Source of the DNA: Halomicrobium zhouii
GTDB taxonomy: Archaea > Halobacteriota > Halobacteria > Halobacteriales > Haloarculaceae
Direction of reading: 5' to 3'
Assembly: GCF_900114435.1 (NCBI RefSeq)
Contig: NZ_FOZK01000002.1
Coordinates: 1,054,001 to 1,118,000 of the forward strand
Length of the DNA: 64,000 nt
Shown: positions 1 to 64,000 of the stretch, one piece after another
How positions within the stretch are numbered: position 1 is the stretch's first letter
Layout: every line of letters begins with the position of its first letter
Position numbers and translations under genes: made by a program
The notes under the pieces: generated by a model
Database searches by the model: none
Seen by the model: the letters and a program-made list of their open reading frames with translations, nothing else
Told to the model about the DNA's origin: nothing

Positions 1-106
1 AGTCGGACACGCCGACGTCGTCGGGCATGTCGTAGGTGTAGTGGAGTTCGAACATGTCGAGCGTACAGTCCTCGTTCTCGCAGACGACCTCGAGCGTGGC
101 TGGCAT
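1..106 (-). CDS. Small CxxxxC protein, 3' part cut by window edge
   Basis: The reverse strand reads from an ATG at 106 through 35 codons to the window edge without a stop. The peptide starts MPATLEVVC and carries a Cys-x4-Cys pair (CENEDC), followed by acidic and aromatic residues. It looks like the N-terminal half of a very short zinc-ribbon-like protein common in haloarchaea; the second cysteine pair would lie outside the window. No function is known to me. It is divergent from the radical SAM gene, with about 100 nt between them. Confidence 0.6.
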   Translation of the reverse strand, partial: MPATLEVVCENEDCTLDMFELHYTYDMPDDVGVSD

Positions 107-205
107 ACCGACACGTAGGCCCGGCCGAGACAAACAGCTTTCGGGAGCGGGGGTCGCGAGGACGGACCAGACACGGTTTTACGCCTCCGGCGACTACCCG
201 CGTCC

Positions 206-1924
206 ATGACTGTCGACCCCGCCGACCTCTCGGTCACCGTCGTCGACGGCTACGTCGACGAGCCGGCCCACTTCGGGGTCCCGCCGTACGTCTCGACGTA
301 CCCGCGCTACACCGCCGGCGCCCTCGTCGACGCCGGCGTGCCCGAATCCCAGATCACCTACCACACTATCGACGGCCTGCGCGACGACGGCTCCCGCTGG
401 CAGGACGTCGAAGAGGCCGACCTGCTGATCTACGTCGGGGGGATGACCGTCCCCGGCAAGTACGTCGGCGGGACGCCCGCCGAACCCGACGAGGTGCGCC
501 GGATGGCCTGGACCGCCGACGGCGTCTCGATGATGGGCGGCCCGGTCCGCTTCGGCGTGGGCGAGGCCAACGAGGGGGCGAGCGAGACCGCCCGCGACGA
601 CCTCGACTTCGACTTCCTGGCGATGGCCGACGTCGAGGCGGCGGCCTACGACCTCGTTGCCAACGGACTGGAAGGGTTCGAGGACCGCTACCGCGGCGTC
701 CCCGAGGAGACCCGCTGGGCGCGGAAGGGCGCCTTCGTCGTGGAGCAGCACCCCAACCACCCCGACTACCTCATCGCGGAACTGGAGACGTCCCGGGGCT
801 GTGCCTACCGCTGCTCGTTCTGCACCGAACCGATGTACGGCGACCCGGACTTCCGCCCGCCCGAGAGCGTCGTCGACGAGGTGGACGCGCTGTCGGACCG
901 CGGCGTGAAGCACTTCCGCATCGGCCGCCAGGCGGACATCCTCGCCTACGGCGGCGACGGCGAGGCGCCGAACCCCGAGGCCCTGCGGGAGCTGTACGGC
1001 GGCATCCGCGAGGTGGCCCCCGACCTCGAGACGCTGCACCTCGACAACATGAACCCCATCACGGTCGTGAAGTGGCCCGAGAAAGCGCGGGAGGGGATTC
1101 GGATCATCGCCGAGCACAACACGCCCGGCGACACCGCGGCGTTCGGGCTCGAATCGGCCGACCCGCTCGTCCAGGAGGAGAACAACCTCAACGTCACGGC
1201 CGAGCAGTGTTTCGAAGCGGTCAGGATCGTCAACGAAGAGGCCGGCTGGCGGCCCGGAGAAGAGCCCGGAAGCGGTCCGAGCTTCGGCGACGACGCTCCA
1301 CGCCGCCTCCCCAAACTCCTCCCCGGCATCAACCTGCTCCACGGGCTCAAGGGCGAGCGCCGGGAGACCTTCGAGCACAACAGGGAGTTCCTCCAGCGCG
1401 TGCTCGACGAGGGGTACATGCTCCGGCGGATCAACATCCGGCAGGTGATGGCCTTCGAGGGCACCGACATGGCCGAGACGGGCGCGGACATCGCCAACGA
1501 CCACAAGCAGCTGTTCAAGCAGTACAAGAAGGAGGTCCGCGAGACCATCGACAACCCGATGCTCAAGCGCGTCGCGCCGCCCGGGACTATCCTCCCCGAC
1601 GTCCACCTGGAGTACCACCAGGACGGGAAGACCTTCGGCCGACAGCTCGGGACCTACCCCCTGCTCGTCGCGATTCCGGGCGAGCGCGAACTCGGTCAGG
1701 TGCTCGACGTCGCCATCACGGACCACGGCTACCGCTCCGTGGGCGGCGTCCCCCACCCGCTGGACCTCAACTCGGCGTCGATGGACGAACTGACGGCGAT
1801 TCCGGGCATCGGCAAGAGCACGGCCGGCGACGTCGTGGTGAACCGGCCCTACGACTCCGTCAGCGAGTTCGACGCGACCGTCGAACAGTTCGTGACGGTG
1901 GGGTCACCGGAAGGCGCCGACTAG
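206..1924 (+). CDS. B12-binding-type radical SAM protein with C-terminal helix-hairpin-helix
   Basis: A 572-aa protein. Residues 1-170 resemble the Rossmann-like N-terminal region of cobalamin-binding radical SAM enzymes. The radical SAM cluster motif Cys-x3-Cys-x2-Cys is at C199, C203 and C206 (RGCAYRCSFC). A TRAM-like stretch follows around residue 480, then a helix-hairpin-helix from about residue 520 (LNSASMDELTAIPGIG) suggests contact with nucleic acid. A TATA-like CGGTTTTACG lies 26-32 nt before the ATG, fitting a leaderless mRNA. The substrate is not known; a nucleic-acid-modifying role is inference. Its TAG stop overlaps the opposing toxin stop tail to tail. Confidence 0.88.
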   Translation: MTVDPADLSVTVVDGYVDEPAHFGVPPYVSTYPRYTAGALVDAGVPESQITYHTIDGLRDDGSRWQDVEEADLLIYVGGMTVPGKYVGGTPAEPDEVRRMAWTADGVSMMGGPVRFGVGEANEGASETARDDLDFDFLAMADVEAAAYDLVANGLEGFEDRYRGVPEETRWARKGAFVVEQHPNHPDYLIAELETSRGCAYRCSFCTEPMYGDPDFRPPESVVDEVDALSDRGVKHFRIGRQADILAYGGDGEAPNPEALRELYGGIREVAPDLETLHLDNMNPITVVKWPEKAREGIRIIAEHNTPGDTAAFGLESADPLVQEENNLNVTAEQCFEAVRIVNEEAGWRPGEEPGSGPSFGDDAPRRLPKLLPGINLLHGLKGERRETFEHNREFLQRVLDEGYMLRRINIRQVMAFEGTDMAETGADIANDHKQLFKQYKKEVRETIDNPMLKRVAPPGTILPDVHLEYHQDGKTFGRQLGTYPLLVAIPGERELGQVLDVAITDHGYRSVGGVPHPLDLNSASMDELTAIPGIGKSTAGDVVVNRPYDSVSEFDATVEQFVTVGSPEGAD

Positions 1925-2208
1925 TACCCGTAGCGTTTGTGGGCCTCGTCTATCGGGAGAATTTCGACCACGCGGACCTCGTTCGCCCCTTCCGCCACGA
2001 GATAGAACGCGGTGTGTGTCCGACCGACGTGGAGGCGAAACAGTTTCTCTCCATCGACGACGAGTTTCTCCTTGTCACCTTTCCCCTCGCCAGGGTACGG
2101 GCTCTCTGCTAGTTTCCGGAGGTTCTCCTCGCAGATACGCTCGCTCTTCTCGTCAAGTGACGAGAGGTACGACACCGCGTCGTCGGAGAGGAGGACCTCA
2201 TAACTCAT
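1921..2208 (-). CDS. RelE/ParE-family toxin-like protein
   Basis: A 95-aa protein with the size and beta-rich pattern of RelE/ParE toxins: N-terminal VLLSDDAVSYLSSL, a central basic and aromatic core (KLFRLHVGRTHTAFYLV) and a C-terminal VRVVEILPIDEAHKRY strand and helix. RelE-type toxins are ribosome-dependent mRNA nucleases, whereas ParE-type ones poison gyrase; the sequence does not settle which applies. The gene overlaps the upstream antitoxin-like gene by 11 nt, the usual antitoxin-first order. Its stop shares the CTAG tetramer with the stop of the convergent radical SAM gene. Confidence 0.8.
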   Translation of the reverse strand: MSYEVLLSDDAVSYLSSLDEKSERICEENLRKLAESPYPGEGKGDKEKLVVDGEKLFRLHVGRTHTAFYLVAEGANEVRVVEILPIDEAHKRYGY

Positions 2209-2392
2209 CGAGCGACGTCAACTCCTCGGCGTCCGTTTCGCGCACGTCCTCCGCGCGCCGGGCGAGATCACGGCGCGCGTACGTCTGGATCAGCTCTTCG
2301 AGCAGTTCGTCGTACGTCTGTCCGGCGTCTTTGAGGTCGTGTAGCTCTCGCCACCGTTCCTCCGTGACCGGAATTCGCTTATCGGCACTCAT
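2198..2392 (-). CDS. Antitoxin-like protein, partner of the RelE-like gene
   Basis: A 64-aa acidic protein beginning MSADKRIPVTEERW. The N-terminal basic strand plus helices resemble a ribbon-helix-helix antitoxin, and the acidic C-terminus (EELTSLDEL) would wrap the toxin. The ATG at 2392 is chosen because a Shine-Dalgarno GGAGGTGA sits 5 nt upstream; a GTG at 2401 overlaps that site and is less likely. It precedes and overlaps the toxin gene. The family is assigned by size, layout and fold pattern, not by a catalytic motif. Confidence 0.72.
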   Translation of the reverse strand: MSADKRIPVTEERWRELHDLKDAGQTYDELLEELIQTYARRDLARRAEDVRETDAEELTSLDEL

Positions 2393-2563
2393 TGTCGTCA
2401 CCTCCTCGGGAGTGGTCTGTCATCGGGTTTGAATGTCCGGGCTCCATGGTTAATCCTTACAACGCGTGCAGTATTAACATTCCGTCGCACCGAACCGCTG
2501 TCCGCGAGAACGCGACGCGTCAGCGAACAGAAGGTACTTTTCGACCCCGCTCCACGTACGGGT

Positions 2564-4426
2564 ATGAGCAACGTCGAGGTGAGCGTCGTCCTCCCCGCGT
2601 ACAACGAGGAGGCCACCATCGAGGAGACCGTCGAGGTCACCCTCTCGACGCTCGCCTCGTTCCTGCCGGCGGGCACGTTCGAGGTCATCGTGGCCGAGGA
2701 CGGCTGCGACGACCGGACGCCGGAGATCGCGACGCGGCTGGCGGGTGAGGACGACCGGGTTCGCCACATCCACTCCGACGAGCGGCTCGGGCGCGGCGGC
2801 GCGCTGGAGTACGCCTTCCACCGCGCCGAGGGCGAGACGCTGGCGTACTTCGACACCGACCTGGCGACGGACATGCGCCACCTGGAAGAGCTGATCGAGG
2901 CGGTTCGGTCGGGCGAGTACGACCTCGCGACCGGGTCGCGCTGGATGCCCCAGAAGAAGGCCGATCGGCCGGCCAAGCGCGGCGTTCCGAGCCTCGGCTT
3001 CAACACGCTCGTCCGCTTCTTCCTCCGGTCTGACTTGCGGGACCACCAGTGCGGGTTCAAGGCCTTCTCCCGCGAGGCCTTCGAGGTCCTCGACGACGAC
3101 GTGCAGGACGAACACTGGTTCTGGGACACCGAGATGCTCGTCCGCGCCCAGCGGACGGGCTTCCGCGTCAAAGAGTTCCCCGTCGACTGGGAGCCCAAGG
3201 GCGACACCAAGGTCGACCTCGTCCGGGACGTGTTCGGGATGGGCAGCCAGATTCTCCGGACCTGGTGGCAACTCTCCGTGAGTCCGCGCATCAGCCGAAA
3301 AGTGAGCATGACGGCGGGGTCGCTGCTCGTGATAGCGGCGCTGGTGCTGGCGGTCACCGTCGTCTTCGACCCCTCGGCCGTCCTCGATGCTATCGGCGGT
3401 GCAGACGTCGGCATCGTCGCAGCATCCGGCGTGGTCTACCTCCTCTCGTGGCCGCTACGCGGACTCCGGTATCGCGACATCCTCGACCGTCTCGGCCACG
3501 ACGGCGACACCTGGTTCCTCACCGGCGCTATCTTCATCAGCCAGACGGGGAACCTCGTGTTCCCGGCCCGCCTCGGCGACGGCGTGCGGGCCTACGTCGT
3601 CAAGGCCCGCCGCGGGATTCCCTATCCGACCGGCTTCGCGTCGCTGGCCGTCGAGCGCGTCTTCGACCTGCTCGCCATCACGGTGCTCGCGGGGAGCGTC
3701 CTGGTCGGCCTCGTCCTGACCGGCGGGACCGAACAGATCGCCGAGGCCATCGCCGCGGACGTCCCGCCAGTCCAGGTCGGTGACGACACGCTCGACCCGG
3801 CTGCGGCCGCGCGGACCGCGCTCCAGGTCGCCGCTGCCGTCGGTGTCGCGGCCATCGCCGGCGTCGCCGTCATCGTCGTCAACGCCCGCCGCGAGACCAA
3901 CCTCGTCCACCGGGCCGTCACCGCGATCAGCAACGACTCCTACGCGGCCTACGTCTCGGGCGTCATCGAGCAGTTCGTCGGGGACATCGAGACTGTGGTC
4001 GGTGACCGCGGGGCTTTTCTCAGGGTGGGCCTGGGCAGTCTCGTCATCTGGGTCGTCGACGTGTTGACGGCGCTGGCCATCTTCGCGGCGTTTCACGGCC
4101 CCGACTCCGGGTGGGAGATCACCGCGTCGCTGGTCGCGGCCGCCTTCTTCGCGGTCAGCGTCGGCAACCTCGCGAAGATCCTCCCGCTGTCGCCCGGCGG
4201 CATCGGGCTCTACGAGGGCGCGTTCACGCTCATCGTCGTCGGCCTGACCGGGGTCTCGGCCCCGGTCGCGCTCGCCATCTCCATCGTCGACCACGCCGTC
4301 AAGAACGCCGTCACCATCGTCGGTGGCCTGGCGTCGATGACCTGGCTCAACGTCTCGCTGACGACGGCCGTCGAGGAGAGTCGGAGCGCCGGCGAGGTCG
4401 AGGCAGAACCCACGGCACAGGACTGA
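2564..4426 (+). CDS. aglD: AglD-type dolichol-phosphate hexosyltransferase with flippase-like domain
   Basis: A 620-aa protein. Residues 1-240 are a GT2 glycosyltransferase (VSVVLPAYNEE, then AEDGCDD and DTDLATDM, nucleotide-sugar and metal-binding aspartates). Residues 245-600 are multi-spanning membrane helices of the UPF0104/flippase-like type. In Haloferax volcanii, AglD has the same two-part architecture and nearly the same length, and charges dolichol phosphate with the last hexose (mannose) of the S-layer N-glycan. The ATG at 2564 starts the conserved glycosyltransferase strand; upstream codons in frame are unlikely to be coding. No other agl cluster gene is adjacent, so the symbol rests on architecture. 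Confidence 0.82.
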   Translation: MSNVEVSVVLPAYNEEATIEETVEVTLSTLASFLPAGTFEVIVAEDGCDDRTPEIATRLAGEDDRVRHIHSDERLGRGGALEYAFHRAEGETLAYFDTDLATDMRHLEELIEAVRSGEYDLATGSRWMPQKKADRPAKRGVPSLGFNTLVRFFLRSDLRDHQCGFKAFSREAFEVLDDDVQDEHWFWDTEMLVRAQRTGFRVKEFPVDWEPKGDTKVDLVRDVFGMGSQILRTWWQLSVSPRISRKVSMTAGSLLVIAALVLAVTVVFDPSAVLDAIGGADVGIVAASGVVYLLSWPLRGLRYRDILDRLGHDGDTWFLTGAIFISQTGNLVFPARLGDGVRAYVVKARRGIPYPTGFASLAVERVFDLLAITVLAGSVLVGLVLTGGTEQIAEAIAADVPPVQVGDDTLDPAAAARTALQVAAAVGVAAIAGVAVIVVNARRETNLVHRAVTAISNDSYAAYVSGVIEQFVGDIETVVGDRGAFLRVGLGSLVIWVVDVLTALAIFAAFHGPDSGWEITASLVAAAFFAVSVGNLAKILPLSPGGIGLYEGAFTLIVVGLTGVSAPVALAISIVDHAVKNAVTIVGGLASMTWLNVSLTTAVEESRSAGEVEAEPTAQD

Positions 4427-4755
4427 CCGGACGGTTCGGCCCCGATCGGAGGCCCGGAGCCTCACGATCGGTGACGTCAGATTTTCCGTCGCGAATCGGG
4501 AGTTACCACGAGTCCAGCCGAACCGCGGGCCGGCGTCACGACCGGGAACGTACCAGATGCTACTTGAATGGGTACGGTAACGAGTCACAAACCCGGTCGT
4601 CGGCCCGTGTGCGTGGCCTTCGCACTACCGTACCAAAATCTTTAAATGCTTTTCGAACTCATTGTATTGGTACCAACCGGGCGCCCGGGTATATCGGCCG
4701 TCGTACGTCGGTATATTTTCAGGAACCTTCCTGCCCGGAGCGTCTGCCCCGTACA
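4427..4755 (+). promoter_or_regulatory. Long upstream region of the TFB gene with two TATA candidates and a palindrome
   Basis: The 329 nt between aglD and the TFB gene hold no convincing gene. An unusually AT-rich core for this genome runs from about 4630 to 4725. It contains a strong BRE/TATA-like ACCAAAATCTTTAAATGC around 4632-4649, a perfect 10-nt palindrome TTGGTACCAA at 4667-4676, and a second TATA candidate TATATTTT at 4712-4719. The second would give a leader of about 10-15 nt before the ATG at 4756; the first would give about 80 nt. Dual promoters or autoregulation are inference. Confidence 0.6.
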
Positions 4756-5721
4756 ATGAGCGACGAGAACACCAGAACGCGAACGAGAGAACGCACGGAC
4801 GAGACGGAGGAACAGCACACGTCGGCGGCCTGCCCGGAGTGTTCGGGCCACCTGATCGCCGACGAGGAACACGGCGAGACGGTGTGTGACGACTGCGGCC
4901 TGGTCGTCGACGAGGGCGAGATCGACCGCGGCCCCGAGTGGCGCGCCTTCGACTCCAGCGAGAAGGACAGCAAGTCGCGCGTCGGCGCGCCGACGACGAA
5001 CATGATGCACGACAAGGGCCTGTCGACCAACATCGACTGGCGCGACAAGGACGCCTACGGCAACTCCCTGGGCGCCAAGCAGCGCCAGAAGATGCAGCGC
5101 CTGCGCAAGTGGAACGAGCGGTTCCGGACCCGCGACTCCAAGGAGCGCAACCTCAAGCAGGCGCTGGGCGAGATCGACCGGATGGCCAGCGCACTCGGCC
5201 TGCCCGAGAACGTTCGCGAGACCGCGTCGGTCATCTATCGCCGTGCGCTCGACGAGAACCTCCTTCCCGGCCGGTCGATCGAGGGCGTCTCGACGGCCTC
5301 CGTCTACGCCGCCGCGCGCCAGGCCGGCGTCCCGCGCTCGCTCGACGAGATAACCGATGTCTCCCGCGTCGAGAAATCGGAGATCGCACGGACCTACCGC
5401 TACGTCGTCCGCGAACTCGGCCTGGAGGTCGCCCCGGCCGACCCCGAGAGCTACGTCCCGCGCTTCGCCTCTTCGCTCGACATGTCCGACGAGGCCGAAC
5501 ACCGCGCCCGCCAGCTGCTCCAGAACGCCAAGGAACAGGGCGTCCACTCCGGCAAGTCGCCCGTCGGTCTCGCCGCAGCGGCCGTCTACGCCGCCGCCTT
5601 GCTCACCAACGAGAAGACGACGCAGGCGGCCGTCAGCGAAGTCGCCGACATCTCGGAAGTGACCATCCGCAACCGGTACCACGAGCTCCTCGAGGCCGAA
5701 CAGGGGCTCCCTGCGGCCTGA
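4756..5721 (+). CDS. tfb: Transcription initiation factor TFB (archaeal TFIIB)
   Basis: A 321-aa protein with the full TFB layout. The N-terminal zinc ribbon uses C26, C29, C44 and C47. The B-finger/linker follows (EWRAFDSSEKDSKSRVGAP). Two cyclin-like repeats, about 125-220 and 225-315, contain the paired SVYAAARQAGVPRSLDEI and AAAVYAAALLTNEKTTQ segments that bind TBP and BRE DNA. TFB recruits RNA polymerase to the TBP-TATA complex. Haloarchaea carry several TFB paralogues with partly specialised promoters, so the number of this one cannot be given. The ATG at 4756 precedes the zinc ribbon by 25 residues. Confidence 0.96.
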   Translation: MSDENTRTRTRERTDETEEQHTSAACPECSGHLIADEEHGETVCDDCGLVVDEGEIDRGPEWRAFDSSEKDSKSRVGAPTTNMMHDKGLSTNIDWRDKDAYGNSLGAKQRQKMQRLRKWNERFRTRDSKERNLKQALGEIDRMASALGLPENVRETASVIYRRALDENLLPGRSIEGVSTASVYAAARQAGVPRSLDEITDVSRVEKSEIARTYRYVVRELGLEVAPADPESYVPRFASSLDMSDEAEHRARQLLQNAKEQGVHSGKSPVGLAAAAVYAAALLTNEKTTQAAVSEVADISEVTIRNRYHELLEAEQGLPAA

Positions 5722-5826
5722 TCCGAGTTTCGACCATACCCGATTCCTCGCCGGTTTCTCACCGAAAGAATCACACCTGATAACTGCGTAGTCACGCTTA
5801 ATCCGGTCCGCATCGCTTTCTGTAGC

Positions 5827-6726
5827 ATGGATCCAGACCCCAGCCCCGATGGGGGTGTCGAGATGACGTCGCCGTCGATGGACACGCTCGACGACGACGA
5901 ACTCGGCGCCGCTATCGACGAGCTGCTGGCAGCGTCCGAGAACGTCTCCCAGAGCTCCCAGTCTATCAGTGACCTGGCCAACGACCAGTCGGAGAACATG
6001 CGCGAGGTCGCCGGTGAGGTGTCGAACCTCTCGGCGACGGTCGAGGAAGTCGCCTCCAGTGCGAACCAAGTGAAAGCCGTCAGCGACCAGGCACGACACC
6101 TCGCCGACGACGGGCGTGAGGCCGCCGACGACGCCATCGACGCGATGGAGTCGGTCGACGACGCCAACACCGACGTCTCCCAGGACGTCCGCCAACTGCG
6201 CGACCGCATCGACGAGATCGACGAGATCGTCGAGGTTATCAACGACATCGCGGACCAGACGAACATGCTGGCGCTCAACGCCTCGATCGAGGCGGCCCGC
6301 GCCGGCGAGGCCGGCCAGGGGTTCGCCGTCGTCGCCGACGAGGTGAAGTCACTCGCCGAGGAGTCCCAGCAGAACGCCGCCGAGATCGAACAGCTGGTCT
6401 CGAACATCAAGTCCGACACCGACGACACCGTCGACAGCATCGAGCACGCCAACGACCAGGTCGAGGAAGGCATCGACCAGGTCGAGGACGCGGTCGGCAT
6501 CCTCAAGGAGATCGACGAGGCGGTCCGCGAGGCCGCCCAGGGTGCCGAAGAGGTCGCCTCCGCGACCGACGAGCAGGCGGCCTCCACCGAGGAGGTCGCG
6601 AGCATGATCGACATGACGGCCGAAAGCGCGGAGGAAGTGGCCGAAGAGATCGAACAGATCGCCGCCGCCAACGAGCAACAGGCGGCCAAGGTCAACGAGC
6701 TACAGAGCCTTATTCGGAGCCGGTAA
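5827..6726 (+). CDS. Soluble methyl-accepting chemotaxis transducer without an obvious sensor domain
   Basis: A 299-aa, strongly acidic coiled-coil protein. It has the MCP hairpin-tip signature ([20 protein letters not shown], about residues 143-162), which binds CheA/CheW. Flanking heptads hold likely methylation sites. There is no membrane segment. The roughly 50 residues before the coiled coil are too few for a PAS, GAF or globin domain, so the sensory input must come from a partner or a short N-terminal helix. A TATA-like GCTTAATCC lies about 27 nt before the ATG, giving a leaderless mRNA. No other che genes are in the window. Confidence 0.88.
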
Positions 6727-6769
6727 CACCGGCTCTCGCCGGGCCGTCGTTACTCGATCTCGCCGTCCA

Positions 6770-7474
6770 TCAGTCGACCATCGACGAGACGAACAGCCGA
6801 AGGTTCGTCCCGAAGTTCGCGACGAGTGCCCGCGGGAGCCGACGTCGCGCGCCGTCCAGTGCGTCGTCCAGCGCTTCGTCGGCCGCCTCGAACACGCCTC
6901 GTCCGTGGCCGAAGAGGATGCGCTCCGGCTCGATCTCCGCGAACACCTCCCGCGGCGGGAAGAGCCGGCTCCCGAGCATCACGCCCACGCGCTCGTCACC
7001 GACCGGGTAGCCCGAGCCAGACGAGAGCAGGTCCGGGACGATCAGCGTCCCGTCGGCCGGCCGGTACGCGACGACCGCCTTGTACAGCGAGAGCGGCTCG
7101 ACGGCGGTCGTCTCGAACCCCGCCGACCCCAGTACTTCGTCGGTCCGCTCGACCGGCACGTCGATCCGTTCTTCGACCCGGTCCATCCAACGCGGGACGT
7201 GGACGGCGACGTCGTGACGGTTCGCGAACGCGTCGGCGTCCCTCGCGTGGTAGTTCGAGAGGACCGCCACGCCAGTGACGTCGCCGTACTCGGCGAGCAG
7301 GTCGTCGATCCCCTCAGCGTCGACCGGGTCGACGAGCCAGAGCCCGTCGTCCGCAGCGATGGCGTGACTCACGCGTTCCCCGGTCTCGTCGGGATGGGCG
7401 AGCCAGCCGACGCCGCCCGACCAGCGGTCGACGACCTCGAACCCCGTCGAGAGCGAGTGGTCGTACGCAGGCAT
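6770..7474 (-). CDS. Metallo-beta-lactamase-fold-like protein lacking the HxHxDH motif
   Basis: A 234-aa protein. The order of elements looks like an MBL-fold protein: an N-terminal strand with LWLVDPVDAEGID, a strand ending in VLSNYHARDADAFANRH where the metal motif THxHxDH would be, and a late ILFGHGRGVF resembling the usual PGHG turn. Only one His of the canonical HxHxDH cluster is in place, so binuclear zinc chemistry is doubtful. It may be a degenerate family member or bind something else. Convergent with the chemotaxis transducer gene, with a 43-nt gap. Confidence 0.65.
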   Translation of the reverse strand: MPAYDHSLSTGFEVVDRWSGGVGWLAHPDETGERVSHAIAADDGLWLVDPVDAEGIDDLLAEYGDVTGVAVLSNYHARDADAFANRHDVAVHVPRWMDRVEERIDVPVERTDEVLGSAGFETTAVEPLSLYKAVVAYRPADGTLIVPDLLSSGSGYPVGDERVGVMLGSRLFPPREVFAEIEPERILFGHGRGVFEAADEALDDALDGARRRLPRALVANFGTNLRLFVSSMVD

Positions 7475-7642
7475 CGGTCGGTGGACTCGAACGCCGACGA
7501 GTAAACCCCGTCGATGGGGGCAACCGGAGCACGGTGGCCGGGCCGACGCCGATGGGCCTCACGGATACCCCGTTCCCAGCCGGGGGAGAGCGGCGCTCGC
7601 TGAAAGCAAATTGATAAATCCCGGACGGGTGAAACCGTCGGC

Positions 7643-8332
7643 ATGGACTTCGACTCGTTCGTTCTCTCGGCGGCGACGGGCGACATCTACGACGAGCCGG
7701 CCGCTCGCGCCCACGCCGACGTCCTGGAGTACAGAATGGATCTGGCGACGGATCCGATCGACAGACTCGCCGAGTACGACGGCGAGCTTCCGTTACTGGT
7801 GACCAACCGCGTGGAGTGGGAGGGCGGCGACGCCCCCGACACCGAGGCCCGGCTGGACGCCCTGGAGACCGCCACCGAACTCGACGCCGTCGAGGCTGTC
7901 GACGTCGAACTCGGGGCGCTCGTGGGCGAAGGAAAGTACAACGCCGACCGCGTCGTCGAGGCAGCCAGGGGACGCGACACCACCGTCATCGTCTCGGCCC
8001 ACGACTTCGAACGGACACCAGACCGCGAGAAGATCGAGGAGTGGCTCACCCGGGCCTGCAAACACGGCGACGTCGGGAAGGTGGCCACCACGGCGAACGA
8101 ACCCGCCGACGTCCTGGCCTTGCTCTCCGCCACTGAGGCCAAGACCAGCCGCGGCCACGCCGTCGCGACGATGGCGATGGGCGAGGCCGGCCGCCACTCC
8201 CGCGCCGTCGCGCCGCTGTACGGCTCCAAGATCGGCTACGCGCCCGTCCGCCCCGAGAACGCCACGGCGCCCGGCCAGTACGACCTGGAGACGCTCCGAG
8301 AACTGATCGACCAGCTCAAGAGCAGGGAATAA
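7643..8332 (+). CDS. aroD: Type I 3-dehydroquinate dehydratase
   Basis: A 229-aa TIM-barrel protein. It converts 3-dehydroquinate to 3-dehydroshikimate, the third step of the shikimate pathway, through a Schiff base. Seen: the EYRMDL strand near residue 29, the catalytic His in VSAHDF and the Schiff-base Lys in VGKVAT, followed by MAMGEAGRHSR and the C-terminal GSKIGYAP. Length is typical. A TATA-like TTGATAAATC lies about 27 nt before the ATG, fitting a leaderless mRNA. It is 2.8 kb from the DHQ synthase II gene that makes its substrate. Confidence 0.96.
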   Translation: MDFDSFVLSAATGDIYDEPAARAHADVLEYRMDLATDPIDRLAEYDGELPLLVTNRVEWEGGDAPDTEARLDALETATELDAVEAVDVELGALVGEGKYNADRVVEAARGRDTTVIVSAHDFERTPDREKIEEWLTRACKHGDVGKVATTANEPADVLALLSATEAKTSRGHAVATMAMGEAGRHSRAVAPLYGSKIGYAPVRPENATAPGQYDLETLRELIDQLKSRE

Positions 8333-8382
8333 TACGAGGTCGAGCGGTTGCTGGGCCGTTGCGGCGTTGGTTGGAACAGCAT

Positions 8383-8490
8383 CCGGCGGCGAAGCCGCCG
8401 GTTCACCGAACTCGCCGGAGGCGAGTTCGGCCTTTTTCATCGACGTTTTTGCGCAAGCGGTGCGCGGAGCGCACCCGCAGCGGAAAAAGG
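8383..8490. repeat. Palindromic intergenic element: three perfect hairpins with GNA triloops
   Basis: Downstream of aroD are three perfect stem-loops: 8383-8401 (8-bp stem, GAA loop), 8406-8430 (11-bp stem, GGA loop) and 8459-8475 (7-bp stem, GGA loop). The last is bracketed by CCTTTTTC (8431-8438) and GAAAAAGG (8483-8490), which are inverted copies of each other. The second hairpin followed by a T-run could end aroD transcription. It resembles palindromic repeats I know from haloarchaeal intergenic regions, but copy number cannot be judged from one window. Confidence 0.75.
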
Positions 8491-8537
8491 TCGGTGCGGA
8501 AGATTAACGTACGTCGGAACGCGATTGAGCCACTACG

Positions 8538-8948
8538 GTGGCTGAAACCAAGCGAAGGCGGCCCTGGCTGGCCGCTGCACTGGCGTTACTCTCTCCCGGT
8601 CTCGGACACGTCTATCTCCGCGAGTGGCTTCGGGCCGTCGTCTGGTTTGGACTGATGTTCGCGGCGACGGAACTTCTGGTACCCGTCCCCCCCATGCCGG
8701 CAGAGGTGACGGTGACGTCTGTCCTCGAAGCCTCGCAGATGGCGGCCGAACAGGTCGACGCTCCCAGCCGGCTCGCGCTCTTTGCGATAACCGCGCTCTC
8801 GATGGCCGACGCCTACTGGATCGCGACCCGGGGGAACCGGCAGGCGGCGACCGACGAGGGCGTCTCCTGTCCCCACTGCGGCCGCGAGGTCGACGAGGAC
8901 CTGGAGTTCTGTCACTGGTGTACGACGCGCCTCGAACCCCTTGAGTGA
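8538..8948 (+). CDS. Membrane protein with C-terminal zinc ribbon
   Basis: A 136-aa protein starting at GTG 8538. The N-terminus is basic (KRRRP), then two to three hydrophobic segments: LLSPGLGHVYLREW with following AVVWFGLMFAATELLV, and FAITALSMADAYWI. A C-terminal zinc ribbon, CPHCGREVDEDLEFCHWC, has two CxxC pairs. This layout (small membrane anchor, LSPGLGHxYL motif and cytosolic zinc ribbon) is frequent in haloarchaeal proteins of unknown function. The start is set by the conserved N-terminus and lack of an ATG. Confidence 0.78.
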   Translation: MAETKRRRPWLAAALALLSPGLGHVYLREWLRAVVWFGLMFAATELLVPVPPMPAEVTVTSVLEASQMAAEQVDAPSRLALFAITALSMADAYWIATRGNRQAATDEGVSCPHCGREVDEDLEFCHWCTTRLEPLE

Positions 8949-9186
8949 CCGACAGAGCGACGTCCCGACCGACGGCCTTCGACTGACTGTTCGCCTGTAG
9001 TCGACTGCTGACCTCTAATTATCGTTCAGGATATCACGCGACGGTGATCGTTCCCACTGTTCTCCACGGAAAATTCGCTCGCCGTCCGACGATCCAGCAT
9101 CGACCCACGACAGCCCGGTGCGGTCCGAGTATCGATCCTGAGTATGGGGCACAACGGCTATTTCGGTTCTCGGCAAAGAGCCAGGC

Positions 9187-10953
9187 GTGCTCCAGTTCCC
9201 AGTCGACGCTCCGGGATATCTTCTCCACCTCATCGGGCTGGTGGTGGCCGCCGGTGTCTCGATTGCGGTGGCACGCTGGGTCTCCAGACAGTCCGACGAG
9301 GGCGCCGCGCGGACGATGGTCCTGCTGCTCTGGATCCACGCGACGATGGCTGCGCTCGTCGCCGTCCAGCTGCTCGTCTCGTCGGCGGCCGTCGAGGAAC
9401 TGCTCGTGGGGACCTGGCACGGGCTGTTTCCCGCGAGTGCGCCCGTCTGGCTCGCCTTCGCGATATACTACACCGGTCGAGACCACTGGATGACGGCGCG
9501 GGTCCGGCTCGTTCTCTGGCTGGGCGGCGTCGTCCCGTTCGTCCTCTCGGTGACCGACCCGGCCCACGGACTGATGTTCACCGACTGGACGGTGCAGACC
9601 GAACCGTTCACGTTCCGCTACGCGGCAGTCACGCCGCTCAACGAATCCTTCCTGGTGCTGGCCACGCTGGGCATACTCACCGGATTCGCACTCCTCATCC
9701 GGTTGTCAGTGTTCTCTCGCCGGTCGTCGCGCTGGCAGTCGGCGGCCCTGCTGGCGGGCTTACCCGTCATCCTCCTGCTCGCCATGCTCGCGTACACGCC
9801 GCTCGCTCCGGTCCGGCACTTTCCGTACGGCATCTTCGGCTCGGGCATCTTCGGCGTCCTCGTCGCGGGATCACTCTACCGGACCCGTCTGTTCGCGGTC
9901 GCGCCGCTTGCCAGGGATTCCCTCTTCGACTCCGTCGACGACGCGGTGATCGTCGTGAACACGGACAGGCGCCTCGTCGACTACAACGTTCGCGCACTCG
10001 CCCTCTTTCCCTCGCTCGACGGCGCGATCGGGCGCCAGCTCGACGACGTCTGTCCGGTCCTGGTCGGGTCCACCGACTGGACGCCGGACGTCGGTGACCG
10101 GGGCGACACCGAAGACGCTTCGCCGTTCGTCGGTACCGTCCGTCGATCCGTCGACGGCGAGGCGCGCAGTTTCAACGTCACGACCTCCGAGATCTCCAGA
10201 GGCGGACGTCGGTACGGATACGGTCTCATCGTCAGCGACGTCACGACCCTGGTCGAGTACTCCACGGAACTCGAACGGAAGACCGAACGGCTCGAACAGT
10301 TCGCGTCCGTGCTCTCCCACGACCTCCGGAATCCGCTTTCCGTCGCGATGGGCCGGCTCGAACTCGAACGGGAGGACGGCGACAGCGAACACCTCCGAAA
10401 ATCGCGGGAGGCGCTGGACCGCATCGATACGACCATCGACGACCTGCTGAGGCTCGCCCGGAACGGCGACGCAGTGTCGGACCCGGCTCCCGTCTCGCTC
10501 CGGGGCGTCGCCGCCGACGCCTGGGAGACCTCGGACACCGGCGACGCGACCCTGTCGATCGAGGTCGGCGACCAGTATCGAGTGCTCGCCGACCGTTCTC
10601 GACTCAGAACCCTGCTGGAGAACCTCTTTCGCAACGCAGCCGACCACGGCGGCGACCACGTTACCGTCGGTCGCCTCAGTGCGGGGGCGGACGCCGACCC
10701 GCGATCGGGCTTCTTCGTCGCGGACGACGGCCCCGGCATCCCGGAAGACGATCGCGATGCCGTCTTCGAGTACGGGTACTCCACGGTCGACGAGGGCACC
10801 GGATTCGGGCTCGCCATCGTCCAGTCCATCGCCGACGCCCACGACTGGTCGCTCGCTATCACCGAGAGCAGTGAGAGCGGCGCCAGGTTCGAGGTGACCG
10901 GCGTCACGACGTCAGAAGCTGTCGCCGGTTCGTCGACCGAACCCACCGTCTGA
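9187..10953 (+). CDS. Sensor histidine kinase with 7TM N-terminal domain and PAS domain
   Basis: A 588-aa protein starting at GTG 9187; a TATA-like GCTATTTCG lies about 27 nt upstream, fitting a leaderless mRNA. Residues 1-235 form about seven membrane helices of the histidine-kinase N-terminal 7TM type. Residues 240-355 look like a PAS domain (DSVDDAVIVVNTDRRLVDYN). The phosphoacceptor His is residue 378 in LSHDLRNPLS. The ATPase domain shows an N-box NLFRNAADHG, G1 DDGPGIPED and G2 GTGFGLAIV. No receiver gene is adjacent, so the partner and signal are unknown. Confidence 0.9.
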   Translation: MLQFPVDAPGYLLHLIGLVVAAGVSIAVARWVSRQSDEGAARTMVLLLWIHATMAALVAVQLLVSSAAVEELLVGTWHGLFPASAPVWLAFAIYYTGRDHWMTARVRLVLWLGGVVPFVLSVTDPAHGLMFTDWTVQTEPFTFRYAAVTPLNESFLVLATLGILTGFALLIRLSVFSRRSSRWQSAALLAGLPVILLLAMLAYTPLAPVRHFPYGIFGSGIFGVLVAGSLYRTRLFAVAPLARDSLFDSVDDAVIVVNTDRRLVDYNVRALALFPSLDGAIGRQLDDVCPVLVGSTDWTPDVGDRGDTEDASPFVGTVRRSVDGEARSFNVTTSEISRGGRRYGYGLIVSDVTTLVEYSTELERKTERLEQFASVLSHDLRNPLSVAMGRLELEREDGDSEHLRKSREALDRIDTTIDDLLRLARNGDAVSDPAPVSLRGVAADAWETSDTGDATLSIEVGDQYRVLADRSRLRTLLENLFRNAADHGGDHVTVGRLSAGADADPRSGFFVADDGPGIPEDDRDAVFEYGYSTVDEGTGFGLAIVQSIADAHDWSLAITESSESGARFEVTGVTTSEAVAGSSTEPTV

Positions 10954-11103
10954 GCCAGTAGGAACACCGACTGAGGCGTGTCGTCAGGAAGCGGGACGGC
11001 ACCGATCGCGTTCGGACGAGTATCGATGACCCAGGCGATTGGCGTTCGCTCGCCATCCTTCACTGGGGGGAAAACCGCTGTGCAGCTCTCGGACGGGGAA
11101 CCG

Positions 11104-12270
11104 CTACTTCTCGATGATCGACTCTTCGACGGCCTCGCCGAAGTGCCGTGCGGCATCCTCGAGGTAGACGAGGATTTCATCGCCGGCTTCGAGGTCGGTG
11201 ACGGCCTTGCGCCCGTCACGTGTCCGGATCTTGATGGTCTCGGCGTTCTGGAGGAGCGTCTCGATGCGGTCCCCGCCCTCTGTCTCTGCCTGGACGCGGA
11301 ACATCGGGCGCTTCTCTATCTTGGCGCGACCGACGATAGCCTCGCGGGTGTTGCCGTTCGCGTCGACGACCTGGACCTCGTCGCCACTCTGGAGCTCGGA
11401 GAGGTACTTCGTGCCGCCGTCGGGCGTGCGGACGTAGGCGTGAACCGCGCCGGCGTTGACGCGGAAGGGGCGGGAGGCGACGTAGGGGGACTCGGCGGTC
11501 TCGGCGTGGACGAAGAAGAGCCCGCGGGCCATCGAGCCGACGAGCATTCCCTCGTCGTGTTCCATGAGGTTGCCGGTGTCGATACAGACGCGGTCGGCCG
11601 AGCCGGTCTGCTCGACGTCGGTGACCTCGGCCCACTGCATGTCCAGGGTCTCACGGCCCATCTCGTCGCGGACCTCGACGGTGCGGCGGATCTCGTCTGG
11701 GTCGTCAGAGTCGAGCAAGACGCCGTCGGCGCCGATTTCGAGCGTCTCGTAGGCGGTGCGGGCGTCCTCGGCCGTCTGGACGCCGGTGATGAGTTCGGTC
11801 TCCTCGCCGACGCGGGCGATGAGGTTCTCCAGGGGGATGATCTGCCAGTCGTCGCCGATGACGATGGTGAACGCTGACTCGTCGGCGACGGCCTCGGCGA
11901 ACTCCTCGTACTCCTTGCCGCGGATCCGGACGTAACCGCCCTGTGGGGTGGCGCTGTCCTGGCGGAGCGCCGAGAGATCCGCCGAACCGGAGAAGTCGTT
12001 GGGGAGGTCGACGGTCCCGTCGCCCTCGCCGTCCTTGCCGACGATGGTGGCGTCGGCATCGACGTCGGCGGCCTCGGCGTCCATCACGTGGACGTCGCCG
12101 CTGGAGAAGGCGGCCACGTTGACTTCGCCCAGATCCCGCACGCGGTCGACGTCGACCTCGTCGACGAGGACCCAGTCGACGCCGGCCTCCAGGCCGGCGG
12201 TGATGCGTCGCTTCCTGGCCTCCCAGTCGCCGACGGAGCTGTCGGCCTTGAGCCACACGGATCGTGTCAT
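11104..12270 (-). CDS. aroB': 3-dehydroquinate synthase II
   Basis: A 388-aa protein of the archaeal DHQ synthase II family, unrelated to bacterial AroB. It oxidatively deaminates 2-amino-3,7-dideoxy-D-threo-hept-6-ulosonate with NAD and cyclises it to 3-dehydroquinate. Recognised from the MTRSVWLKAD start, the TAGLEAGVDWVLVDEVDV strand, the GADGVLLDSDDP and VCIDTGNLMEHDEGMLVGS segments, and FRVNAGAVHAYV. Length is normal. Its substrate is made by the aldolase-type enzyme encoded at 14656-15462, and its product is used by AroD. It lies 48 nt after the SDR gene on the same strand. Confidence 0.95.
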   Translation of the reverse strand: MTRSVWLKADSSVGDWEARKRRITAGLEAGVDWVLVDEVDVDRVRDLGEVNVAAFSSGDVHVMDAEAADVDADATIVGKDGEGDGTVDLPNDFSGSADLSALRQDSATPQGGYVRIRGKEYEEFAEAVADESAFTIVIGDDWQIIPLENLIARVGEETELITGVQTAEDARTAYETLEIGADGVLLDSDDPDEIRRTVEVRDEMGRETLDMQWAEVTDVEQTGSADRVCIDTGNLMEHDEGMLVGSMARGLFFVHAETAESPYVASRPFRVNAGAVHAYVRTPDGGTKYLSELQSGDEVQVVDANGNTREAIVGRAKIEKRPMFRVQAETEGGDRIETLLQNAETIKIRTRDGRKAVTDLEAGDEILVYLEDAARHFGEAVEESIIEK

Positions 12271-12318
12271 AGCACCACGTCTGCAGCGGCGGGGCTTGAA
12301 CGTGGCGGATCCCAGGGA

Positions 12319-13107
12319 TCAACAGACGTGCCAGCCGCCGTCGACGTGGAGGAGTTCGCCGGTGGTGTAGCCGGCGGCGTCGCTGGCGAGATAGCAGATG
12401 GCCGGCGCGACATCGGCCGGGGTGCCGGCCCGTCCCATCGGGACGTCCTTCAGGAACCCGTCGGAGTCGACGGACTCCTGTGCCTCCTCGGTCCACCCCT
12501 CGAGGAACTCCGTCGCGATCTGTCCGGGCGCGACGGCGTTGACCCGGACGCCCGTCTCGGCCAGGTCGAGGGCGGCGCCGCGGGTGAGCATCCGGACCGC
12601 GCCCTTGGTCGCGTCGTAGCCAACCTGGCCGTACTGGGCGTACGTCGAGCTGATGGAGGCGGTGTTGACGACACACCCAGGCTCGTCCCGGTCGAGCATG
12701 TCGTTGGCGGCGACCTGCGTCCCGAGCATGACGCCCCTGGCGTTGACGCGCAACATCGCGTCGAAGTCGTCCACGTCGAGGTCCCTGATCCCGCCGCCGG
12801 CGAACAGCGCGGCGTTGTTGACCATCACGTCGACGCCGCCGAGCTCGCGTGCGGCCGCGACGACGCTCTCGACGTCGTCAGAGTCCGAGACGTCGGTCTC
12901 CACGTACTCCGCAGTCCCACCGCGCTCGCGGATCAGTTCGTGAGTCGCTACTTCGGCGTCCAGATCCTTCGGCTCCTCGCGGATGTCGGCGACGACGACG
13001 GTGGCACCCGCATCGCCGAAAGCGATAGCCGTCGCACGCCCGATGCCGGAACTCCCACCGGTCACGATCACCGTCTCGCCGTCGAAGTCGAACGCCGCGT
13101 CTCCCAT
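12319..13107 (-). CDS. SDR-family NAD(P)-dependent oxidoreductase
   Basis: A 262-aa classical short-chain dehydrogenase/reductase. Seen: nucleotide-binding TGGSSGIG near residue 16, acidic VVVADIRE at the end of strand 2, NNAA after strand 4, catalytic Ser in ASISS, and a YDATKGA triad segment (Tyr-x3-Lys). The C-terminus has the family-typical LHVDGGWHV. An aspartate after strand 2 suggests NAD rather than NADP; substrate unknown. The ATG at 13107 is chosen because the Rossmann strand follows closely; the longer in-frame start adds a non-conserved segment. It may share a transcript with the DHQ synthase gene 48 nt downstream. Confidence 0.9.
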   Translation of the reverse strand: MGDAAFDFDGETVIVTGGSSGIGRATAIAFGDAGATVVVADIREEPKDLDAEVATHELIRERGGTAEYVETDVSDSDDVESVVAAARELGGVDVMVNNAALFAGGGIRDLDVDDFDAMLRVNARGVMLGTQVAANDMLDRDEPGCVVNTASISSTYAQYGQVGYDATKGAVRMLTRGAALDLAETGVRVNAVAPGQIATEFLEGWTEEAQESVDSDGFLKDVPMGRAGTPADVAPAICYLASDAAGYTTGELLHVDGGWHVC

Positions 13108-13254
13108 AGCCGAGAACAGGACTCTCGGTACCAAAACGGTGGTGCCCGGCACTGACGCCGCGACTTTACCTCGAAACACGTCTCGAATCGGGGCCAGTCA
13201 CTTTCAGATATCGTGCGTAATAATTACGGTGCTGGTCCTACTGACTAGCGATAG

Positions 13255-14586
13255 ATGCCAGATAGCACGGTGTTCGCCGTGGCAAGTGCCAAGGGAGGCG
13301 TCGGTAAAACGACGACCAGTATCAATCTTGGAACCGCACTTGCCGCCCGGGACCTCGACGTCGTCGTCGTGGAACTGGATCTCGCGATGGCGAACGTCGT
13401 GGACTTCCTCTCGCTCGACTTCGACGACGGGGCCGACCCGTCGATGCACGACGTCCTCGCTGGCGACGTCCCAGTGACGGCGGCCCTCTACGACGCCCCC
13501 GGCGGCGCGACAGTCGCACCCAGCGGCACCGCGCTCGACGCACTCGACGCCATCGACATGAGCCACCTTCCGGACGCCATCGAGACGCTCCGGGACCGCT
13601 TCGACGTCGTCGTCCTCGACACCGGCGCCGGCGTCAACAGCGCGACGACGACGGCCGTCTCGGTGGCCGACGAGACCATCCTCGTCTCCACGCCGCGGGT
13701 CGCCTCCGTCAGGGACACGGAGAAGACCCGCACCATCGTCGAGAAGCGCGGCGGCGACGTCGCCGGCCTCGTCCTCACGCAGGACGGGACCGGATCCTCG
13801 CCCGGGTCCGACCGCCTCGCCGGGTTCCTGGAGGTTCCCCTGCTCTGTACGGTCCCCCAGGACGCGTCTATCCACGAGTCACAGGACGCCGGCGTGCCCG
13901 TTGTCGAACGGCTCCCCGACTGTGACGCGGCCCGAGCGTACACCGAGGGCGCCGCAGCGCTCGCCGAGTCGCGACTCGAACCCGACGCCCCCGAGGAGTC
14001 GGCTGCCGCGGAATCCGAAACGGTCGTCGGCGGAGCCCCCGAGAGAGACGACTCCGGCGCCCACGCTCCGCCGGCCACGTCATCCACGGATTCCGGGTCT
14101 GCCGGTTCAGACTCCGAGGTCGAGCCGACCGGATCTGCCTCCCGTGCGGAGTCGACCGACGAACCCGACCAACCGACCGACGAACCCGACCAACCGACCG
14201 ACGAACTGGAGACCGCACCGCCGTCGAAGGAGACGCTGGAAGCCGACGGGTGGACGTTCCCCGGCGCCGGCGACACCGAGACCACCGACGAACCCGACCG
14301 CCCGGAGATCGACGTCGTGAGTCGCGAACGGGCGAACCGGGCCGTCCGCCCGCTCACCTCCGACGGCGGCGACGCGTCGTACCTCGACGTGGACTCTGAC
14401 GACCAGTCGACAGAGGACGCTAACTCTGCCCAGAAAGACGTCAGGACCTCGGACGATGCACCAGCGTCGGACGAATCAGACGGGGAGAACCCGGAAGCCG
14501 CGGACGACGCCGACGAGAACCCGGACGACGAATCCCCCGACTCGCTGGCCGGCCGGGTCACGGCGCTCCTTCGCCGTTCCGGGTAG
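13255..14586 (+). CDS. MinD/ParA-family ATPase with long acidic C-terminal tail
   Basis: A 443-aa protein. Residues 1-235 are a MinD-type P-loop ATPase with the deviant Walker A (K13 followed by GGVGKTT) and a switch DTGAG. Residues 236-443 are a low-complexity acidic tail rich in Ser, Asp, Glu and Pro, with two perfect 21-nt DNA repeats (14161-14181, 14182-14202) encoding EPDQPTD. A more ordered patch GWTFPGAGD and a basic amphipathic end (AGRVTALLRRSG) could be partner or membrane contacts. Haloferax MinD4, which positions motility and chemosensory arrays, also has a C-terminal extension, but orthology is not shown. Confidence 0.85.
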   Translation: MPDSTVFAVASAKGGVGKTTTSINLGTALAARDLDVVVVELDLAMANVVDFLSLDFDDGADPSMHDVLAGDVPVTAALYDAPGGATVAPSGTALDALDAIDMSHLPDAIETLRDRFDVVVLDTGAGVNSATTTAVSVADETILVSTPRVASVRDTEKTRTIVEKRGGDVAGLVLTQDGTGSSPGSDRLAGFLEVPLLCTVPQDASIHESQDAGVPVVERLPDCDAARAYTEGAAALAESRLEPDAPEESAAAESETVVGGAPERDDSGAHAPPATSSTDSGSAGSDSEVEPTGSASRAESTDEPDQPTDEPDQPTDELETAPPSKETLEADGWTFPGAGDTETTDEPDRPEIDVVSRERANRAVRPLTSDGGDASYLDVDSDDQSTEDANSAQKDVRTSDDAPASDESDGENPEAADDADENPDDESPDSLAGRVTALLRRSG

Positions 14587-14655
14587 CTATTCGCGAGGTC
14601 CTTCGTAGCGACCAACGTTCTTTCGCGACGTCAAAACAGCAAGCAGCAGAACGTC

Positions 14656-15462
14656 TCAGGCTTCGACGGTGAGTCCGACCTCTCGCAGCGCGTCGGCGGC
14701 CTCCGCGTCGTCGTGGACGACCTTGGAGACGGCCTGCGTGATCGCGCGCGGGTCCTCGTGCTGGAAGATAGAGCGGCCCATCGAGACGCCGGCGCCGCCG
14801 GCGTCCATCGCGCCGCGGACCATGTCGAGGGTCTCCTCGTCGGTGCCGCGCGAACCGCCGGCGATGACGACCGGGAGCGACGTCGACTCGACGACGCGCT
14901 CGAAGGTCTCCGGTGAGCCACTGTAGGCGGTCTTGACGACGTCGGCGCCGAGTTCCTCGCCCAGGCGCACGGCGTGGCCCAGGTCCTCGGCGAACAGTTC
15001 CGGGTCGTCGTCGCGGACGTCGTGGCCGCGCGCGTACGTCATCGCGAGGACGGGGAGGCCGTAGCGCTGGGCGGCGCTGGTGACCTCCGAGAGGCCCGTG
15101 ATCTGGTCGGGTTCGTGGTCGGAGCCGACGTTGATGTGGAACGAGACGGCGTCGGCGCCGGCGCGGATGGCGTCCTCGACGGTGCCGGTCGGACGCTTGT
15201 CGGCCTCGTCGGGGCCGATGGTCGTCGAGCCGTTGAGGTGGACGATGTAGCCCGCGCCGCCGAGGTTGGGGTGGACCCGATCCGCGACGCCGCGCTGGGT
15301 GAGGACGGCGTCGGCGCCCCCGTCGGTGATGTCCGAGACTGTCGATTCGAGGTCCACGAGACCGTCCACTGCGCCCATCGTGACGCCGTGGTCCATCGGG
15401 ACGACGAGGTACTTCCCGCCTGTCCCGATCCGGTCGAGTCGTGCAGATTTGCCAGCGGTCAT
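14656..15462 (-). CDS. 2-amino-3,7-dideoxy-D-threo-hept-6-ulosonate synthase (class I FBP aldolase family)
   Basis: A 268-aa DhnA/FbaB-type TIM-barrel. It is expected to condense 6-deoxy-5-ketofructose-1-phosphate with aspartate semialdehyde, the first step of the archaeal shikimate route. Some haloarchaeal genes of this family are labelled fructose-bisphosphate aldolase. Seen: VVPMDHGVTMG, an MTYARG strand, Schiff-base Lys region GADVVKTAYSG, phosphate-binding IAGGSRG and GVSMGRSIFQ. The ATG at 15462 starts MTAGKSARLDRI. It is the last gene of the trpCBA operon, 26 nt after trpA. Context with DHQ synthase II favours the ADH synthase role. Confidence 0.88.
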   Translation of the reverse strand: MTAGKSARLDRIGTGGKYLVVPMDHGVTMGAVDGLVDLESTVSDITDGGADAVLTQRGVADRVHPNLGGAGYIVHLNGSTTIGPDEADKRPTGTVEDAIRAGADAVSFHINVGSDHEPDQITGLSEVTSAAQRYGLPVLAMTYARGHDVRDDDPELFAEDLGHAVRLGEELGADVVKTAYSGSPETFERVVESTSLPVVIAGGSRGTDEETLDMVRGAMDAGGAGVSMGRSIFQHEDPRAITQAVSKVVHDDAEAADALREVGLTVEA

Positions 15463-15488
15463 GTTGTGATAGAGTGTGGCAAGTACGA

Positions 15489-16319
15489 TTATTTGTGTTC
15501 CGGTTGCGGCCGTTCCCGTCCGCCGCGGAGCGCACCGTCTTTCAGTTCCCGCGCCTTCGCTTCGAGGCGGTCGGCGACGTCCGCGACGGCGTCGCCGTTC
15601 TCGTGGCCCTCGGCGATGATGTCGACCAGCGCGCTGCCGACGATGACGCCGTCGGCGCCCGCCGAGACGATCCGCTCGGCGTGGTCGCCGGTCTTGATGC
15701 CGAAGCCGACGGCCTTCGGGACGTCCCACTGGGACAGTCGGGCCAGCGACTGTTCGGTGTGGTCCGAGACGTCGTCGCGCGCGCCCGTCACGCCCAGGCG
15801 AGCCTGGACGTAGACGTAGCCCGAGACGTGCTCCATCATTCGTTCGAGGCGCTCGCCCTCGGTCGTCGGCGCGACGATGAACACCAGGTCGAGGCCGAAC
15901 TCGTCGCAGGCCGCCCGGAGCGGTCCCGCCTCTTCGGCGGGGAGGTCGGGCACGACGAAGCCCTGGATACCGACCTCGGCTGCTTTCTCGACGAAGGGCC
16001 GGGGCCCTTCACCAGATCCGTACTGGTAGATCAGGTTGTAGTAGGTCATACAGACCAGCGGCACGTCGACGTCCAGGTCTTCGACGAACTCGAAGAATCG
16101 CTCGGGCGTCATGCCCGCTTCCAGCGACCGGACGACGGCCTCCTGGATGGTCGGCCCCTCGGCGATGGGCTCCGAGAACGGCAGGCCGAGTTCGACGACG
16201 TCGGCGCCGCCGCGGGCCAGCGCTTCGACGTACTCGATGGACGAGTCGTAGTCCGGGTCGCCCGCCGCGAGGTACGGGACGAAGGCGGGTTCGTCGGCGA
16301 AGACCTGCTCCAGGCTCAT
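15489..16319 (-). CDS. trpA: Tryptophan synthase alpha subunit
   Basis: A 276-aa TIM-barrel. It cleaves indole-3-glycerol phosphate to indole and glyceraldehyde-3-phosphate in the TrpA2B2 complex. Seen: catalytic Glu in [11 protein letters not shown], catalytic Asp in the FVVPDLP strand, [11 protein letters not shown], and phosphate-binding GFGIKTG and [10 protein letters not shown]. The ATG at 16319 has a strong Shine-Dalgarno GGAGGTGAG 7 nt upstream. The start also overlaps the stop of a 21-codon ORF (ATGA), so translation may be coupled. The C-terminal tail ([12 protein letters not shown]) is longer and more basic than usual. Confidence 0.97.
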
Positions 16320-16381
16320 CGGCTCTCACCTCCGGTGAGAACGATGAGGTCGAAGCGCGTTCCGCGTGCTTCGGAACTCAT
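16316..16381 (-). CDS. Possible 21-aa minicistron between trpB and trpA
   Basis: The 59-nt gap between trpB and trpA is filled by an ORF of 21 codons plus stop. Its ATG overlaps the trpB stop (ATGA at 16378-16381) and its TGA overlaps the trpA start (ATGA at 16316-16319). The peptide starts [10 protein letters not shown] and ends TGGESR; the GGE codons are the Shine-Dalgarno sequence of trpA. It may be translated only to carry ribosomes from trpB to trpA, or may be chance. No known family. Confidence 0.45.
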
Positions 16382-17625
16382 AGGCCACCTCCGACTTCGC
16401 GGAAGACGGAGAGGTCGGGCGCCGAGTCGAGGTCACGCTTCGACGTCTCCTCGATGACGGTCTCCAGGTCCTTGTCGCCGCGGCCGGAGACGTTGACGAC
16501 GACGGAGTCGCCGAGCTCGTCGTGGTGCTCGTGGAGGAACCCGAGCGCGTGACTCGACTCCAGCGCGGGGATGATCCCCTCCTCCTGCGAGAGGCGGTGG
16601 AAGGCGTCGAGCGCCGCGTCGTCGTCCACGTTGACGGCCTGGACTCGCTTCTCGTCGACGAGGTGGGCGAGTTCCGGGCCGACGCCTGCGTAGTCCAGGC
16701 CCGCCGAGACGCTGTGGGACTCCATGATCTGGCCGTGAGAGTCCTGGAGGAGCTTGGTGCGCGCGCCGTGGAGGACGCCCTCGTCGCCCGTCGACAGCGA
16801 CGCGGAGTTGGGGGCGACGCCCTTCTCCTCGTCCACCGAGAGCGAGGAGCCGCCGGCCTCGACGGCGTAGAGGTCGACCCCTTCGTCGTCGACGAAGTTC
16901 GCGAACGCGCCCATCGTGTTCGACCCGCCGCCGGCGCAGGCGAGCACCGAGTCGGGCAGGGAACCGATCTTTTCCTGCGCCTGCTCCCTGGCTTCCTCGC
17001 TGATGACGGCCTGGAAGTCCCGGACCATCGCGGGGAAGGGAGCCGGGCCGACGACGCTCCCGATGACGTAGTGGGTCGTCTCGACGGTGGTCGCCCAGTC
17101 CCGCATCGTCTCCGAGATGGCCTCCTTGAGCGTGCCCCGTCCCGTCGTCACCGGATTGACCTCGGCACCGTTGATCCGCATCCGGAAGACGTTGGGTCGC
17201 TGGCGGGCGATGTCGGTCTCGCCCATGTATATCTCGCAGGGCATCCCGAGGTGGGCACACGCCATCGCCGTCGCGGTGCCGTGCTGGCCCGCGCCCGTCT
17301 CGGCGATGATGCGCTCCTTGCCCATGTACTTCGCCAGCAGGACCTGCCCGAGGGCGTTGTTGAGCTTGTGGGCGCCGCCGTGGACCAGGTCCTCGCGCTT
17401 GAGGTAGACGTCGGTGTCGTAGCGCTCGGAGAGCTGTTCGGCGTACTGCAGCGGCGTGGGGCGCCCGCCGAAGTCCGCCAGCCGCTCGCGGAACTCGTCC
17501 ACGAAACCGTCCTCGTTGTCGAGCACGTACCGCTCGTACGCGTCGGTCAGTTCTTCGATGGCGGGCATCAGCGCCTCTGGGACGTACTGGCCGCCGTAGT
17601 CGCCGAAGGTGGATTCGCTACTCAT
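16378..17625 (-). CDS. trpB: Tryptophan synthase beta subunit
   Basis: A 415-aa PLP enzyme of fold type II. It joins indole, channelled from TrpA, with serine to make tryptophan. Seen: N-terminal [26 protein letters not shown] with the PLP lysine, AETGAGQHG with the catalytic Glu, and the phosphate-binding CAGGGSN glycine loop. Length fits the TrpB1 type that pairs with TrpA. Its ATG lies inside the end of trpC (4-nt ATGA overlap), and its own stop overlaps the start of a 21-codon ORF before trpA. Confidence 0.98.
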
Positions 17626-18458
17626 GTTGTCTCCGTCGTCGTCAGTTCGCGCGTGTTCTCGGTCACGTCGCCACCGTCGGACTCGCTCCGCTCGTCCGAC
17701 GAGCCTCCGGTCACTTTGCTCCCGGAGACACCCATGATCGCCGACCCGACGAGCAGGGCATCGGCGCCGGCCGCGCGCATCCGCGCGACGTCGTCGGGCG
17801 TCGCTATGCCGCTCTCCGCTATCAGGGTGACGTTCTCCGGAACCGAAGGTGCAACGTCCTCGAACGTCCCCAGGTCGACTTCAAGTTCGCCGAGGTCCCG
17901 GTTGTTGACGCCGATTATCTCCGCGCCCGCGTCGATGGCTTCCTCGACTTCCGCAGCGGTGTGGGTCTCGACGAGCACCTGGAAACCACGCTCACGCGCC
18001 GCCTCGAGGAGGTCAGCCAGGTCGTCTGTGTTCTCCTCGTGGAGGAACCGAACGATCAGCAGGACAACGTCAGATTCGACGACGTCCAGTTGCTCCTCGT
18101 GCAGCACGAAGTCCTTTCGCAGCACTGGAACGTCGACGGCGGCGCGCACGCGCTCGAGCGTCTCCGGCGACCCGCCGAAGTGGTCCGGCTCGGTCAGCAC
18201 CGACAGCGCGGCCGCGCCGCCTGCGACCATCTGCTCGGCGAGTTCGACCGGGTCGTCGGTCCGCTCGCCGTCGGTCGTCGGACTCGTCGGTTTCACTTCG
18301 GCGACGACCGGCACTCTGCCGTCCGCCTCGGCGGCCTCGAACGCCCCCGGGAGCGACTGCGCGTCGACGGAGACCCGGCCCTCGGCGCCGCCCCGCTCGC
18401 GCGCGGCGTCGAGTATCGACCGGACCGCCGGTGCTATCTCACCCTCACTGGAGTTCAT
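17622..18458 (-). CDS. trpC: Indole-3-glycerol phosphate synthase
   Basis: A 278-aa TIM-barrel. It closes the indole ring from carboxyphenylamino-deoxyribulose phosphate, the step before TrpA/TrpB. Seen: [11 protein letters not shown] (phosphate and catalytic Lys), [10 protein letters not shown] with catalytic Lys, [16 protein letters not shown] and LLVGSAIM. The C-terminus from about residue 245 ([19 protein letters not shown]) is an acidic, probably disordered tail before the 4-nt overlap with trpB. It is the first gene of the operon trpC-trpB-(21 aa)-trpA-ADH synthase. The TATA region lies about 27 nt upstream, so the mRNA is probably leaderless. Confidence 0.96.
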
Positions 18459-18472
18459 TACCGAACACTAAC

Positions 18473-18490
18473 GTACAGATATGTACATAA
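18473..18490 (-). promoter_or_regulatory. trp operon promoter with overlapping palindrome (TGTACA box)
   Basis: On the reverse strand the sequence TTATGTACATATC lies about 21-32 nt before the trpC ATG, where a TATA box of a leaderless gene belongs. It overlaps an inverted repeat GTACA-GATA-TGTAC (18473-18486, plus strand), which includes TGTACA at 18482-18487. A factor binding here would block TBP. TGTACA is the box bound by the archaeal trp repressor TrpY in Methanothermobacter; use of such a factor here is inference. Confidence 0.5.
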
Positions 18491-18579
18491 GGGTTGCGAC
18501 ACCGCGCCGGACGAACTGCGCTAGTGAAGCCCTCTGGGAACACGCAAATCTTGAAGGTCCACGGTCCCGACCCGATACT

Positions 18580-19038
18580 ATGGAAGACGCGGGGATCTAC
18601 GCGCGCGAGTCGGCGTATCTCGACCGGTTCGTCCAGATCGGAGCGGCGGGCGAGAAGGTCATCAGCTGTTCGTTTCCCGTCACGCCCGACGAGGAGGCCA
18701 CGGACGGCCACCCGGTGCTCGAGCGGATCGACGCCTACCTCCAGGGCGCCGAGGACAGCTTCGCCGACGCCCAGATCGGACTCACAGTGCCGACGGACTA
18801 CCGCAACGTGCTCGAAGCGGTCCGCGAGATACCGTACGGCGAACAGGGGAGCGTCCAGCAGGTCGCCCAGATGGCCGCCGGCCTCGACCCGAACGAGGAC
18901 GAGGACCTGATCACCGTCCGCGAGGCGCTGGCGGACAATCCGATCCCGCTGCTCATCCCCGACCACCGCGTCCGCGACGGGCCGAGCGGCGCGCCGCCGG
19001 AAGTCGAACAGAAACTGCGGTCCCTCGAAGACCTCTGA
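18580..19038 (+). CDS. MGMT-family DNA-binding-domain protein lacking the alkyl-acceptor cysteine
   Basis: A 152-aa protein. Residues 75-140 match the wHTH domain of O6-alkylguanine-DNA alkyltransferases: VLEAVREIPYGEQGSVQQVA, then VREALADNPIPLLIPDHRV. In active enzymes the last motif is PCHRV with the alkyl-accepting Cys; here it is PDHRV. Alkyltransferase-like proteins carry PWHRV instead, bind alkylated guanine and recruit nucleotide excision repair. This Asp version cannot repair by transfer. A TATA-like AATCTTGAAG lies about 27 nt before the ATG. Divergent from trpC. Confidence 0.8.
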   Translation: MEDAGIYARESAYLDRFVQIGAAGEKVISCSFPVTPDEEATDGHPVLERIDAYLQGAEDSFADAQIGLTVPTDYRNVLEAVREIPYGEQGSVQQVAQMAAGLDPNEDEDLITVREALADNPIPLLIPDHRVRDGPSGAPPEVEQKLRSLEDL

Positions 19039-19060
19039 GTACCGTGCGGACTGTCGTTTT

Positions 19061-19444
19061 CTATCGGGGTCGCGACTGACTGCGCTGGTAGAGGTACAGT
19101 ACGAACGCGGCGAGCAGCGCGACCGTCCCGAGCAGCGAGATAGCGCCGTTGACGGGAACGATTTCGAGCGTCGCCAGTCCCTCGTAGCCGATAGTGACGC
19201 CGGCGACGAGGAACGCTACACCGGTCACGACGGCGAGGATGTTCGTCTCGCGCCGGTCTCTCGCTCGCTGGATCACGTAGACGGACGCCGGGATAACCAG
19301 CGCGGCGAGCAGCAGGTCGGCGGCCGCGGTGGCGAGGACGCTTCCCGTGACGTACTGGATGAGGAACAGCGCGAGGTAGACGACGAGGGCGGCCAGGATG
19401 ATCCGTCGCTGGGTCGGCGTTTCGATGTCGAAGGGGTCGGCCAT
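19061..19444 (-). CDS. Four-helix membrane protein of unknown function
   Basis: A 127-aa protein with a short cytosolic start (MADPFDIETPTQRR), four hydrophobic segments (about 14-33, 36-57, 70-88 and 96-119) and a basic end (YQRSQSRPR). I do not recognise a family. It lies 25 nt after the CPBP protease gene on the same strand, so it probably shares the lonB transcript; a role in membrane protein quality control would be guesswork. Confidence 0.68.
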   Translation of the reverse strand: MADPFDIETPTQRRIILAALVVYLALFLIQYVTGSVLATAAADLLLAALVIPASVYVIQRARDRRETNILAVVTGVAFLVAGVTIGYEGLATLEIVPVNGAISLLGTVALLAAFVLYLYQRSQSRPR

Positions 19445-19469
19445 TGCCAGGTGGTGGGGACGGTCCGTG

Positions 19470-20318
19470 TTAAACGTGTTCGGAACCGCGGCCGACGCCG
19501 AGGCCCTCGTGGACGACCAGTTCCAGCGCGTTGACGAGGTAGTGGGCCACCACGACGACCAGCAGGCTCTCGGTGAGGACGAACCCCGCCGCGAGCGCGA
19601 AGCCGAGCGTGCCCGTCACGACGACGCCGACGCGCCCCTGTGCACCGTGGGCGACACCGAAGGCGAGCGACGAGACGACGGCGGGCAGCCACGGCGAGAT
19701 ACCGAAGCCGGCCGCCACGGCGCCGACGGCGGCCGCCCGGAAGATGAACTCCTCGACGAACGCGATGGTCGGGAGCACGACGCCGAGCAGCAGCACCCAC
19801 CCGCCGAGCGAGTCGGGCGCCAGCATCGCCCGGAGGGACTCGTCGTAGCCCGCGCCGGTGGCGTCGGCCACCCGACCGGCCGTCTCGTTCCCCAGCCAGA
19901 GGACGACGCCGAACGCGACGCCGACGGCGATGCCGAGCGCGCCGGACGACAGCGGTGCCCCGCCGACGCCGAGTGCGGCGACGGGTATCTGGAAGTAGAA
20001 CGCGCCAGCGGCGAGCAGGCCGCCGAAGACGCCCTGCGTGAGCGCGACGTTCGCCAGGAGCGCGCCGGTCGTGAGTTCGAGCCCGTCGACGTGGACGCGG
20101 CCGCCCGACGCGACGTCGGACCCGCGTCGTTCGAACCGCGGGATAACGGGGTCGGTCCGATGGTCGCCGCGGGTCGTCGTGCCGCCGAACGGGCGCGACC
20201 TGTTGCCGTTCGAGACTGTAGAGCGGTCGCTGACGACTGACTGTGAGAGCCGAGCCAAAACGAGTAATAATGTCACGACGACGCCGGTGAGGCCGACGAA
20301 TGCGGCCCACCTGGTCAC
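19470..20318 (-). CDS. CPBP-family intramembrane metalloprotease
   Basis: A 282-aa membrane protein starting at GTG 20318. After a first helix and an Arg/Ser-rich polar stretch (about 28-75) come six or seven helices. The CAAX-protease/bacteriocin-processing motif is present: FVEEFIFRAAA (EExxxR), FGVAHGAQG (second motif His) and VVVAHYLVNALE (third motif His and Asn). These residues bind the metal in the membrane. Relatives cleave prenylated or small membrane substrates; the substrate here is unknown. The start lies only 4 nt after the lonB stop, suggesting coupled expression with LonB. Confidence 0.85.
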   Translation of the reverse strand: MTRWAAFVGLTGVVVTLLLVLARLSQSVVSDRSTVSNGNRSRPFGGTTTRGDHRTDPVIPRFERRGSDVASGGRVHVDGLELTTGALLANVALTQGVFGGLLAAGAFYFQIPVAALGVGGAPLSSGALGIAVGVAFGVVLWLGNETAGRVADATGAGYDESLRAMLAPDSLGGWVLLLGVVLPTIAFVEEFIFRAAAVGAVAAGFGISPWLPAVVSSLAFGVAHGAQGRVGVVVTGTLGFALAAGFVLTESLLVVVVAHYLVNALELVVHEGLGVGRGSEHV

Positions 20319-20322
20319 GATT

Positions 20323-22440
20323 CTACTGCGGGCTGGGACTGCCGCCGCCGACTTCCCGCTGTTCGAGGGCCTTGCCCGTGATGGACTTGAGCCGGTCGAC
20401 CAGCGAGTCCTTCTCGGGTTCGCCGGCGAGCGCGACGTCGAGGACCTCGCTGATGTGGGAGACCGGGATGATCTCGATCTGGTCCTCGTACTCCTCTTCG
20501 ATCATCACGTCCTGCTCGTTCGCCTTGGGGATGATGACCGTGTCGAGGCCGGACTTTGCCGCGGCCTCGATCTTGTGGGTGACGCCGCCGACCGGGAGCA
20601 CGTCGCCCCGGACCGACAGGGAGCCGGTCATGGCGAGGTGCTGTTCGATCGGGATGTCCTCCAGGGCGCTGATGACGGCGGTCGCTACCGTGATGGAGGC
20701 GGAGTCGCCGTCGACGCCGCCTTCACCGGCCTGGACGAACTGGATGTGGATGTCCTTCTCCGAGATGTCCTCGTCGGAGAACTTCTTGATGATCGCCGAG
20801 ACGTTCTGGACGGCCTCTTCGGCCATCTCCTTGAGCTGCCCGGTAGCGATGACCTGGCCGGGCCCCTGTGACGGGGCGACTTCGGCCATGACGGGGAGGA
20901 CGATGCCGCTGTCCTCGCCCATGACTGCGAGTCCGTTGACGCGTCCGATGACGTCGCCCTGGTTGACCGTGAGCTCGTAGTCCTTGCGGCGCTCGATGTA
21001 GTCGTCGGCGAGCTGTTGCTCGATGGAGCGACTGCGGCTCTTGGCCTGGAGGACGTCGTCGCGGGTGGTCATCTCCTGGTCCTCGGCGCGGGCGATGTCG
21101 CCAGCGACGCGGACGAGGCCGCCGAGTTCGCGCAGCTTGAGGGTCAGGTGACCCTTGCGGCCGGCACGGCGGCGGGCCTCGAGGATGACTTCCTCGATGG
21201 CGTCCCGGGTGAAGTGGGGCAGGCGCCCGTCCTTCTCGACCTCCTGGGCGATGAAGCGGGCGAGCTTGCGGCGCATCTCGGGGGTGTCCTCGATGGTGTC
21301 GTCCATGTACACCTCGTACCCGTACCCCTTGATACGGGAGCGCAGCGCGGGGTGCATGTTCTCCATGGCGTCGAGGTTCCCCGCCGCGACCATCGTGAAG
21401 TCACAGGGGACGGGTTCGGTCTGGACCATCGCGCCCGAGGAGCGCTCGGACTGGCCCGTGATGGAGAACTCGCCCTCCTGGATGGCCGTCATCAGCTTCT
21501 GCTGGCTGCGGACGTCGAGCGTGTTGATCTCGTCGATGAACAGCACGCCCTTGTTGGCCTCGTGGATGTTGCCCGACTCCACGCGGTCGTGGCTCGGGGT
21601 CTCCATCCCGCCGGACTGGAACGGGTCGTGGCGAACGTCGCCCAGTAGCGCACCGGCGTGGGCGCCCGTCGCGTCCTTGAACGGCGCGGTCTGCTGGTTC
21701 GCCGTGTTGATCAGGAGGTTCGGGATCATCGCGTCGTTGCCACGGGAGCCGTAGCGGAACGCGAGGTAGATGACACCGGCCGCGAGGATGCCCAGCAGGA
21801 TCTGCTGGACGATGATCAGCGCGTAGCCGATGACGATGGCGATGATGATCCACATCAGGAAGGTCCGCATCTGGTTGCGCTTGCGGGCCTCCTCCTTGTG
21901 GGCGTCGACGATCTGTTCGCCCTTGCCCGCGGGGACGGTGCGGACCTTCGGCTCGTTGCCGTCGTCGGGGTTGTGGTAGACGAGAACGTCCTGCAGTTCT
22001 TCTTTCGGCAGCAACTGGCTCATCGCTTTGGCCAGCATCGACTTGCCCGTCCCGGGCGAGCCGATCATCATGACGTGCCGGCGTTGCTTGGCGGCCTTTT
22101 TGATGACGTCACGGGCGTGGTCCTGCCCGATGACCTGGTCGACGAGGCGGTCCGGGACCTCGATGTCTTCGGTGGACTCGACCTCGAGTCCACCGAGGAC
22201 GCCGGCCTCCTCGGCCTCGTCGAACGTCGCTTCGCCCTCGAGTTCGACTTCGCTCCCCAGGTCGGGCTGGTCACCCGACTCGGGGGCGTCGTCGGCCTCG
22301 TCGACGAAGCCGTCGTCCGCCGTCTCCCGGTCCTCCTCGGCCGGGACGACGACGTCGCTACCGGACTCCTCGTCCGGTGTGGGCTCGGTCACCTCCCGCT
22401 CGGAGTCGGGAGTGTCGTCAGTGTCTCTATTGTCGCTCAT
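20323..22440 (-). CDS. lonB: Membrane-anchored ATP-dependent protease LonB
   Basis: A 705-aa archaeal Lon. After an acidic N-terminus (1-75), the AAA+ domain has Walker A GSPGTGKS near residue 126. Two membrane helices at about 193-233, inserted in the AAA domain, hold it to the membrane. Sensor and arginine-finger regions follow. The C-terminal Lon protease domain has the Ser580/Lys623 dyad (GDSAS; THKIE). In Haloferax, LonB is essential and controls carotenoid and lipid composition. The ATG at 22440 has a TATA-like AGTATATC about 40 nt upstream (22480-22487), so a short leader is likely. First gene of a three-gene run. Confidence 0.96.
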   Translation of the reverse strand: MSDNRDTDDTPDSEREVTEPTPDEESGSDVVVPAEEDRETADDGFVDEADDAPESGDQPDLGSEVELEGEATFDEAEEAGVLGGLEVESTEDIEVPDRLVDQVIGQDHARDVIKKAAKQRRHVMMIGSPGTGKSMLAKAMSQLLPKEELQDVLVYHNPDDGNEPKVRTVPAGKGEQIVDAHKEEARKRNQMRTFLMWIIIAIVIGYALIIVQQILLGILAAGVIYLAFRYGSRGNDAMIPNLLINTANQQTAPFKDATGAHAGALLGDVRHDPFQSGGMETPSHDRVESGNIHEANKGVLFIDEINTLDVRSQQKLMTAIQEGEFSITGQSERSSGAMVQTEPVPCDFTMVAAGNLDAMENMHPALRSRIKGYGYEVYMDDTIEDTPEMRRKLARFIAQEVEKDGRLPHFTRDAIEEVILEARRRAGRKGHLTLKLRELGGLVRVAGDIARAEDQEMTTRDDVLQAKSRSRSIEQQLADDYIERRKDYELTVNQGDVIGRVNGLAVMGEDSGIVLPVMAEVAPSQGPGQVIATGQLKEMAEEAVQNVSAIIKKFSDEDISEKDIHIQFVQAGEGGVDGDSASITVATAVISALEDIPIEQHLAMTGSLSVRGDVLPVGGVTHKIEAAAKSGLDTVIIPKANEQDVMIEEEYEDQIEIIPVSHISEVLDVALAGEPEKDSLVDRLKSITGKALEQREVGGGSPSPQ

Positions 22441-22479
22441 AGAACGGTTGCTAACATCGGATCGGAAGGACTGTCCACT

Positions 22480-22588
22480 GATATACTTTCTCCCCTCGCG
22501 CCGCTCCGAATGGGGTGCATAACCGCCGTACTCCGGCCCAACGACCGTCTCGGTGGGCGCCTGCCGAAACACTCGTCGCCTTTTTTAG
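22480..22588. promoter_or_regulatory. Divergent lonB / nadM promoter region
   Basis: The 169-nt gap between the two start codons holds two TATA candidates facing away from each other. For lonB it is AGTATATC on the reverse strand (22480-22487), giving a leader of roughly 15-20 nt. For nadM it is CTTTTTTAG (22580-22588), 22-30 nt before the ATG, giving a leaderless mRNA. No operator-like palindrome stands out between them. Confidence 0.5.
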
Positions 22589-22609
22589 ACGCGGCGCCGG
22601 AGAGGGAGT

Positions 22610-23188
22610 ATGCGCGGGTTCTACATCGGACGCTTCCAGCCCTACCACAACGGCCATCACACGATGGTCTCGACCATCGCCGAGGAGGTGGACGAGCTCG
22701 TCCTCGGCATCGGGAGTGCGGGCGACTCTCACTCCGCCCACGACCCCTTCACCGCGGGTGAGCGCATCATGATGATCACCAAGGCCGTCCGCGAGTACGA
22801 GCGCGAGGACGACCTCGTGACCTACGTCGTCCCCATCGAGGACCTCAACCGCAACTCCGTCTGGGTGAGCCACGTCCAGAGCATGAGTCCGAGCTTCGAC
22901 GTCGCCTACTCGAACAACCCCCTGGTCGTCCAGCTGTTCGAGGAGGCCGGTATCGAAGTCCGCCAGTCGAGCATGTTCGAGCGCGACCGCCTGGAGGGCA
23001 GCGACATCCGCCAGCGGATGATCGACGGCGAGACCTGGCGCGACCGGGTCCCCGACGCCGTCGTCGAGACTATCGAGGAGATAAACGGCATCCAGCGCCT
23101 CCGCACCGTCGCGGAAGACGACGTCGTCGAGCGCTGGGAGGCCAAGAACGGCTCGGGCGGGGAGAGCGTCCACCGCGACGACCACTGA
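22610..23188 (+). CDS. nadM: Nicotinamide-nucleotide adenylyltransferase (archaeal NadM type)
   Basis: A 192-aa nucleotidyltransferase of the HxGH superfamily. It adenylates NMN with ATP to form NAD. Seen: N-terminal GFYIGRFQPYHNGHH with the HNGH motif, the FTAGERIMMITKA helix and the late GSDIRQRMIDGE that corresponds to the ISSTxxR-like ATP-binding motif. The C-terminal about 20 residues are a polar extension. Leaderless promoter as described upstream. Its stop is 3 nt before the start of the SAM hydrolase gene, so both are likely made together. Confidence 0.95.
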   Translation: MRGFYIGRFQPYHNGHHTMVSTIAEEVDELVLGIGSAGDSHSAHDPFTAGERIMMITKAVREYEREDDLVTYVVPIEDLNRNSVWVSHVQSMSPSFDVAYSNNPLVVQLFEEAGIEVRQSSMFERDRLEGSDIRQRMIDGETWRDRVPDAVVETIEEINGIQRLRTVAEDDVVERWEAKNGSGGESVHRDDH

Positions 23189-23191
23189 GCG

Positions 23192-23998
23192 ATGATCACG
23201 CTCAGCTCCGACTTCGGGTCGCCGTATCCTGCAGCGATGAAGGGCGTCGTGCTCCAGCAGTCCGACGCCCGCCTCGTCGACGTGGCCCACGACTTCCCCC
23301 GGCAGGACGTCCGCGCGACCGCGTTCTGGCTCCGCGAGGTCCTCCCGCACTTTCCGCCCGCGGTCCACCTCGTCGTCGTCGACCCAGGCGTCGGCACCGA
23401 CCGGGCGGCCGTCGTCGTCCGCGCCGGCGACCACGCCCTCGTCGGGCCGGACAACGGCGTGCTCCTCCCGGCAGCGCGGGCACTCGCAGCCGGCGCCGAT
23501 AGCGGCGGTGACGACGGCGACGCGGCCGACCTCGACGCGGCCGACGTCGAAATCTTCCAGATCGCCGTCGACGACCCCCAGAGCAGCACGTTCCACGGCC
23601 GCGACGTGTTCGCCCCGGCCGCAGCTACCGTCCACGAGGCGGGCGTCGACCACTTCCACGAGGACGACGGCTTCGCCCCCGCCGACTCTTTCGAGGACCT
23701 GCAGTTCCCGACGGCGACCGTGAGCGACCTGGGCGCCAGCGGCGAGGCGCTGGTCGTCGACGGCTTCGGCAACGTCGTCACCAACGTCCCGGGCGACGCC
23801 GTCGCCGGCCGGTTCGGCGAGCAGGTCCGGATCAACGGCGAGCCGGCGCCGGTCCGCAGGACGTACGCTCACGTGGACCCGGGCGACCGGCTCGTCACCG
23901 TCGGGAGCCACGGCAACGTGGAACTCGCGGTCAACCGCGGACGGGGCGACGAGGCGTTCCGCGTCGACCCGGGCTCGCGCGTAGAACTCGAGTACTGA
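23192..23998 (+). CDS. S-adenosyl-L-methionine hydrolase (SAM hydroxide adenosyltransferase, DUF62 family)
   Basis: A 268-aa protein of the family containing fluorinase, chlorinase and DUF62 SAM hydroxide adenosyltransferases. It is expected to split SAM with water into adenosine and methionine. Seen: N-terminal ITLSSDFGSPYPAAMKG with the SAM-binding Asp, ITHDF-equivalent VDVAHDFPRQDVRATAFWL, VVVDPGVGTDRAAV and GPDNGVLLP. The C-terminal beta domain has a DGFGNVVTNV strand. An Asp/Ala-rich linker (about residues 96-112) is inserted after LLPAARALAAG. Translationally close to nadM, linking two adenosyl-metabolism enzymes. Confidence 0.92.
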   Translation: MITLSSDFGSPYPAAMKGVVLQQSDARLVDVAHDFPRQDVRATAFWLREVLPHFPPAVHLVVVDPGVGTDRAAVVVRAGDHALVGPDNGVLLPAARALAAGADSGGDDGDAADLDAADVEIFQIAVDDPQSSTFHGRDVFAPAAATVHEAGVDHFHEDDGFAPADSFEDLQFPTATVSDLGASGEALVVDGFGNVVTNVPGDAVAGRFGEQVRINGEPAPVRRTYAHVDPGDRLVTVGSHGNVELAVNRGRGDEAFRVDPGSRVELEY

Positions 23999-24018
23999 GG
24001 AGGAGGAGGGAGAGGCGT

Positions 24019-26031
24019 CTACTGCAGGTCTACGGCGTCGAGGCTGTACGTCGCGACCTCTCGGGGCTGTTCGTCGAGCAGTTCCGCGGCGCGCGAGGCC
24101 GTCCGGAACGTCTCGCTTCCCGCGTAGGGCATCGCGTACGCGGCGTCGACGTCGGTCCCGGCGTCGTGGGATCCGGACAGCGAGAGGCCGTCGTCGAGGA
24201 ACCTGTCGCGCCGGAGCCCGTAGCACAGCGCGACCGGGTCGGTTCCGACCGCCGTGGCGCTCACGTCCGCCGGTGATTTCGGCGTCCCCGTCCCGTCCTC
24301 GATTCCCGGGAGGCTCCCTCCCTCGGAGAGTCCCGTGCCGTGGAGCCAGAGGTCGAAGTGGTTGCGCCGGTCGAACCCCTCGCGTCGCTCGGCCGACTGC
24401 AGGTCTCGAATCGCGTCGAGCGAATCGGGATGCCGGAGTCCGTGGAGCGACGGTGGCTCCGCCCGCTCGATGGGAACGCTCAGTTGCCGAGTGTCACCAG
24501 GGACGAGCGAGGCCCGTTCGTTGCTCGCGCCGAGCGCGAACCGCTCGACCGGCGCGTCGCCGGCCAGCAGCGACGCGGCCTCGTGTTCCGCGACGTACGC
24601 GTCGGGGTCACAGGGCATCGCGAGCGCGTCGCGGAGGGTCGTCTCCTCGGCGTCGGTGCCCGACTCGATCCGGAGGGCGAGCGCGCCGCCGTCGAGCCAC
24701 CGGTCCCGCCGGAGGCCGCGAACGACGGCGACGTTCCCGTCTGGCCCGCCCCCGTAGGGGTACTCACCGTCGACGTAGCCGTCGACGTCGCGGAGGAACG
24801 TCCATCCGTCGCGGTCCTTCGCCCGCACGCGACGGTCGTAAAAGGAGAACGCGTCGCCGCGGAGCCAGAGGTCGAACCGGTCGGCGGGGTCGAACCCTGA
24901 CCGGGTGGAGTGCGTCGAGAGCCAGGCGTACTGGAGGCGGTCGCGGGCGACGGTTCCGGTCGTGACCGGTTCGTCGACGTCGACGTCGGGTTCGTTCGGT
25001 ACGAACGGGTCGAACCCCTGTTCCGTGGGAGCGTACCTGGACCGCCCGTACCAGCCGAGGCCGGCCGCACCCGCTTCGAGCGAAGCTCGGAGGTTCGAGC
25101 GGAGAGACTGTTTGCTCGGCGTGTGGTTCGGATTGACCGTGTGTGCCTGGCCGAGATAGAAGACGGGGCTCCCACCGAGGGCGTCGCTGGCGTTTCCGAC
25201 GAGGCTCCGAACCGCGTCGTCTGCCGGGCCGGGTCCGACGTCTTTCTCGTACCAGCCCCGGTAGAAGTCGAGGAACGCGAAGTCCGGCGTAGCCCCCCGG
25301 TCGGCGATACGGTCGGTCAACGTCCGGAACACCTCGGGATTCTTCGAGTCGACGACGTAGGGGAAGTGGACGAAGATGCCCACGTCCCGGTCGGTGGTCG
25401 CCTCCGAGACGACTCGCTTCTGGTCCGCGAAGATGCGCGGGCCGTGTTCGAGGAGGTTGTCGACCGCCGCGTCCGTCCACGCGCCGCCCTCGACCCACTG
25501 GCCCATCACCGGCGCCTCCTCCCAGAGGACGACACGGCCGGCGTCGGTCAGGTCGTCGTAGACTCCGCAGACCGCCGCGAGCCGGTCCAGATGCGCGCGG
25601 CGTGCGTCAGCATCGGCGACGAACTCGTCCGCAGCGAGTTCGGTCAGCATCCCCACCCGCAGCCAGACGTCCAACCCGGCGGCCGTCGCCTCGGTCATGG
25701 CTCGCCGGACCGTCCGTTCCCGCGACTCCCAGTTCGCCGACCGGACGGCCAGCACCACCGCGAGGTCGTGCCGACGGGCGAACGCGTAGCCGTTGGCCCG
25801 GAGCCGGTCGTGGTCCAGCGCCGTCCCGTGCATCCACAGGAAGTCCTCGCGCCGGTCCGACTCGGCCCCGTCCGCGACTCGTGGCACGCCGTCAGATCGC
25901 ATGGAGTCGTCGACGAGGGCGCTCCCCATCAGCGACACCGCGCCGAGCGCGCCGGCGGCCTGGAGGTAGGTTCGTCGCGTGGTGGAGGTCGGGGCGTCGC
26001 GCCGGTCCGTCGTTCGTGATGAATCAGGCAT
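24019..26031 (-). CDS. Tat-exported protein with glycosidase-like N-terminal half and repeated C-terminal modules
   Basis: A 670-aa protein I cannot assign to a family. An N-terminal RRTYLQAAGALGAVSLMGSAL looks like a twin-arginine signal. Residues 60-350 have the strand/helix rhythm of a TIM-barrel glycosidase-like domain (IFVHFPYVV, PDFAFLDFYRGWY, GLGWYGRSRY). The C-terminal half has two related modules, about 386-500 and 559-670. Both start FDLWL, continue with GLRRDRWLDGG or GLRRDRFLDDG, then AMP(C/Y), an Ala-rich helix and a final beta strand. A third weaker echo (DFLWMHGTAL) is near residue 63. Probably extracellular; substrate unknown. It stands alone, convergent with the SAM hydrolase gene. 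Confidence 0.75.
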   Translation of the reverse strand: MPDSSRTTDRRDAPTSTTRRTYLQAAGALGAVSLMGSALVDDSMRSDGVPRVADGAESDRREDFLWMHGTALDHDRLRANGYAFARRHDLAVVLAVRSANWESRERTVRRAMTEATAAGLDVWLRVGMLTELAADEFVADADARRAHLDRLAAVCGVYDDLTDAGRVVLWEEAPVMGQWVEGGAWTDAAVDNLLEHGPRIFADQKRVVSEATTDRDVGIFVHFPYVVDSKNPEVFRTLTDRIADRGATPDFAFLDFYRGWYEKDVGPGPADDAVRSLVGNASDALGGSPVFYLGQAHTVNPNHTPSKQSLRSNLRASLEAGAAGLGWYGRSRYAPTEQGFDPFVPNEPDVDVDEPVTTGTVARDRLQYAWLSTHSTRSGFDPADRFDLWLRGDAFSFYDRRVRAKDRDGWTFLRDVDGYVDGEYPYGGGPDGNVAVVRGLRRDRWLDGGALALRIESGTDAEETTLRDALAMPCDPDAYVAEHEAASLLAGDAPVERFALGASNERASLVPGDTRQLSVPIERAEPPSLHGLRHPDSLDAIRDLQSAERREGFDRRNHFDLWLHGTGLSEGGSLPGIEDGTGTPKSPADVSATAVGTDPVALCYGLRRDRFLDDGLSLSGSHDAGTDVDAAYAMPYAGSETFRTASRAAELLDEQPREVATYSLDAVDLQ

Positions 26032-26367
26032 GGAAGTGGCGGAAAGCGGGGGCGATATTCCGGGACTGCGGCCGGTTCGGAGGACGGCCCCGGTCGTATT
26101 GGTCCGTCAACACGTTCGGCGACGACGGGCTTGAGTCTTGGGCCCAGCAGGTGGAAATCACCGATGGATTTTTGTGCTTTAGGCCCACCTAAACTGATGT
26201 GTGCCGCGGAAGCCGGTACACGCCGGGCGACGCTTGCGAGACAGCGCACCGTTTCCGAACACCCGCGCGGCGGCCACAGTTACCGTGGGCATCCCGTCGC
26301 GCGCGTCTGTCCCCCTTTCCCGTGAGTACTCGACGCTAGAGGTCGCTGACTGCGACGAAAAATAGAG
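26032..26367. other. Intergenic stretch with a 16-nt palindrome, no gene seen
   Basis: Between the secreted-protein gene and the thermosome repeat I see no supported gene on either strand. It contains the perfect palindrome TTTAGG-CCCA-CCTAAA (26178-26193) about 150 nt upstream of the secreted-protein start, and a TATA-like GGAATATCG on the reverse strand about 26 nt before that start. The palindrome has the TTAGG/CCTAA arms typical of DtxR-family metal-regulator sites, so metal control of the secreted protein is possible but not shown. Confidence 0.45.
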
Positions 26368-26501
26368 CCGCTCGACCGATCAGCTCGCGTCGGAATCTCC
26401 GCGAGCCGCAGCCTCGCGATGAACCGCTCGACCGATCAGCTCGCGGTCGGATCTCCGCCAGCTGCAGTCTCGCGATGAACCGCTCGACCGATCAGCTCGC
26501 G
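26368..26501. repeat. 56-bp tandem repeat running into the thermosome 3' end
   Basis: The 22-nt core beginning CCGCTCGACCGATCAGC occurs at 26368, 26424 and 26480, each exactly 56 nt apart. The two complete 56-nt units are near-identical with several substitutions and compensating small shifts. The third core spans the thermosome stop codon (26492-26494). The array therefore looks like repeated duplication of the gene's last codons and 3' flank. It is not a CRISPR: there are no equal short repeats with unrelated spacers. Confidence 0.85.
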
Positions 26502-28075
26502 GAGATGACGTCGTCGATGCGTGCGATCATCGTCGCGGCCTCGGTGGCGCTCTCGACGGCCTCGCGCTTGACCGCGGCGGGGTCGAGGACGCCGTAGTCG
26601 ATGGGGTCGTCGATGACGCCGGTCTGGCCCTCGCTGATGATGCCGGCGCGGCCCTCCTGCTCGTGCAGGCTGCGCAGGTCGACGAGCGCGTCGATGGGGT
26701 CCATCCCGGTGTTCTCGGCCAGCGTGCGCGGGAGTACGTCGAGGGCGTCCGCGAAGGCCTCGACGGCCAGCTGCTTGCGGCCCTCGATGCCGGCGGTCTC
26801 GCTGCGGACGTAGTCGGCGACGGCGATCTCCGTGGCGCCGGCGCCGGGGACGACGCCGCCCTTGTCGAGGGCGGCCGTCACGACGTCGAGCGCGTCGTTG
26901 AGCGCGCGTTCGAGCTCGTCGGTGACGTGTTCGGTGCCGCCGCGGGCGAAGACCGTGACGGACTCGGCGGTCGCGCCGCCGGTGACGAAGGTGAGGTCGT
27001 CGTCGCCGTACTTCTCGACGCTGACGTCGTCGGCTGCGCCGATGTCCTCGTCTTCGAGCGTGTCGACGCTACCGACGCGGTTGGCGTCGGTGGCGTTGAC
27101 GATGGCCTGCACGTCGTCGTCGCCGACGCTGTCGAAGGCGACGACGCCGGCCTTGGCGAGGTGGGCGGCGACGCGGTCGTCGACGTCGCCGGTGACGAAG
27201 ACGACGTCGACGCCGGTGTCGACGAGCTCCTCGGCGTAGCCCTGGAGCTCCGACTCCTCGGCCTCGATGGCGGCGTTGAGCTGGTCGACGCTGGAGACGT
27301 TGTACTCGGCGTCGATGTTGCTCTCGCGTACCTCCAGGTCGGCGTCGACGACGCCGATAGCGGCGTTCTGGACGGAGCGGGGCATGTTCTCGTGGACGGG
27401 CTCTTCCTCGATGACGACGCCCTCGATGAGGTCCGTCGCGGAGGAGGAGGACCCGGTCTGGGTCCGGACGACGATGTTGTCGCGCACGATGCCGTCGTCG
27501 CTGTCGGCGTGTCTGACGGCCTCGACGACCGTCTCGGCCAGTGCGTGGGCCGCGACGTCGCCGGTTCCCTTGCCGGTCATGGAGGACTCGGCGACCTTCT
27601 CGAGGATCTCGTCGTCGAGTTCGTCGTCGAGTACCTCCTCGTCGATGGCCTCCTGGGCGAGTTCGGCGGCCTGGGAGTAGCCCTCGACGATGGTCGTTGC
27701 GTGGACGTCGTCGTCGAGCAGGTCCTCGGCCTTCGCGAGGAGCTGTCCGGTGAGTACGGACGCCGTCGTCGTGCCGTCGCCGACCTCGTCTTCCTGGGTC
27801 TGGGCGACTTCGACGATCATCTGGGCGGCGGGGTGCTCGATGTCCATCTCCTGGAGGATGGTCGCGCCGTCGTTCGTGATGACGACGTCGCCCGAGTCGG
27901 AGACGAGCATCTTGTCCATGCCACGGGGGCCCAGTGTCGTCCGGACGGACTCACTGACGGCCTTTCCGGCGGCGATGTTCGAACTCTGTGCGTCCTTCCC
28001 GTGCGTCCGCTGGGTGTCCTCGTCGAGGATGAAGAGGGGCTGGCCACCCATGCGTCGCTGACCGGACTGTGACAT
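26492..28075 (-). CDS. Thermosome (group II chaperonin) subunit
   Basis: A 527-aa chaperonin subunit that folds proteins in an ATP-driven double ring. Seen: [12 protein letters not shown] and the ATP-binding [13 protein letters not shown] in the equatorial domain, apical segment at about 190-370, and [18 protein letters not shown] with catalytic Asp regions near the C-terminus. The protein ends [10 protein letters not shown] and lacks the Gly-Gly-Met repeat tail that many haloarchaeal thermosome subunits carry. The ATG at 28075 starts [11 protein letters not shown]; an upstream ATG gives only five more residues. TATA-like CTTTATATAG is at 28111-28120, so the leader is about 15 nt. Confidence 0.95.
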
Positions 28076-28110
28076 AGCTGTATACCTCACTCAAAACATC
28101 GTTAGCGGTT

Positions 28111-28120
28111 CTATATAAAG
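28111..28120 (-). promoter_or_regulatory. Thermosome gene TATA box
   Basis: On the reverse strand, CTTTATATAG stands out in GC-rich flanks 36-45 nt before the thermosome ATG. It predicts a start site near 28090. Haloarchaeal chaperonin promoters respond to heat through the TATA region and adjacent bases; no further motif can be claimed here. On the other strand, TTTAATAC at about 28196-28203 serves the divergent amidohydrolase gene. Confidence 0.6.
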
Positions 28121-28226
28121 CTTTCCGATCGGGCGGGCGAGACGGCGTGCGACACCCGGACGAGAACCGTCGTTCGCCGGCTGCGCTGCCGATGGTTTAA
28201 TACAGCGATACCGCATCACTCGGACC

Positions 28227-29036
28227 ATGCTGGAGCTGGAGCACGGATTTCGCGTGGTCGACGTCCACGCGCGCCTGGAGCCCGACGAGTCCCGCCGTCC
28301 CCGCGACGGCATCGGCGACCCGGAGCGACTGGAGCGGGAGATGCACCAGGCGGGCGTCGTCCGCGCGGTGGTCTACCCGGGCGACCGGGAGGGGAGCTAT
28401 CTCAAGGCCAACAACGGCGTGGCCCGGATGAGCGTCGGTCGCCCGATGGTCGCGTTCGCCCGTATCAACGGCTCGCGCGAGGCCGGCACCGACGCCGGGT
28501 CACGGCTAAAGAACCTCGCGGCCCGGCGCGGGGAGGACCACACCTCCCCCGACGACGTCGAGAAGTACGCCTACGACGACCGCTTCGCCGGCTTCGAACT
28601 CCACCCCTCTCGTGACGGGCTCCCCGACGAGGCGGTCATGGCGGAGCTGGAGTCCGTCGGCAAGCCGCTCATCGTCCACGGCGGCCTGGAATTCCCGCCC
28701 GAGGCCGTCGAACGCCACCTCCTGCAATACGACCTGCCAGTCATCCTCGGGCACTTTGGCGCGCATCCGCTCCAGCGCGACCTGATGCACGAGTCCATCG
28801 ACCTGCTGGACGCCTACGAACAGTGCTACCTGGACACGAGCGTCGTTCGATACCGGGAGCCGCTCGAACGCGCGATCATCGAACATCCCGACAGAGTGCT
28901 GTTCGGCAGCGGCGCACCGAGCGCCCATCCCAACGTCGCCGTCATGGAGATTCTCACCCTCGACGTCCCGGAGGACGCGATGAAGAAGGTGTTCTCGAAG
29001 AATCCCGTCCGCGTCGTCGAGGAACTCGCGCCGTAG
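28227..29036 (+). CDS. Amidohydrolase-2-family metal-dependent hydrolase
   Basis: A 269-aa TIM-barrel protein. Seen: N-terminal VVDVHARLEP (HxR/HxH-like metal site), FAGFELHPSRDGLPD, PLIVHGGLEFPPEA with a metal-type His, LPVILGHFGAHPLQRD with another His, and a late RVLFGSGAPSAHP where family members have FGSDxP. The final Asp of the metal site appears replaced by Gly-Ala, so activity should not be assumed. Relatives decarboxylate or hydrolyse small ring compounds. Leaderless promoter with TTTAATAC about 27 nt upstream. Divergent from the thermosome gene. Confidence 0.82.
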   Translation: MLELEHGFRVVDVHARLEPDESRRPRDGIGDPERLEREMHQAGVVRAVVYPGDREGSYLKANNGVARMSVGRPMVAFARINGSREAGTDAGSRLKNLAARRGEDHTSPDDVEKYAYDDRFAGFELHPSRDGLPDEAVMAELESVGKPLIVHGGLEFPPEAVERHLLQYDLPVILGHFGAHPLQRDLMHESIDLLDAYEQCYLDTSVVRYREPLERAIIEHPDRVLFGSGAPSAHPNVAVMEILTLDVPEDAMKKVFSKNPVRVVEELAP

Positions 29037-29067
29037 AATTCTGGGATCGAGCGGTCGGCTCCGAACG

Positions 29068-29964
29068 TTACTCGTACACTTCGACCGCCCGGTCCACGCG
29101 CATCGAGCGTCCGTTCGGGTTCTGGCGCGGCGGATGGTCCCGGAACCGGGCGACGACGCCGTCCTTGGCACCGGTCGACACCCCGCAAGCGACCTCACGA
29201 CCAGTGCCCAGCCAGTTCGAGGCGCCGGCGTCGCCCCGGAGCACGTCTCTGAGGCCGTCGTAGGCGTCGCGAGCGGCGTGAGCGGCGACCCGGTGGGCGA
29301 CGGTCGGTCGGACCCCGTAGTTCTTGACGAGGCGGTAGGAAAGCGACTGGTACTTCGCGGTCCAGTCCGTCCGGCGCATCCCACCGTCGGCCTCGAACTC
29401 GCGGCGGACGCACATCGACGGCTGCCAGGCGACGTCGTAGTCGGCCCCGGCGATCCGGTGGGCCAGGTCGCGGGACCCGCCGATGTCGAGGTACTCGTCG
29501 AAGCCGTCGAACTCGTCGAGAATCTCGCTCGTGAACGTGACGTTCCCCGGGTTGAAGTACGTCACGTCGCGTCCGGCGATGGTGGTCGTCTCCTCGGACT
29601 CGGTCGTCATCCCGGCGGTGAGTTCCTGGTGAGTGGGCCCCGTGACGACTGGCGCCTCTGTCAGGCCTTCGAGGACGGCGTCGAACCAGCCGTCTTCGAC
29701 GGAGAACGTCCGGTCGAGAAGCGCGACGGCGTCGCCGGTAGCCCGGTTGATGCCCGCGTTACGGGCGGCGTTGATAGTGCGGTCTGCGATCTCGACGAGC
29801 ACGTCGACGTCCGCCCGGTCACGGACCATGCCTGTCGTGCCGTCCGCAGAGGGACCGTTGACCACGACGACCTCGGCGTCAGGGACGTGCTCGGCGAGCG
29901 CGTCGAGACAGCCCCGCAGCTCCTCCCGGCCGTTGAGCGTCGGGACGACAACCGAGAGTTGCAT
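29068..29964 (-). CDS. GT2-family glycosyltransferase
   Basis: A 298-aa protein without membrane helices. Seen: SVVVPTLNGREELRGCL at the start, VVVNGPSADGTTGMV (nucleotide binding), ARNAGINRATGDAVALLDRTF in place of the usual DxD region, and FDGFDEYLDIGGSRDLAHRI corresponding to the ED-rich catalytic segment. Haloarchaeal N-glycan enzymes AglE, AglG and AglI are of this general type, but this one is not in an agl cluster. The acceptor and sugar are unknown. The next gene on the same strand, a methyltransferase, lies 109 nt upstream. Confidence 0.85.
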   Translation of the reverse strand: MQLSVVVPTLNGREELRGCLDALAEHVPDAEVVVVNGPSADGTTGMVRDRADVDVLVEIADRTINAARNAGINRATGDAVALLDRTFSVEDGWFDAVLEGLTEAPVVTGPTHQELTAGMTTESEETTTIAGRDVTYFNPGNVTFTSEILDEFDGFDEYLDIGGSRDLAHRIAGADYDVAWQPSMCVRREFEADGGMRRTDWTAKYQSLSYRLVKNYGVRPTVAHRVAAHAARDAYDGLRDVLRGDAGASNWLGTGREVACGVSTGAKDGVVARFRDHPPRQNPNGRSMRVDRAVEVYE

Positions 29965-30073
29965 AGATACAAATAGTTCCGCCGAGCCGTATAAAGTTCG
30001 CGCACTTTCGCCCGCCGTGCGGGTCCGTGCCGGTGTCTACCTGCCATTTGCGGGGAAGCGGGCGCGCGGCCGG

Positions 30074-30796
30074 TCAGACCCGGGCGTCCCAGTACGACAC
30101 AGAGGCCAGTGAGTCGCCGACAGGCGACTTCCCGACGGCGGTGTCGAGCGAGCGGAACGCGGTGGCGAGACTGTTCGGGATCTTCCGGTAGAAGCCGTAG
30201 GGCAGGACGAAGTCGTGTTCGTCGCTGGCCAGTTCCAGGTTCGCCCCGTCGAGGAGGCGGTCGATCTCCCAGCGGGAGTACAGCCGCGACCCCATCGGCA
30301 GCGCCCAGTTGTACAGCGACCGCGTCGAGAACCGGTTGAACGTGTCGAACACCACCTGCTCCTTCGAGACGCGCCGGAGTTCGGCGAGGAACGAGGCGGG
30401 GGTGTCCGCGAGGTGGAAGAACCGCATGGCCATGACGACGTCGAAGTGGTCGTCGGGGAACGGCAACCGCGCGGCGTCGCCACGCATGAACTCCACGTGG
30501 TCGTCGACGCCCGCCGCCTGGGCCTTGGTTCGCCCCTGCTGGAGCATCGGCCCGGAGATGTCGAGGCCGACGATGTCGGCGCCGCGTTCGGCGAGCATCA
30601 CGGTGAACCTGCCGGTCCCGCAGGCGACTTCGAGGACGGACTTCCCCTCGACGGGGCTGATCGCGTCCAGCACCGCTTCCTTTTCACGACTGTCGATGAG
30701 GCGCCCGCCGCGCGAGAAGCGCTTCGAATCGTACTCCTCGGCGACGTCGTCAGCCTGGTACCACTCCTGCCCTTTCACGTGAACAGGTTTCGCCAC
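30074..30796 (-). CDS. Class I SAM-dependent methyltransferase
   Basis: A 240-aa protein with the Methyltransf_11 pattern: motif I VLEVACGTGRFTVMLAERG (about 56-74), acidic DIVGLDISGPML, motif around GDAARLPFPDDHFDVVMAMRFFHL and a following LRRVSKEQVVFDTFNR. The acceptor is unknown; family members modify lipids, quinones or small metabolites. It lies upstream of a glycosyltransferase gene on the same strand, so a cell-envelope glycolipid substrate is possible but only inference. Confidence 0.88.
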   Translation of the reverse strand: MAKPVHVKGQEWYQADDVAEEYDSKRFSRGGRLIDSREKEAVLDAISPVEGKSVLEVACGTGRFTVMLAERGADIVGLDISGPMLQQGRTKAQAAGVDDHVEFMRGDAARLPFPDDHFDVVMAMRFFHLADTPASFLAELRRVSKEQVVFDTFNRFSTRSLYNWALPMGSRLYSRWEIDRLLDGANLELASDEHDFVLPYGFYRKIPNSLATAFRSLDTAVGKSPVGDSLASVSYWDARV

Positions 30797-30859
30797 CCGG
30801 GGAATAAAACGATACTGCTTCGACGTAACGACGACGCGGTCCTCCCGGTCGCTGCCGGG

Positions 30860-31261
30860 CTACGAGGTCGCCACGTGGTCGGGCCGGATCTCGACGATGA
30901 CGCGGGCTCCTTCCTCGTTTTCCTTGTTCGGGTACTCGTCGACGTCCATGTACCGGCGCGCCAGTTCGTCGATGTGGTCGACGGCGCCGTCTTCGACCAT
31001 CGCGTCGACCTCGCCCCGGACCGAGAGGAATCGGTAGGGGTCCTCGGGGTCCGTCATGCTCACGCCGACCTTCGGGTTCCGCTGGAGGTTCCGCTCTTTC
31101 AACCGCCCGCGGACGGTGTTGAGCAACAGGCGGTCGCGGTCGCTGTCGTAATCGACCCACACCGGCGTCACCTGGGGGGTGTCGTCGCCCATCAGCGTCG
31201 CGACGTGGGCGAACGTCCGCTTCTCGAACAGGTCGTGGAACGCCTCGGGTATCGCTGCCAT
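30860..31261 (-). CDS. PPOX-class F420-dependent oxidoreductase-like protein
   Basis: A 133-aa split-barrel flavin/F420-binding protein. Seen: N-terminal HDLFEKRTFAHVATLMGDDTPQVTPVWVDYD, LLNTVRGRLKERNLQRNPKVGVSMTDPEDPYRFLSVRG and RVIVEIRPD at the end, all typical of the pyridoxamine-phosphate-oxidase-like F420 enzymes. Such enzymes move hydride between F420H2 and an organic substrate; the substrate is unknown. A TATA-like CTTATATTCC lies about 70 nt upstream on the reverse strand. Confidence 0.86.
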   Translation of the reverse strand: MAAIPEAFHDLFEKRTFAHVATLMGDDTPQVTPVWVDYDSDRDRLLLNTVRGRLKERNLQRNPKVGVSMTDPEDPYRFLSVRGEVDAMVEDGAVDHIDELARRYMDVDEYPNKENEEGARVIVEIRPDHVATS

Positions 31262-31327
31262 ACGTCCAGCGAGTCACGCCAGCCCTTTCAGCGTTCGCCG
31301 AAACCGCCAGATCGATCACCCGAATCC

Positions 31328-31400
31328 GGGAATATAAGGGGTCATTATATGCACTGTATACTTTCCATTGTATTGACCTCCATATAGCGAAGTTTTACCA
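31328..31400. promoter_or_regulatory. AT-rich bidirectional promoter region
   Basis: This stretch is far richer in A and T than its surroundings and holds several TATA-like words: AATATAAGG, ATTATATGC, GTATAC, CCATATAG and GTTTTACC. The last is 25-32 nt before the wHTH ATG at 31424, giving it a leaderless mRNA. AATATAAGG read on the reverse strand serves the PPOX gene. The remaining words are unexplained and may bind the small wHTH regulator itself. Confidence 0.5.
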
Positions 31401-31423
31401 GTGACGTCGCTGCAGGCTTTCGT

Positions 31424-31693
31424 ATGAGCACGACCACCGAGGAACCCACGACTGATCCGTTCACCGAGCAAGCGTTCCGTGAAACCCTGCGTGAACTACC
31501 GCCGAGCGCCAAACTCGTGGCAAAAGTCCTCCAGTCCGGTGAACCCCTCTCCCAGGGCCAGCTCGTCGAGGAGTCGCTGCTCCCCGACCGGACCGTCCGC
31601 TACGCCCTGAACCGACTCGAGGAGTGCGACCTGGTCGACTCCCGCTACAGCTTCTCCGACGCCCGGAAGCAGGTTTACTTCCTGTCGGTGTGA
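31424..31693 (+). CDS. Small winged-helix transcription regulator
   Basis: An 89-aa protein. Residues 25-88 form a MarR/TrmB-like wHTH: LPPSAKLVAKVLQSGEPLSQGQLVEES, recognition helix LPDRTVRYALNRLEECDLVD, and wing YSFSDARKQVYFLSV. The 20-residue N-terminus is Thr/Glu rich. No ligand domain is present, so it may work as a dimer sensing through protein contacts. Followed after 16 nt by the MBL-fold hydrolase gene on the same strand; it may regulate its own operon. Confidence 0.85.
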   Translation: MSTTTEEPTTDPFTEQAFRETLRELPPSAKLVAKVLQSGEPLSQGQLVEESLLPDRTVRYALNRLEECDLVDSRYSFSDARKQVYFLSV

Positions 31694-31709
31694 ACTGCCG
31701 GGCGAGTGG

Positions 31710-32495
31710 ATGGAACGCACGCGAATCCCGGTCGACGTCGAAACCCGCGCCCCCGGCGGCCAGACGAATGCGTACGTGGTCGGTCGGACCGATGCGCTCC
31801 TCGTCGACCCGGCGCGTCGAACGCCCGCGCTCGACGAGGTTCTCGCGGACAGGACGCTCGCGCACGTCGCGGTCACCCACCACCACCCGGACCACGTCGG
31901 CGCCGTCGCGGCGTACGCCCGCGAGTTCGACGCGACCGTCTGGGCACGGGCGGGCCGTGAAGACGCGTTCGAATCGGCCACCGGCATCGCGCCGGACAGG
32001 ACCTTTCGCGACGGGACGGTCATTCCACTGGGCGACAGCGGCCACGTCGGTGTCGTCGAGACGCCGGGCCACGCCCCAGAACACGTCGCCTTCGCCGTCG
32101 ACGAGGATCTCCTCGTTGGCGACCTCGCGGTGGCCGAGGGGAGCGTCGTCGTCGGCGCACCCGAGGGCGACGTCCGGGCGTACCTGAGTTCACTCAGACG
32201 TGTCCACGCTCGCATCTCCTCCTCCGCACGGCTCCTCCCCGGCCACGGCCCGGTCGTGACCGACCCGCGAGCCGCGTGCGCGCGACTGATCGAGCACCGT
32301 CTGGACCGCGAGCAGCGCGTGCTCGCCGCGGTCGAATCCGGTGCGACGTTGGTCGACGACGTCCTCGACGCCGCATACGAGAAGGACCTCACGGGCGTGC
32401 GGGATCTCGCAGGCGCGACGGTGCGAGCCCACCTCGAAAAGCTCGCCGCGGAGGGCCGGGTCGAGTGGGACGGTCGGCGAGTGCGGCCCGCTTAG
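31710..32495 (+). CDS. MBL-fold metallohydrolase
   Basis: A 261-aa metallo-beta-lactamase-fold enzyme. The zinc motif THHHPDHVG (HxHxDH) is complete, followed by VVETPGHAPEHV, LLVGDLAV and LLPGHGPVV. The C-terminal 60 residues form a helical/winged domain (ATVRAHLEKLAAEGRVEWDGRRV) like the LACTB2-type hydrolases, where it contacts nucleic acid or the substrate. Substrate not determined; LACTB2 itself is an RNase, others are thioesterases. It is 16 nt after the wHTH regulator gene. Confidence 0.9.
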   Translation: MERTRIPVDVETRAPGGQTNAYVVGRTDALLVDPARRTPALDEVLADRTLAHVAVTHHHPDHVGAVAAYAREFDATVWARAGREDAFESATGIAPDRTFRDGTVIPLGDSGHVGVVETPGHAPEHVAFAVDEDLLVGDLAVAEGSVVVGAPEGDVRAYLSSLRRVHARISSSARLLPGHGPVVTDPRAACARLIEHRLDREQRVLAAVESGATLVDDVLDAAYEKDLTGVRDLAGATVRAHLEKLAAEGRVEWDGRRVRPA

Positions 32496-32569
32496 CCCTT
32501 CCAGAGGCTACGCGGGAGTCGAGGTTCACGTTCCGTACTCCTTTTCACCGCTGGCACGTACTCGTTCAC

Positions 32570-33265
32570 GTGGAATCACTCGAAGCCGAACTCGAACGCG
32601 CGCGAGCCCTCGACGTGGGCGACCTGGCCGACGCTATCGAGCGAATCGGCTTCGAGTGCACGCGCTGTGGCGCCTGCTGCAAGGCGAACGAGATCGAAGA
32701 GAGCGAGGCCGACGACGAGCACGCCGACACCGAACCGCACACGGCGACGGTCCAGCCCGAGGAAGTCCGTCGGCTGCAGTCGGCCGGAGAGAAGGAGTAC
32801 GACTGGCGCGACGTCGCGCGGCCGATGCCCTTCGGCGTCCGCGAGGGCGAGGACGGTCCCGAGGGCGAGACCTTCGAGTGGGCCCTCCAGACCGACGACT
32901 GCGGCGACTGCACCTTTTACGAGGAAGACGAGGACGGCGTCGGCGCCTGCTCCGTCCACGGGGACCGCCCGCTCATCTGCCAGACGTACCCCTTCAGCGT
33001 CGCGCTCGGTGGGACCAGTCAGCCGATGGGTGAGGCCGTCGACGAGGCGGGGATGGTCCGGGCCCACGAGTGCGAGGGCCTCGGCCGGGACATCTCCCGG
33101 GCGGACGCCGAGGAACTGGCGGCCACACTCAGGGAGCGGGCGGTTCGGGAACTGGCGTCGGCCATCGACGTCAGGGAGAACTACGAGCCGGCCAGGCCCG
33201 ACCAGGGAGTCGTCGTGCACGACTCCGAGGGCCCGAAACGGCCCGACGGGACGCCGGTGGAGTAG
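32570..33265 (+). CDS. YkgJ-like zinc/iron-chelating cysteine-cluster protein
   Basis: A 231-aa protein with the pattern of the YkgJ family: FECTRCGACCKANE near residue 30 (CxxCxxCC), a central DDCGDCTFYEEDEDGVGACSVHGDRPLICQTYPF, and a later HECEGLGRD. These cysteines are expected to bind zinc or an iron-sulfur cluster. Function is unknown in all members I know. The GTG at 32570 is taken as start because homology begins there and the in-frame upstream sequence reads through the end of the MBL gene. Confidence 0.82.
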   Translation: MESLEAELERARALDVGDLADAIERIGFECTRCGACCKANEIEESEADDEHADTEPHTATVQPEEVRRLQSAGEKEYDWRDVARPMPFGVREGEDGPEGETFEWALQTDDCGDCTFYEEDEDGVGACSVHGDRPLICQTYPFSVALGGTSQPMGEAVDEAGMVRAHECEGLGRDISRADAEELAATLRERAVRELASAIDVRENYEPARPDQGVVVHDSEGPKRPDGTPVE

Positions 33266-33320
33266 GCGACCTGAAGGGACGTCGTCCGAGTACGGCCGTC
33301 CGAGCGGGAGAAACGAGCGC

Positions 33321-33722
33321 CTAGAACTCTTCGTCGATGATCTCGCCGACGGCGAAGTTGGACTTTACCTCGCTGATCTCGACTTTGACGCGCTCGCCGA
33401 TCTCTGCGCCGGGGACGATGATGACGTAGCCGCGCTCGACGCGAGCGATGCCGTCGCCCTGCTTGCCGATGTCCTCGATCTCGACGTAGCGTATCTCGCC
33501 GCCTTCGACCGGCGGCTGGGGTTCGGTCGGCGCCGTCGTCGTCCCGCCGTCCTCGCTCGTCTCCTCGGATTCGTCGGCGGCGATGAGCGCGACCCGGTAG
33601 GTCTCGCCGGGCTGAATAGATCCGGTGTCGACCTCGCGACGCGGTACCTCGACGACGTAGCTGTCCCCGTCCTCGGAGACCTCCGCACTGAACAGACACA
33701 AGAGTTTCTCTGAGATTTCCAC
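33321..33722 (-). CDS. TRAM-domain RNA-binding protein
   Basis: A 133-aa protein. The C-terminal 60 residues are a TRAM domain (EIEDIGKQGDGIARVERGYVIIVPGAEIGERVKVEI), an OB-like fold that binds RNA. The N-terminal part (SAEVSEDGDSYVVEVPRREVDTGSIQPGETYRVALI) is a beta-rich region joined by a Thr/Pro/Glu linker. Small archaeal TRAM proteins act as RNA chaperones; TRAM0076 of Methanolobus is an example. The gene stands alone between the YkgJ-like gene and a 306-nt gap. Confidence 0.88.
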   Translation of the reverse strand: MEISEKLLCLFSAEVSEDGDSYVVEVPRREVDTGSIQPGETYRVALIAADESEETSEDGGTTTAPTEPQPPVEGGEIRYVEIEDIGKQGDGIARVERGYVIIVPGAEIGERVKVEISEVKSNFAVGEIIDEEF

Positions 33723-34028
33723 AGCTTTAGACCTCTACTCCCCGCATTGAAGGCCACTGATAAAGATGTTACGTCGGTCTCCCTGGTCTCGCGTCCCTAG
33801 AGAGACGTACCGATGTCTCCGGGTAGTCCATCACATCCGCGAGCGCTCACGCGGACCGCTCGTGCCGTCACCGGGCTTTCCACGGAGTAGGTGCCGGTTA
33901 CCCGACCGTACCAGTGACGACAGCGGGCCGGTCGAATACCGGCGGCATGACCGCGAAAACCGCAAGAAAGCGAGCCGTTAACCGACTGTACCAAACCCAC
34001 TAAGACCGTTTCCCCCAACTGTATTGAT
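33723..34028. other. Intergenic stretch, promoters only
   Basis: No supported gene. The stretch serves as the shared upstream region of the TRAM gene and the 80-aa protein gene. A TATA-like CACTAAGACC lies about 27 nt before the ATG at 34029. Two short inverted patches are visible (around 33790-33815, CGTCCCTAG and nearby) but nothing strong enough to name. The TRAM gene side has no clear TATA. Confidence 0.4.
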
Positions 34029-34271
34029 ATGAGCGCGACAGCGTCGACGACGGACACCCGCCTCTCGGACAAGCAACGCCGCATCCTGGAGTTCCTCCGG
34101 GACAACGCCGACACCCAGACCTACTTCAAGTCACGACTCATCGGCGACGAACTGGACCTCTCGGCCAAGGAAGTCGGGACGAACATGACCGCCATCGAGG
34201 GCGGCGAGTTCGACGTCGAGGTCGAGAAGTGGGGCTACTCCTCCTCGACGACCTGGAAGGTCACCGCCTAG
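34029..34271 (+). CDS. Conserved small haloarchaeal wHTH-like protein (DUF7123-like)
   Basis: An 80-aa protein. LSDKQRRILEFLRDNADTQTYFKSRLIGDELDLSAKEVGTNM reads like a helix-turn-helix unit in which the second and third helices recognise DNA, followed by a short wing (VEVEKWGYSSSTTWKVT). Small proteins of this kind are conserved in haloarchaea; I recall the DUF7123 label but cannot check it. Predicted DNA binding is inference. Leaderless promoter by TATA spacing. Confidence 0.78.
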   Translation: MSATASTTDTRLSDKQRRILEFLRDNADTQTYFKSRLIGDELDLSAKEVGTNMTAIEGGEFDVEVEKWGYSSSTTWKVTA

Positions 34272-34417
34272 GGAGAGCGGACTGCACGGCAACGGTCTCT
34301 TTTCGACGCTGCCAGTGGTTCGAGCGACTGCTCTCGACGGACGTCGTCCTCACTCCGGCCGGTAGTTCGCTCGCTGGAGAACGGCGCCCGGTCCAGGCCA
34401 GTCGATAGACGACCAGG

Positions 34418-35029
34418 TCAGGGGTCGTACGCGAGGAGGTCCGCCGCCTCCGAGGCGAGGGCGACGGCGTCGGTGTCGAACGAATCCGCGTAGCGAACGA
34501 CCAGCGTCAGCACCGTCTCCGGCGCGTCCACCGCGTAGCCGTCCTCCCGGGAGAGGAGGCCGGCTGCTTCCAGTTCGGCGGCGTACTTGCTGACCGTCGG
34601 CCGCGAGACGCCGAGGTGGTCGGCCAGGTCCCCCGCCGTCGTCGTCGGGTCGCGGAGCAACGCGACGAGCATCCCGCGAGTGGTGTCCCGCCGGAGGTAC
34701 CCGAGCGTCACCTTCTCGTACTCGCTGAACTGGTCGGCGGGGAAGAACCGGCGATAGTCGCCGTCCTTCTGGCTCTCGATGGCGCCGTTCTCGGCCAGTT
34801 CCCTGAGGTGGTGCTGGGTCTCGCCGGTGCCCAGCTGGAGGTCGTCACGGATCTTCGAAAAGTGCGCGCCCGGCGTCGTCGAGAGGTAGCCGGCGATGGC
34901 GTCGCGGGCGTCGCTCCCGCTTCCGCTTTCGCTCTCCGAGAAGCGGACGAGCGGACTCGCCGCGCCGAGTGCGGCGAACCGCCGGAGGGTAGCCCGCTTG
35001 GACTCGTCGACGTCACCATCCCGACCCAT
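34418..35029 (-). CDS. Transcription regulator with two winged-helix domains
   Basis: A 203-aa protein. A first wHTH (DAIAGYLSTTPGAHFSKIRDDLQLGTGETQHHLRELAENG) and a second (DPTTTAGDLADHLGVSRPTVSKYAAELEAAGLL) are joined by a FFPADQFSEYEKVTLGYLRRDTTRGML linker. This layout is a common haloarchaeal ArsR/IclR-like regulator class. The N-terminal 40 residues are Ser-rich, with a weak hydrophobic patch but no clear membrane helix. Target genes unknown; it precedes the stomatin operon on the reverse strand but reads away from it. Confidence 0.86.
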   Translation of the reverse strand: MGRDGDVDESKRATLRRFAALGAASPLVRFSESESGSGSDARDAIAGYLSTTPGAHFSKIRDDLQLGTGETQHHLRELAENGAIESQKDGDYRRFFPADQFSEYEKVTLGYLRRDTTRGMLVALLRDPTTTAGDLADHLGVSRPTVSKYAAELEAAGLLSREDGYAVDAPETVLTLVVRYADSFDTDAVALASEAADLLAYDP

Positions 35030-35075
35030 TGATACGTTGGTATGACGAGGACGTGTAAAACGGCTTCGACTAGGA

Positions 35076-36224
35076 TCAGTTCTCGTCCGAGGCGGTCGAC
35101 CCGCCGTCGGCGTTGAACTCCTGGTCCATCTCCTCGATGACCTCGTCGGGGTCGGAGATTTCGTTCGGATCCTCGCCGTGTTTGACGGCCTGTGCGGCCT
35201 GTTCCATCTCCTCGACGTCGACGTCCGCCTCCTGGTCGATCTGGCCGAGGATCTTCTCGATGTCGTCGAGACCGAGCATCTCGCGGGCCTCCTCGTCGAA
35301 CTCGAGGCCCTCGAGCACGTGGCCGTTCTCCTTGACGTCGGAGCCGCTCAGGTGCTTGCCGTAGCGACCGACGAGCGAGGTGAGTTCCTGGGGGAGGACG
35401 AACGTCGTCGACTCGCTCTGGCCGATTCCTTCCAGCGTCTCCATCCCCTTGTCGATGATGGCGCGCTCGCCCATCGCTTCGGCAGATTTCGCGCGGAGGA
35501 CGGTCGAGATGGCGTCACCCTGCGCTTCGAGGATCTGGCTCTGCTTTTCACCCTGTGCGCGGATGATGTTGGACTGCTTGTCACCTTCCGCCGTCTCGAC
35601 GGCGCTGCGCCGTTCACCCTGGGCCTCCAGGATCATGGCGCGGCGCTTTCGCTCGGCGGAGGTCTGTTGCTCCATCGCCTGCTGGACGTCCTTCGAGGGG
35701 TTGACCTCGCGGACCTCGACGCTCTCGACGCGGATCCCCCACTCGTCGGTGGGTTCGTCGAGTTCCTGGCGGATGCGGGAGTTGATCTCGCCGCGCTTGT
35801 TGAGCGTGTCGTCGAGTTCCATGTCGCCCAGCACCGCGCGGAGCGTCGTCTGGGCGAGGTTGGAGGTCGCCCGCTCGTAGTTCTCGACCTCGAGGAACGC
35901 CTTCTTCGGGTCCATCACCTTGATGTAGACGACGGCGTCGGCGGTCACGGGCGAGTTGTCGCGGGTGATTGCTTCCTGACGGGGGACGTCCAGCGTCTGG
36001 GTACGCATGTCGAAGCGCGTCACGTCGGAGACGAACGGCCAGACGAAGTGGATACCCTGGTCGAGCAGACCGTTGTACGAACCGAGGACCGTGTACGCGC
36101 CCTGCTGATAGGGTCGGATGATGACGATGCTGGAGTACACCAGTGCGATGACGAGTAACAGGAGGATGACGCCGACGAACATGACTCCGGCGCCGCCACC
36201 CTGGAGGACCACTGTTGGTAGCAT
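35076..36224 (-). CDS. SPFH/stomatin-family membrane scaffold protein
   Basis: A 382-aa protein. One N-terminal membrane helix (about 12-33) is followed by the SPFH domain (IIRPYQQGAYTVLG, DMRTQTLDVPRQEAITRDN, VEVREVNPSKDVQQAMEQQ). A long charged helix rich in Ala, Glu and Gln then carries the typical EAQGERRSAVETAEGDKQ repeats. The acidic C-terminal 90 residues are haloarchaeal. Stomatins form ring-like membrane scaffolds and are clients of membrane proteases. It is 54 nt downstream of the NfeD gene, its classical partner. Confidence 0.95.
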   Translation of the reverse strand: MLPTVVLQGGGAGVMFVGVILLLLVIALVYSSIVIIRPYQQGAYTVLGSYNGLLDQGIHFVWPFVSDVTRFDMRTQTLDVPRQEAITRDNSPVTADAVVYIKVMDPKKAFLEVENYERATSNLAQTTLRAVLGDMELDDTLNKRGEINSRIRQELDEPTDEWGIRVESVEVREVNPSKDVQQAMEQQTSAERKRRAMILEAQGERRSAVETAEGDKQSNIIRAQGEKQSQILEAQGDAISTVLRAKSAEAMGERAIIDKGMETLEGIGQSESTTFVLPQELTSLVGRYGKHLSGSDVKENGHVLEGLEFDEEAREMLGLDDIEKILGQIDQEADVDVEEMEQAAQAVKHGEDPNEISDPDEVIEEMDQEFNADGGSTASDEN

Positions 36225-36278
36225 AACGTTCGAGTTTCAGGTTCCCTAAAATAAAAGTGTTCGGTGTGCTTCCACGCC

Positions 36279-36884
36279 TCAGGAGGCCCGGTCCGACTCG
36301 ACGTCCGTCTCCCGTGTCCCGTCGCCGGCGCTGTCGCCCTCGCTCGCGACGTTTCCGTCGGAGTCCGACGCGTCTCGCTCCCGTGCGAGCGCGCGATCGA
36401 TGTCGTCGCCGGCGGCAACCGACTCGACGGTCACCACGTTGCCGCCGCCGGGGTCGACGACCATCACCTCGCTTCCCACCTCGATCTCGCCTTCGACGCT
36501 CCGGGCGCGGTAGTAGGGGTTGAAGCCGCCGTCTTCGAGTTTGACCTCGCCCTCGGTGGTGGTCACTCGCTCGGTGACCGTCCCGAACTGGCCCCTGAGT
36601 GACCCGGAGTGGCTCGTCTCCGCCGCGCCCTCGCCCCCGTAGATGTCCAGCCGCCGGTAGCCCCAGAGCGTCAGTCCGGTCAGGGCCAGCACGACGACGG
36701 CGAGGATTATCGGCGCGAAGATACCCAGCCCGCCGGGGAGCAACAGCCCCACCAGCCCGGCGGACAGCAGTGCCACCCCGAGGACGAAGAGATGCGCACC
36801 CGGCGCGAACGCCTCCGCGACGAGGAGGATGGCGCCGGCCAGGAACAGGAAGAAGGATATCGACTCGCTGAACAGTTCCGGCAT
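36279..36884 (-). CDS. NfeD-family membrane protein (partner of stomatin)
   Basis: A 201-aa protein. Three or four membrane helices (about 9-27, 30-50 and 53-75) are followed by an OB-fold NfeD C-terminal domain (LRGQFGTVTERVTTTEGEVKLEDGGF, then SEVMVVDPGGGNVVTVESV). This is the short, non-protease NfeD form. Short NfeD proteins pair with stomatins in bacteria and archaea, and the gene order here (NfeD then stomatin, 54 nt apart) fits. The last 45 residues are an acidic Ser/Asp-rich tail. Confidence 0.92.
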   Translation of the reverse strand: MPELFSESISFFLFLAGAILLVAEAFAPGAHLFVLGVALLSAGLVGLLLPGGLGIFAPIILAVVVLALTGLTLWGYRRLDIYGGEGAAETSHSGSLRGQFGTVTERVTTTEGEVKLEDGGFNPYYRARSVEGEIEVGSEVMVVDPGGGNVVTVESVAAGDDIDRALARERDASDSDGNVASEGDSAGDGTRETDVESDRAS

Positions 36885-36923
36885 ATCCGAGGCTAGGGTC
36901 CCGGCGAAATTAAGTGTCGGGGG

Positions 36924-37358
36924 TCAGGAGTCGGATGTCAACACGCCGAAAAAGCCGAAGAGGACGAGGCCGACCAGGAACGTCCCACCCGTGAGGACGA
37001 GCAGGTCCTGCGCGTCGAACCCCTGGACGTCGACGAACAGCCGCGTCAGCCCCAGGACGGCGACGTACGCCCCGAAGACGACGAACAGCGAGTTCTCCAG
37101 CGACGGCGTTCCCGGTTCGATGGTCGCCGAGGGGCGGAACTCACCGGCGACGTTGCCGCCGACGTCCTCGTCGTCGCTGCCGTCGCCGTCGTCGTCCCCG
37201 TCCACGACCCCCGCCTCGTACTGCTGGTTGTAGTACTCCCGCTCCTGTTCCTCGTCGGGTCCGTCGCCGTTTACGCGCTCGTCGCTGGCGGGACCGCCCC
37301 AGGTTCCGTCCCGGGACTCCTCGCCGTCGTCTGCCCCGCGACCCGCGTCGTCTCGCAT
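36924..37358 (-). CDS. Conserved haloarchaeal two-helix membrane protein
   Basis: A 144-aa protein. Residues 1-75 are very acidic and disordered (Asp/Gly/Glu rich). Two membrane helices follow, about 87-106 (ENSLFVVFGAYVAVLGL) and 117-138 (LLVLTGGTFLVGLVLFGFF), after a PSATIEPGTPSLEN motif that recurs in haloarchaeal relatives. Function unknown. It is 39 nt upstream of NfeD on the same strand, so it probably belongs to the NfeD-stomatin transcript. Confidence 0.75.
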   Translation of the reverse strand: MRDDAGRGADDGEESRDGTWGGPASDERVNGDGPDEEQEREYYNQQYEAGVVDGDDDGDGSDDEDVGGNVAGEFRPSATIEPGTPSLENSLFVVFGAYVAVLGLTRLFVDVQGFDAQDLLVLTGGTFLVGLVLFGFFGVLTSDS

Positions 37359-37487
37359 ACAGAGGGGTTGTTCGTCGCGCTACTAAAGCGCCTCGCGTGC
37401 CGCCGGCGAGGAACCGACGAGGGGTTCGCCCTAATTCCGGCAGCCACGTGACGGAAACCATTTATCCCGGCCCGGAATGCACCCGCT

Positions 37488-38273
37488 ATGGCCCTCCACG
37501 TACTGGCCGCCGTCGAGCAGGGACTCAGCCGGACCTTCCAGCGAAACGGCCTGCTGCTCGTCGCGGCCTTCGTCGCGTTCGGACTCCTCGGAACGCTCGC
37601 CAGCGAAGCGACTACCGGGACGTACGCGGCGTTCTTCACCGAGCAGTCGGAAATAATGACCAGCACAGACGGAACGACGCCCTCGCCGCTGGAACCGCTC
37701 TTCGACGTCACTTCGGACGGAATCGACTGGCACGTGACGACGTTCCCGCCCGGGACCGTCGTGGGGCTCTCCGTCCTGTTCGCCGTCGGCGAGGAAGCGC
37801 TCAGGATCGCCGCGATTCGCGTCTTCGCGTCGGCGGAGACCCGGACCATCCCCGCCACCCTCGTCCGCCGGAACCTCGCGTGGGCGACGCTCCACGCCGT
37901 CGTCGCGGGCGTTCTCGTCGCGATAGCGACGGCGATAGGACTCGTCCTCCTGATCATCCCCGGGATCTTCCTGGCCCTGTCCTTCTACTTCGTCAGGCAG
38001 GTCATCGCCCTCGAGGACGCCACCACGTCCGAGGCGATGGGGCGCGCCTGGGACCTGTCGGCCGGTAACCGCCTGGACCTGGTCGGCCTCGCCGTCGTGG
38101 TCGCCCTGGTCGGTCTCGTGGCCAGCATCCCGCCCGCGCTCGTCGGCCTCGTCTCGCCGCTGGCGGGAGCGGTCGCCGGGGCCGTCACGTCCGCGTTCGT
38201 CCTGGTCTTCAGTATCGCGGCGACGACGCGGGCCTTCGAGCAAGTTCGGGGCGCGGAAGCGAATCGCCCGTAG
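37488..38273 (+). CDS. Multi-spanning membrane protein, YciC/DUF7847-like
   Basis: A 261-aa protein with about six hydrophobic segments. A motif AIRVFASAETRTIPATLVRRNLAWATLHAVVAG and later IIPGIFLALSFYFVRQVIALEDATTSEAMGRAWDLSAGNRLDL resembles a family of bacterial and archaeal membrane proteins (YciC or glycerophosphodiester-type N-terminal membrane domains) with an EDAxxxxAMxRSW-like signature. Function unknown. Convergent with metG with a 39-nt gap that can form a hairpin. Confidence 0.72.
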   Translation: MALHVLAAVEQGLSRTFQRNGLLLVAAFVAFGLLGTLASEATTGTYAAFFTEQSEIMTSTDGTTPSPLEPLFDVTSDGIDWHVTTFPPGTVVGLSVLFAVGEEALRIAAIRVFASAETRTIPATLVRRNLAWATLHAVVAGVLVAIATAIGLVLLIIPGIFLALSFYFVRQVIALEDATTSEAMGRAWDLSAGNRLDLVGLAVVVALVGLVASIPPALVGLVSPLAGAVAGAVTSAFVLVFSIAATTRAFEQVRGAEANRP

Positions 38274-38277
38274 AAAC

Positions 38278-38309
38278 GGTCGAACTGGTCGAAAACGCAG
38301 TTCTCGACC
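38278..38309. terminator. Candidate bidirectional terminator between convergent genes
   Basis: GGTCGAACTG (38278-38287) and CAGTTCTCGACC (38298-38309) pair with a 2-nt bulge around a 10-nt loop. The loop carries AAAA, which reads as TTTT for metG transcripts. It sits in the 39-nt gap between the stops of the convergent genes. Archaeal termination needs mostly T-tracts, so the hairpin may or may not matter. Confidence 0.4.
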
Positions 38310-38312
38310 CGT

Positions 38313-40460
38313 TCAGTGGACGCGTGTCCCGAGCGGGGAGTCCTCGTGGGTGGTCAGCAGGTCGGCCTCGTCGCCGGCCGCCAGCACCATCCCGTTGGAT
38401 TCGGTGCCGAACAGTTCGGCCTTCTCCATGTTGGCCAGCAAGACGACGCGGGTGCCCGGAAGCTCGTCGACGTCGTGGAGCTGTTTGATCCCGGCGACAA
38501 CCTGGCGGACCCCGTGGCCGATGTCGACCTGGAGCTTGACGAGTTTGTCCGAGTCCTCGATGGGCTCGGCCGACTCGATCTCGCCGACGCGCAGGTCGAT
38601 CCCCTGGAAGTCGTCGAAGCTGATGCGCTCGTCTTCGAGCGGTTCGAGGTCGACGGCCTGGTCGGACGTCTCCTCGTCGTCGTTCCCGTCGGTTTCGTCA
38701 TCATCGCCCTCGCTCGCGGCCTGCACGCGCTCGCGGAGGTCCTCGTTGAGCGCCTCGATCTCGTCGTCCTCGACCTTGGCGAACAGCTCTTCGGGCTCGT
38801 CGAACTCGGCGGGCGGGGCTTCCAGTGCCGCCTCGAGGTTGGCGTCCTCGACGGTGCCGCTCTCTCCGATCTGTTCCCAGGCGTTCTGGGACTTCTCGGG
38901 GAGAACGGGCTGCATGAGGACGGCGACGGCCTTGGATAGCTGAACGCAGTCGCGGATGACCTGCGCCGCCTCGTCGGGATCGTCGTCGACGAGGTTCCAG
39001 GGCTCGTTGCGCTGGATGTACTCGTTGCCGTAGTCGGCCAGTTCGACCGCGGCGTCGGCGACGGTCCGGAGGTCGTACTCCGCGACGGCCTCCCTGAACT
39101 CCTCGACGGCGTCTTCGATGCGTGCTTCGACGTCGTCGCTCGTCTCGACGTCCGGCGTGCCGCCGTAGTTACGCTGGGCGAACAGCAGGGAGCGGTAGAC
39201 GAAGTTCCCGACGTTTCCCACGAGCTGGCCGTTGACGCGCTCCTGGAAGCGGTCCCAGGAGAAGTCGACGTCCGATTCGAGGCCGGCGCCCGAGATCGTG
39301 TAGTAGCGGAACAGGTCGGGGTGGAAGCCGGTATCGAGGTACTCCTCGGCCCAGACGGCACGGTTGCGCGAGGTGGAGAGGGACTTGCCGTCGATGCCGA
39401 CGAAGCCCGCCGCGAGGATGGCCCGTGGCTCGGCGTAGCCCGCGCCGCGGAGCATGGCCGGCCAGAAGACCGCGTGGTGCTGGATGATGTCCCGGCCGAT
39501 GACGTGGACGATCTCGCCCGCGTCGTCGGTCCAGTCGTCGTCCCACTCGGTACCGTGGCGCTCGTCACCGTCGACTTTCCAGACCTGCTCCCAGTCGTAC
39601 TCGTCGGCCCCGACGCGCTCGGTGTACTGCTTCGTCGAGGCGACGTACTCGATCGGTGCGTCGACCCAGACGTACAGGACGAGGTCGTCTCCGGTATTCT
39701 CGTCAGTGTCCTCGTCGCCGGGGTAGTCGATGCCCCAGTCGAGGTCCCGCGTGATACACAGGTCCTCCAGTTCGCCCTCGATCCACTCCCGGGGCTGGTT
39801 GCGGGCGTTGTCGGTCCCTTCGAGGCGGTCGATGAACCCCTGGAGATACTCCTGGAAGTCCGAGAGGCGGAGGAACCGGTGGTCCCGGGAGCGGTACTCG
39901 GCGGGGTTGCCGGTCAGCGTCGAGACGGGGTCCTCGATCTCGCCGGGTTCGAGGTGGCGCTGGCACCCCTCGTCGCACTCGTCGCCGCGGGCGTGCTCAC
40001 CGCAGTAGGGGCAGGTTCCCTCGACGAAGCGGTCGGGGAGCCACTGGTCGGCCTCGGGGTCGTAGCCCACCTGGATCTCCTTCTCGTAGACGTGGTCCCC
40101 CTCGATCCACGATTCGACGAAGGACTGGGTGAGTTCGGTGTTGGTCTCGTCGTGGGTGTGGCCGTAGTTGTCGAAGGCGACGTTGAACTTCGGGAACGTC
40201 TCGGCGTACTTCTCGTGGTACTCCAGGGCGTACTCCTCGGGGTCGACGCCCTCTTCGGCGGCGTTGACGACGATGGGCGTCCCGTGCATGTCCGATCCAC
40301 TCACGAAGGCGGTCTGCTGGCCGACGCGTTCGAGCGCGCGCGAGTAGGCGTCACCGACGACGTAGGTCCGGAGGTGGCCGACGTGCAGGTCGCCGTTGGC
40401 GTAGGGCAACCCGCACGTGACGACCGCCGGTTCGTCGGTCGGTAGCGTGTCGTGGCTCAT
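38313..40460 (-). CDS. metG: Methionyl-tRNA synthetase with C-terminal tRNA-binding domain
   Basis: A 715-aa class I synthetase that charges tRNA-Met. Seen: HIGH-type HVGH in LPYANGDLHVGHLRTY, a zinc knuckle CPYCGEHARGDECDEGC, KMSKS-type loop as KSLSTSRN, and the anticodon-binding helical region (KSQNAWEQIG). After an acidic linker (about 590-615), a fused EMAP/Arc1p-type OB domain (FQGIDLRVGEIESAE to the end) adds non-specific tRNA binding. The loop KSLSTS differs from the usual KMSKS/KFSKS but keeps the serine positions. The ATG at 40460 has an AAGGAGG sequence 11 nt upstream. Confidence 0.97.
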   Translation of the reverse strand: MSHDTLPTDEPAVVTCGLPYANGDLHVGHLRTYVVGDAYSRALERVGQQTAFVSGSDMHGTPIVVNAAEEGVDPEEYALEYHEKYAETFPKFNVAFDNYGHTHDETNTELTQSFVESWIEGDHVYEKEIQVGYDPEADQWLPDRFVEGTCPYCGEHARGDECDEGCQRHLEPGEIEDPVSTLTGNPAEYRSRDHRFLRLSDFQEYLQGFIDRLEGTDNARNQPREWIEGELEDLCITRDLDWGIDYPGDEDTDENTGDDLVLYVWVDAPIEYVASTKQYTERVGADEYDWEQVWKVDGDERHGTEWDDDWTDDAGEIVHVIGRDIIQHHAVFWPAMLRGAGYAEPRAILAAGFVGIDGKSLSTSRNRAVWAEEYLDTGFHPDLFRYYTISGAGLESDVDFSWDRFQERVNGQLVGNVGNFVYRSLLFAQRNYGGTPDVETSDDVEARIEDAVEEFREAVAEYDLRTVADAAVELADYGNEYIQRNEPWNLVDDDPDEAAQVIRDCVQLSKAVAVLMQPVLPEKSQNAWEQIGESGTVEDANLEAALEAPPAEFDEPEELFAKVEDDEIEALNEDLRERVQAASEGDDDETDGNDDEETSDQAVDLEPLEDERISFDDFQGIDLRVGEIESAEPIEDSDKLVKLQVDIGHGVRQVVAGIKQLHDVDELPGTRVVLLANMEKAELFGTESNGMVLAAGDEADLLTTHEDSPLGTRVH

Positions 40461-40484
40461 GTGTGTGCGATGCCTCCTTGCGGG

Positions 40485-40502
40485 CCTAAAACCCGCGGGT
40501 TT
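40485..40502 (-). promoter_or_regulatory. metG promoter overlapping a 14-nt perfect palindrome
   Basis: On the reverse strand GGGTTTTAGG lies 25-34 nt before the metG ATG and can serve as TATA. It overlaps the perfect palindrome AAACCCGCGGGTTT (40489-40502). A protein bound to the palindrome would compete with TBP. The palindrome may also be chance in GC-rich DNA. Confidence 0.4.
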
Positions 40503-40557
40503 GCTGTCGTCATCTGTGTCGTGACTGCTGGTACGATTCGCGTTCGACGCGTGCGGT

Positions 40558-40615
40558 ACTGGTGACCCACCGGGGTTCACCAGTCGATGGCCACCCCGCC
40601 GCTTTACCGGCGGGG
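40558..40615. repeat. Two adjacent intergenic hairpins upstream of metG
   Basis: The 301-nt gap between metG and the RecA-like ATPase gene has no supported gene but holds two stem-loops. One is at 40558-40584: ACTGGTGACCC pairs with GGGTTCACCAGT with one bulged T. The other is at 40594-40615: CCCCGCCG, loop CTTTAC, CGGCGGGG, perfect 8 bp. The second resembles the hairpin at the right ends of haloarchaeal IS200/IS605-type elements, but no transposase remnant is visible. It could equally be the terminator of the ATPase gene transcript. Confidence 0.55.
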
Positions 40616-40761
40616 CGTCGTCGAGCCGGTCCACCCGGTGCTAGAAGGAGGTCATCATGCCGCGCATACCGGGGGACGCCGTCGCTGGCATGGGTGAAGG
40701 TTGGACGTCCGGTTTCAAAAACGTATCTGTGTCGCGTGAGCCGCTGTCACGACCGGGTCGG

Positions 40762-41427
40762 TCACTCGTAGGCGTGCCACCCGCGCGGAACGTCCGGGAG
40801 GCCTTTCATGCGAACCTCGCGGTCTCCGTCGTCACGCTCGCGCATCTCGAGGACGCAGTCGAACTCGCTCGTCAGCGTGTTGACGCTCTGCCGGTCGTGG
40901 GCGGAGTCGTCGAGCGTGAAGACGCCGAGTCCGTTCGTGTCCGCGATCCGCGAGGTGTAGATGTGGAGGAACTTGAACACCGTCCCGATGTCGAGGTACT
41001 GGATCAGCGTCGAGACGGAGACGAGGCCGTGACGGATGCCGGAGACGTCCCGCTTCGAAAACGCCTGCAGTAGCTTCGCGGTCCCGATGCTGATCCCCGT
41101 GAGATCGCCCGGTGAGGAGACCCGCTCCATCGCGATCTCCTCGATGGTTCGCTGGGAGTCACGGCCCGAGCAGTCGACGATACCGACGCGGTCGCGGTCC
41201 AGGCTCGGGATCTCTGCTTCTAGCTCCGAGAGCAGTTTCTCGGCGTTGTCGCTCGTCGTCACACAGAGGATCCCGTCGTCTTCTCGATGGCCGGCAGCCA
41301 GGAGGCGGATGGCCAGCTGGCGCTTGCCGATCATCGAGGGGCCCTGGACCAGGAGGCTGGTGCCCGAACGAAGTTCCGAGAGCATCCCGCTGGGGAGGAC
41401 ATTGCCGACGGCGTAGCCCGAACTCAC
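40762..41427 (-). CDS. RecA/KaiC-superfamily ATPase-like protein (DUF7504-like)
   Basis: A 221-aa protein with a RecA-type core. Seen: SGTSLLVQGPSMIGKRQLAIRLLA (Walker A-like, with Met-Ile in place of the usual Gly-small residues), LCVTTSDNAEKLL, VGIVDCSGRDSQ, and GLVSVSTLIQYLDIGTVFKFLHIYTSRI (Walker B-like strand region). Haloarchaea have many such small KaiC/GvpD/RAD55-type proteins near signalling genes. Its ATG overlaps the stop of the response-regulator gene by 4 nt (ATGA), so the two proteins are made together and probably act together. Confidence 0.8.
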   Translation of the reverse strand: MSSGYAVGNVLPSGMLSELRSGTSLLVQGPSMIGKRQLAIRLLAAGHREDDGILCVTTSDNAEKLLSELEAEIPSLDRDRVGIVDCSGRDSQRTIEEIAMERVSSPGDLTGISIGTAKLLQAFSKRDVSGIRHGLVSVSTLIQYLDIGTVFKFLHIYTSRIADTNGLGVFTLDDSAHDRQSVNTLTSEFDCVLEMRERDDGDREVRMKGLPDVPRGWHAYE

Positions 41428-42059
41428 TCTTCCTCACCTCTCATCGAGGGCGAGTCCGTCGGAGATGGGTCCGCCGGACCCCCGTCGTCGTCCATGATCT
41501 CTCGAACTGCCCCGACGAAGTCCGTGTCGTCGGCCATGTCTCCGAGGTCTTCGTCGACGGTCGTCTCCGCCGCCTCGATCCGATCGACCAGATCAGCGTA
41601 CTCCCCGCTCTCAGCCAGTTCCGCCTCGGTCTTCGCGGTCTGGAGAGCGCTACGACGGGCGACGAGCGAGTAGTACTCCTGCATGTCGTCTTCGAGGGCC
41701 GCTCGTTCGTACAGCCGCTCGACCGCTGCCTCGAGTTCGTCCCGTTCCGGCGGCTTCGAGAGGTACTCGTCGAACCCCATCTCGATGACGTCGAAGTCAG
41801 CGTCGACGGCGGTCACCATCGCGACCCGACACTCGAGTCCGCGCTCGCGGATCGCGGCGAGAACCTCCTGGCCCGACATGCCGGGCATCATCCGGTCGAG
41901 CAACACCACGTCGACCGTCTCGTCGACAGCGTCCAGGGCCGCCGGCCCGTCCGGCGCCAGTCGAACGTCGTAGGATCCCTCGAGCCAGCGTCGATAGGTC
42001 TCGGCGACGTCGGGTTCGTCCTCGACGATGAGTACGACCGGTGTGTCGGCGTCGTCCAT
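41424..42059 (-). CDS. Response regulator with HalX domain
   Basis: A 211-aa protein. Residues 7-120 are a receiver: VVLIVEDEPDVAETYRRWL, phospho-acceptor Asp in VVLLDRMMPGMSG, conserved Thr in AMVTAV and Lys in YLSKPPERDEL. Residues 125-180 are a HalX-type helical domain (LYERAALEDDMQEYYSLVARRSALQTAKTEAEL), known only from haloarchaeal regulators. The acidic C-terminus is variable. There is no DNA-binding domain. It lies 96 nt after the PAS/GAF kinase gene and overlaps the ATPase gene, forming a likely kinase-regulator-ATPase unit. Confidence 0.92.
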   Translation of the reverse strand: MDDADTPVVLIVEDEPDVAETYRRWLEGSYDVRLAPDGPAALDAVDETVDVVLLDRMMPGMSGQEVLAAIRERGLECRVAMVTAVDADFDVIEMGFDEYLSKPPERDELEAAVERLYERAALEDDMQEYYSLVARRSALQTAKTEAELAESGEYADLVDRIEAAETTVDEDLGDMADDTDFVGAVREIMDDDGGPADPSPTDSPSMRGEEE

Positions 42060-42155
42060 TCTTCTGTAACATGCACTGCTCTAGCGTATAGAGCCTTGCC
42101 CCGACGGGACGAGACCGGTTCGACGCGGGAACGGCGACGTCCGCCGCGGACGCGG

Positions 42156-44411
42156 TCACTCGGCGGTCGGCAAGTGCAGGACGAAGGTGGCTCCACCGTC
42201 GTCGTTGTCCTCGACGTCTATCGCACCGCCGTACTCGGTCACCATCGCGTCCACGAAGAACAGGCCGAAGCCGGAGCCGACCGACTTCGCGTGGCCGGTC
42301 TCGTCGCGGCGGAAGATCGCCTCCTTGTACTCGTCGTCGACGCCCTGCCCGTTGTCGGCGATGCGAACGACGCGGTGGCCGTCCTCGTCCACTACCGTGA
42401 CCTGGATCCGGAGGCCGGCCGTCTCGTTGTGCTCGATCGCGTTCGTGAGAACGTTCCCGAGCACGTCGCCGAGCAGTTCGTTCGCGATCACCGGCGGCCC
42501 GTCCGGAACGGAGACGTCGAAAGAGACCTCCGGGTAGGTCGGTTCGAGTCGAGCGATCTCCGCCTCGAGCTCTGGACCGAGCCCCATCGCCTCCAGGTGC
42601 GGGTCGCCCGTGCCAGTCAGCGTCTCCAGGACGGTGCGCACGCGGGGGACGATCTCCTTGACGTCCTCGCTCCAGCGGACGATCGTCGCCGCGTCCTCGC
42701 GTTGCTCGCCCTCGAGGTCTGCCTCGAGGAACTCCGCCCGGGACTTTATCACGGTCATCGCGTTGAGCACGTCGTGTCGCAGGATGGAGTTGAAAAACTC
42801 CATCCGGTCGGTCTGGCGCTGGAGCTGTACCTCGCGTTCACCGCGGTCGAGTGCGGACTGGGCGTTCGCCCCGAGCAGTTTCGCCAGCGCCACGTCGCTG
42901 TCCGAGAAGGCGTCCGGTTCCCGTGAGGCGATGTTCAACACGCCGTGTTTGCCCAGCGGGATGACCATCTCGCTGCGGAGCGGCGTGTCGGGATTGTACC
43001 GACCCCCCGCGTCCCTGAGGTCCGCTATCACGATCGATTCACCGGTCGCGAAGGCCTCCCACGAGAGGCTATCTCCGTCCGTGTATACGGGCGGGCCGCC
43101 GAAGAGGTCCTCGGACGCCGTCGTCCAGGCTGCCGGTTCCAGGCGCTCGCCCCCCTCGTCGCTCAACCAGATGCCGGCGATCGGATGCGCGAGCGTCGTC
43201 TCTATCGTCTCGATACCGATGTCGGCGACTGACTGTGCGTCCGTCGCCTCGACCATCCGGCGCGTGGCGTCGTGAAGCTCGCCGATCTGGCGTTCGTGCT
43301 CCTCGCGTTCGGTCACGTCGCGGCTGTTGACGACGAAGCCCCGGACGTGGGGGTTCTCGAGTTGGTTGAACCCGCGAGATTCGAGCCATCGCCACGAGCC
43401 GTCGGCGTGCCGAAAGCGAAACTCGACGACGATCGCTCCCCCGGGTTTCTCGACGGCGGCCTCGAACCGTTCCATCACCCGCTCCTGGTCGTCCTGGTGG
43501 ATGTACTCGAAGGCGTTCTCGCCGATCAGCGCTCCACTATCGTAGCCGAGGATCCGCTCCGCGGACGGACTCTGGTACTTGTAGTTCCCGCCGCCGTCGA
43601 GCACGCTGATGATGTCGTTCGACTGCTCGACGAACGCCTGGAACCGCTCTTCACGTCGTTTGCGCTCGGTCACGTCCTGGATCGTCCCGAAGTGATAGCG
43701 GACCCCATCGACGGCCATGCAGGTGGTCACCGTCTCGACGACGGCCTCGTGGTCGTCGAGCGTGACCGTCGTCTCCGCCGTCCGGGTCTCTCCTTCCTCG
43801 AAGGAGGCCCAGTACTGCGGGAATCGCTCGGGCTCGAGTGCCGGATTGACGTCACAGATCGACAACTCCAGCAGTCGCTCCGTCTCGGTATCGAGGATGT
43901 CCGCGAGCCGCTGGTTGACGTACTCGAACCGGCCGCTCTCCCGGTAGGCAGCGACGCCCACGCCGAGGGTGTCGACCATCTCCTCGACGAACTCGAGGTC
44001 ACGCTTTCGCTCCTTCCGGTCCGTGATATCGCTGACGAACGCGATCGTTCGCGGCTTCCCACCGATGGTCGTGCGCTTCAGGCTCACTTCGGCCCAGACG
44101 GCGGTACCGTCGCGGTGTTCGAACAACCAGTCGAAGGTCTGGGACTCGCCATCGACGACCCGCTGCATGCGTTCCACGGCCGCCGCCTGGTCGAAGGCCG
44201 GATCGTCGGCGCTGACTTCCTCGATCCGTTTCTCGCCGAGTTCGTCGGGGTCGTATCCGAGCATGTCCGCGTAGTGCTGGTTGACCTCGCCGAACGTCCC
44301 AGTCTCCAGGTCGTTGATCGCGATACCGACGTTCGCGTTCTCGAAGACCTCGCGATAGTCGATTCCCCCGTCCGTCACGAGGGTCGACCGCGGGTCCTGT
44401 CGGTCAGTCAC
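42156..44411 (-). CDS. Cytosolic histidine kinase with three PAS domains and one GAF domain
   Basis: A 751-aa protein without membrane helices, starting at GTG 44411. PAS1 about 14-135 (FENANVGIAINDLETG), PAS2 about 140-255 (LGVGVAAYRESGRFEYVNQ), PAS3 about 260-385 (SNDIISVLDGGGNYKYQSPSA), GAF about 395-535. The phosphoacceptor is in SILRHDVLNAMTVI, and the ATPase domain shows LGNVLTNAIEHN, ADNGQGVDDEYKE and GSGFGLFFV. The upstream in-frame extension overlaps the mfnA gene antisense and is not coding. The multi-PAS/GAF build suits sensing redox, light or small ligands inside the cell. The adjacent HalX regulator is the likely partner. Confidence 0.9.
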   Translation of the reverse strand: MTDRQDPRSTLVTDGGIDYREVFENANVGIAINDLETGTFGEVNQHYADMLGYDPDELGEKRIEEVSADDPAFDQAAAVERMQRVVDGESQTFDWLFEHRDGTAVWAEVSLKRTTIGGKPRTIAFVSDITDRKERKRDLEFVEEMVDTLGVGVAAYRESGRFEYVNQRLADILDTETERLLELSICDVNPALEPERFPQYWASFEEGETRTAETTVTLDDHEAVVETVTTCMAVDGVRYHFGTIQDVTERKRREERFQAFVEQSNDIISVLDGGGNYKYQSPSAERILGYDSGALIGENAFEYIHQDDQERVMERFEAAVEKPGGAIVVEFRFRHADGSWRWLESRGFNQLENPHVRGFVVNSRDVTEREEHERQIGELHDATRRMVEATDAQSVADIGIETIETTLAHPIAGIWLSDEGGERLEPAAWTTASEDLFGGPPVYTDGDSLSWEAFATGESIVIADLRDAGGRYNPDTPLRSEMVIPLGKHGVLNIASREPDAFSDSDVALAKLLGANAQSALDRGEREVQLQRQTDRMEFFNSILRHDVLNAMTVIKSRAEFLEADLEGEQREDAATIVRWSEDVKEIVPRVRTVLETLTGTGDPHLEAMGLGPELEAEIARLEPTYPEVSFDVSVPDGPPVIANELLGDVLGNVLTNAIEHNETAGLRIQVTVVDEDGHRVVRIADNGQGVDDEYKEAIFRRDETGHAKSVGSGFGLFFVDAMVTEYGGAIDVEDNDDGGATFVLHLPTAE

Positions 44412-44470
44412 GTTCGGTATGGAGTATCGAAGCTCTTCAATCCGGGGGTCAGAACGCACGTGCGTCGCTC

Positions 44471-45526
44471 TCAGTACCAGTCCAGGTCGGCGACGAACGA
44501 CCGGAGCATCGACCGGGTGACGTGGGGCATGCAGACGACGCGCATCTCGCCGGCGCCGGTCTTGGAGACGCGCCAGCCCCGCTCGCGGAGTTCGGCCGTC
44601 ATCGGGACGGACAGGTCCGCGGCGACGAGCGGGAGTTCGGGGCCGACGACGTCGTGGCCGCGGGCGTCCAGCTGGTCGGCCAGCCACTCGGCGTTGGCCA
44701 TCGAGCGCTCGTACTGCTCCCGGTACCCCTCGGACCAGAGCGCGTCCATCGCCGCGACGGCGCTGGCGACGCCGGCGCCGGAGCGGGTCCCCGTGAGGGT
44801 GACCTGACTGGTCGATTCGAGGTACGGCGTGTCGATGGCGAGTTCGTCCAGTAGGTCAGCGGAGCGGGCGAGCAGGCCCCCCGCAGGCACGGCCGCCTGG
44901 CCGACCTTGTGGGGGTCGATGGTGAGCGTATCGACGGCGGCGTGGTCGAAGCCCCACTCGTGGTCGGTGAAGGGGAGGTAGAAACCGCCCCAGGCCGCGT
45001 CGACGTGGCAGAGCGCGCCGGCGTCGGCGGCAAGGTCGGCGATGGCCGGAATCGGGTCGACGAAGCCGTACTCCGTGGTGCCGGCGACGCCGACGAGGGC
45101 CACCGTGTCGTCGTCGACGAGTTCCGCCATCGCGTCGACGTCGGCCCGGTGTCCCGTCGTCGGTGCGGTCCGCAACTCGACGCCGAGTAGCTCCGCGGCC
45201 TTCCGGAACGAGAAGTGGACGTGCTCGGGCGCGACGACGTTCGGGTCCTCCGTCGAGTCGCTGGCGCGGTTGCGAGCGACGCGGACCGCCTGGATGTTGG
45301 CCTCCGTCCCGCCGCTGGTGACGTAGCCCGCCGGGTCGGACAGGCCAGTGATGGCGCCAAGTCGCTCGACGGCCTCGCGCTCGAGTTCGGCGACCTGTTC
45401 GTAGGTCCCGGGGTCGCCGGGGTTCGTCGCGAGGAATCGTTCCGCCGCCTCGCGGGCCGCCGGGTGCGGTTCCGTGCACATCGAGGAGAGCACGCGGTCG
45501 AAGTCCTGGGGGGCGGCCCGCTGCAT
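44471..45526 (-). CDS. mfnA: L-tyrosine/L-aspartate decarboxylase MfnA
   Basis: A 351-aa PLP-dependent group II decarboxylase. In haloarchaea it is thought to make beta-alanine from aspartate for coenzyme A; in methanogens it makes tyramine for methanofuran. Seen: [48 protein letters not shown]-binding Lys in [16 protein letters not shown], and [13 protein letters not shown]. The ATG at 45526 starts the conserved N-terminus; a TATA-like GGCTAAAGG lies 27-35 nt upstream. Methanofuran is not expected in this organism, so aspartate decarboxylation is favoured. Confidence 0.93.
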
Positions 45527-45740
45527 TCTACCCCATACCACGGGCCTGTGGCCTTTAGCCGTTGTGTTCGACTCAGGAGTCCACCACACCGTCGGGTGTG
45601 TCTGGTTCGAGGCTATGAACACCGACCCCGAAAGCCCCGCCCACGCCGGTTGACGAGGCTACCGACTGGAGGGAGGGGCCCGACGTCGGTACCGTCGGTG
45701 GAGACGAAGGCGACGTCGTAAAATAGCGGCTGAACCGGTC
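45527..45740. other. mfnA-ppsA gap with a partial palindromic-element sequence
   Basis: No gene is seen in these 214 nt. CCCGAAAGCCCCGCCC at about 45617-45632 matches the reverse strand of the right end of the palindromic element at 49276-49410, suggesting a shared repeat family or a remnant. The rest holds only the mfnA promoter. Confidence 0.45.
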
Positions 45741-48125
45741 CTACCGCACCGACTCCAGCAGCAGGCGCTGTTCGACGCGCTTGACCTCCTGCTGGACGTC
45801 GAAGACGGCGTCGATGTTGGCGCTGATGGAGGTGACGCCGCTGTTGACGAGGTGGCGTACCATCTCGGGCTTCGAGCCCGCCTGGCCGCAGATGCTCGTC
45901 GCCACGTCGTGCTCGCGACAGGTCTCGATAGTGCTACTGATGAGTTCGAGGACGGCGGGGTGGAGTTCGTCGAACCGGTCGGCGACGTTCTCGTTGTTCC
46001 GGTCCACGGCGAGGGTGTACTGGGTGAGGTCGTTCGTTCCGAAGCTGGCGAAGTCGATGCCGGCCTCGCAGATGGATTCGATGGAGAGCGCGCTGGCCGG
46101 CGTCTCGACCATGACGCCCCAGGAGCGCTTTTCGGGGTCGAGGCCGACGTCCTCCATGATTGCCTTCGCCCGCAGGACGTCCTCGGCGTCGGTGACGAGC
46201 GGGAGCATCAACTCGACGTTGTCGTAGCCCATGTCGTACAGCCGGCGGAACGCTTCCAGTTCCAGCCGGAAGGTCTCGGGCCGGTCGAGGCTGCGGCGGA
46301 TGCCCCGATAGCCGAGCATGGGGTTGTGCTCGTTGGGCTCGTCCTCGCCGCCGTCGAGCTGGCGGAACTCGTCGGTGGGCGCGTCGAGCGTCCGGACCCG
46401 TACCGGTCGCGGGTAGAACGACTCGGCGACGGTGCGGACGCCGTCGACGATCTCGTCGACGTAGGCGCGCTCGCCGTGGTCGGCGATGTAGCGCTCGGGC
46501 GTCTTGCTCGTCGAGAGGATCATGTGCTCGATGCGGAGCAGGCCCACGCCGTCGGCGCCGGTCGCTGCGGCCCGCTCGGCCGCGGCCGGGATCGAGACGT
46601 TGACCTTGATCTCCGTGCCGGTCATCGGCTTCGTCGCGGGCTGGCCGGTGGATCCGGACTGCGTGTCGACAGACTTGCCGGACTGGCCGTCCGGCCCCGT
46701 CGCAGTCTGGGTTTCGTCGCCATCGTCACCGCCATCGCTGGAACCCTCCGCGCTGGCCGGGCGGACGGTCCCGCGTTCACCGTCGATGATGACACGCTGG
46801 CCGTCCTGGAGGCGCGCCGTCGCGTCGTTCGTCCCGACGACCGCGGGGACGCCGAGTTCGCGCGAGACGATGGCTGCGTGGGAGGTCATCCCGCCCTCGT
46901 CCGTAACGAGCCCGGCGGCGCGTTTCATCGCGGGCACCATGTCCGGCGTCGTCATCTCGGTGACGATGATGTCGCCCGACTCGACCTTGTCCAGCTGGTC
47001 GAGCTTGGTGACGATGCGGACGTCGCCCGTCGCCGAGCCGGGGCCGGCACCGAGACCGTCGGCGAGGATGCCTTCCTCCTGACTCGTCATCGCGCCGCCG
47101 TCGGCCAGGCCCGCGTCGGCGCTGACGCTGGCAGAGTCAGCGTCCGTATCGATGGAGTGTGAGTCGTTTCCGTCGGCAGGCGCGTCGATAGCTTCGTCGA
47201 TGGTGGTGATGGGCCGGGACTGGAGCAGGTAGACGTCGTCGTCGAAGATGGCCCACTCGACGTCCTGCGGGGTTTCGTAGTGGTCCTCGATACGCTCACC
47301 GAGCGTCACCAGTCGGTCGACGTCGTCGTCGTCCAGGACGCGCTGCTCCCGTTTCTCGTCGGGGACGGCGCGCTCGACCGTCTCGCCGCCGTCGCGGACG
47401 TACATCATCTTCTTGTCGGCGACGGTGACCTCCTCGAGGTCGCCTGACTCGCGGTCGACGACGTAGTTGTCCGGCGAGACGGCGCCCGAGACGACGGCCT
47501 CGCCCAGGCCCCACGCGGCCTCGATGATTGACGTGGGCGCGCCGGTCGAGGGGTGGCTCGTGAACAGGACGCCGCTCGTGTCGGCGTCGACCATCGCCTG
47601 GACGACGACGGCGATGTCGACGACGTCGTGGGCGAACCCCTGTTCCTGGCGGTAGTAGATGGCTCGCTGGGTGAACAGCGAGGCCCAGCACTCTTTGACG
47701 CGCTGGAGGAGGTCCGCGCGCTCGACGTTGAGGAACGTCTCTTGCTGGCCGGCGAACGAGGCGTCGGGCAGGTCCTCCGCCGTCGCAGAGGACCGAACCG
47801 CGACGACGTCGTGGCCCAGGTCGTCGTAGGCGCCGACGATCTCGTCGCGGACGTGGTCGGGGACCCCGGTCTCCAGAATCAGTTCCTGCGCGCGTTCGGC
47901 GGCCGCCGCGAGCGCCTGCGAGTCGTCGGTGTCGACGTCGACCACCTCGAACAGTTCGACGTCGATGCCGGTGTCTTCGATGAAGGAGCGATACGTGTCC
48001 GCGGTGACGACGAACGCGGGCGGTACGGGGAGCCCGGCTGCCGTGAGTTCACCGAGGGACGCCGCCTTGCCGCCGACCGAGTCGAGGTCGTCGGCCGTAA
48101 TGTCGTCGAGCCATCGTAGCGCCAT
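45741..48125 (-). CDS. ppsA: Phosphoenolpyruvate synthase
   Basis: A 794-aa enzyme that converts pyruvate and ATP to PEP, AMP and phosphate, the entry to gluconeogenesis. Seen: N-terminal ATP-grasp domain with VGGKAASLGELTAAG and AVRSSATAEDLPDASFAGQQETFLNV; the swivelling domain with the phospho-His in GGMTSHAAIVSRELGVPAVVG; the PEP/pyruvate barrel with DGVGLLRIEHM, MLGYRGIRRSL, GVMVETPA and FGTNDLTQYTLAVDRNN. An acidic, Ser/Gly-rich insert of about 50 residues (around 450-500) joins the swivel and barrel domains, longer than in bacterial enzymes. Leaderless promoter with TTAATATT 26-33 nt upstream. Confidence 0.97.
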   Translation of the reverse strand: MALRWLDDITADDLDSVGGKAASLGELTAAGLPVPPAFVVTADTYRSFIEDTGIDVELFEVVDVDTDDSQALAAAAERAQELILETGVPDHVRDEIVGAYDDLGHDVVAVRSSATAEDLPDASFAGQQETFLNVERADLLQRVKECWASLFTQRAIYYRQEQGFAHDVVDIAVVVQAMVDADTSGVLFTSHPSTGAPTSIIEAAWGLGEAVVSGAVSPDNYVVDRESGDLEEVTVADKKMMYVRDGGETVERAVPDEKREQRVLDDDDVDRLVTLGERIEDHYETPQDVEWAIFDDDVYLLQSRPITTIDEAIDAPADGNDSHSIDTDADSASVSADAGLADGGAMTSQEEGILADGLGAGPGSATGDVRIVTKLDQLDKVESGDIIVTEMTTPDMVPAMKRAAGLVTDEGGMTSHAAIVSRELGVPAVVGTNDATARLQDGQRVIIDGERGTVRPASAEGSSDGGDDGDETQTATGPDGQSGKSVDTQSGSTGQPATKPMTGTEIKVNVSIPAAAERAAATGADGVGLLRIEHMILSTSKTPERYIADHGERAYVDEIVDGVRTVAESFYPRPVRVRTLDAPTDEFRQLDGGEDEPNEHNPMLGYRGIRRSLDRPETFRLELEAFRRLYDMGYDNVELMLPLVTDAEDVLRAKAIMEDVGLDPEKRSWGVMVETPASALSIESICEAGIDFASFGTNDLTQYTLAVDRNNENVADRFDELHPAVLELISSTIETCREHDVATSICGQAGSKPEMVRHLVNSGVTSISANIDAVFDVQQEVKRVEQRLLLESVR

Positions 48126-48127
48126 GT

Positions 48128-48158
48128 ACTCGATGTCCACTACATGTACAAATATTAA
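48128..48158 (-). promoter_or_regulatory. ppsA promoter with TrmB-like half-sites
   Basis: On the reverse strand CCTTAATATTTG (TATA core 48151-48158) lies 26-33 nt before the ATG. Between TATA and ATG, TAGT-N7-GAGTA differs in one base from the TACT-N7/8-GAGTA site of the haloarchaeal sugar regulator TrmB, which controls ppsA in Halobacterium. Its position downstream of TATA would suit repression rather than activation. Confidence 0.35.
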
Positions 48159-48291
48159 GGTACTGTCGAAGCCGGCACCATCTAGTACCCCTGACTCGGA
48201 TGCGAATCAATCGCTTCTCCGACCTGTTCGCTCGACACCGAGACGACGACGCGTCACGGTATCGCCCGTCAAACTTCGCTTCCGTCGCCCG

Positions 48292-49194
48292 TCAGATCTC
48301 GATTATCTCGTCCTCGTCGTCGTCGGGGATCACGAGGTCGCCGTCGAACGTCGTCACCGCGCGCCCGCCCACGCGCACCTCGTCCCCGTCGGACTCCACC
48401 CGGACCGTTCCCGGCCGGTCGAGGAAGTGTCCCTGCTCGACGAGTATCTCGTCGAACTCTCCGTCCATCGCGTTGTGCCGACGGAGATAGGCACCCAGCG
48501 CGCCCGCGGCCGTCCCCGTGACCGGGTCTTCCGGGATGCCCGCCAGCGGCACGAACGCCCGCGCGTGGACCGTCGAGTCCATGTCGAGCGTGTCGAAGGT
48601 GAACGCGTAGAGCCCCTCGCAGCCGGTTCGTTCGCAGAGCTCCTCGATCGCGGTCATGTCCGGGTCGGCGTTGCTCAGGTGCTCGAAGTAGTTGATCGGT
48701 ACCATGAGGAACGGCATGCCGGTCGAAACCTTTCCGATGGGCACGTCAGCGCCGACGTCGCGCAACGACGCCACGTCGACGCCCAGCGCGTCTGCGGCCT
48801 CCTGCTCGTCGACGTCGACCCGGCCGAGCTCGGCGTTCGCCTGCTCCATCCACACGGTGCCGTCGATGGTGAGTTCGATGTCGAAGGTCCCCGCCGCCGT
48901 TTCGAGGGTGTGGGTCCCGTCGTCGACGACGGCCCGCTCGAACAGGTAGGCGTGGGCCGCTACCGTGGCGTGCCCGCACAGATCCACCTCTCGTTCGGGC
49001 GTGAAGTAGCGCAGCCGTCGGTCCGCCTCCTCGGAAGGGACCACGAACGCCGTCTCGCTGGCCCCGAGTTCACCCGCGATCGCCTGCATCTGGTCTTCGC
49101 TCAGGTCGGACGCGTCCGGCAGGACGCCGGCCGGATTCCCGGCCATCGGCTCGTCCGCGAACGCGTCGACTAATACTGCTTGCCGAGTGTCCAT
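48292..49194 (-). CDS. PhzF-family isomerase/epimerase-like protein
   Basis: A 300-aa protein with the two-lobed PhzF/diaminopimelate-epimerase fold. Seen: VDAFADEPMAGNPAGVLPDA at the start, ELGASETAFVVPSE with the catalytic Glu, RYFTPEREVDLCGHATVAAHAYL, and the mirrored motif EDPVTGTAAGALGAYL in the second half. PhzF enzymes isomerise double bonds in small ring acids; this member's substrate is unknown. A TATA-like CGTTTTCACG lies about 27 nt before the ATG on the reverse strand. Confidence 0.92.
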   Translation of the reverse strand: MDTRQAVLVDAFADEPMAGNPAGVLPDASDLSEDQMQAIAGELGASETAFVVPSEEADRRLRYFTPEREVDLCGHATVAAHAYLFERAVVDDGTHTLETAAGTFDIELTIDGTVWMEQANAELGRVDVDEQEAADALGVDVASLRDVGADVPIGKVSTGMPFLMVPINYFEHLSNADPDMTAIEELCERTGCEGLYAFTFDTLDMDSTVHARAFVPLAGIPEDPVTGTAAGALGAYLRRHNAMDGEFDEILVEQGHFLDRPGTVRVESDGDEVRVGGRAVTTFDGDLVIPDDDEDEIIEI

Positions 49195-49575
49195 GGCCTG
49201 GGGTTTGCCGACGCGCGTGAAAACGATTCCCCTGACTGGGAGCTTCAGCTGATACGGTGATAACCGCCAACAACTCGAAAGCCCCCGGTCGCTCGTGGGC
49301 TCCGACTCGCTGCGCGCGGCCTTCGGCCGTGCTTACTTCGTCTCGCTCCACGAGCGACCGGCCCCTTTCAGTCCCGCCCGCCTGGTTAGTCCAGGAGGGC
49401 GGGGCTTTCGGGCTGTAGGTCCGATCGAAGTCAGTGGTATCGTCACCCGTTGCCCCGAGCAGACCGACCACCACGACTCTCACGGGTCGTACCTCCCCGT
49501 TCGAGCGACCGAGGTCTCCCTCCGGTCGACCTCTCGCTCGAAACACGGAAGGTCGGCGACGATGCACACCAACAC
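49195..49575. other. 381-nt intergenic region
   Basis: No supported gene. It contains the palindromic element at 49276-49410 and the upstream region of the phosphoribosyltransferase gene (49411-49575). The latter has no clear TATA box near the -27 position of ATG 49576. Confidence 0.5.
49276..49410. repeat. 135-bp palindromic element with 10-bp terminal inverted repeats
   Basis: CGAAAGCCCC (49276-49285) and GGGGCTTTCG (49401-49410) are exact inverted copies. Inside are a perfect 14-bp inverted repeat, CCGGTCGCTCGTGG (49285-49298) with its complement at 49348-49361, and a short-loop hairpin at 49373-49403 (13-bp arms with one mismatch, loop TTAGT). A small CGGCC/GGCCG hairpin lies within the first. 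There is no ORF. Such nested structure suggests a MITE-like or REP-like element; its ends recur at about 45617-45632. Confidence 0.7.
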
Positions 49576-50268
49576 ATGAGCGACCTGCCGGACGACTTCT
49601 CGTGTACCATCACGAACTGGGAGTACATCTACGGGCTCTGTCGGGACGTCGCGGACGAGATCAAGCGCGCCGAGTTCGAACCGGACGTGGTCGTCGCGCT
49701 GGCCCGCGGCGGCTGGTTCGCCGGGCGTTGCCTGTGTGACTTCCTGGGACTCGACGACCTGACGAGCCTGAAGATGGAACACTACGTGGGGACGGCCCAG
49801 AAATCGGGCGAAGCCGAGGTCCGCTATCCGATGCCGGCAGGATCCGTCGAGGGCAAGGACGTGCTGATCATCGACGACATCGCCGACACCGGCGGGTCGA
49901 TCAGTCGGGCCCACGAGTACGTCACCGACCGGGACTGCGGCGAGGTGCGGACGGCGACGCTGCAGTTGCTCGACACGAGCGAGTTCCAGCCCGACTTCGT
50001 CGGCGAGCGCCTGGAGGAGTGGACCTGGGTCGTCTACCCCTGGAACTTCATCGAAGACATGATCGAACTCGTCGAGGGCGCGATGGAGCGGGCCGACGAG
50101 GACGTGCTCGAAGAGGAGGCCGTCCGCGGCCTGCTCCGGACGTATCACGACGTCGACCGCATCGAGATGGAGATCGCCCAGCCCGACCGTCTCGGAGAGG
50201 TCCTGACCGAGATGGAGCGCCGCGACGTGGTCGACTGGACCGGCGACGGCTGGTCCCTCGTCGAGTGA
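49576..50268 (+). CDS. Purine-type phosphoribosyltransferase with C-terminal extension
   Basis: A 230-aa protein. Residues 1-150 are a PRTase fold: N-terminal WEYIYGLCRDVADEI, VVVALARGGWFAGRCLCDFLG, and the PRPP motif VLIIDDIADTGGSI, with WVVYPWNF as the later base-binding strand. This matches the Gpt/xanthine-hypoxanthine-like haloarchaeal PRTases that salvage purine bases. The last 70 residues form an extra helical, winged-helix-like segment (LLRTYHDVDRIEMEIAQPDRLGEVLTEMERRDVVDWTGDGW). The substrate base is not determined. Confidence 0.88.
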   Translation: MSDLPDDFSCTITNWEYIYGLCRDVADEIKRAEFEPDVVVALARGGWFAGRCLCDFLGLDDLTSLKMEHYVGTAQKSGEAEVRYPMPAGSVEGKDVLIIDDIADTGGSISRAHEYVTDRDCGEVRTATLQLLDTSEFQPDFVGERLEEWTWVVYPWNFIEDMIELVEGAMERADEDVLEEEAVRGLLRTYHDVDRIEMEIAQPDRLGEVLTEMERRDVVDWTGDGWSLVE

Positions 50269-50331
50269 GGGGCCTGACACGACGCGTGCGGTTTCGACAG
50301 GATTCTTAGCCCCGCCACGCACTTCACGAGC

Positions 50332-51282
50332 GTGTCGCTCCTGGGCATCTTCGCGTCGGCCATCCTCCCGATTATCGCCATCGCTGCCGTCGGCTTCGCC
50401 CTGGGCCGGGTGAAGGGCGTCCAGCCGGACGCGCTCAACACGGTCACGGTGTACCTGCTCGCGCCCGCGCTCGTCCTCCACAGCCTCGCGACGTCGGAAC
50501 TCGGCGGGTCGACCATCCTCGAAATCGTGGCCGCCGTCGCCGTCTTCTCGCTCGCGATGATCGTCCTCGCCGAGGGTATCGGTCGCGCGTCGGGCCGATC
50601 GGAGCCGCTGCTGGGCGCGTTCGTCATGGTAGTCATCTTCCCGAACGTCGGCAACTTCGGCATCCCGCTGGCGGACTTCGCCTTCGGACAGGTCGGACGC
50701 AGCGTCGCCGTCCTCGTCACCGCCGTCCAGGGCGTCCTGCTCTACACCCTCGGCGTCTACGTCGCGGCCCGGGGAGACGAGGGCGCCGTCCGCGAGAACG
50801 TCAAGCGCGTGTTCTCCCTCCCCCTCGTCTACGCCGTCGTCGTCGCGCTCGCGGCGCGCTGGCTGGGCGTCGTCCCGGCGACCGACTCGACGGTGATGCA
50901 GACGCTCGAACTGCTCGGGAACGCGTCGATCCCGGTGATGCTCGTCGTGCTGGGTATCCAGCTCTCCAGTGTCGACGTCGAGGGGGCGCTCCGCCCCGTG
51001 GGCCTCGCGAGCGGGGTCAAGCTCCTCGCGGCTCCCGCAGTCGCGCTGGCCGCGGCGCTCCTCGTCGGCTTCGGCGACGCCACGGTCGCCCGCGTCGTCG
51101 TGTTACTCCTCGCGGGCCCGACCGCGGTGACACCGATCATCCTCGTCGGTGCCTTCAGCGGCGACACCGACGGTATCACCGCCAGTGAGTTCGTCAGCGC
51201 GACCGTGTTCCTGACGACCGTCGCGAGCGTGGTCACTGTCACCGCGCTGGTCGCGATTCTCCAGTCCGGCGTCGTGATCTGA
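50332..51282 (+). CDS. AEC-family transporter (auxin efflux carrier type)
   Basis: A 316-aa membrane protein with about ten helices, starting at GTG 50332. Typical features are an N-terminal ILPIIAIAAVGFALGRVKGV, the first-half VIFPNVGNFGIPLADFAFG (the Asn-Xaa-Gly-Asn/Phe-Gly-Pro loop of the family) and the second-half VLLLAGPTAVTPIILVGAFSGD. Relatives export organic acids or hormones. The substrate is unknown. It follows the PRTase gene by 63 nt on the same strand. Confidence 0.88.
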   Translation: MSLLGIFASAILPIIAIAAVGFALGRVKGVQPDALNTVTVYLLAPALVLHSLATSELGGSTILEIVAAVAVFSLAMIVLAEGIGRASGRSEPLLGAFVMVVIFPNVGNFGIPLADFAFGQVGRSVAVLVTAVQGVLLYTLGVYVAARGDEGAVRENVKRVFSLPLVYAVVVALAARWLGVVPATDSTVMQTLELLGNASIPVMLVVLGIQLSSVDVEGALRPVGLASGVKLLAAPAVALAAALLVGFGDATVARVVVLLLAGPTAVTPIILVGAFSGDTDGITASEFVSATVFLTTVASVVTVTALVAILQSGVVI

Positions 51283-51285
51283 GGG

Positions 51286-51411
51286 TCAGGGGTGGCGGCC
51301 GGATCGACCGTCGTCGCGGACGTACTCCAGCGCTGCGACGAACTCCTCGGGGTCGACACCGTCGCCGACCTCCTCGAGGCGTTCGCGGATTGACGTGGGG
51401 GTCATGGTCAT
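51286..51411 (-). CDS. Small acidic protein of 39-41 aa
   Basis: A short ORF on the reverse strand with two nearby ATGs (51411 and 51405). The peptide has an SIRERLEEVGDGVDPEEFVAALEYVRDD helical core and a basic end (GRSGRHP). It fills the 207-nt gap between the transporter and scpA and is convergent with the transporter, with a 3-nt gap between stops. Codon use is normal for this genome and third positions are G/C-rich. It looks like one of the small conserved haloarchaeal proteins, but I cannot name a family. Confidence 0.5.
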   Translation of the reverse strand: MTMTPTSIRERLEEVGDGVDPEEFVAALEYVRDDGRSGRHP

Positions 51412-51489
51412 TGGTATCTACCCACACAGACGATTTAGCCCTTCGCGTTTCGACGAGTAACTGGTCGGAGAATGGTCAAAACCGGAATA

Positions 51490-52509
51490 TCAGTCCGCGA
51501 ACGCTTCTTCCGACCCCGTCGGCGCGGCGGGGTCCTGCACCCACAGGTCGCCGAACAGTTCGTCCTGCTGGAGGCGGACGCGGCCGCGGTGGGAGAGGAA
51601 GAGCAGGCCGAGGTACGTCTCGACGCGCGACCCGCCGGCCAGGTGGACCTCGCGGTAGAGCACCTCGTCGCGGCCGGCGTCGTAGTGCTCGCGCAGCACC
51701 TCGTAGACGGCGTCGATGATGTCGTCCATGTTCTCCGCGTGCGTGGTGCCGGTGACGTCGTCCTCCGTCGGCTCGTCGTCCATCCGCAGGTCGTCGGCCG
51801 ACCGGTAGTCCAGTTCCTGGGTCCCGCGCTGGAACCCCTGCGGGGAGTCGCTCGTGTCGTACTCCCTGGACTCTTTCCACCACGACTCGCGCTCGGCGTC
51901 CCGCAGGTCCCGCACCAGCTCGTCCAGCGTCTGGGGCATCCCGCGTGCCCGCCGGCGTTCGAGGCGCCGGTCCATCTCCTGTTCGAGCGAGGCGAAGGGG
52001 TCGGGCTCGTCGATGGGCGCGTCCTCGCCCATCGCCTGCTCCCAGGGCTCGACCTGTTCGGCCTCTTCCTCGTCGTCGTCGGCGAGCATCGCGTCGCTCT
52101 TCATCCTGATGAGAACGGAGGCGTAGAACAGCGCCCGCCCCGACGTCCGCAGGTCCTGGGCGTCGAGGACGTGCAGGAACTTGTCCGTCACCCGCACGAC
52201 GTCGATGTCCCACGGGTCGATCTCGCCCTCGTCTGCCAGCTGGACGAGTACCTCGACCGGTTCGACGTTCTCGTCTTCGTCTTCGTCGGCCTCGGATTCC
52301 GCGTCATCTGTCTCAGTTGCCGTGGTTTCGGCGTCCGAAGCAGTGTCAGACTCCTCGTCGCTATCGTCGCTCGCGCCGAAGAGTTCTGCCGCGTCGGAAC
52401 TACCACCAGGCCGTTCCCGATCATCGTGGCCCGCGATGTTCAGTGGGATGTCGTCGTTCCTGTCCCCACTGTCCTCGCCGTCCTCGCCGTCTCCACCTCC
52501 GTCAATCAT
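51490..52509 (-). CDS. scpA: Segregation and condensation protein A (kleisin)
   Basis: A 339-aa kleisin that bridges the SMC heads. The acidic N-terminal about 90 residues are disordered. The conserved kleisin N-domain follows (EPVEVLVQLADEGEIDPWDIDVVRVTDKFLHVLDAQDLRTSGRALFYASVLIRMKSDAML), a variable linker, and a C-terminal winged helix (EVHLAGGSRVETYLGLLFLSHRGRVRLQQDELFGDLWV). The ATG at 52509 lies within the end of smc (8-nt overlap), so the two subunits are translationally linked. The N-terminal acid tract is longer than in bacterial ScpA. Confidence 0.93.
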   Translation of the reverse strand: MIDGGGDGEDGEDSGDRNDDIPLNIAGHDDRERPGGSSDAAELFGASDDSDEESDTASDAETTATETDDAESEADEDEDENVEPVEVLVQLADEGEIDPWDIDVVRVTDKFLHVLDAQDLRTSGRALFYASVLIRMKSDAMLADDDEEEAEQVEPWEQAMGEDAPIDEPDPFASLEQEMDRRLERRRARGMPQTLDELVRDLRDAERESWWKESREYDTSDSPQGFQRGTQELDYRSADDLRMDDEPTEDDVTGTTHAENMDDIIDAVYEVLREHYDAGRDEVLYREVHLAGGSRVETYLGLLFLSHRGRVRLQQDELFGDLWVQDPAAPTGSEEAFAD

Positions 52510-55500
52510 CTGCGGGCACCTCCCCGTCGCCGTCGATGTCCACGTCACCCGAGAGGTCGATGCCGGTGACGGCGCTGATGTTGTTGTCCTGCATCGTCAC
52601 CCCGATGGCGCGCTCGGAGCGGTCGAGCAGGGCCGAGCGGTGGGAGACGACGACGAACTGGGCCTGCCCCGCGAGTTCGTCGACCATCTCGCCGACGCGC
52701 TCGGCGTTGGCGGCGTCGAGGAAGGCGTCGACCTCGTCGAGCGCGTAGAACGGCGCGGGGTTGTGGCGCTGGATGGCGAAGATGAACGCGAGCGCGGTCA
52801 GTGACTTCTCCCCGCCGGACATCGCGTTGAGCCGCTGGATGGGCTTGTCGCCGGGCTGGGCCTTCATCGTCAGCCCGCCGTCGAAGGGGTCCTCCTCGTT
52901 CTCGAGGAACAGTCGACCCTCGCCGTCGGAGAGGCGCTCGAAGATGTCCTGGAAGTTCTCGTCGATGGCGTCGTAGGACTCCATGAACGTCTCCTTCTTC
53001 CGGGCCTCGTAGGTCTCGATGCGCTCGCGGATCTGTTCGGCCTCCTCGACGAGCGTCTCCTTCTTGTCCTCGAGCTCACCCAGGTCCTCGGCGACGCTGT
53101 CGTACTCCTCGATGGCGCGCATGTTGACCGGTTCGAGCTTCGCCATCTCGCCTTCGAGACGGTCGATCTCGGACTGGACCGTCTCGTGGTCGGGGACGTC
53201 TTCGGGGTCGTAGTCGCCGACCTGCGCTTCGAGTTCCTCGATCTCCCAGTCCAGGCGGTCCTCTTCCTCGCGGGCGTCCTCGAGGTCGCGCTCGACGTCG
53301 CTGACTTCCGATTGCTGTTCGTCGCGGGCCTCCTTGGCCTCCTGGAGTTCCTCGCGCAGGTCCTCCCGTTCGTCCTTGAGGTCGGCCAGCTCTTCTTCGA
53401 GTTCCTCGACCTCGGACTCCTTCTCGGATTTCTTCTCGCGGTGCGCTTCGATCTCCGATTCGAACTCCGCGATGCGCTCCTGGGCGTCGGCCTTCCGGTT
53501 CTGGGCCGTCTCGATGTCATCGTGGAGGTCGTCGATGGCGTCCTCCGCGTACTGCTTTTCCAGGTTCAGTTCGTTGAGGTCCGCGTCGAGGTCGTCCTGG
53601 CGGTCCTCCAGCTGGTCGATCTCGGCGTTGATCCGGTCCTTCTGGTCGGTCAGATCCGGGAGGTCGGAGTCGGCGACCTCGGCCTCCAGCTCCTCGATGT
53701 CGGCGTTCAGCCCGGCGATTGTCTCGTCCTTCTCCGATATCTGGGCCTCCAGTTCGTCCATCTCGTCGGAGACGGCCTCGCGTTCCTCTTCGATCTCTGC
53801 GAGTTCCTCTTCGAGACGCTGGATCTTCTCTTCCGCGTCCTCGATGGACGTCTCCTTGCGCTCGACGTCGGCCTCGATCTCCCGGACCTGGTCGGCCGCG
53901 TCGGCCTGGCGGTCGCGGGCGTCGTCGAGGCGCCCCTCGACGTCTCGCAGTTCCTCGCGGACCGCCTTGCGCTCGTCCTCGAGGTCGTTGATCTTCTTCG
54001 CGACCCGCTCCAGTTTGCCCTGGCCGCCGGAGAAGGAGTAGCGAGTCCCGGAGGAGGAGCCACCGGTCATCGCGCCGGACTTCTCGACGAGGTCGCCGTC
54101 GAGCGTGACGAGGCGGAACTGGCCCATCATGTCCCGGGCCGTCTCGATGTCGTCGACGACGACGGTGTCGCCCAGCACGTAGGAGAACACGCCCGCGTAC
54201 TCCGGGTCGAAGTCGACGAGGTTGTACGCGAAGTCGATTACTCCGTCTTTGTCGGGCAGGTTCCCCAGCCCGCGCTGGTGCATCTCGGTGATTGGCAGGA
54301 AGGTCGCCCGCCCGGCGCCCTTCGACTTGAGGTACTCGATACCGCGCTGGCCGACGGTGTCGTCGTCGACGACGACGTGGGCGAGCCGTCCGCCCGCGGC
54401 GGTCTCACAGGCCGTCGCGTAGTCGGGGTCGACGCCGCCGAGCTGGCCGACGGTGCCGTGGACGCCCTCGATGCCGGCGTTGAGGATGGACGTGACCGCG
54501 CGGCCGTACGAGGAGTCGCCGTCCTGGCCCGCTCTCGCTTCGAGTTCTGCGTACTCCTGCTGTTTCGCGGAGATTTCGTCCTCCAGGTCGTCGATCGTCG
54601 ACTGGAGCTCCTGTTTCTCGCTCTTGAGATCCTCGACGACGCCGGTGATGGTCTCCCGGTTCTTCTCGGCCTTCTCCAGTTCGTTCTCGAGGTCGCCGAT
54701 CTCGGATTCGAGGTCGGGGATCTCTGCTTCGGCCTCCTCGATGGCCTCCTTCTTCTCCCGTTGCTCGTTCGAGCGGCGGCGGGCCTCGTCGATGAGGCGG
54801 TCCTGCTCGCGCTGGAGGTCGTTTTTTGCCGATTTAGCCTCCTCCAGATCCGCCCGCTTGTCCTCGAGTTCGGTCTTGACTTCCTCGAACTCGTCGCCGA
54901 CCTCGTCGATCCGCTGCTGGACCTCCTCGAGTTCGACTTCTTTCTCCTGGATCTCCGCTTTCACGTTGGACTTCTCGACTTTCCGCTCGCGGATGTCGCT
55001 CTCCAGGTCGTCGATGGTCTCCTGCTTGCGGTCGATCTGGACGAACGCCTGCCGGCGGGTGTTTTCGGCGTCTTCGACCTTCTCCTCGGCGGTCTCGATC
55101 TTGTCCTCCAGGCGGGAGATGTCGCCTTTGATCTCTTCGATCTCCCGCTTGATGGCGAGCTGTTCGTCCTCGCCCTTGCGTTCGATCTCCGCGTTCAGGT
55201 CTTCCAGATCCTCTTCCAGGCGGACGACGGTGCCCTGGCGCTGGTCGAGCTCCTCCTGGAGCCCGGCGAGTTCGTCTTCGAGCTCGTCGATCTCCGATTC
55301 GATCTCCTCGAGTTCCTCGCGCTTGTCTTCGAGTTCGGCCGCCTTGCGGTACCCCTCGTACTCCTCTTTCTCCTCGCGGAGGCTCTGGTACTTCAGCGCG
55401 GTCTCCCGCTCGTCTTCGAGCTGGTCGAGGCGGTTCTGCTTCTCCTCGATCCGCAACTCGGCTTCGTCGATGCGCTCCTGGACGACCTCGAGTTCCTCGA

Positions 55501-56095
55501 AGGCCGCCTCCTTCTTCTGGTCGAACTCGGCGACGCCCGCAATCTCGTCGATGATCTCCCGGCGAGCGCCGGGGGTCATGTTGATGATCTCGGTGACGTC
55601 GCCCTGCATCACGACGTTGTACCCCTCGGGCGTGACGCCCGCCTGCGAGAGCAGGTCCTGGATGTCGGAGAGGTTGACCGAGCGGCCGTTGATGTAGTAG
55701 TAGGAGTAGTAGTTGTCCTCGGTCTGTTTGACGCGCCGACGGATGGATATCTCGTCGACGTTACCGACGTCTTCGGTGCCGGCGGCGTTGATCACCTGCG
55801 AGCGCTGGAGCTTGCGGTCGGAGTTGTCGAGGATGACCTCGACGCTGGCCTCGCGCTCGCCGCCGAAGTCGTCCTCGTCCTCGGCGTCCCGCGGGTTGTA
55901 GATGAGATCCGTCAGCTTCTCGGCCCGGATACCCGACGTGCGGGCCAGGCCGAGCGCGAACAGGACGGAGTCGATGATGTTCGACTTCCCCGACCCGTTC
56001 GGTCCGGTGACGACGGTGAAATCCTCGTAGAACGGAATCCGCGTCTTCCGGCCGAAACTCTTGAAGTTGTCAAGGACGAGCTCTTTGATGTGCAT
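52502..56095 (-). CDS. smc: Chromosome segregation ATPase SMC
   Basis: A 1197-aa SMC protein. Walker A GPNGSGKSN is near residue 33 in the N-terminal head. Two long coiled coils (about 170-510 and 690-1020) flank the hinge (about 515-680, AGIEGVHGTVGQLGGVDPDY). The C-terminal head holds the signature LNAMSGGEKSLTALAF and Walker B FYALDEVDAFLD. SMC forms the ring that organises and separates chromosomes with ScpA. It is overlapped by scpA and preceded by a small coiled-coil gene ending 23 nt upstream. Confidence 0.98.
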   Translation of the reverse strand: MHIKELVLDNFKSFGRKTRIPFYEDFTVVTGPNGSGKSNIIDSVLFALGLARTSGIRAEKLTDLIYNPRDAEDEDDFGGEREASVEVILDNSDRKLQRSQVINAAGTEDVGNVDEISIRRRVKQTEDNYYSYYYINGRSVNLSDIQDLLSQAGVTPEGYNVVMQGDVTEIINMTPGARREIIDEIAGVAEFDQKKEAAFEELEVVQERIDEAELRIEEKQNRLDQLEDERETALKYQSLREEKEEYEGYRKAAELEDKREELEEIESEIDELEDELAGLQEELDQRQGTVVRLEEDLEDLNAEIERKGEDEQLAIKREIEEIKGDISRLEDKIETAEEKVEDAENTRRQAFVQIDRKQETIDDLESDIRERKVEKSNVKAEIQEKEVELEEVQQRIDEVGDEFEEVKTELEDKRADLEEAKSAKNDLQREQDRLIDEARRRSNEQREKKEAIEEAEAEIPDLESEIGDLENELEKAEKNRETITGVVEDLKSEKQELQSTIDDLEDEISAKQQEYAELEARAGQDGDSSYGRAVTSILNAGIEGVHGTVGQLGGVDPDYATACETAAGGRLAHVVVDDDTVGQRGIEYLKSKGAGRATFLPITEMHQRGLGNLPDKDGVIDFAYNLVDFDPEYAGVFSYVLGDTVVVDDIETARDMMGQFRLVTLDGDLVEKSGAMTGGSSSGTRYSFSGGQGKLERVAKKINDLEDERKAVREELRDVEGRLDDARDRQADAADQVREIEADVERKETSIEDAEEKIQRLEEELAEIEEEREAVSDEMDELEAQISEKDETIAGLNADIEELEAEVADSDLPDLTDQKDRINAEIDQLEDRQDDLDADLNELNLEKQYAEDAIDDLHDDIETAQNRKADAQERIAEFESEIEAHREKKSEKESEVEELEEELADLKDEREDLREELQEAKEARDEQQSEVSDVERDLEDAREEEDRLDWEIEELEAQVGDYDPEDVPDHETVQSEIDRLEGEMAKLEPVNMRAIEEYDSVAEDLGELEDKKETLVEEAEQIRERIETYEARKKETFMESYDAIDENFQDIFERLSDGEGRLFLENEEDPFDGGLTMKAQPGDKPIQRLNAMSGGEKSLTALAFIFAIQRHNPAPFYALDEVDAFLDAANAERVGEMVDELAGQAQFVVVSHRSALLDRSERAIGVTMQDNNISAVTGIDLSGDVDIDGDGEVPADD

Positions 56096-56118
56096 TGGGT
56101 CGCTCGTGGCCGTCCGAC

Positions 56119-56433
56119 CTACGCGACGATGATGTCGGAGCCGGAGTCGGCCTCGCTTTCCTCCCGGTTGTCCTCAGTTGTGGCGTCCTCGGCTTTATGT
56201 GTGTCGGCTCCTCCCTGCTCCGCTGCCGGCGTAGTGTCCGTCTGCGTACTGTTCGGCGTCGACTCGCCAGCGGACCCGGAGCTGTCGTCGCTGAGTCCGA
56301 TATCGGTGTCGACGGCGTTCTCCAGTTCGCGGAGGCGGACCTTGCACTCGACGAGTTCGTCGGTGAGCCCTTCGACGGACGCTTCGAGTTCCTTCACGCG
56401 CGATTCGAGTTCCTCGACACGGTTACCGCACAT
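56119..56433 (-). CDS. Small coiled-coil protein encoded next to smc
   Basis: A 104-aa protein. Residues 4-40 form a leucine-zipper-like coiled coil (RVEELESRVKELEASVEGL and on). The rest is an acidic Ser/Thr-rich tail ending in hydrophobic SDIIVA. The ATG at 56433 is preferred because the TATA-like GGTTTAAGG core at 56458-56463 lies about 27 nt upstream, as for leaderless genes; another ATG at 56439 adds two residues. It is 23 nt upstream of smc on the same strand and is likely the first gene of the smc-scpA operon. Function unknown. Confidence 0.78.
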   Translation of the reverse strand: MCGNRVEELESRVKELEASVEGLTDELVECKVRLRELENAVDTDIGLSDDSSGSAGESTPNSTQTDTTPAAEQGGADTHKAEDATTEDNREESEADSGSDIIVA

Positions 56434-56540
56434 GGACATACAGCGCGACTGATAGACCTTAAACCTCCGTCAGACATTGACAGCGCGATTGACAACTCCC
56501 CGACCAGTCGCCCCCGGTGTGTCCGGTCGCTATCTGGCGA

Positions 56541-57296
56541 TCATGCGCCGTAGGTCTCGTCCAGATACGCCGACACGCGGTCGACGACGGCGGGGTCGAA
56601 CGTCCAGAGGCCGGTCCACTCGTTCGGTCCGACCTCCGTCGCGAGCAGGGCGCCCTTGAACTCGTCGGGGCAGTCGGTGTTGACGACGAACCACGAGGTA
56701 CGGATCTCCTCGCTATCGTCCGCGTGGACGGAGATGTCGTCGGGAATAGCCGGTGAGTCGTCCGGCGTCCCGTACACGTGGACAGAGACGTCGGCGTCGA
56801 CGAGCCGCTCGTACACCGATCTCGTCCCGCGTTCGTCCTCGATGCGAGAGAGGTGCTGAAAGCCGGTGTGTAACGTGCTCCCGCCGGACCGGTAGGCCAG
56901 GGCCTCGACGTGGCGCGAGATCTCGATCAGCAGCATCTTCTGCTTGCCCGAAACCGTGAACGTCGTCTCGTCCAGCCCCGCGAGCACGTCTGGCGTGTCG
57001 ACCTCGTCGATCGATCTGGTGCCGGTGATATAGAGGTCCGAGTTCACCATCAGGACGCTGTTTCCCACGTCGGCGATCGAAGAGATGGCGAGTTGCGTCG
57101 TCCCCTCCCCGTCTCCTTCGAGAATGACGAGGTTTCCGGGGCTTCCCGCTGCGGGCACGTCCTCCCGGATCCGCACGTCCGGCGCGTCGACCATCCGCCT
57201 GAGCATCCGCACGATCGGCTCCGGTTCGTCGCGGTTCCGTATCGTGAGCGTCTTCTCACCGGAGTCGACGTCCGCGATGATGTCGGCGAGTCCCAT
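56541..57296 (-). CDS. DICT sensory-domain protein
   Basis: A 251-aa protein. The DICT-type pattern is visible: SGKQKMLLIEISRHVEALAYRSGGSTLHTGFQHLSRIEDERGTRSVYERLVDADVSVHVYGTP, then TSWFVVNTDCPDEFKGALLATEVGPNEWTGLWTFDPAVVDRV. DICT domains occur next to GGDEF, EAL and histidine-kinase modules in bacteria and alone in haloarchaea, and are thought to sense light or a ligand. The N-terminal about 80 residues hold a separate alpha/beta unit (EPIVRMLRRMVDAPDVRIREDVP). No output domain is present. Confidence 0.85.
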   Translation of the reverse strand: MGLADIIADVDSGEKTLTIRNRDEPEPIVRMLRRMVDAPDVRIREDVPAAGSPGNLVILEGDGEGTTQLAISSIADVGNSVLMVNSDLYITGTRSIDEVDTPDVLAGLDETTFTVSGKQKMLLIEISRHVEALAYRSGGSTLHTGFQHLSRIEDERGTRSVYERLVDADVSVHVYGTPDDSPAIPDDISVHADDSEEIRTSWFVVNTDCPDEFKGALLATEVGPNEWTGLWTFDPAVVDRVSAYLDETYGA

Positions 57297-57368
57297 TGCG
57301 TACTCGTTCGGGTGGAGTGCTAAATACGACGCGGGGCGATTACCATCGCTGATAGCGATGCGCGAGGG

Positions 57369-58538
57369 CTACGCGTCCGTCCACGGAAACAGCGGCTCGT
57401 CGCACCGCTCCCGAACGGCGTCGCTCGTCAGCGTCGATCCGTCCGTTCCGTAGACCATGGCGGGATGGTCCTGCGGCGTCAGCCCGGGGACGTCGGCGTC
57501 CCAGTTCGCCTCGTAGGCCAGCGACGAGTGCGGCGAGAACGGTTCCGTCCCGATCGGCAGGTACGCCTGTGTCGCCCACGGGACGAACCGCTCCCGGTTC
57601 ATCTCCTGGTTCCGGAGCCAGTTGCCGTCCTCGACGCTCCCGTCGAGACGCTCGTCGGTCCCTCGCTCCAGTCCGTTCGTCATCCCGCCTTCGGGCTGGG
57701 TCCCGTTCACGTAGAAGACGTGGAGCGGGTACGGGCTGGCGTCCCACGTGCGGGCAAGGGTCGTGCCGTCGGCCAGCACGATCAGGTCCAGGAACGTGTA
57801 CACCGTCGGCGGCGTCCGGATGTACGAGGGGACGTCCTCCGGGCCGTTGTCCGGGAACTCCGCCTGGAACCGGACCGGGTCCCGGTAGAACAGTTCGTTC
57901 AGCTTCCGGATGTAGGTGTCCTGCCCGCCGACGATGGCAGAGACGCGGACACCTTCGACCGTCTCGCCGTCAGGCCCGTCCACTGCGACGCGATTCAGAT
58001 CCTCGGACCTCGGTTCGTAGCCCGCACTGTCTCCGTCGCCGCCCCCTCGCTCGACGATATCGTCGTCGTAGCGAATGCGGTGTGCCCTCGCCTTCTCGCG
58101 CCCGTCGAACCAGTCCCAGAACTCGCTCGGCGGGTCCTCGATCAGGGTCCGCATCGCGTTGTCCTCGCCGTGGTCGGTCTCCCCCTCGACGCAGACCCAG
58201 ACGGGGTCGTGCTCGTCGATTGCCACCGTCACCGCGTCCCAGTCGTCGATGCGCCGGCCGCCGCTCGACGGAAAGGTAACTTCGAGGTGGTTCTTCAGCC
58301 GGTAGGCACGGAACTCCTCGCCGGGGTACTCGGGGAACGTCTTCCTGGCCGCCAGCGCGTCGTCGAGGGCCGTCGGCAGGGACTCCCGCTGGTCCCCGAG
58401 GAACCACGCGTCGAGGCCCTTCCCCCAGTAATCCGGCATCGCGCTGTCGAGGTCGTCGCCGCCCGCGGCGCTGTGTTCGCTGCCGCCGGGGATCAGCGAG
58501 AGCGTCGTCGCCGACCCGGTCACCGTCTCGTCACTCAC
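57369..58538 (-). CDS. Unrecognised 389-aa protein, partner of the Tat-secreted gene
   Basis: I do not recognise a family. The start is GTG 58538, which overlaps the upstream TGA (GTGA) and has GGAGGTGA 6 nt before it. The protein is Trp-, Asp- and Pro-rich with no signal peptide or membrane helix. Stretches that look ordered are DYWGKGLDAWFLGDQ, AVTVAIDEHDPVWVCVEGE, FWDWFDGREKARAHRIRYDDD, TPPTVYTFLDLIVLADGTTLARTW and LHVFYVNGTQPEGG. The many aromatic and beta-prone segments suggest a beta-rich fold. It may be exported with its partner, or stay inside; neither is shown. Confidence 0.68.
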   Translation of the reverse strand: MSDETVTGSATTLSLIPGGSEHSAAGGDDLDSAMPDYWGKGLDAWFLGDQRESLPTALDDALAARKTFPEYPGEEFRAYRLKNHLEVTFPSSGGRRIDDWDAVTVAIDEHDPVWVCVEGETDHGEDNAMRTLIEDPPSEFWDWFDGREKARAHRIRYDDDIVERGGGDGDSAGYEPRSEDLNRVAVDGPDGETVEGVRVSAIVGGQDTYIRKLNELFYRDPVRFQAEFPDNGPEDVPSYIRTPPTVYTFLDLIVLADGTTLARTWDASPYPLHVFYVNGTQPEGGMTNGLERGTDERLDGSVEDGNWLRNQEMNRERFVPWATQAYLPIGTEPFSPHSSLAYEANWDADVPGLTPQDHPAMVYGTDGSTLTSDAVRERCDEPLFPWTDA

Positions 58539-59419
58539 AGCCACTCACCTCCGAACAGGTACTCGACGCCGTCCAGCACGAACTCCACCCCGTCGTCGGT
58601 CAGCGTCTCGACGGTGTAGGGCACCGAGGACCCGCTGGCGAAGACGAACTCGCCGGATTCCAGGTGTTCCGTCCGGAGGTGGACCTCCGTCGAGCGGTAG
58701 GCCCCGAGGGCGAACTGGAGGCGTTCGAAGTGCTCGCCCAGTCGCAGGCGCCTGATCCGGTCGCCGTCGTCCGTCAGGTGGACGTCGTCGACGACAACTG
58801 TCCACGCCTCGCCGGCGTCGCTGTCCAGCGAGTCCGACGCGGAGTCCGTGGCCGGCGACCAGTCGATCTCCAGTTTCGTCGCGTCGGCTCGCGTCGTCTC
58901 GGCCAGCTCGCGCAGGTCCCACGAGACGACTGCGGGCGCGTGCGGCCGGACGGTCTGTGCGTCCGATTCGACGACGCCAGTGTCGTCGCCGAAGAGCCCA
59001 TCGTCTACGTAGTGCAATCGAAACCGCACCGAGATAGCCACGTCGCTCCCCGGGATCCGGCCGGGCGTGACCGTCGCGAACAGGGAGGGGTTCGCGACGA
59101 GGTCGGCGTTTCGGACGCGTTCCTCGTTCTCGATGCGTCCGGCAGTTCGGTCCGTCGTCGCCGCCAGCGCGTGGTCGCCGCTCGTGACGGCAGCCGGTCG
59201 CTCAGACTTCGCGACCCGGTCGAGCGTCGTCTCACCGACGCCGCGCCAGCCGGCCAGGCCCGACTCGAAGTCGCCCAGAGTGACGGCATCGTCGCTCGTC
59301 TCAGCCGCCCCGCTCGCGGGCACCGCACCGCCGGCGAGCGCCGCGGCAGTCGTGGCCCCTATCCCCTTCAGCACGTTTCGACGCGTCGCTGACCCAGTCG
59401 ACCCCCATGTACCTTCCAT
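58535..59419 (-). CDS. Tat-secreted beta-sandwich-like protein
   Basis: A 294-aa protein from ATG 59419. A twin-arginine signal (ATRRNVLKGIGATTAAALAGGAVPASG) is followed by a jelly-roll-like domain: TLGDFESGLAGWRGVGE is the typical start of a carbohydrate-binding-type module, then alternating strands (AISVRFRLHYVDDG, VVSWDLRELAETT, AWTVVVDDVHLTDD). The final 60 residues repeat a strand-rich pattern (VEFVLDGVEYLFGGEWL). It is expected outside the cell, binding sugar or surface polymer. Its stop overlaps the start of the next gene by 4 nt. Confidence 0.75.
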   Translation of the reverse strand: MEGTWGSTGSATRRNVLKGIGATTAAALAGGAVPASGAAETSDDAVTLGDFESGLAGWRGVGETTLDRVAKSERPAAVTSGDHALAATTDRTAGRIENEERVRNADLVANPSLFATVTPGRIPGSDVAISVRFRLHYVDDGLFGDDTGVVESDAQTVRPHAPAVVSWDLRELAETTRADATKLEIDWSPATDSASDSLDSDAGEAWTVVVDDVHLTDDGDRIRRLRLGEHFERLQFALGAYRSTEVHLRTEHLESGEFVFASGSSVPYTVETLTDDGVEFVLDGVEYLFGGEWL

Positions 59420-59550
59420 TTTCAGGTCCGAAAGACCTCGGCCACCACTCAAAACGTTACCCCCTAATCGCTTAGCCCGGGGAATGCACGTCGACGAGCG
59501 GAACGAACCCCTTCGTTAGCCTTTAGCCGAACGGCGTCGAATCCCGGACA

Positions 59551-61068
59551 ATGACCGCTCAGGCCACGGAGTCGCGCGAACTCGCGACCGTCATCGGGCT
59601 CGAGGTCCACGTCCAGCTCGAGACCGAGACGAAGATCTTCTGCGGCTGTTCGACCGACGTGGGCGACGACGAGCCCAACACCCACACCTGCCCGGTGTGC
59701 CTCGGCCTCCCCGGCGCGCTCCCGGTCGTCAACGAGGCGGCCGTCGAGTCGGCGGTGAAGGTCGGCAAAGCCATCGACGCCGACGTCCCCGAGGAGACCA
59801 CCTTCCACCGGAAGAACTACTATTACCCCGACCTGCCGAAGAACTTCCAGATCACCCAGTACGACGCGCCAATCTGCCAGGACGGCACGCTGGAGTTCTC
59901 CCACGAGGGCGAGCGCCGCGCGGTCGACATCCGACGGGCCCACCTCGAAGAGGACCCCGGGTCGATCAAGCACGTCCGCGACGGCAGCGGCCCGCTGGAA
60001 TCCCGGACGACGGGCATCGACCGGGCGGACTACACCCTCATTGACTACAACCGCGCCGGCACGCCGCTGATGGAGATCGTCACCCAGCCCGACTTCCGCG
60101 CGCCCGGTGAGGTTCGAGCGTTCCTCGAAAAGCTGGAGGAGGTCCTGGAGTACCTGGGCGTCTTCGACGCGACGCGGGACGGCAGCCTGCGCATCGACGC
60201 CAACCTCTCGCTGGTCGACGCCGACGACGTGGGCGACGACGGCGACATCGACGAGTCGGTCCTCGAAGACGCCAACCGCACCGAGGTCAAGAACATCTCC
60301 AGCCACCGGGGCGCCGAACAGGCCCTGGCCTTCGAGGCCTCCCGGCAGAAGAAGCTCGTCCAGTCCGGTCGCGAGGTCGCCCAGGAGACCCGCCACTTCA
60401 ACGAGACCCACGGCAACACCGTCGGGATGCGCTCGAAGGAGGAGGAGAAGGACTACCGCTACTTCCGCGAGGCCGACCTCCCGCCGCTCCGCGTGAGCCA
60501 CTGGAAGGAAGAGATCGCCATCCCGGAACTCCCCGACGCCCGCCGCGAGCGCTTCGTCTCGGAGTACGGCCTGAGCGACGAGGCGGCCTCGAAGCTCACC
60601 AGCACCAAGCAGGTCGCGGACTTCTTCGAGAGCGTCGCCGAGCGCTTCGACGCCGACCTGGCCGCGACCTGGGTCGCCGACGAACTGCTGGGCGAACTCA
60701 ACTACCGCGACATGCAGATCACCGACGTCGAGGACCGCTTCGACGAGGTGACCCGCCTCGTCGAACTCGTCGCCGAGGACGAGATAACCGCCAAGAACGC
60801 CAAGGAGACCGTCCTGCGCGGGATGCTCGACAACGGCGAGGACCCGGACAGCATCGTCGAGGCCGAGGACCTGGGCAAGACGAGCGGCGACGAGATACAG
60901 GCGGCCGTCGAGGACGCTATCGACGAGAACCCCGACGCCGTGTCGGACTTCCACGACGGCGACGACGGCGCCATCAACTTCCTGGTCGGCCAGGTTATGC
61001 AGAAGACGGGCGGGAGTGCGGACCCCGGCGAAGTGAACGGGCTGTTGCGGGAGGAGCTGGAAGGGTAA
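59551..61068 (+). CDS. gatB: Asp-tRNA(Asn)/Glu-tRNA(Gln) amidotransferase subunit B
   Basis: A 505-aa protein. It phosphorylates Glu or Asp on misacylated tRNA and, with GatA and GatC, amidates it. Seen: GLEVHVQLETETKIFCGC, a zinc site CGC...CPVCLGLPG, HRKNYYYPDLPKNFQITQYD, VDIRRAHLEEDPG, and DYNRAGTPLMEIVTQPD in the kinase core; the C-terminal YqeY-like helical tail (ITAKNAKETVLRGML, DFHDGDDGAINFLVGQVMQKTGG) contacts tRNA. Typical length. TATA-like CCTTTAGCC lies about 27 nt before the ATG, giving a leaderless mRNA. gatA and gatC are not in the window. Confidence 0.97.
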   Translation: MTAQATESRELATVIGLEVHVQLETETKIFCGCSTDVGDDEPNTHTCPVCLGLPGALPVVNEAAVESAVKVGKAIDADVPEETTFHRKNYYYPDLPKNFQITQYDAPICQDGTLEFSHEGERRAVDIRRAHLEEDPGSIKHVRDGSGPLESRTTGIDRADYTLIDYNRAGTPLMEIVTQPDFRAPGEVRAFLEKLEEVLEYLGVFDATRDGSLRIDANLSLVDADDVGDDGDIDESVLEDANRTEVKNISSHRGAEQALAFEASRQKKLVQSGREVAQETRHFNETHGNTVGMRSKEEEKDYRYFREADLPPLRVSHWKEEIAIPELPDARRERFVSEYGLSDEAASKLTSTKQVADFFESVAERFDADLAATWVADELLGELNYRDMQITDVEDRFDEVTRLVELVAEDEITAKNAKETVLRGMLDNGEDPDSIVEAEDLGKTSGDEIQAAVEDAIDENPDAVSDFHDGDDGAINFLVGQVMQKTGGSADPGEVNGLLREELEG

Positions 61069-61096
61069 ACACGATTTCAGCGGGAGGCGATACGAC

Positions 61097-61414
61097 ATGA
61101 GCAAAACCGAATCCGCCGTCGAAGACACCGTGCTGACGGACGTCCTCGGCCCCCACGCCAAGGTGAAGATACTGACCGCGCTGCTGGGCGAAAACGACCG
61201 GGATCTCGACGCGACCGAGATCGCCCGCCTCGCGGGTATCGACCGGAGCACGTTCTACGAACACCTCGACGACCTGCTCGGCTACGAGCTGATCGAGGAG
61301 ACGCGTCGCGTGGGCAACAGCCAGAAGTACGCGATCAACCGGGACAACCCCGCCGCAGAGGACCTGGCCCAGATGGAGTGGGACCTGCTCGAGTACGTGG
61401 ACGAGTCGGAGTAG
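61097..61414 (+). CDS. Winged-helix transcription regulator
   Basis: A 105-aa protein. A single wHTH covers residues 20-85: HAKVKILTALLGENDRDLDATEIARLAGIDRSTFYEHLDDLLGYELIEET, wing RVGNSQKYAINRD. The C-terminal helix (DLAQMEWDLLEYV) probably dimerises. It starts 28 nt after gatB with GGGAGG about 10 nt before the ATG, so it may be read from the gatB transcript. Target genes are unknown. Confidence 0.86.
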   Translation: MSKTESAVEDTVLTDVLGPHAKVKILTALLGENDRDLDATEIARLAGIDRSTFYEHLDDLLGYELIEETRRVGNSQKYAINRDNPAAEDLAQMEWDLLEYVDESE

Positions 61415-61430
61415 ACGGAAGCAGCAGAAC

Positions 61431-62144
61431 CTACGCCAGCGACTCGTCGACGACGCCCTCCGTCAGGTCCGACAGCGGCGCCGTCAGTTCGTAGCTCGGC
61501 GTTCGCAGGTCGATGGGCGACGTCGAGGAGAGGCCGCTGAAGTGCAGCGTCATCTGGTAGCTCCCGTCGTCGGCGATTGGCACGGCTTCCTGCTGGTCGC
61601 TCGCCTCGTGGCTGGCCCAGGCGTACTTCCCGGCGTCCGCCGGGTCCGACTGGCCGCGGATTTCGAAGCTGGCGTTCGACGCGCTGCCGGTCGTCGGATA
61701 GCCGTTGTCTATCCAGGCGCCGAATCCTTCGTCGATGGCGTAGACGTCTTCGTACCCCTCGGCGATCAGTTCGCCCGCGCGGAGCGACGAGAGGTGGTGG
61801 GGACACCGGCAGTAACAGACGATACGCTGGTCCTGGGACCACTCGTCGGTCGGGTCGTCTTGCCGTGATTTCGACCAGTCCTCGACGCGACGGGCGGTAC
61901 TCAGGACTGCGTCGGTGATGTGCGCCTCGTCGTACTGGCGCTGGCCGCGGGCGTCCACGAACTTCGTGTCGGTCTCCTGGTGCCACGTGTGGGATTCGTC
62001 GACGGGTACTAGCGGCACCTGCTCGTCGCCGACGTCCAGCGTCTGGTACTCAGATTCCGTCCCCGAGCCCGATCCACCGCCGAGACACCCCGCGAGACCG
62101 CCTGCCAGCGCCGCGGCCGACGTCAGGAAGGTTCGCCGATTCAT
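61431..62144 (-). CDS. Tat-exported lipoprotein with rhodanese domain
   Basis: A 237-aa protein. The N-terminus combines a twin-arginine motif (MNRRTFLTSAAALAGG) with a lipobox LAGC, so it should be lipid-anchored on the outer face of the membrane. Residues 45-150 are a rhodanese domain (KFVDARGQRQYDEAHI) with the active-site loop CRCPHHLSS; the first Cys is the expected persulfide residue, and Pro-His-His replaces the usual CxxGxR turn. The C-terminal 80 residues are an extra beta-rich domain. Sulfur transfer outside the cell is possible; not shown. Confidence 0.86.
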   Translation of the reverse strand: MNRRTFLTSAAALAGGLAGCLGGGSGSGTESEYQTLDVGDEQVPLVPVDESHTWHQETDTKFVDARGQRQYDEAHITDAVLSTARRVEDWSKSRQDDPTDEWSQDQRIVCYCRCPHHLSSLRAGELIAEGYEDVYAIDEGFGAWIDNGYPTTGSASNASFEIRGQSDPADAGKYAWASHEASDQQEAVPIADDGSYQMTLHFSGLSSTSPIDLRTPSYELTAPLSDLTEGVVDESLA

Positions 62145-62206
62145 ATTGACGAATAGTTAGTCGAAAGGAATGATAAAGTCGTCGGGAGCGGTCGCCGGGC
62201 GCGCCA

Positions 62207-62707
62207 CTACTCCGCGTCGGCGTCGGCATCGAACCGCAGGAGGAACGCGAACAGCGCCGCCGCGAGCAGTTCGACGCTCTTGATGAATCCCTCGACCGGT
62301 TCGACGACGTAGTGTTCGGCGATGGTTCCCAGGATGCCCCCGCCGTGGGAGTGGCCGCCGCCGGCGCCGGGGGCAGCCGACCCCGTCAGGAAGGCGCCGT
62401 GGCCCGTCTCGTGCCAGAACACCCAGCCGAGAAAGGAGAGCACCATCAACGCCAGGCCGATCTGGTAGGCCCGGCGGAGCGAGAGCTTGTCGTGGATGAC
62501 GAGGTAGGGCCCCGACAGGAGCGCGAGCGCGAAGGCGACGAAGAGGAACGGCCGCGGGTCCGGCGGCAGGCCGCGCGAGGCCAGGTCGAGGAGGGCGGTC
62601 CCGTAGATGAGGCTCCGCGGGAACCCCCACCAGAGGTGGTAGGCCGCGGTGACGAACACGAGGGCGGCGACGGTGGCTCGCGCCGCGCGGACGTACCGGT
62701 GATCCAT
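62207..62707 (-). CDS. Small membrane protein with His/Gly loop
   Basis: A 166-aa protein from ATG 62707 (MDHRYVRAARATV). Four hydrophobic segments lie at about 11-28, 43-62, 75-95 and 135-155. Between the last two, a short APGAGGGHSHGGGI loop has two histidines that could bind metal. The final residues are DADADAE. No family recognised. It is upstream of the rhodanese lipoprotein gene on the same strand, 62 nt away, and divergent from topA. A longer in-frame start exists but adds GC-rich non-conserved sequence. Confidence 0.65.
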   Translation of the reverse strand: MDHRYVRAARATVAALVFVTAAYHLWWGFPRSLIYGTALLDLASRGLPPDPRPFLFVAFALALLSGPYLVIHDKLSLRRAYQIGLALMVLSFLGWVFWHETGHGAFLTGSAAPGAGGGHSHGGGILGTIAEHYVVEPVEGFIKSVELLAAALFAFLLRFDADADAE

Positions 62708-62872
62708 GTCCGAAACGCCGGCGAGCGAAGCCAAGAGCGCGTCGATACGCGCCGAGAACGGGACACCACCGCGCACGTGTGCGAGCGCAGGCACGAGCAC
62801 GCGCCTGGCGCGGACACCCGCGCCCGCCCAACCGGGCGCACACACGCGCTATCTGCCGATTTCGGACGAAAC

Positions 62873-62941
62873 ACTTTTGGATGCACCTCGCCCTATCCAC
62901 CTGTAATGAGCGAGCAATCTGGTGATGTCTCGTGGAGCTGA
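62873..62941 (+). promoter_or_regulatory. topA promoter and overlapping 11-codon leader ORF
   Basis: A TATA-like ACTTTTGG (62873-62880) is 26-33 nt before an ATG at 62906, the leaderless spacing. That ATG opens a short ORF, MSEQSGDVSWS, ending with TGA at 62939-62941. The topA GTG at 62932 lies inside it in another frame. A ribosome that starts at the 5' end would therefore first read the short ORF, and topA translation would need reinitiation or direct internal entry. The leader may keep topA expression low; this is inference. Confidence 0.45.
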
Positions 62942-64000
62942 TCATCACCGAGAAGGAGAACGCTGCCCGCCGGATCGCGGAGATCCTCAGCGAGGGGAGC
63001 GCGCAGGCCGAGCGCAAGAACGGGGTCAACGTGTATCGCTGGGGCTCGAAACGCGTGATGGGGCTCTCGGGCCACGTCGTGGGGGTCGACTTCCCGCCCG
63101 AGTACTCCGACTGGCGCGACGTCGAGCCGGCGGAACTGGTCGACGCCGACGTCGTCAAGTCGGCGACCCAGGAGAACATCGTCGAGACGCTCCGCTTCCT
63201 CGCCCGCAAGGCCGAGGAGGCCACCATCGCGACTGACTACGACCGCGAGGGGGAACTCATCGGCAAGGAAGCGTACGAGCTGATCCGTGACGAGACGGAC
63301 GTCCCCGTCAAGCGAGTCCGCTTTTCCTCCATCACCGAGCGGGAGGTCCGGAACGCCTTCGCGAACCCGGACGACCTCGACTTCGACCTGGCCGCCGCCG
63401 GCGAAGCCCGCCAGATCATCGACCTGGTCTGGGGCGCCGCGCTGACGCGCTTTCTCTCCCTCTCGGCGCGCCAGCTCGGCAACGACTTCATCAGCGTCGG
63501 CCGGGTCCAGTCCCCGACGCTGAAGCTCATCGTCGACCGCGAACGCGAGATCGAGGCCTTCGACCCGGAAGACTACTGGGAGATCTACGGCGACCTGACC
63601 AAGGGCGCCGAATCCTTCGAGGCCCAGTACTTCTACGACGACGACGGCACCGAGGCCGAGCGCGTCTGGGACGAGGAGTCGGCCGAGGCCGCCTACGAAG
63701 CCATCGCGAGCACGGACGCCGCGACGGTCACCTCGGTCCGTCGGCGGACCCGTACCGACGACCCGCCGGAGCCGTTCAACACCACGGCGTTCATCTCCGC
63801 CGCGAGTTCGCTCGGTTACTCCGCCCAGCGCTCGATGTCCATCGCCGAGGATCTGTACACCGCCGGGTACATGACCTACCCGCGGACGGACAACACGGTG
63901 TACCCGGACGACCTGGAACCGGACGAACTGCTCGACGAGTTCGTCGGCGACTCGACGTTCGGCGAGCACGCCGAGATGCTGCTGGAGCAAGAGGAGATCG
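62932..64000 (+). CDS. topA: DNA topoisomerase I (type IA), cut by the window end
   Basis: 356 residues are present. Type IA topoisomerase relaxes negative supercoils by a 5'-phosphotyrosine link. Seen: N-terminal LIITEKENAARRIAEIL, TOPRIM DYDREGELIGKEAY with the metal Asp, SVGRVQSPTLKLIVDRE, and active-site Tyr316 in YMTYPRTDNT. The GTG at 62932 is taken because homology (VELIITEKEN) starts there. The protein would continue beyond 64000; C-terminal zinc motifs are not visible. An 11-codon ORF overlaps the start. Confidence 0.95.
   Translation, partial: MELIITEKENAARRIAEILSEGSAQAERKNGVNVYRWGSKRVMGLSGHVVGVDFPPEYSDWRDVEPAELVDADVVKSATQENIVETLRFLARKAEEATIATDYDREGELIGKEAYELIRDETDVPVKRVRFSSITEREVRNAFANPDDLDFDLAAAGEARQIIDLVWGAALTRFLSLSARQLGNDFISVGRVQSPTLKLIVDREREIEAFDPEDYWEIYGDLTKGAESFEAQYFYDDDGTEAERVWDEESAEAAYEAIASTDAATVTSVRRRTRTDDPPEPFNTTAFISAASSLGYSAQRSMSIAEDLYTAGYMTYPRTDNTVYPDDLEPDELLDEFVGDSTFGEHAEMLLEQEEI

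Follow-up and report, generated by a model that had tools for sequence, protein, structure and literature searches.

A conserved haloarchaeal gene pair of a Tat-signal exoprotein and a signal-less partner, candidates for joint export through the Tat pathway

In the 64,000-nucleotide stretch of the Halomicrobium zhouii genome that we analyzed (hereafter the window; contig NZ_FOZK01000002.1, positions 1,054,001 to 1,118,000 of the forward strand), two overlapping genes encode P1, an exoprotein with a twin-arginine signal, and P2, a protein without one. In related species P1 and P2 are almost never inherited apart, and they form a real and conserved pair of which we found no description in the open-access literature. 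We read them as the two subunits of one extracellular complex that crosses the membrane by Tat hitchhiker export, which is our best explanation of the pair and one to which we give a probability of roughly 0.6. According to this model, translational coupling would cause P1 and P2 to be made together, P2 would fold in the cytoplasm and dock on the small C-terminal domain of P1, and the twin-arginine signal of P1 would carry both proteins through the Tat translocase. Once outside, the P1 domain resembling a carbohydrate-binding module (CBM) would anchor the complex on a glycan, be it of the cell surface, the matrix or a polysaccharide, and P2 would be the subunit that bears the activity. The binding of P1 to P2, their joint export, the glycan binding and the activity of P2 are all steps that we infer. 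The export of a signal-less partner along with a partner carrying a Tat signal, with the two expected to cross as one folded complex, is in itself an established bacterial mechanism, known from hydrogenases and formate dehydrogenases according to the excerpt available from PMC10924467.

The first-pass annotation of this DNA had proposed a two-gene unit with a GTGA overlap, and both ORFs and the overlap are indeed present on the minus strand, with the GTG of P2 sitting inside the last codons of P1 (Table 1). It had also pointed to a strong Shine-Dalgarno sequence in the end of the first gene, which we identify as the 8-nt GGAGGTGA, the complement of the haloarchaeal anti-Shine-Dalgarno sequence. 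The overlap and the Shine-Dalgarno sequence together support tight translational coupling, in line with the equal co-production that had been expected. An alternative P2 start, a GTG located two codons upstream, would yield a product of 391 aa. The remaining descriptions also held: the first product, thought to be exported and to look carbohydrate-binding, has a Tat signal and a predicted fold of the carbohydrate-binding type, and the second, said to have neither a signal nor a known family, indeed lacks a signal and belongs to no family in Pfam or NCBIfam. Of the two arrangements that the annotation had considered conceivable, we favor export as a folded pair, while an enzyme with its surface receptor may also apply.

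Table 1. Positions of the P1-P2 gene pair, its sequence features and the adjoining gene, in coordinates of the window.
Feature	Position	Strand	Details and basis
P1 gene	58538..59419	minus	294 aa; ORF; Tat-signal exoprotein; start ATG 59419; last codon ends 58538; stop TGA 58537-58535
P1 twin-arginine signal peptide	59303..59419 (end approximate)	minus	no lipobox cysteine; NCBIfam TAT_signal_seq
P1 CBM22/27-like beta-sandwich	58766..59290	minus	HMM span; AF2 model; PDB fold matches
P1 C-terminal domain (helix plus strands)	58541..58762	minus	AF2 secondary structure; proposed P2 dock; last codons carry the P2 Shine-Dalgarno sequence
Shine-Dalgarno sequence of P2, GGAGGTGA	about 58552-58545	minus	complete 8-nt motif, 6 nt 5' of the P2 GTG, within the end of P1
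P2 gene	57369..58538	minus	389 aa; start GTG 58538; last codon ends 57372; stop TAG 57371-57369
DICT-domain gene	56541..57296	minus (same strand as the pair)	PF10069, E 8.3e-9; adjoins the pair

We inspected 33 P2 loci, namely the window and loci L047-L078 (numbers beginning with L and G being our labels for loci and genomes, respectively); four remnants or interrupted copies (L152, L153, L154 and L155) stand outside this set. In 32 of the 33, P1 is the gene immediately upstream of P2, in the same orientation; the exception is L077, where P2 is truncated and a P1 remnant (L155) sits on a different contig of the same genome. Counted from the first base of the stop codon of P1, P2 begins at position -1 in 11/30, at +2 in 16/30, and at +4, +5 or +20 in 3/30, this count covering the window and 29 loci with an assignable start (L050 and L060 were left out), the start having been chosen by us where several were possible. 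A Shine-Dalgarno match of at least 5 nt lies no more than 20 nt from the start of P2 in 19 of the 29 loci compared apart from the window, while such a match occurs in 712 of 9000 (7.9%) random 20-mers taken from inside P1 genes as a control; of the other loci, nine have a 4-nt match only and L073 has none. These counts bear on the possibility that the true P2 start lies upstream or that a signal was missed, in which case P2 would be exported on its own. In some loci the open frame of P2 reaches far upstream of the overlap, as this would call for, but the P2 start falls at -1 or +2 in 27/30, has the Shine-Dalgarno support just described, and the upstream open frames overlap the P1 coding sequence, all of which leaves us regarding an independent export of P2 as very improbable. 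Among decayed copies, a deletion in G197 fuses the start of P1 to the end of P2, and in L152 P2 is broken up, its fragments being separated and flanked by transposase genes.

With P2 as a single-sequence query, we recovered the family in 6 of 97 relatives and, among 392 genomes sampled from the order, in 29; a profile built from 30 homologues raised this number to 31, distributed across 15 of the 95 genera and six family groups. The P1 profile matched 58 of the 392 genomes, with 26 of these matches at about 25 bits or less and mostly at the signal-peptide end; strong P1 matches (at least 77 bits) were found in 30 genomes, G043 having only the P1 C-terminal domain (50 bits) and G254 a 38-bit P1 fragment. 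A finding that the two genes mostly occur separately across haloarchaea had been set beforehand as the result that would speak against a two-gene unit, and the check failed to refute it. Among the 392 genomes, P1 was found in 30 of the 31 that have P2, and P2 was found in 29 of the 30 that have a strong P1. We count the two exceptions, a P2 fragment alone in G294 and P1 without P2 in G029, against co-export. In G395, remnants of P1 and P2 lie on separate contigs. Joint occurrence of the two partners is also what would be expected of a Tat hitchhiker complex.

The named carriers of P2, from a search sensitive to close relatives only, include Haloterrigena salina, Halorussus salinisoli, Haloarcula amylovorans, Natronoglomus mannanivorans, Halovivax sp. 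and Natrinema zhouii. P2 is also present in nine haloarchaeal plasmid records, eight of which cover >80% of its length, and a single genome holds up to three paralogues. In a phylum-wide sample of 294 genomes, P2 was found only in the window's own genome; many P2-bearing species lie outside this sample, and it therefore shows rarity, not absence. As far as the sampling goes, P2 has a patchy distribution that does not reach beyond the order. A virus origin for P2 was considered and dropped, with nothing retrieved from IMG/VR by pattern-based scans using the single protein or the alignment, nothing from phage records at E 1e-5, no match in PHROGs and no viral fold match at E 0.001. Nor is P2 known as a defense system to PADLOC, which was silent.

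In the window, the pair and the DICT gene are located between gatB and DUF7518/SMC. Among the loci compared, the DICT gene lies beside the pair only in G000, G004 and G006, and we rejected it as a general third gene given that, among the clustered loci, only those of the window's genus have it next to the pair. The gap between gatB and DUF7518 measures about 170 bp in G001, about 250 bp in G005, and 1.1-1.2 kb in G002 and G003, and in the stretches fetched for these four genomes nothing matching the DICT protein was detected next to gatB. Since this slot is short or variable in the relatives and lacks DICT, the block was probably inserted in the line to which G000, G004 and G006 belong, and the DICT gene probably came in with the same island as the pair. 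To G006, P2 of the window is 93% identical and P1 90%. The corresponding dN/dS values are 0.17 for P2 and 0.31 for P1, with 0.35 and 0.65, respectively, for the window against G004, and by this measure both genes are under purifying selection.

The distribution of export signals is part of the case for co-export. A twin-arginine motif is present in 32/32 P1 genes adjacent to P2; in L062, L069, L071 and L074 the motif is in a neighboring frame of the record, and the P1 gene of L060 is frameshifted further down. P1 of the window scores 18.5 bits against the NCBIfam Tat model, above the cut-off of 16.7. In contrast, a hydrophobic N-terminal signal was found in 0 of 31 P2 proteins, the best 17-residue mean over the first 60 residues being at most 0.66 in 30 of them and 1.02 in L052. 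The hydrophobicity of the P1 signal is 1.18-1.95 in 27 of 31 frames, the scanned stretch having missed the signal in the remaining four. The Tat signal is accordingly found on exactly one of the two partners, with the motif in 32/32 P1 and no signal in 31/31 P2.

The absence of a P2 signal in all 31 proteins and the strict coupling would also suit a P2 that stays in the cytosol and serves P1 as its own chaperone, as a gatekeeper of its export or as a factor for self-protection. Dedicated chaperones are common for Tat substrates. We nevertheless consider a cytosolic P2 unlikely: P2 is larger than P1 and, by the identity and dN/dS values relative to G006 given above, more conserved; its sole convincing fold match has no known chaperone role; and two P2 proteins carry jelly-roll domains of a family found in exported P1. 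These domains occur in the P1 of four of the six rows of clade B of the P2 tree described below (L051, L071, L073 and L074), those of L051 and L073 matching LamG_3 or SO2946-like families in Pfam. A model made from the clade B P1 jelly-rolls matches the signal-less P2 of L050 (131 bits, two copies) and, modestly, that of L049 (29 bits), the model having been scored against only 31 sequences and including segments of L071 and L074 that come from frameshifted genes. In the extensions of L067, L069, L076 and L078, we saw nothing that convincingly matched a P1 domain. The presence of one jelly-roll family on either subunit suggests that P1 and P2 work in one compartment, outside. Kelch repeats, which occur in any compartment, are present in P2 of L069.

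The mannanase galactose-binding domain PF21253 (Mann_GBD_bact) was found in P1 at a sub-threshold level (E 5.5e-4, 20.6 bits against a cut-off of 27), i.e., the CBM-like domain fails the curated Pfam cut-off for sequence membership. We generated an AF2 model of P1 (pLDDT 81.7, pTM 0.77), whose best PDB match is 1wky, the CBM of a Bacillus mannanase (Z 17.3, rmsd 2.3, 140 aligned), and the xylanase CBM22 structures 4xup and 1h6x also match the model (CBM22 Z 16.2). Taken together, residues 45-216 and nearby superpose on CBM22/CBM27-type structures with Z 16-17, rmsd 2.3-3.3 and 12-18% identity, and the predicted model has the galactose-binding-like beta-sandwich fold when compared with the PDB. 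Meprins and a halovirus turret protein are also among the fold matches, and for this reason the modeled fold makes sugar binding by P1 likely, short of proof.

Behind the beta-sandwich, a C-terminal domain of 75 residues was found in all 31 P1 homologues scanned, and it is still there in the P1 of L052, in which no CBM was found. We count this constancy, even without a CBM, in favor of docking and co-export, and the domain is the likely dock for P2. In many homologues the P1 tail reads GGEW or GGGW; these residues are encoded by the Shine-Dalgarno stretch, and their conservation may thus be partly at the RNA level. Against the idea of a dock, the C-terminal domain is no more constrained than the CBM when the window is compared with G006 (dN/dS 0.47 vs 0.29). 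In a mirror-tree analysis, r between the distances of P2 and those of the P1 C-terminal domain is 0.872 (31 labels), and for P2 and the CBM it is 0.886 (30 labels), with 0/500 permutations as high in each case; such a correlation is expected from co-inheritance alone and shows co-inheritance rather than contact.

Searches with P2 against Pfam and NCBIfam retrieved nothing up to E = 1. The AF2 model of P2 (pLDDT 82.9, pTM 0.87) matches 3c5p_B, the protein BAS0735, with Z 12.0 and rmsd 3.1 over 182 of 193 residues at 17% identity, while the next row has Z 5.0. On the strength of this model, P2 has the same overall fold as BAS0735, its sole convincing solved match. Foldseek gave the comparison with 3c5p an E of 1.5e-3, short of 0.001, and profile searches of PDB sequences gave no match up to E 10 that would indicate sequence-level homology between the two. 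The P2 profiles found nothing credible among PDB sequences, the clade B profile drawing mainly WD40 coatomer rows, with E at least 0.09, on a stretch with the WDxS motif. In the open-access literature, we found no paper on this protein under either name, BAS0735 or 3c5p.

The residues invariant in 30 P2 sequences include E21, D43, D49, R80, D257, R263, D266, S268, Y276 and Y342, and as judged from the alignment they would be compatible with an active or metal site (L050 was left out of the alignment behind the invariant residues, the P2 AF2 model and the half-conservation figures below). We set aside an Ntn-hydrolase identity for P2, the Taspase1 and asparaginase rows having Z 2.5-5.0, values that common arrangements also reach. 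As 16 of the 31 P2 proteins have no cysteine at all, a conserved cysteine nucleophile is ruled out. A family missing from our fold-match lists was not treated as excluded.

One special case of co-export takes P2 to be a secreted polysaccharide-active enzyme and P1 its CBM subunit, i.e., a split two-chain glycoside hydrolase or lyase. The seven acidic and basic residues among the invariant positions (E21, D43, D49, R80, D257, R263 and D266) fit such an enzyme, as do the CBMs of mannanases and xylanases as the best P1 matches, and arabinofuranosidase and sulfatase genes are present in the fetched stretch of the Halopiger plasmid. However, carbohydrate genes as neighbors are not common to the loci, and no convincing carbohydrate-active fold was found for P2, the beta-galactosidase, GH97 and lyase rows having Z 2.3-2.9. 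A split enzyme is therefore a possible but doubtful form of the complex.

We built a maximum-likelihood tree from the core regions of P2 (31 rows, with L060 and L077 left out), which resolves clade A, with 18 rows including the window (support 98/97), clade B, with six rows (100/100), and clade C, with five rows (100/99); L052 and L067 are long rows that are weakly placed. In clade B, one to four diverged lipoproteins (P3, ~170 aa) lie directly behind P2 in 5/6 rows, and none of the five clade B lipoproteins that we scanned against Pfam reaches the cut-off. In L073 and L074 (different families), C-terminal pieces of P2 alternate with the lipoproteins, and these pieces may be decayed tandem duplications. 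In clade C, a PQQ-type beta-propeller lipoprotein adjoins P2 in 5/5 rows, being convergent in L075, and the truncated L077, outside the tree, also has one. Neither lipoprotein family is found in the clade A loci (18/18 rows, including the window). Apart from the lipoproteins of clades B and C, none of the 40 largest clusters listed from a clustering of flanking frames represents a gene with a fixed position next to the pair. We rejected a strict partnership of P3 with P2, with strong P3 matches also found away from P2 loci (53/313 genomes in all, many of the matches weak). The lipoprotein genes that lineages outside the window's clade add to the pair had not been seen in the first-pass annotation, nor had the solved fold relative of P2.

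A second special case of co-export is a secreted conflict module, in which the pair would be a binary effector against the surfaces of neighbors and the clade B and C lipoproteins would provide immunity, clade A either having targets that are absent from itself or holding its protection elsewhere. The lipoproteins behind P2 in clade B, the alternating C-terminal pieces of L073 and L074 and the constant beta-propeller neighbor in clade C would fit such a module, as would the patchy distribution, the plasmid copies and the presence of up to three paralogues in a genome. The lipoprotein arrays with P2 remnants also resemble arrays described for polymorphic toxins in the portions available of PMC3482391 and PMC8416519. 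On the other side, the window's own clade has neither lipoprotein family (0/18 rows), lipoproteins of the P3 type are found far from P2 as well, neither PADLOC nor PHROGs recognizes P2, and no toxin fold was seen among its matches. Moreover, polymorphic toxins combine a conserved N-terminus with diversified C-terminal toxin domains, whereas P2 has no hypervariable C-terminus and its halves are equally conserved in all three clades, with N/C values of 0.64/0.65 in clade A, 0.48/0.50 in clade B and 0.31/0.32 in 4/5 clade C rows. A conflict module thus appears improbable. At its furthest, the idea would amount to an undescribed archaeal self/non-self surface system, a Tat-co-exported binary effector with P1 targeting and P2 active, for which lipoprotein immunity or receptor partners were recruited separately in each clade. 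Because P2 lacks a variable C-terminus and clade A lacks a partner of either lipoprotein family, we keep this as a bold alternative with long odds against it.

If P1 and P2 are co-exported as a complex, they would be a Tat hitchhiker pair in archaea without the look of redox enzymes. A gene partner could then place a signal-less protein outside the cell, and signal-peptide surveys of haloarchaeal secretomes would miss part of the exported proteins. As far as the text available from the open-access literature goes, we found no description of a Tat hitchhiker or co-translocated pair of such kind in haloarchaea, Haloferax or archaea. The P2 family is unnamed and has one structural relative of unknown function, 3c5p, so a function for P2 would illuminate both.

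Several known systems invite comparison. BAS0735 (3c5p) shares the modeled fold of P2 but is half its length, bacterial and a protein of unknown function. P1 has the same predicted fold type as CBM22 and CBM27 proteins but no catalytic domain in the same chain, and its carbohydrate ligand is putative. Polymorphic toxins and archaeal VARTIG modules, going by the parts of their descriptions available to us, resemble clade B in having a secreted protein followed by small lipoproteins and, in L073 and L074, by what may be partial C-terminal copies; they differ from the pair in that P2 has no variable C-terminus and no known toxin domain and clade A has neither lipoprotein family. The closest comparison for our preferred reading is with the Tat hitchhiker complexes. 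Known hitchhiker partners are cofactor enzymes in the excerpts available, while P1-P2 shows no hint of a cofactor, and the pair further differs in not being recognizable as redox enzymes, in its archaeal host, in a partner without a known family and in an export that we infer. What P1-P2 has in common with the periplasmic Ni-Fe hydrogenases and formate dehydrogenases, as these same excerpts present them, is a twin-arginine signal on one partner only.

The slot between gatB and DUF7518/SMC that holds P1 (the Tat-signal exoprotein gene) and P2 (its overlapping, signal-less partner) contains this pair together with a DICT-domain gene in three congeners, and different DNA or nearly none in four others. 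One sampled genome, G216, carries three paralogous P1-P2 pairs (L067, L068 and L069), of which one falls in clade B of the P2 tree, one in clade C, and the third, a long-branch row, is weakly placed. Two clade C P2 proteins (L076 and L078) share an N-terminal extension spanning residues about 30-250; when the L076 extension was compared to Pfam, it returned a weak biotin-ligase-N hint below the cut-off (PF09825, E 0.0013).

Clade C P1-P2 loci, along with some from outside that clade, have a PQQ-type beta-propeller lipoprotein gene adjacent or nearby.

Features of the P1-P2 loci
Feature	Locus	Position	Remark
Variable slot	window	56440-59550	between gatB and DUF7518/SMC
P2 C-terminal pieces	L073	8250-8459, 8935-9414 (oriented)	interleaved with small lipoproteins
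P2 C-terminal piece	L074	8960-9292	interleaved with small lipoproteins
Remnant P1-P2 pair	L153 (G197)	4648-5232	P1 start joined in frame to P2 end
PQQ-type beta-propeller lipoprotein gene	L050, L069, L076, L077, L078, L153		same strand
PQQ-type beta-propeller lipoprotein gene	L075, L151, L155		convergent

One to four diverged small lipoproteins lie 3' of P2 or a P2 remnant at L051, L068, L072, L073, L074 and L153. These proteins are ~170 aa long, with a lipobox and two conserved cysteines further on, and have relatives at other sites in haloarchaeal genomes; a Pfam scan of five from P2 loci assigned none of them (0/5) to a family.

The P1/P2 fusion at L153 is the product of an internal deletion. 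At L073 and L074, the alternation of P2 C-terminal pieces with small lipoproteins resembles either toxin/immunity arrays or decayed tandem duplications.
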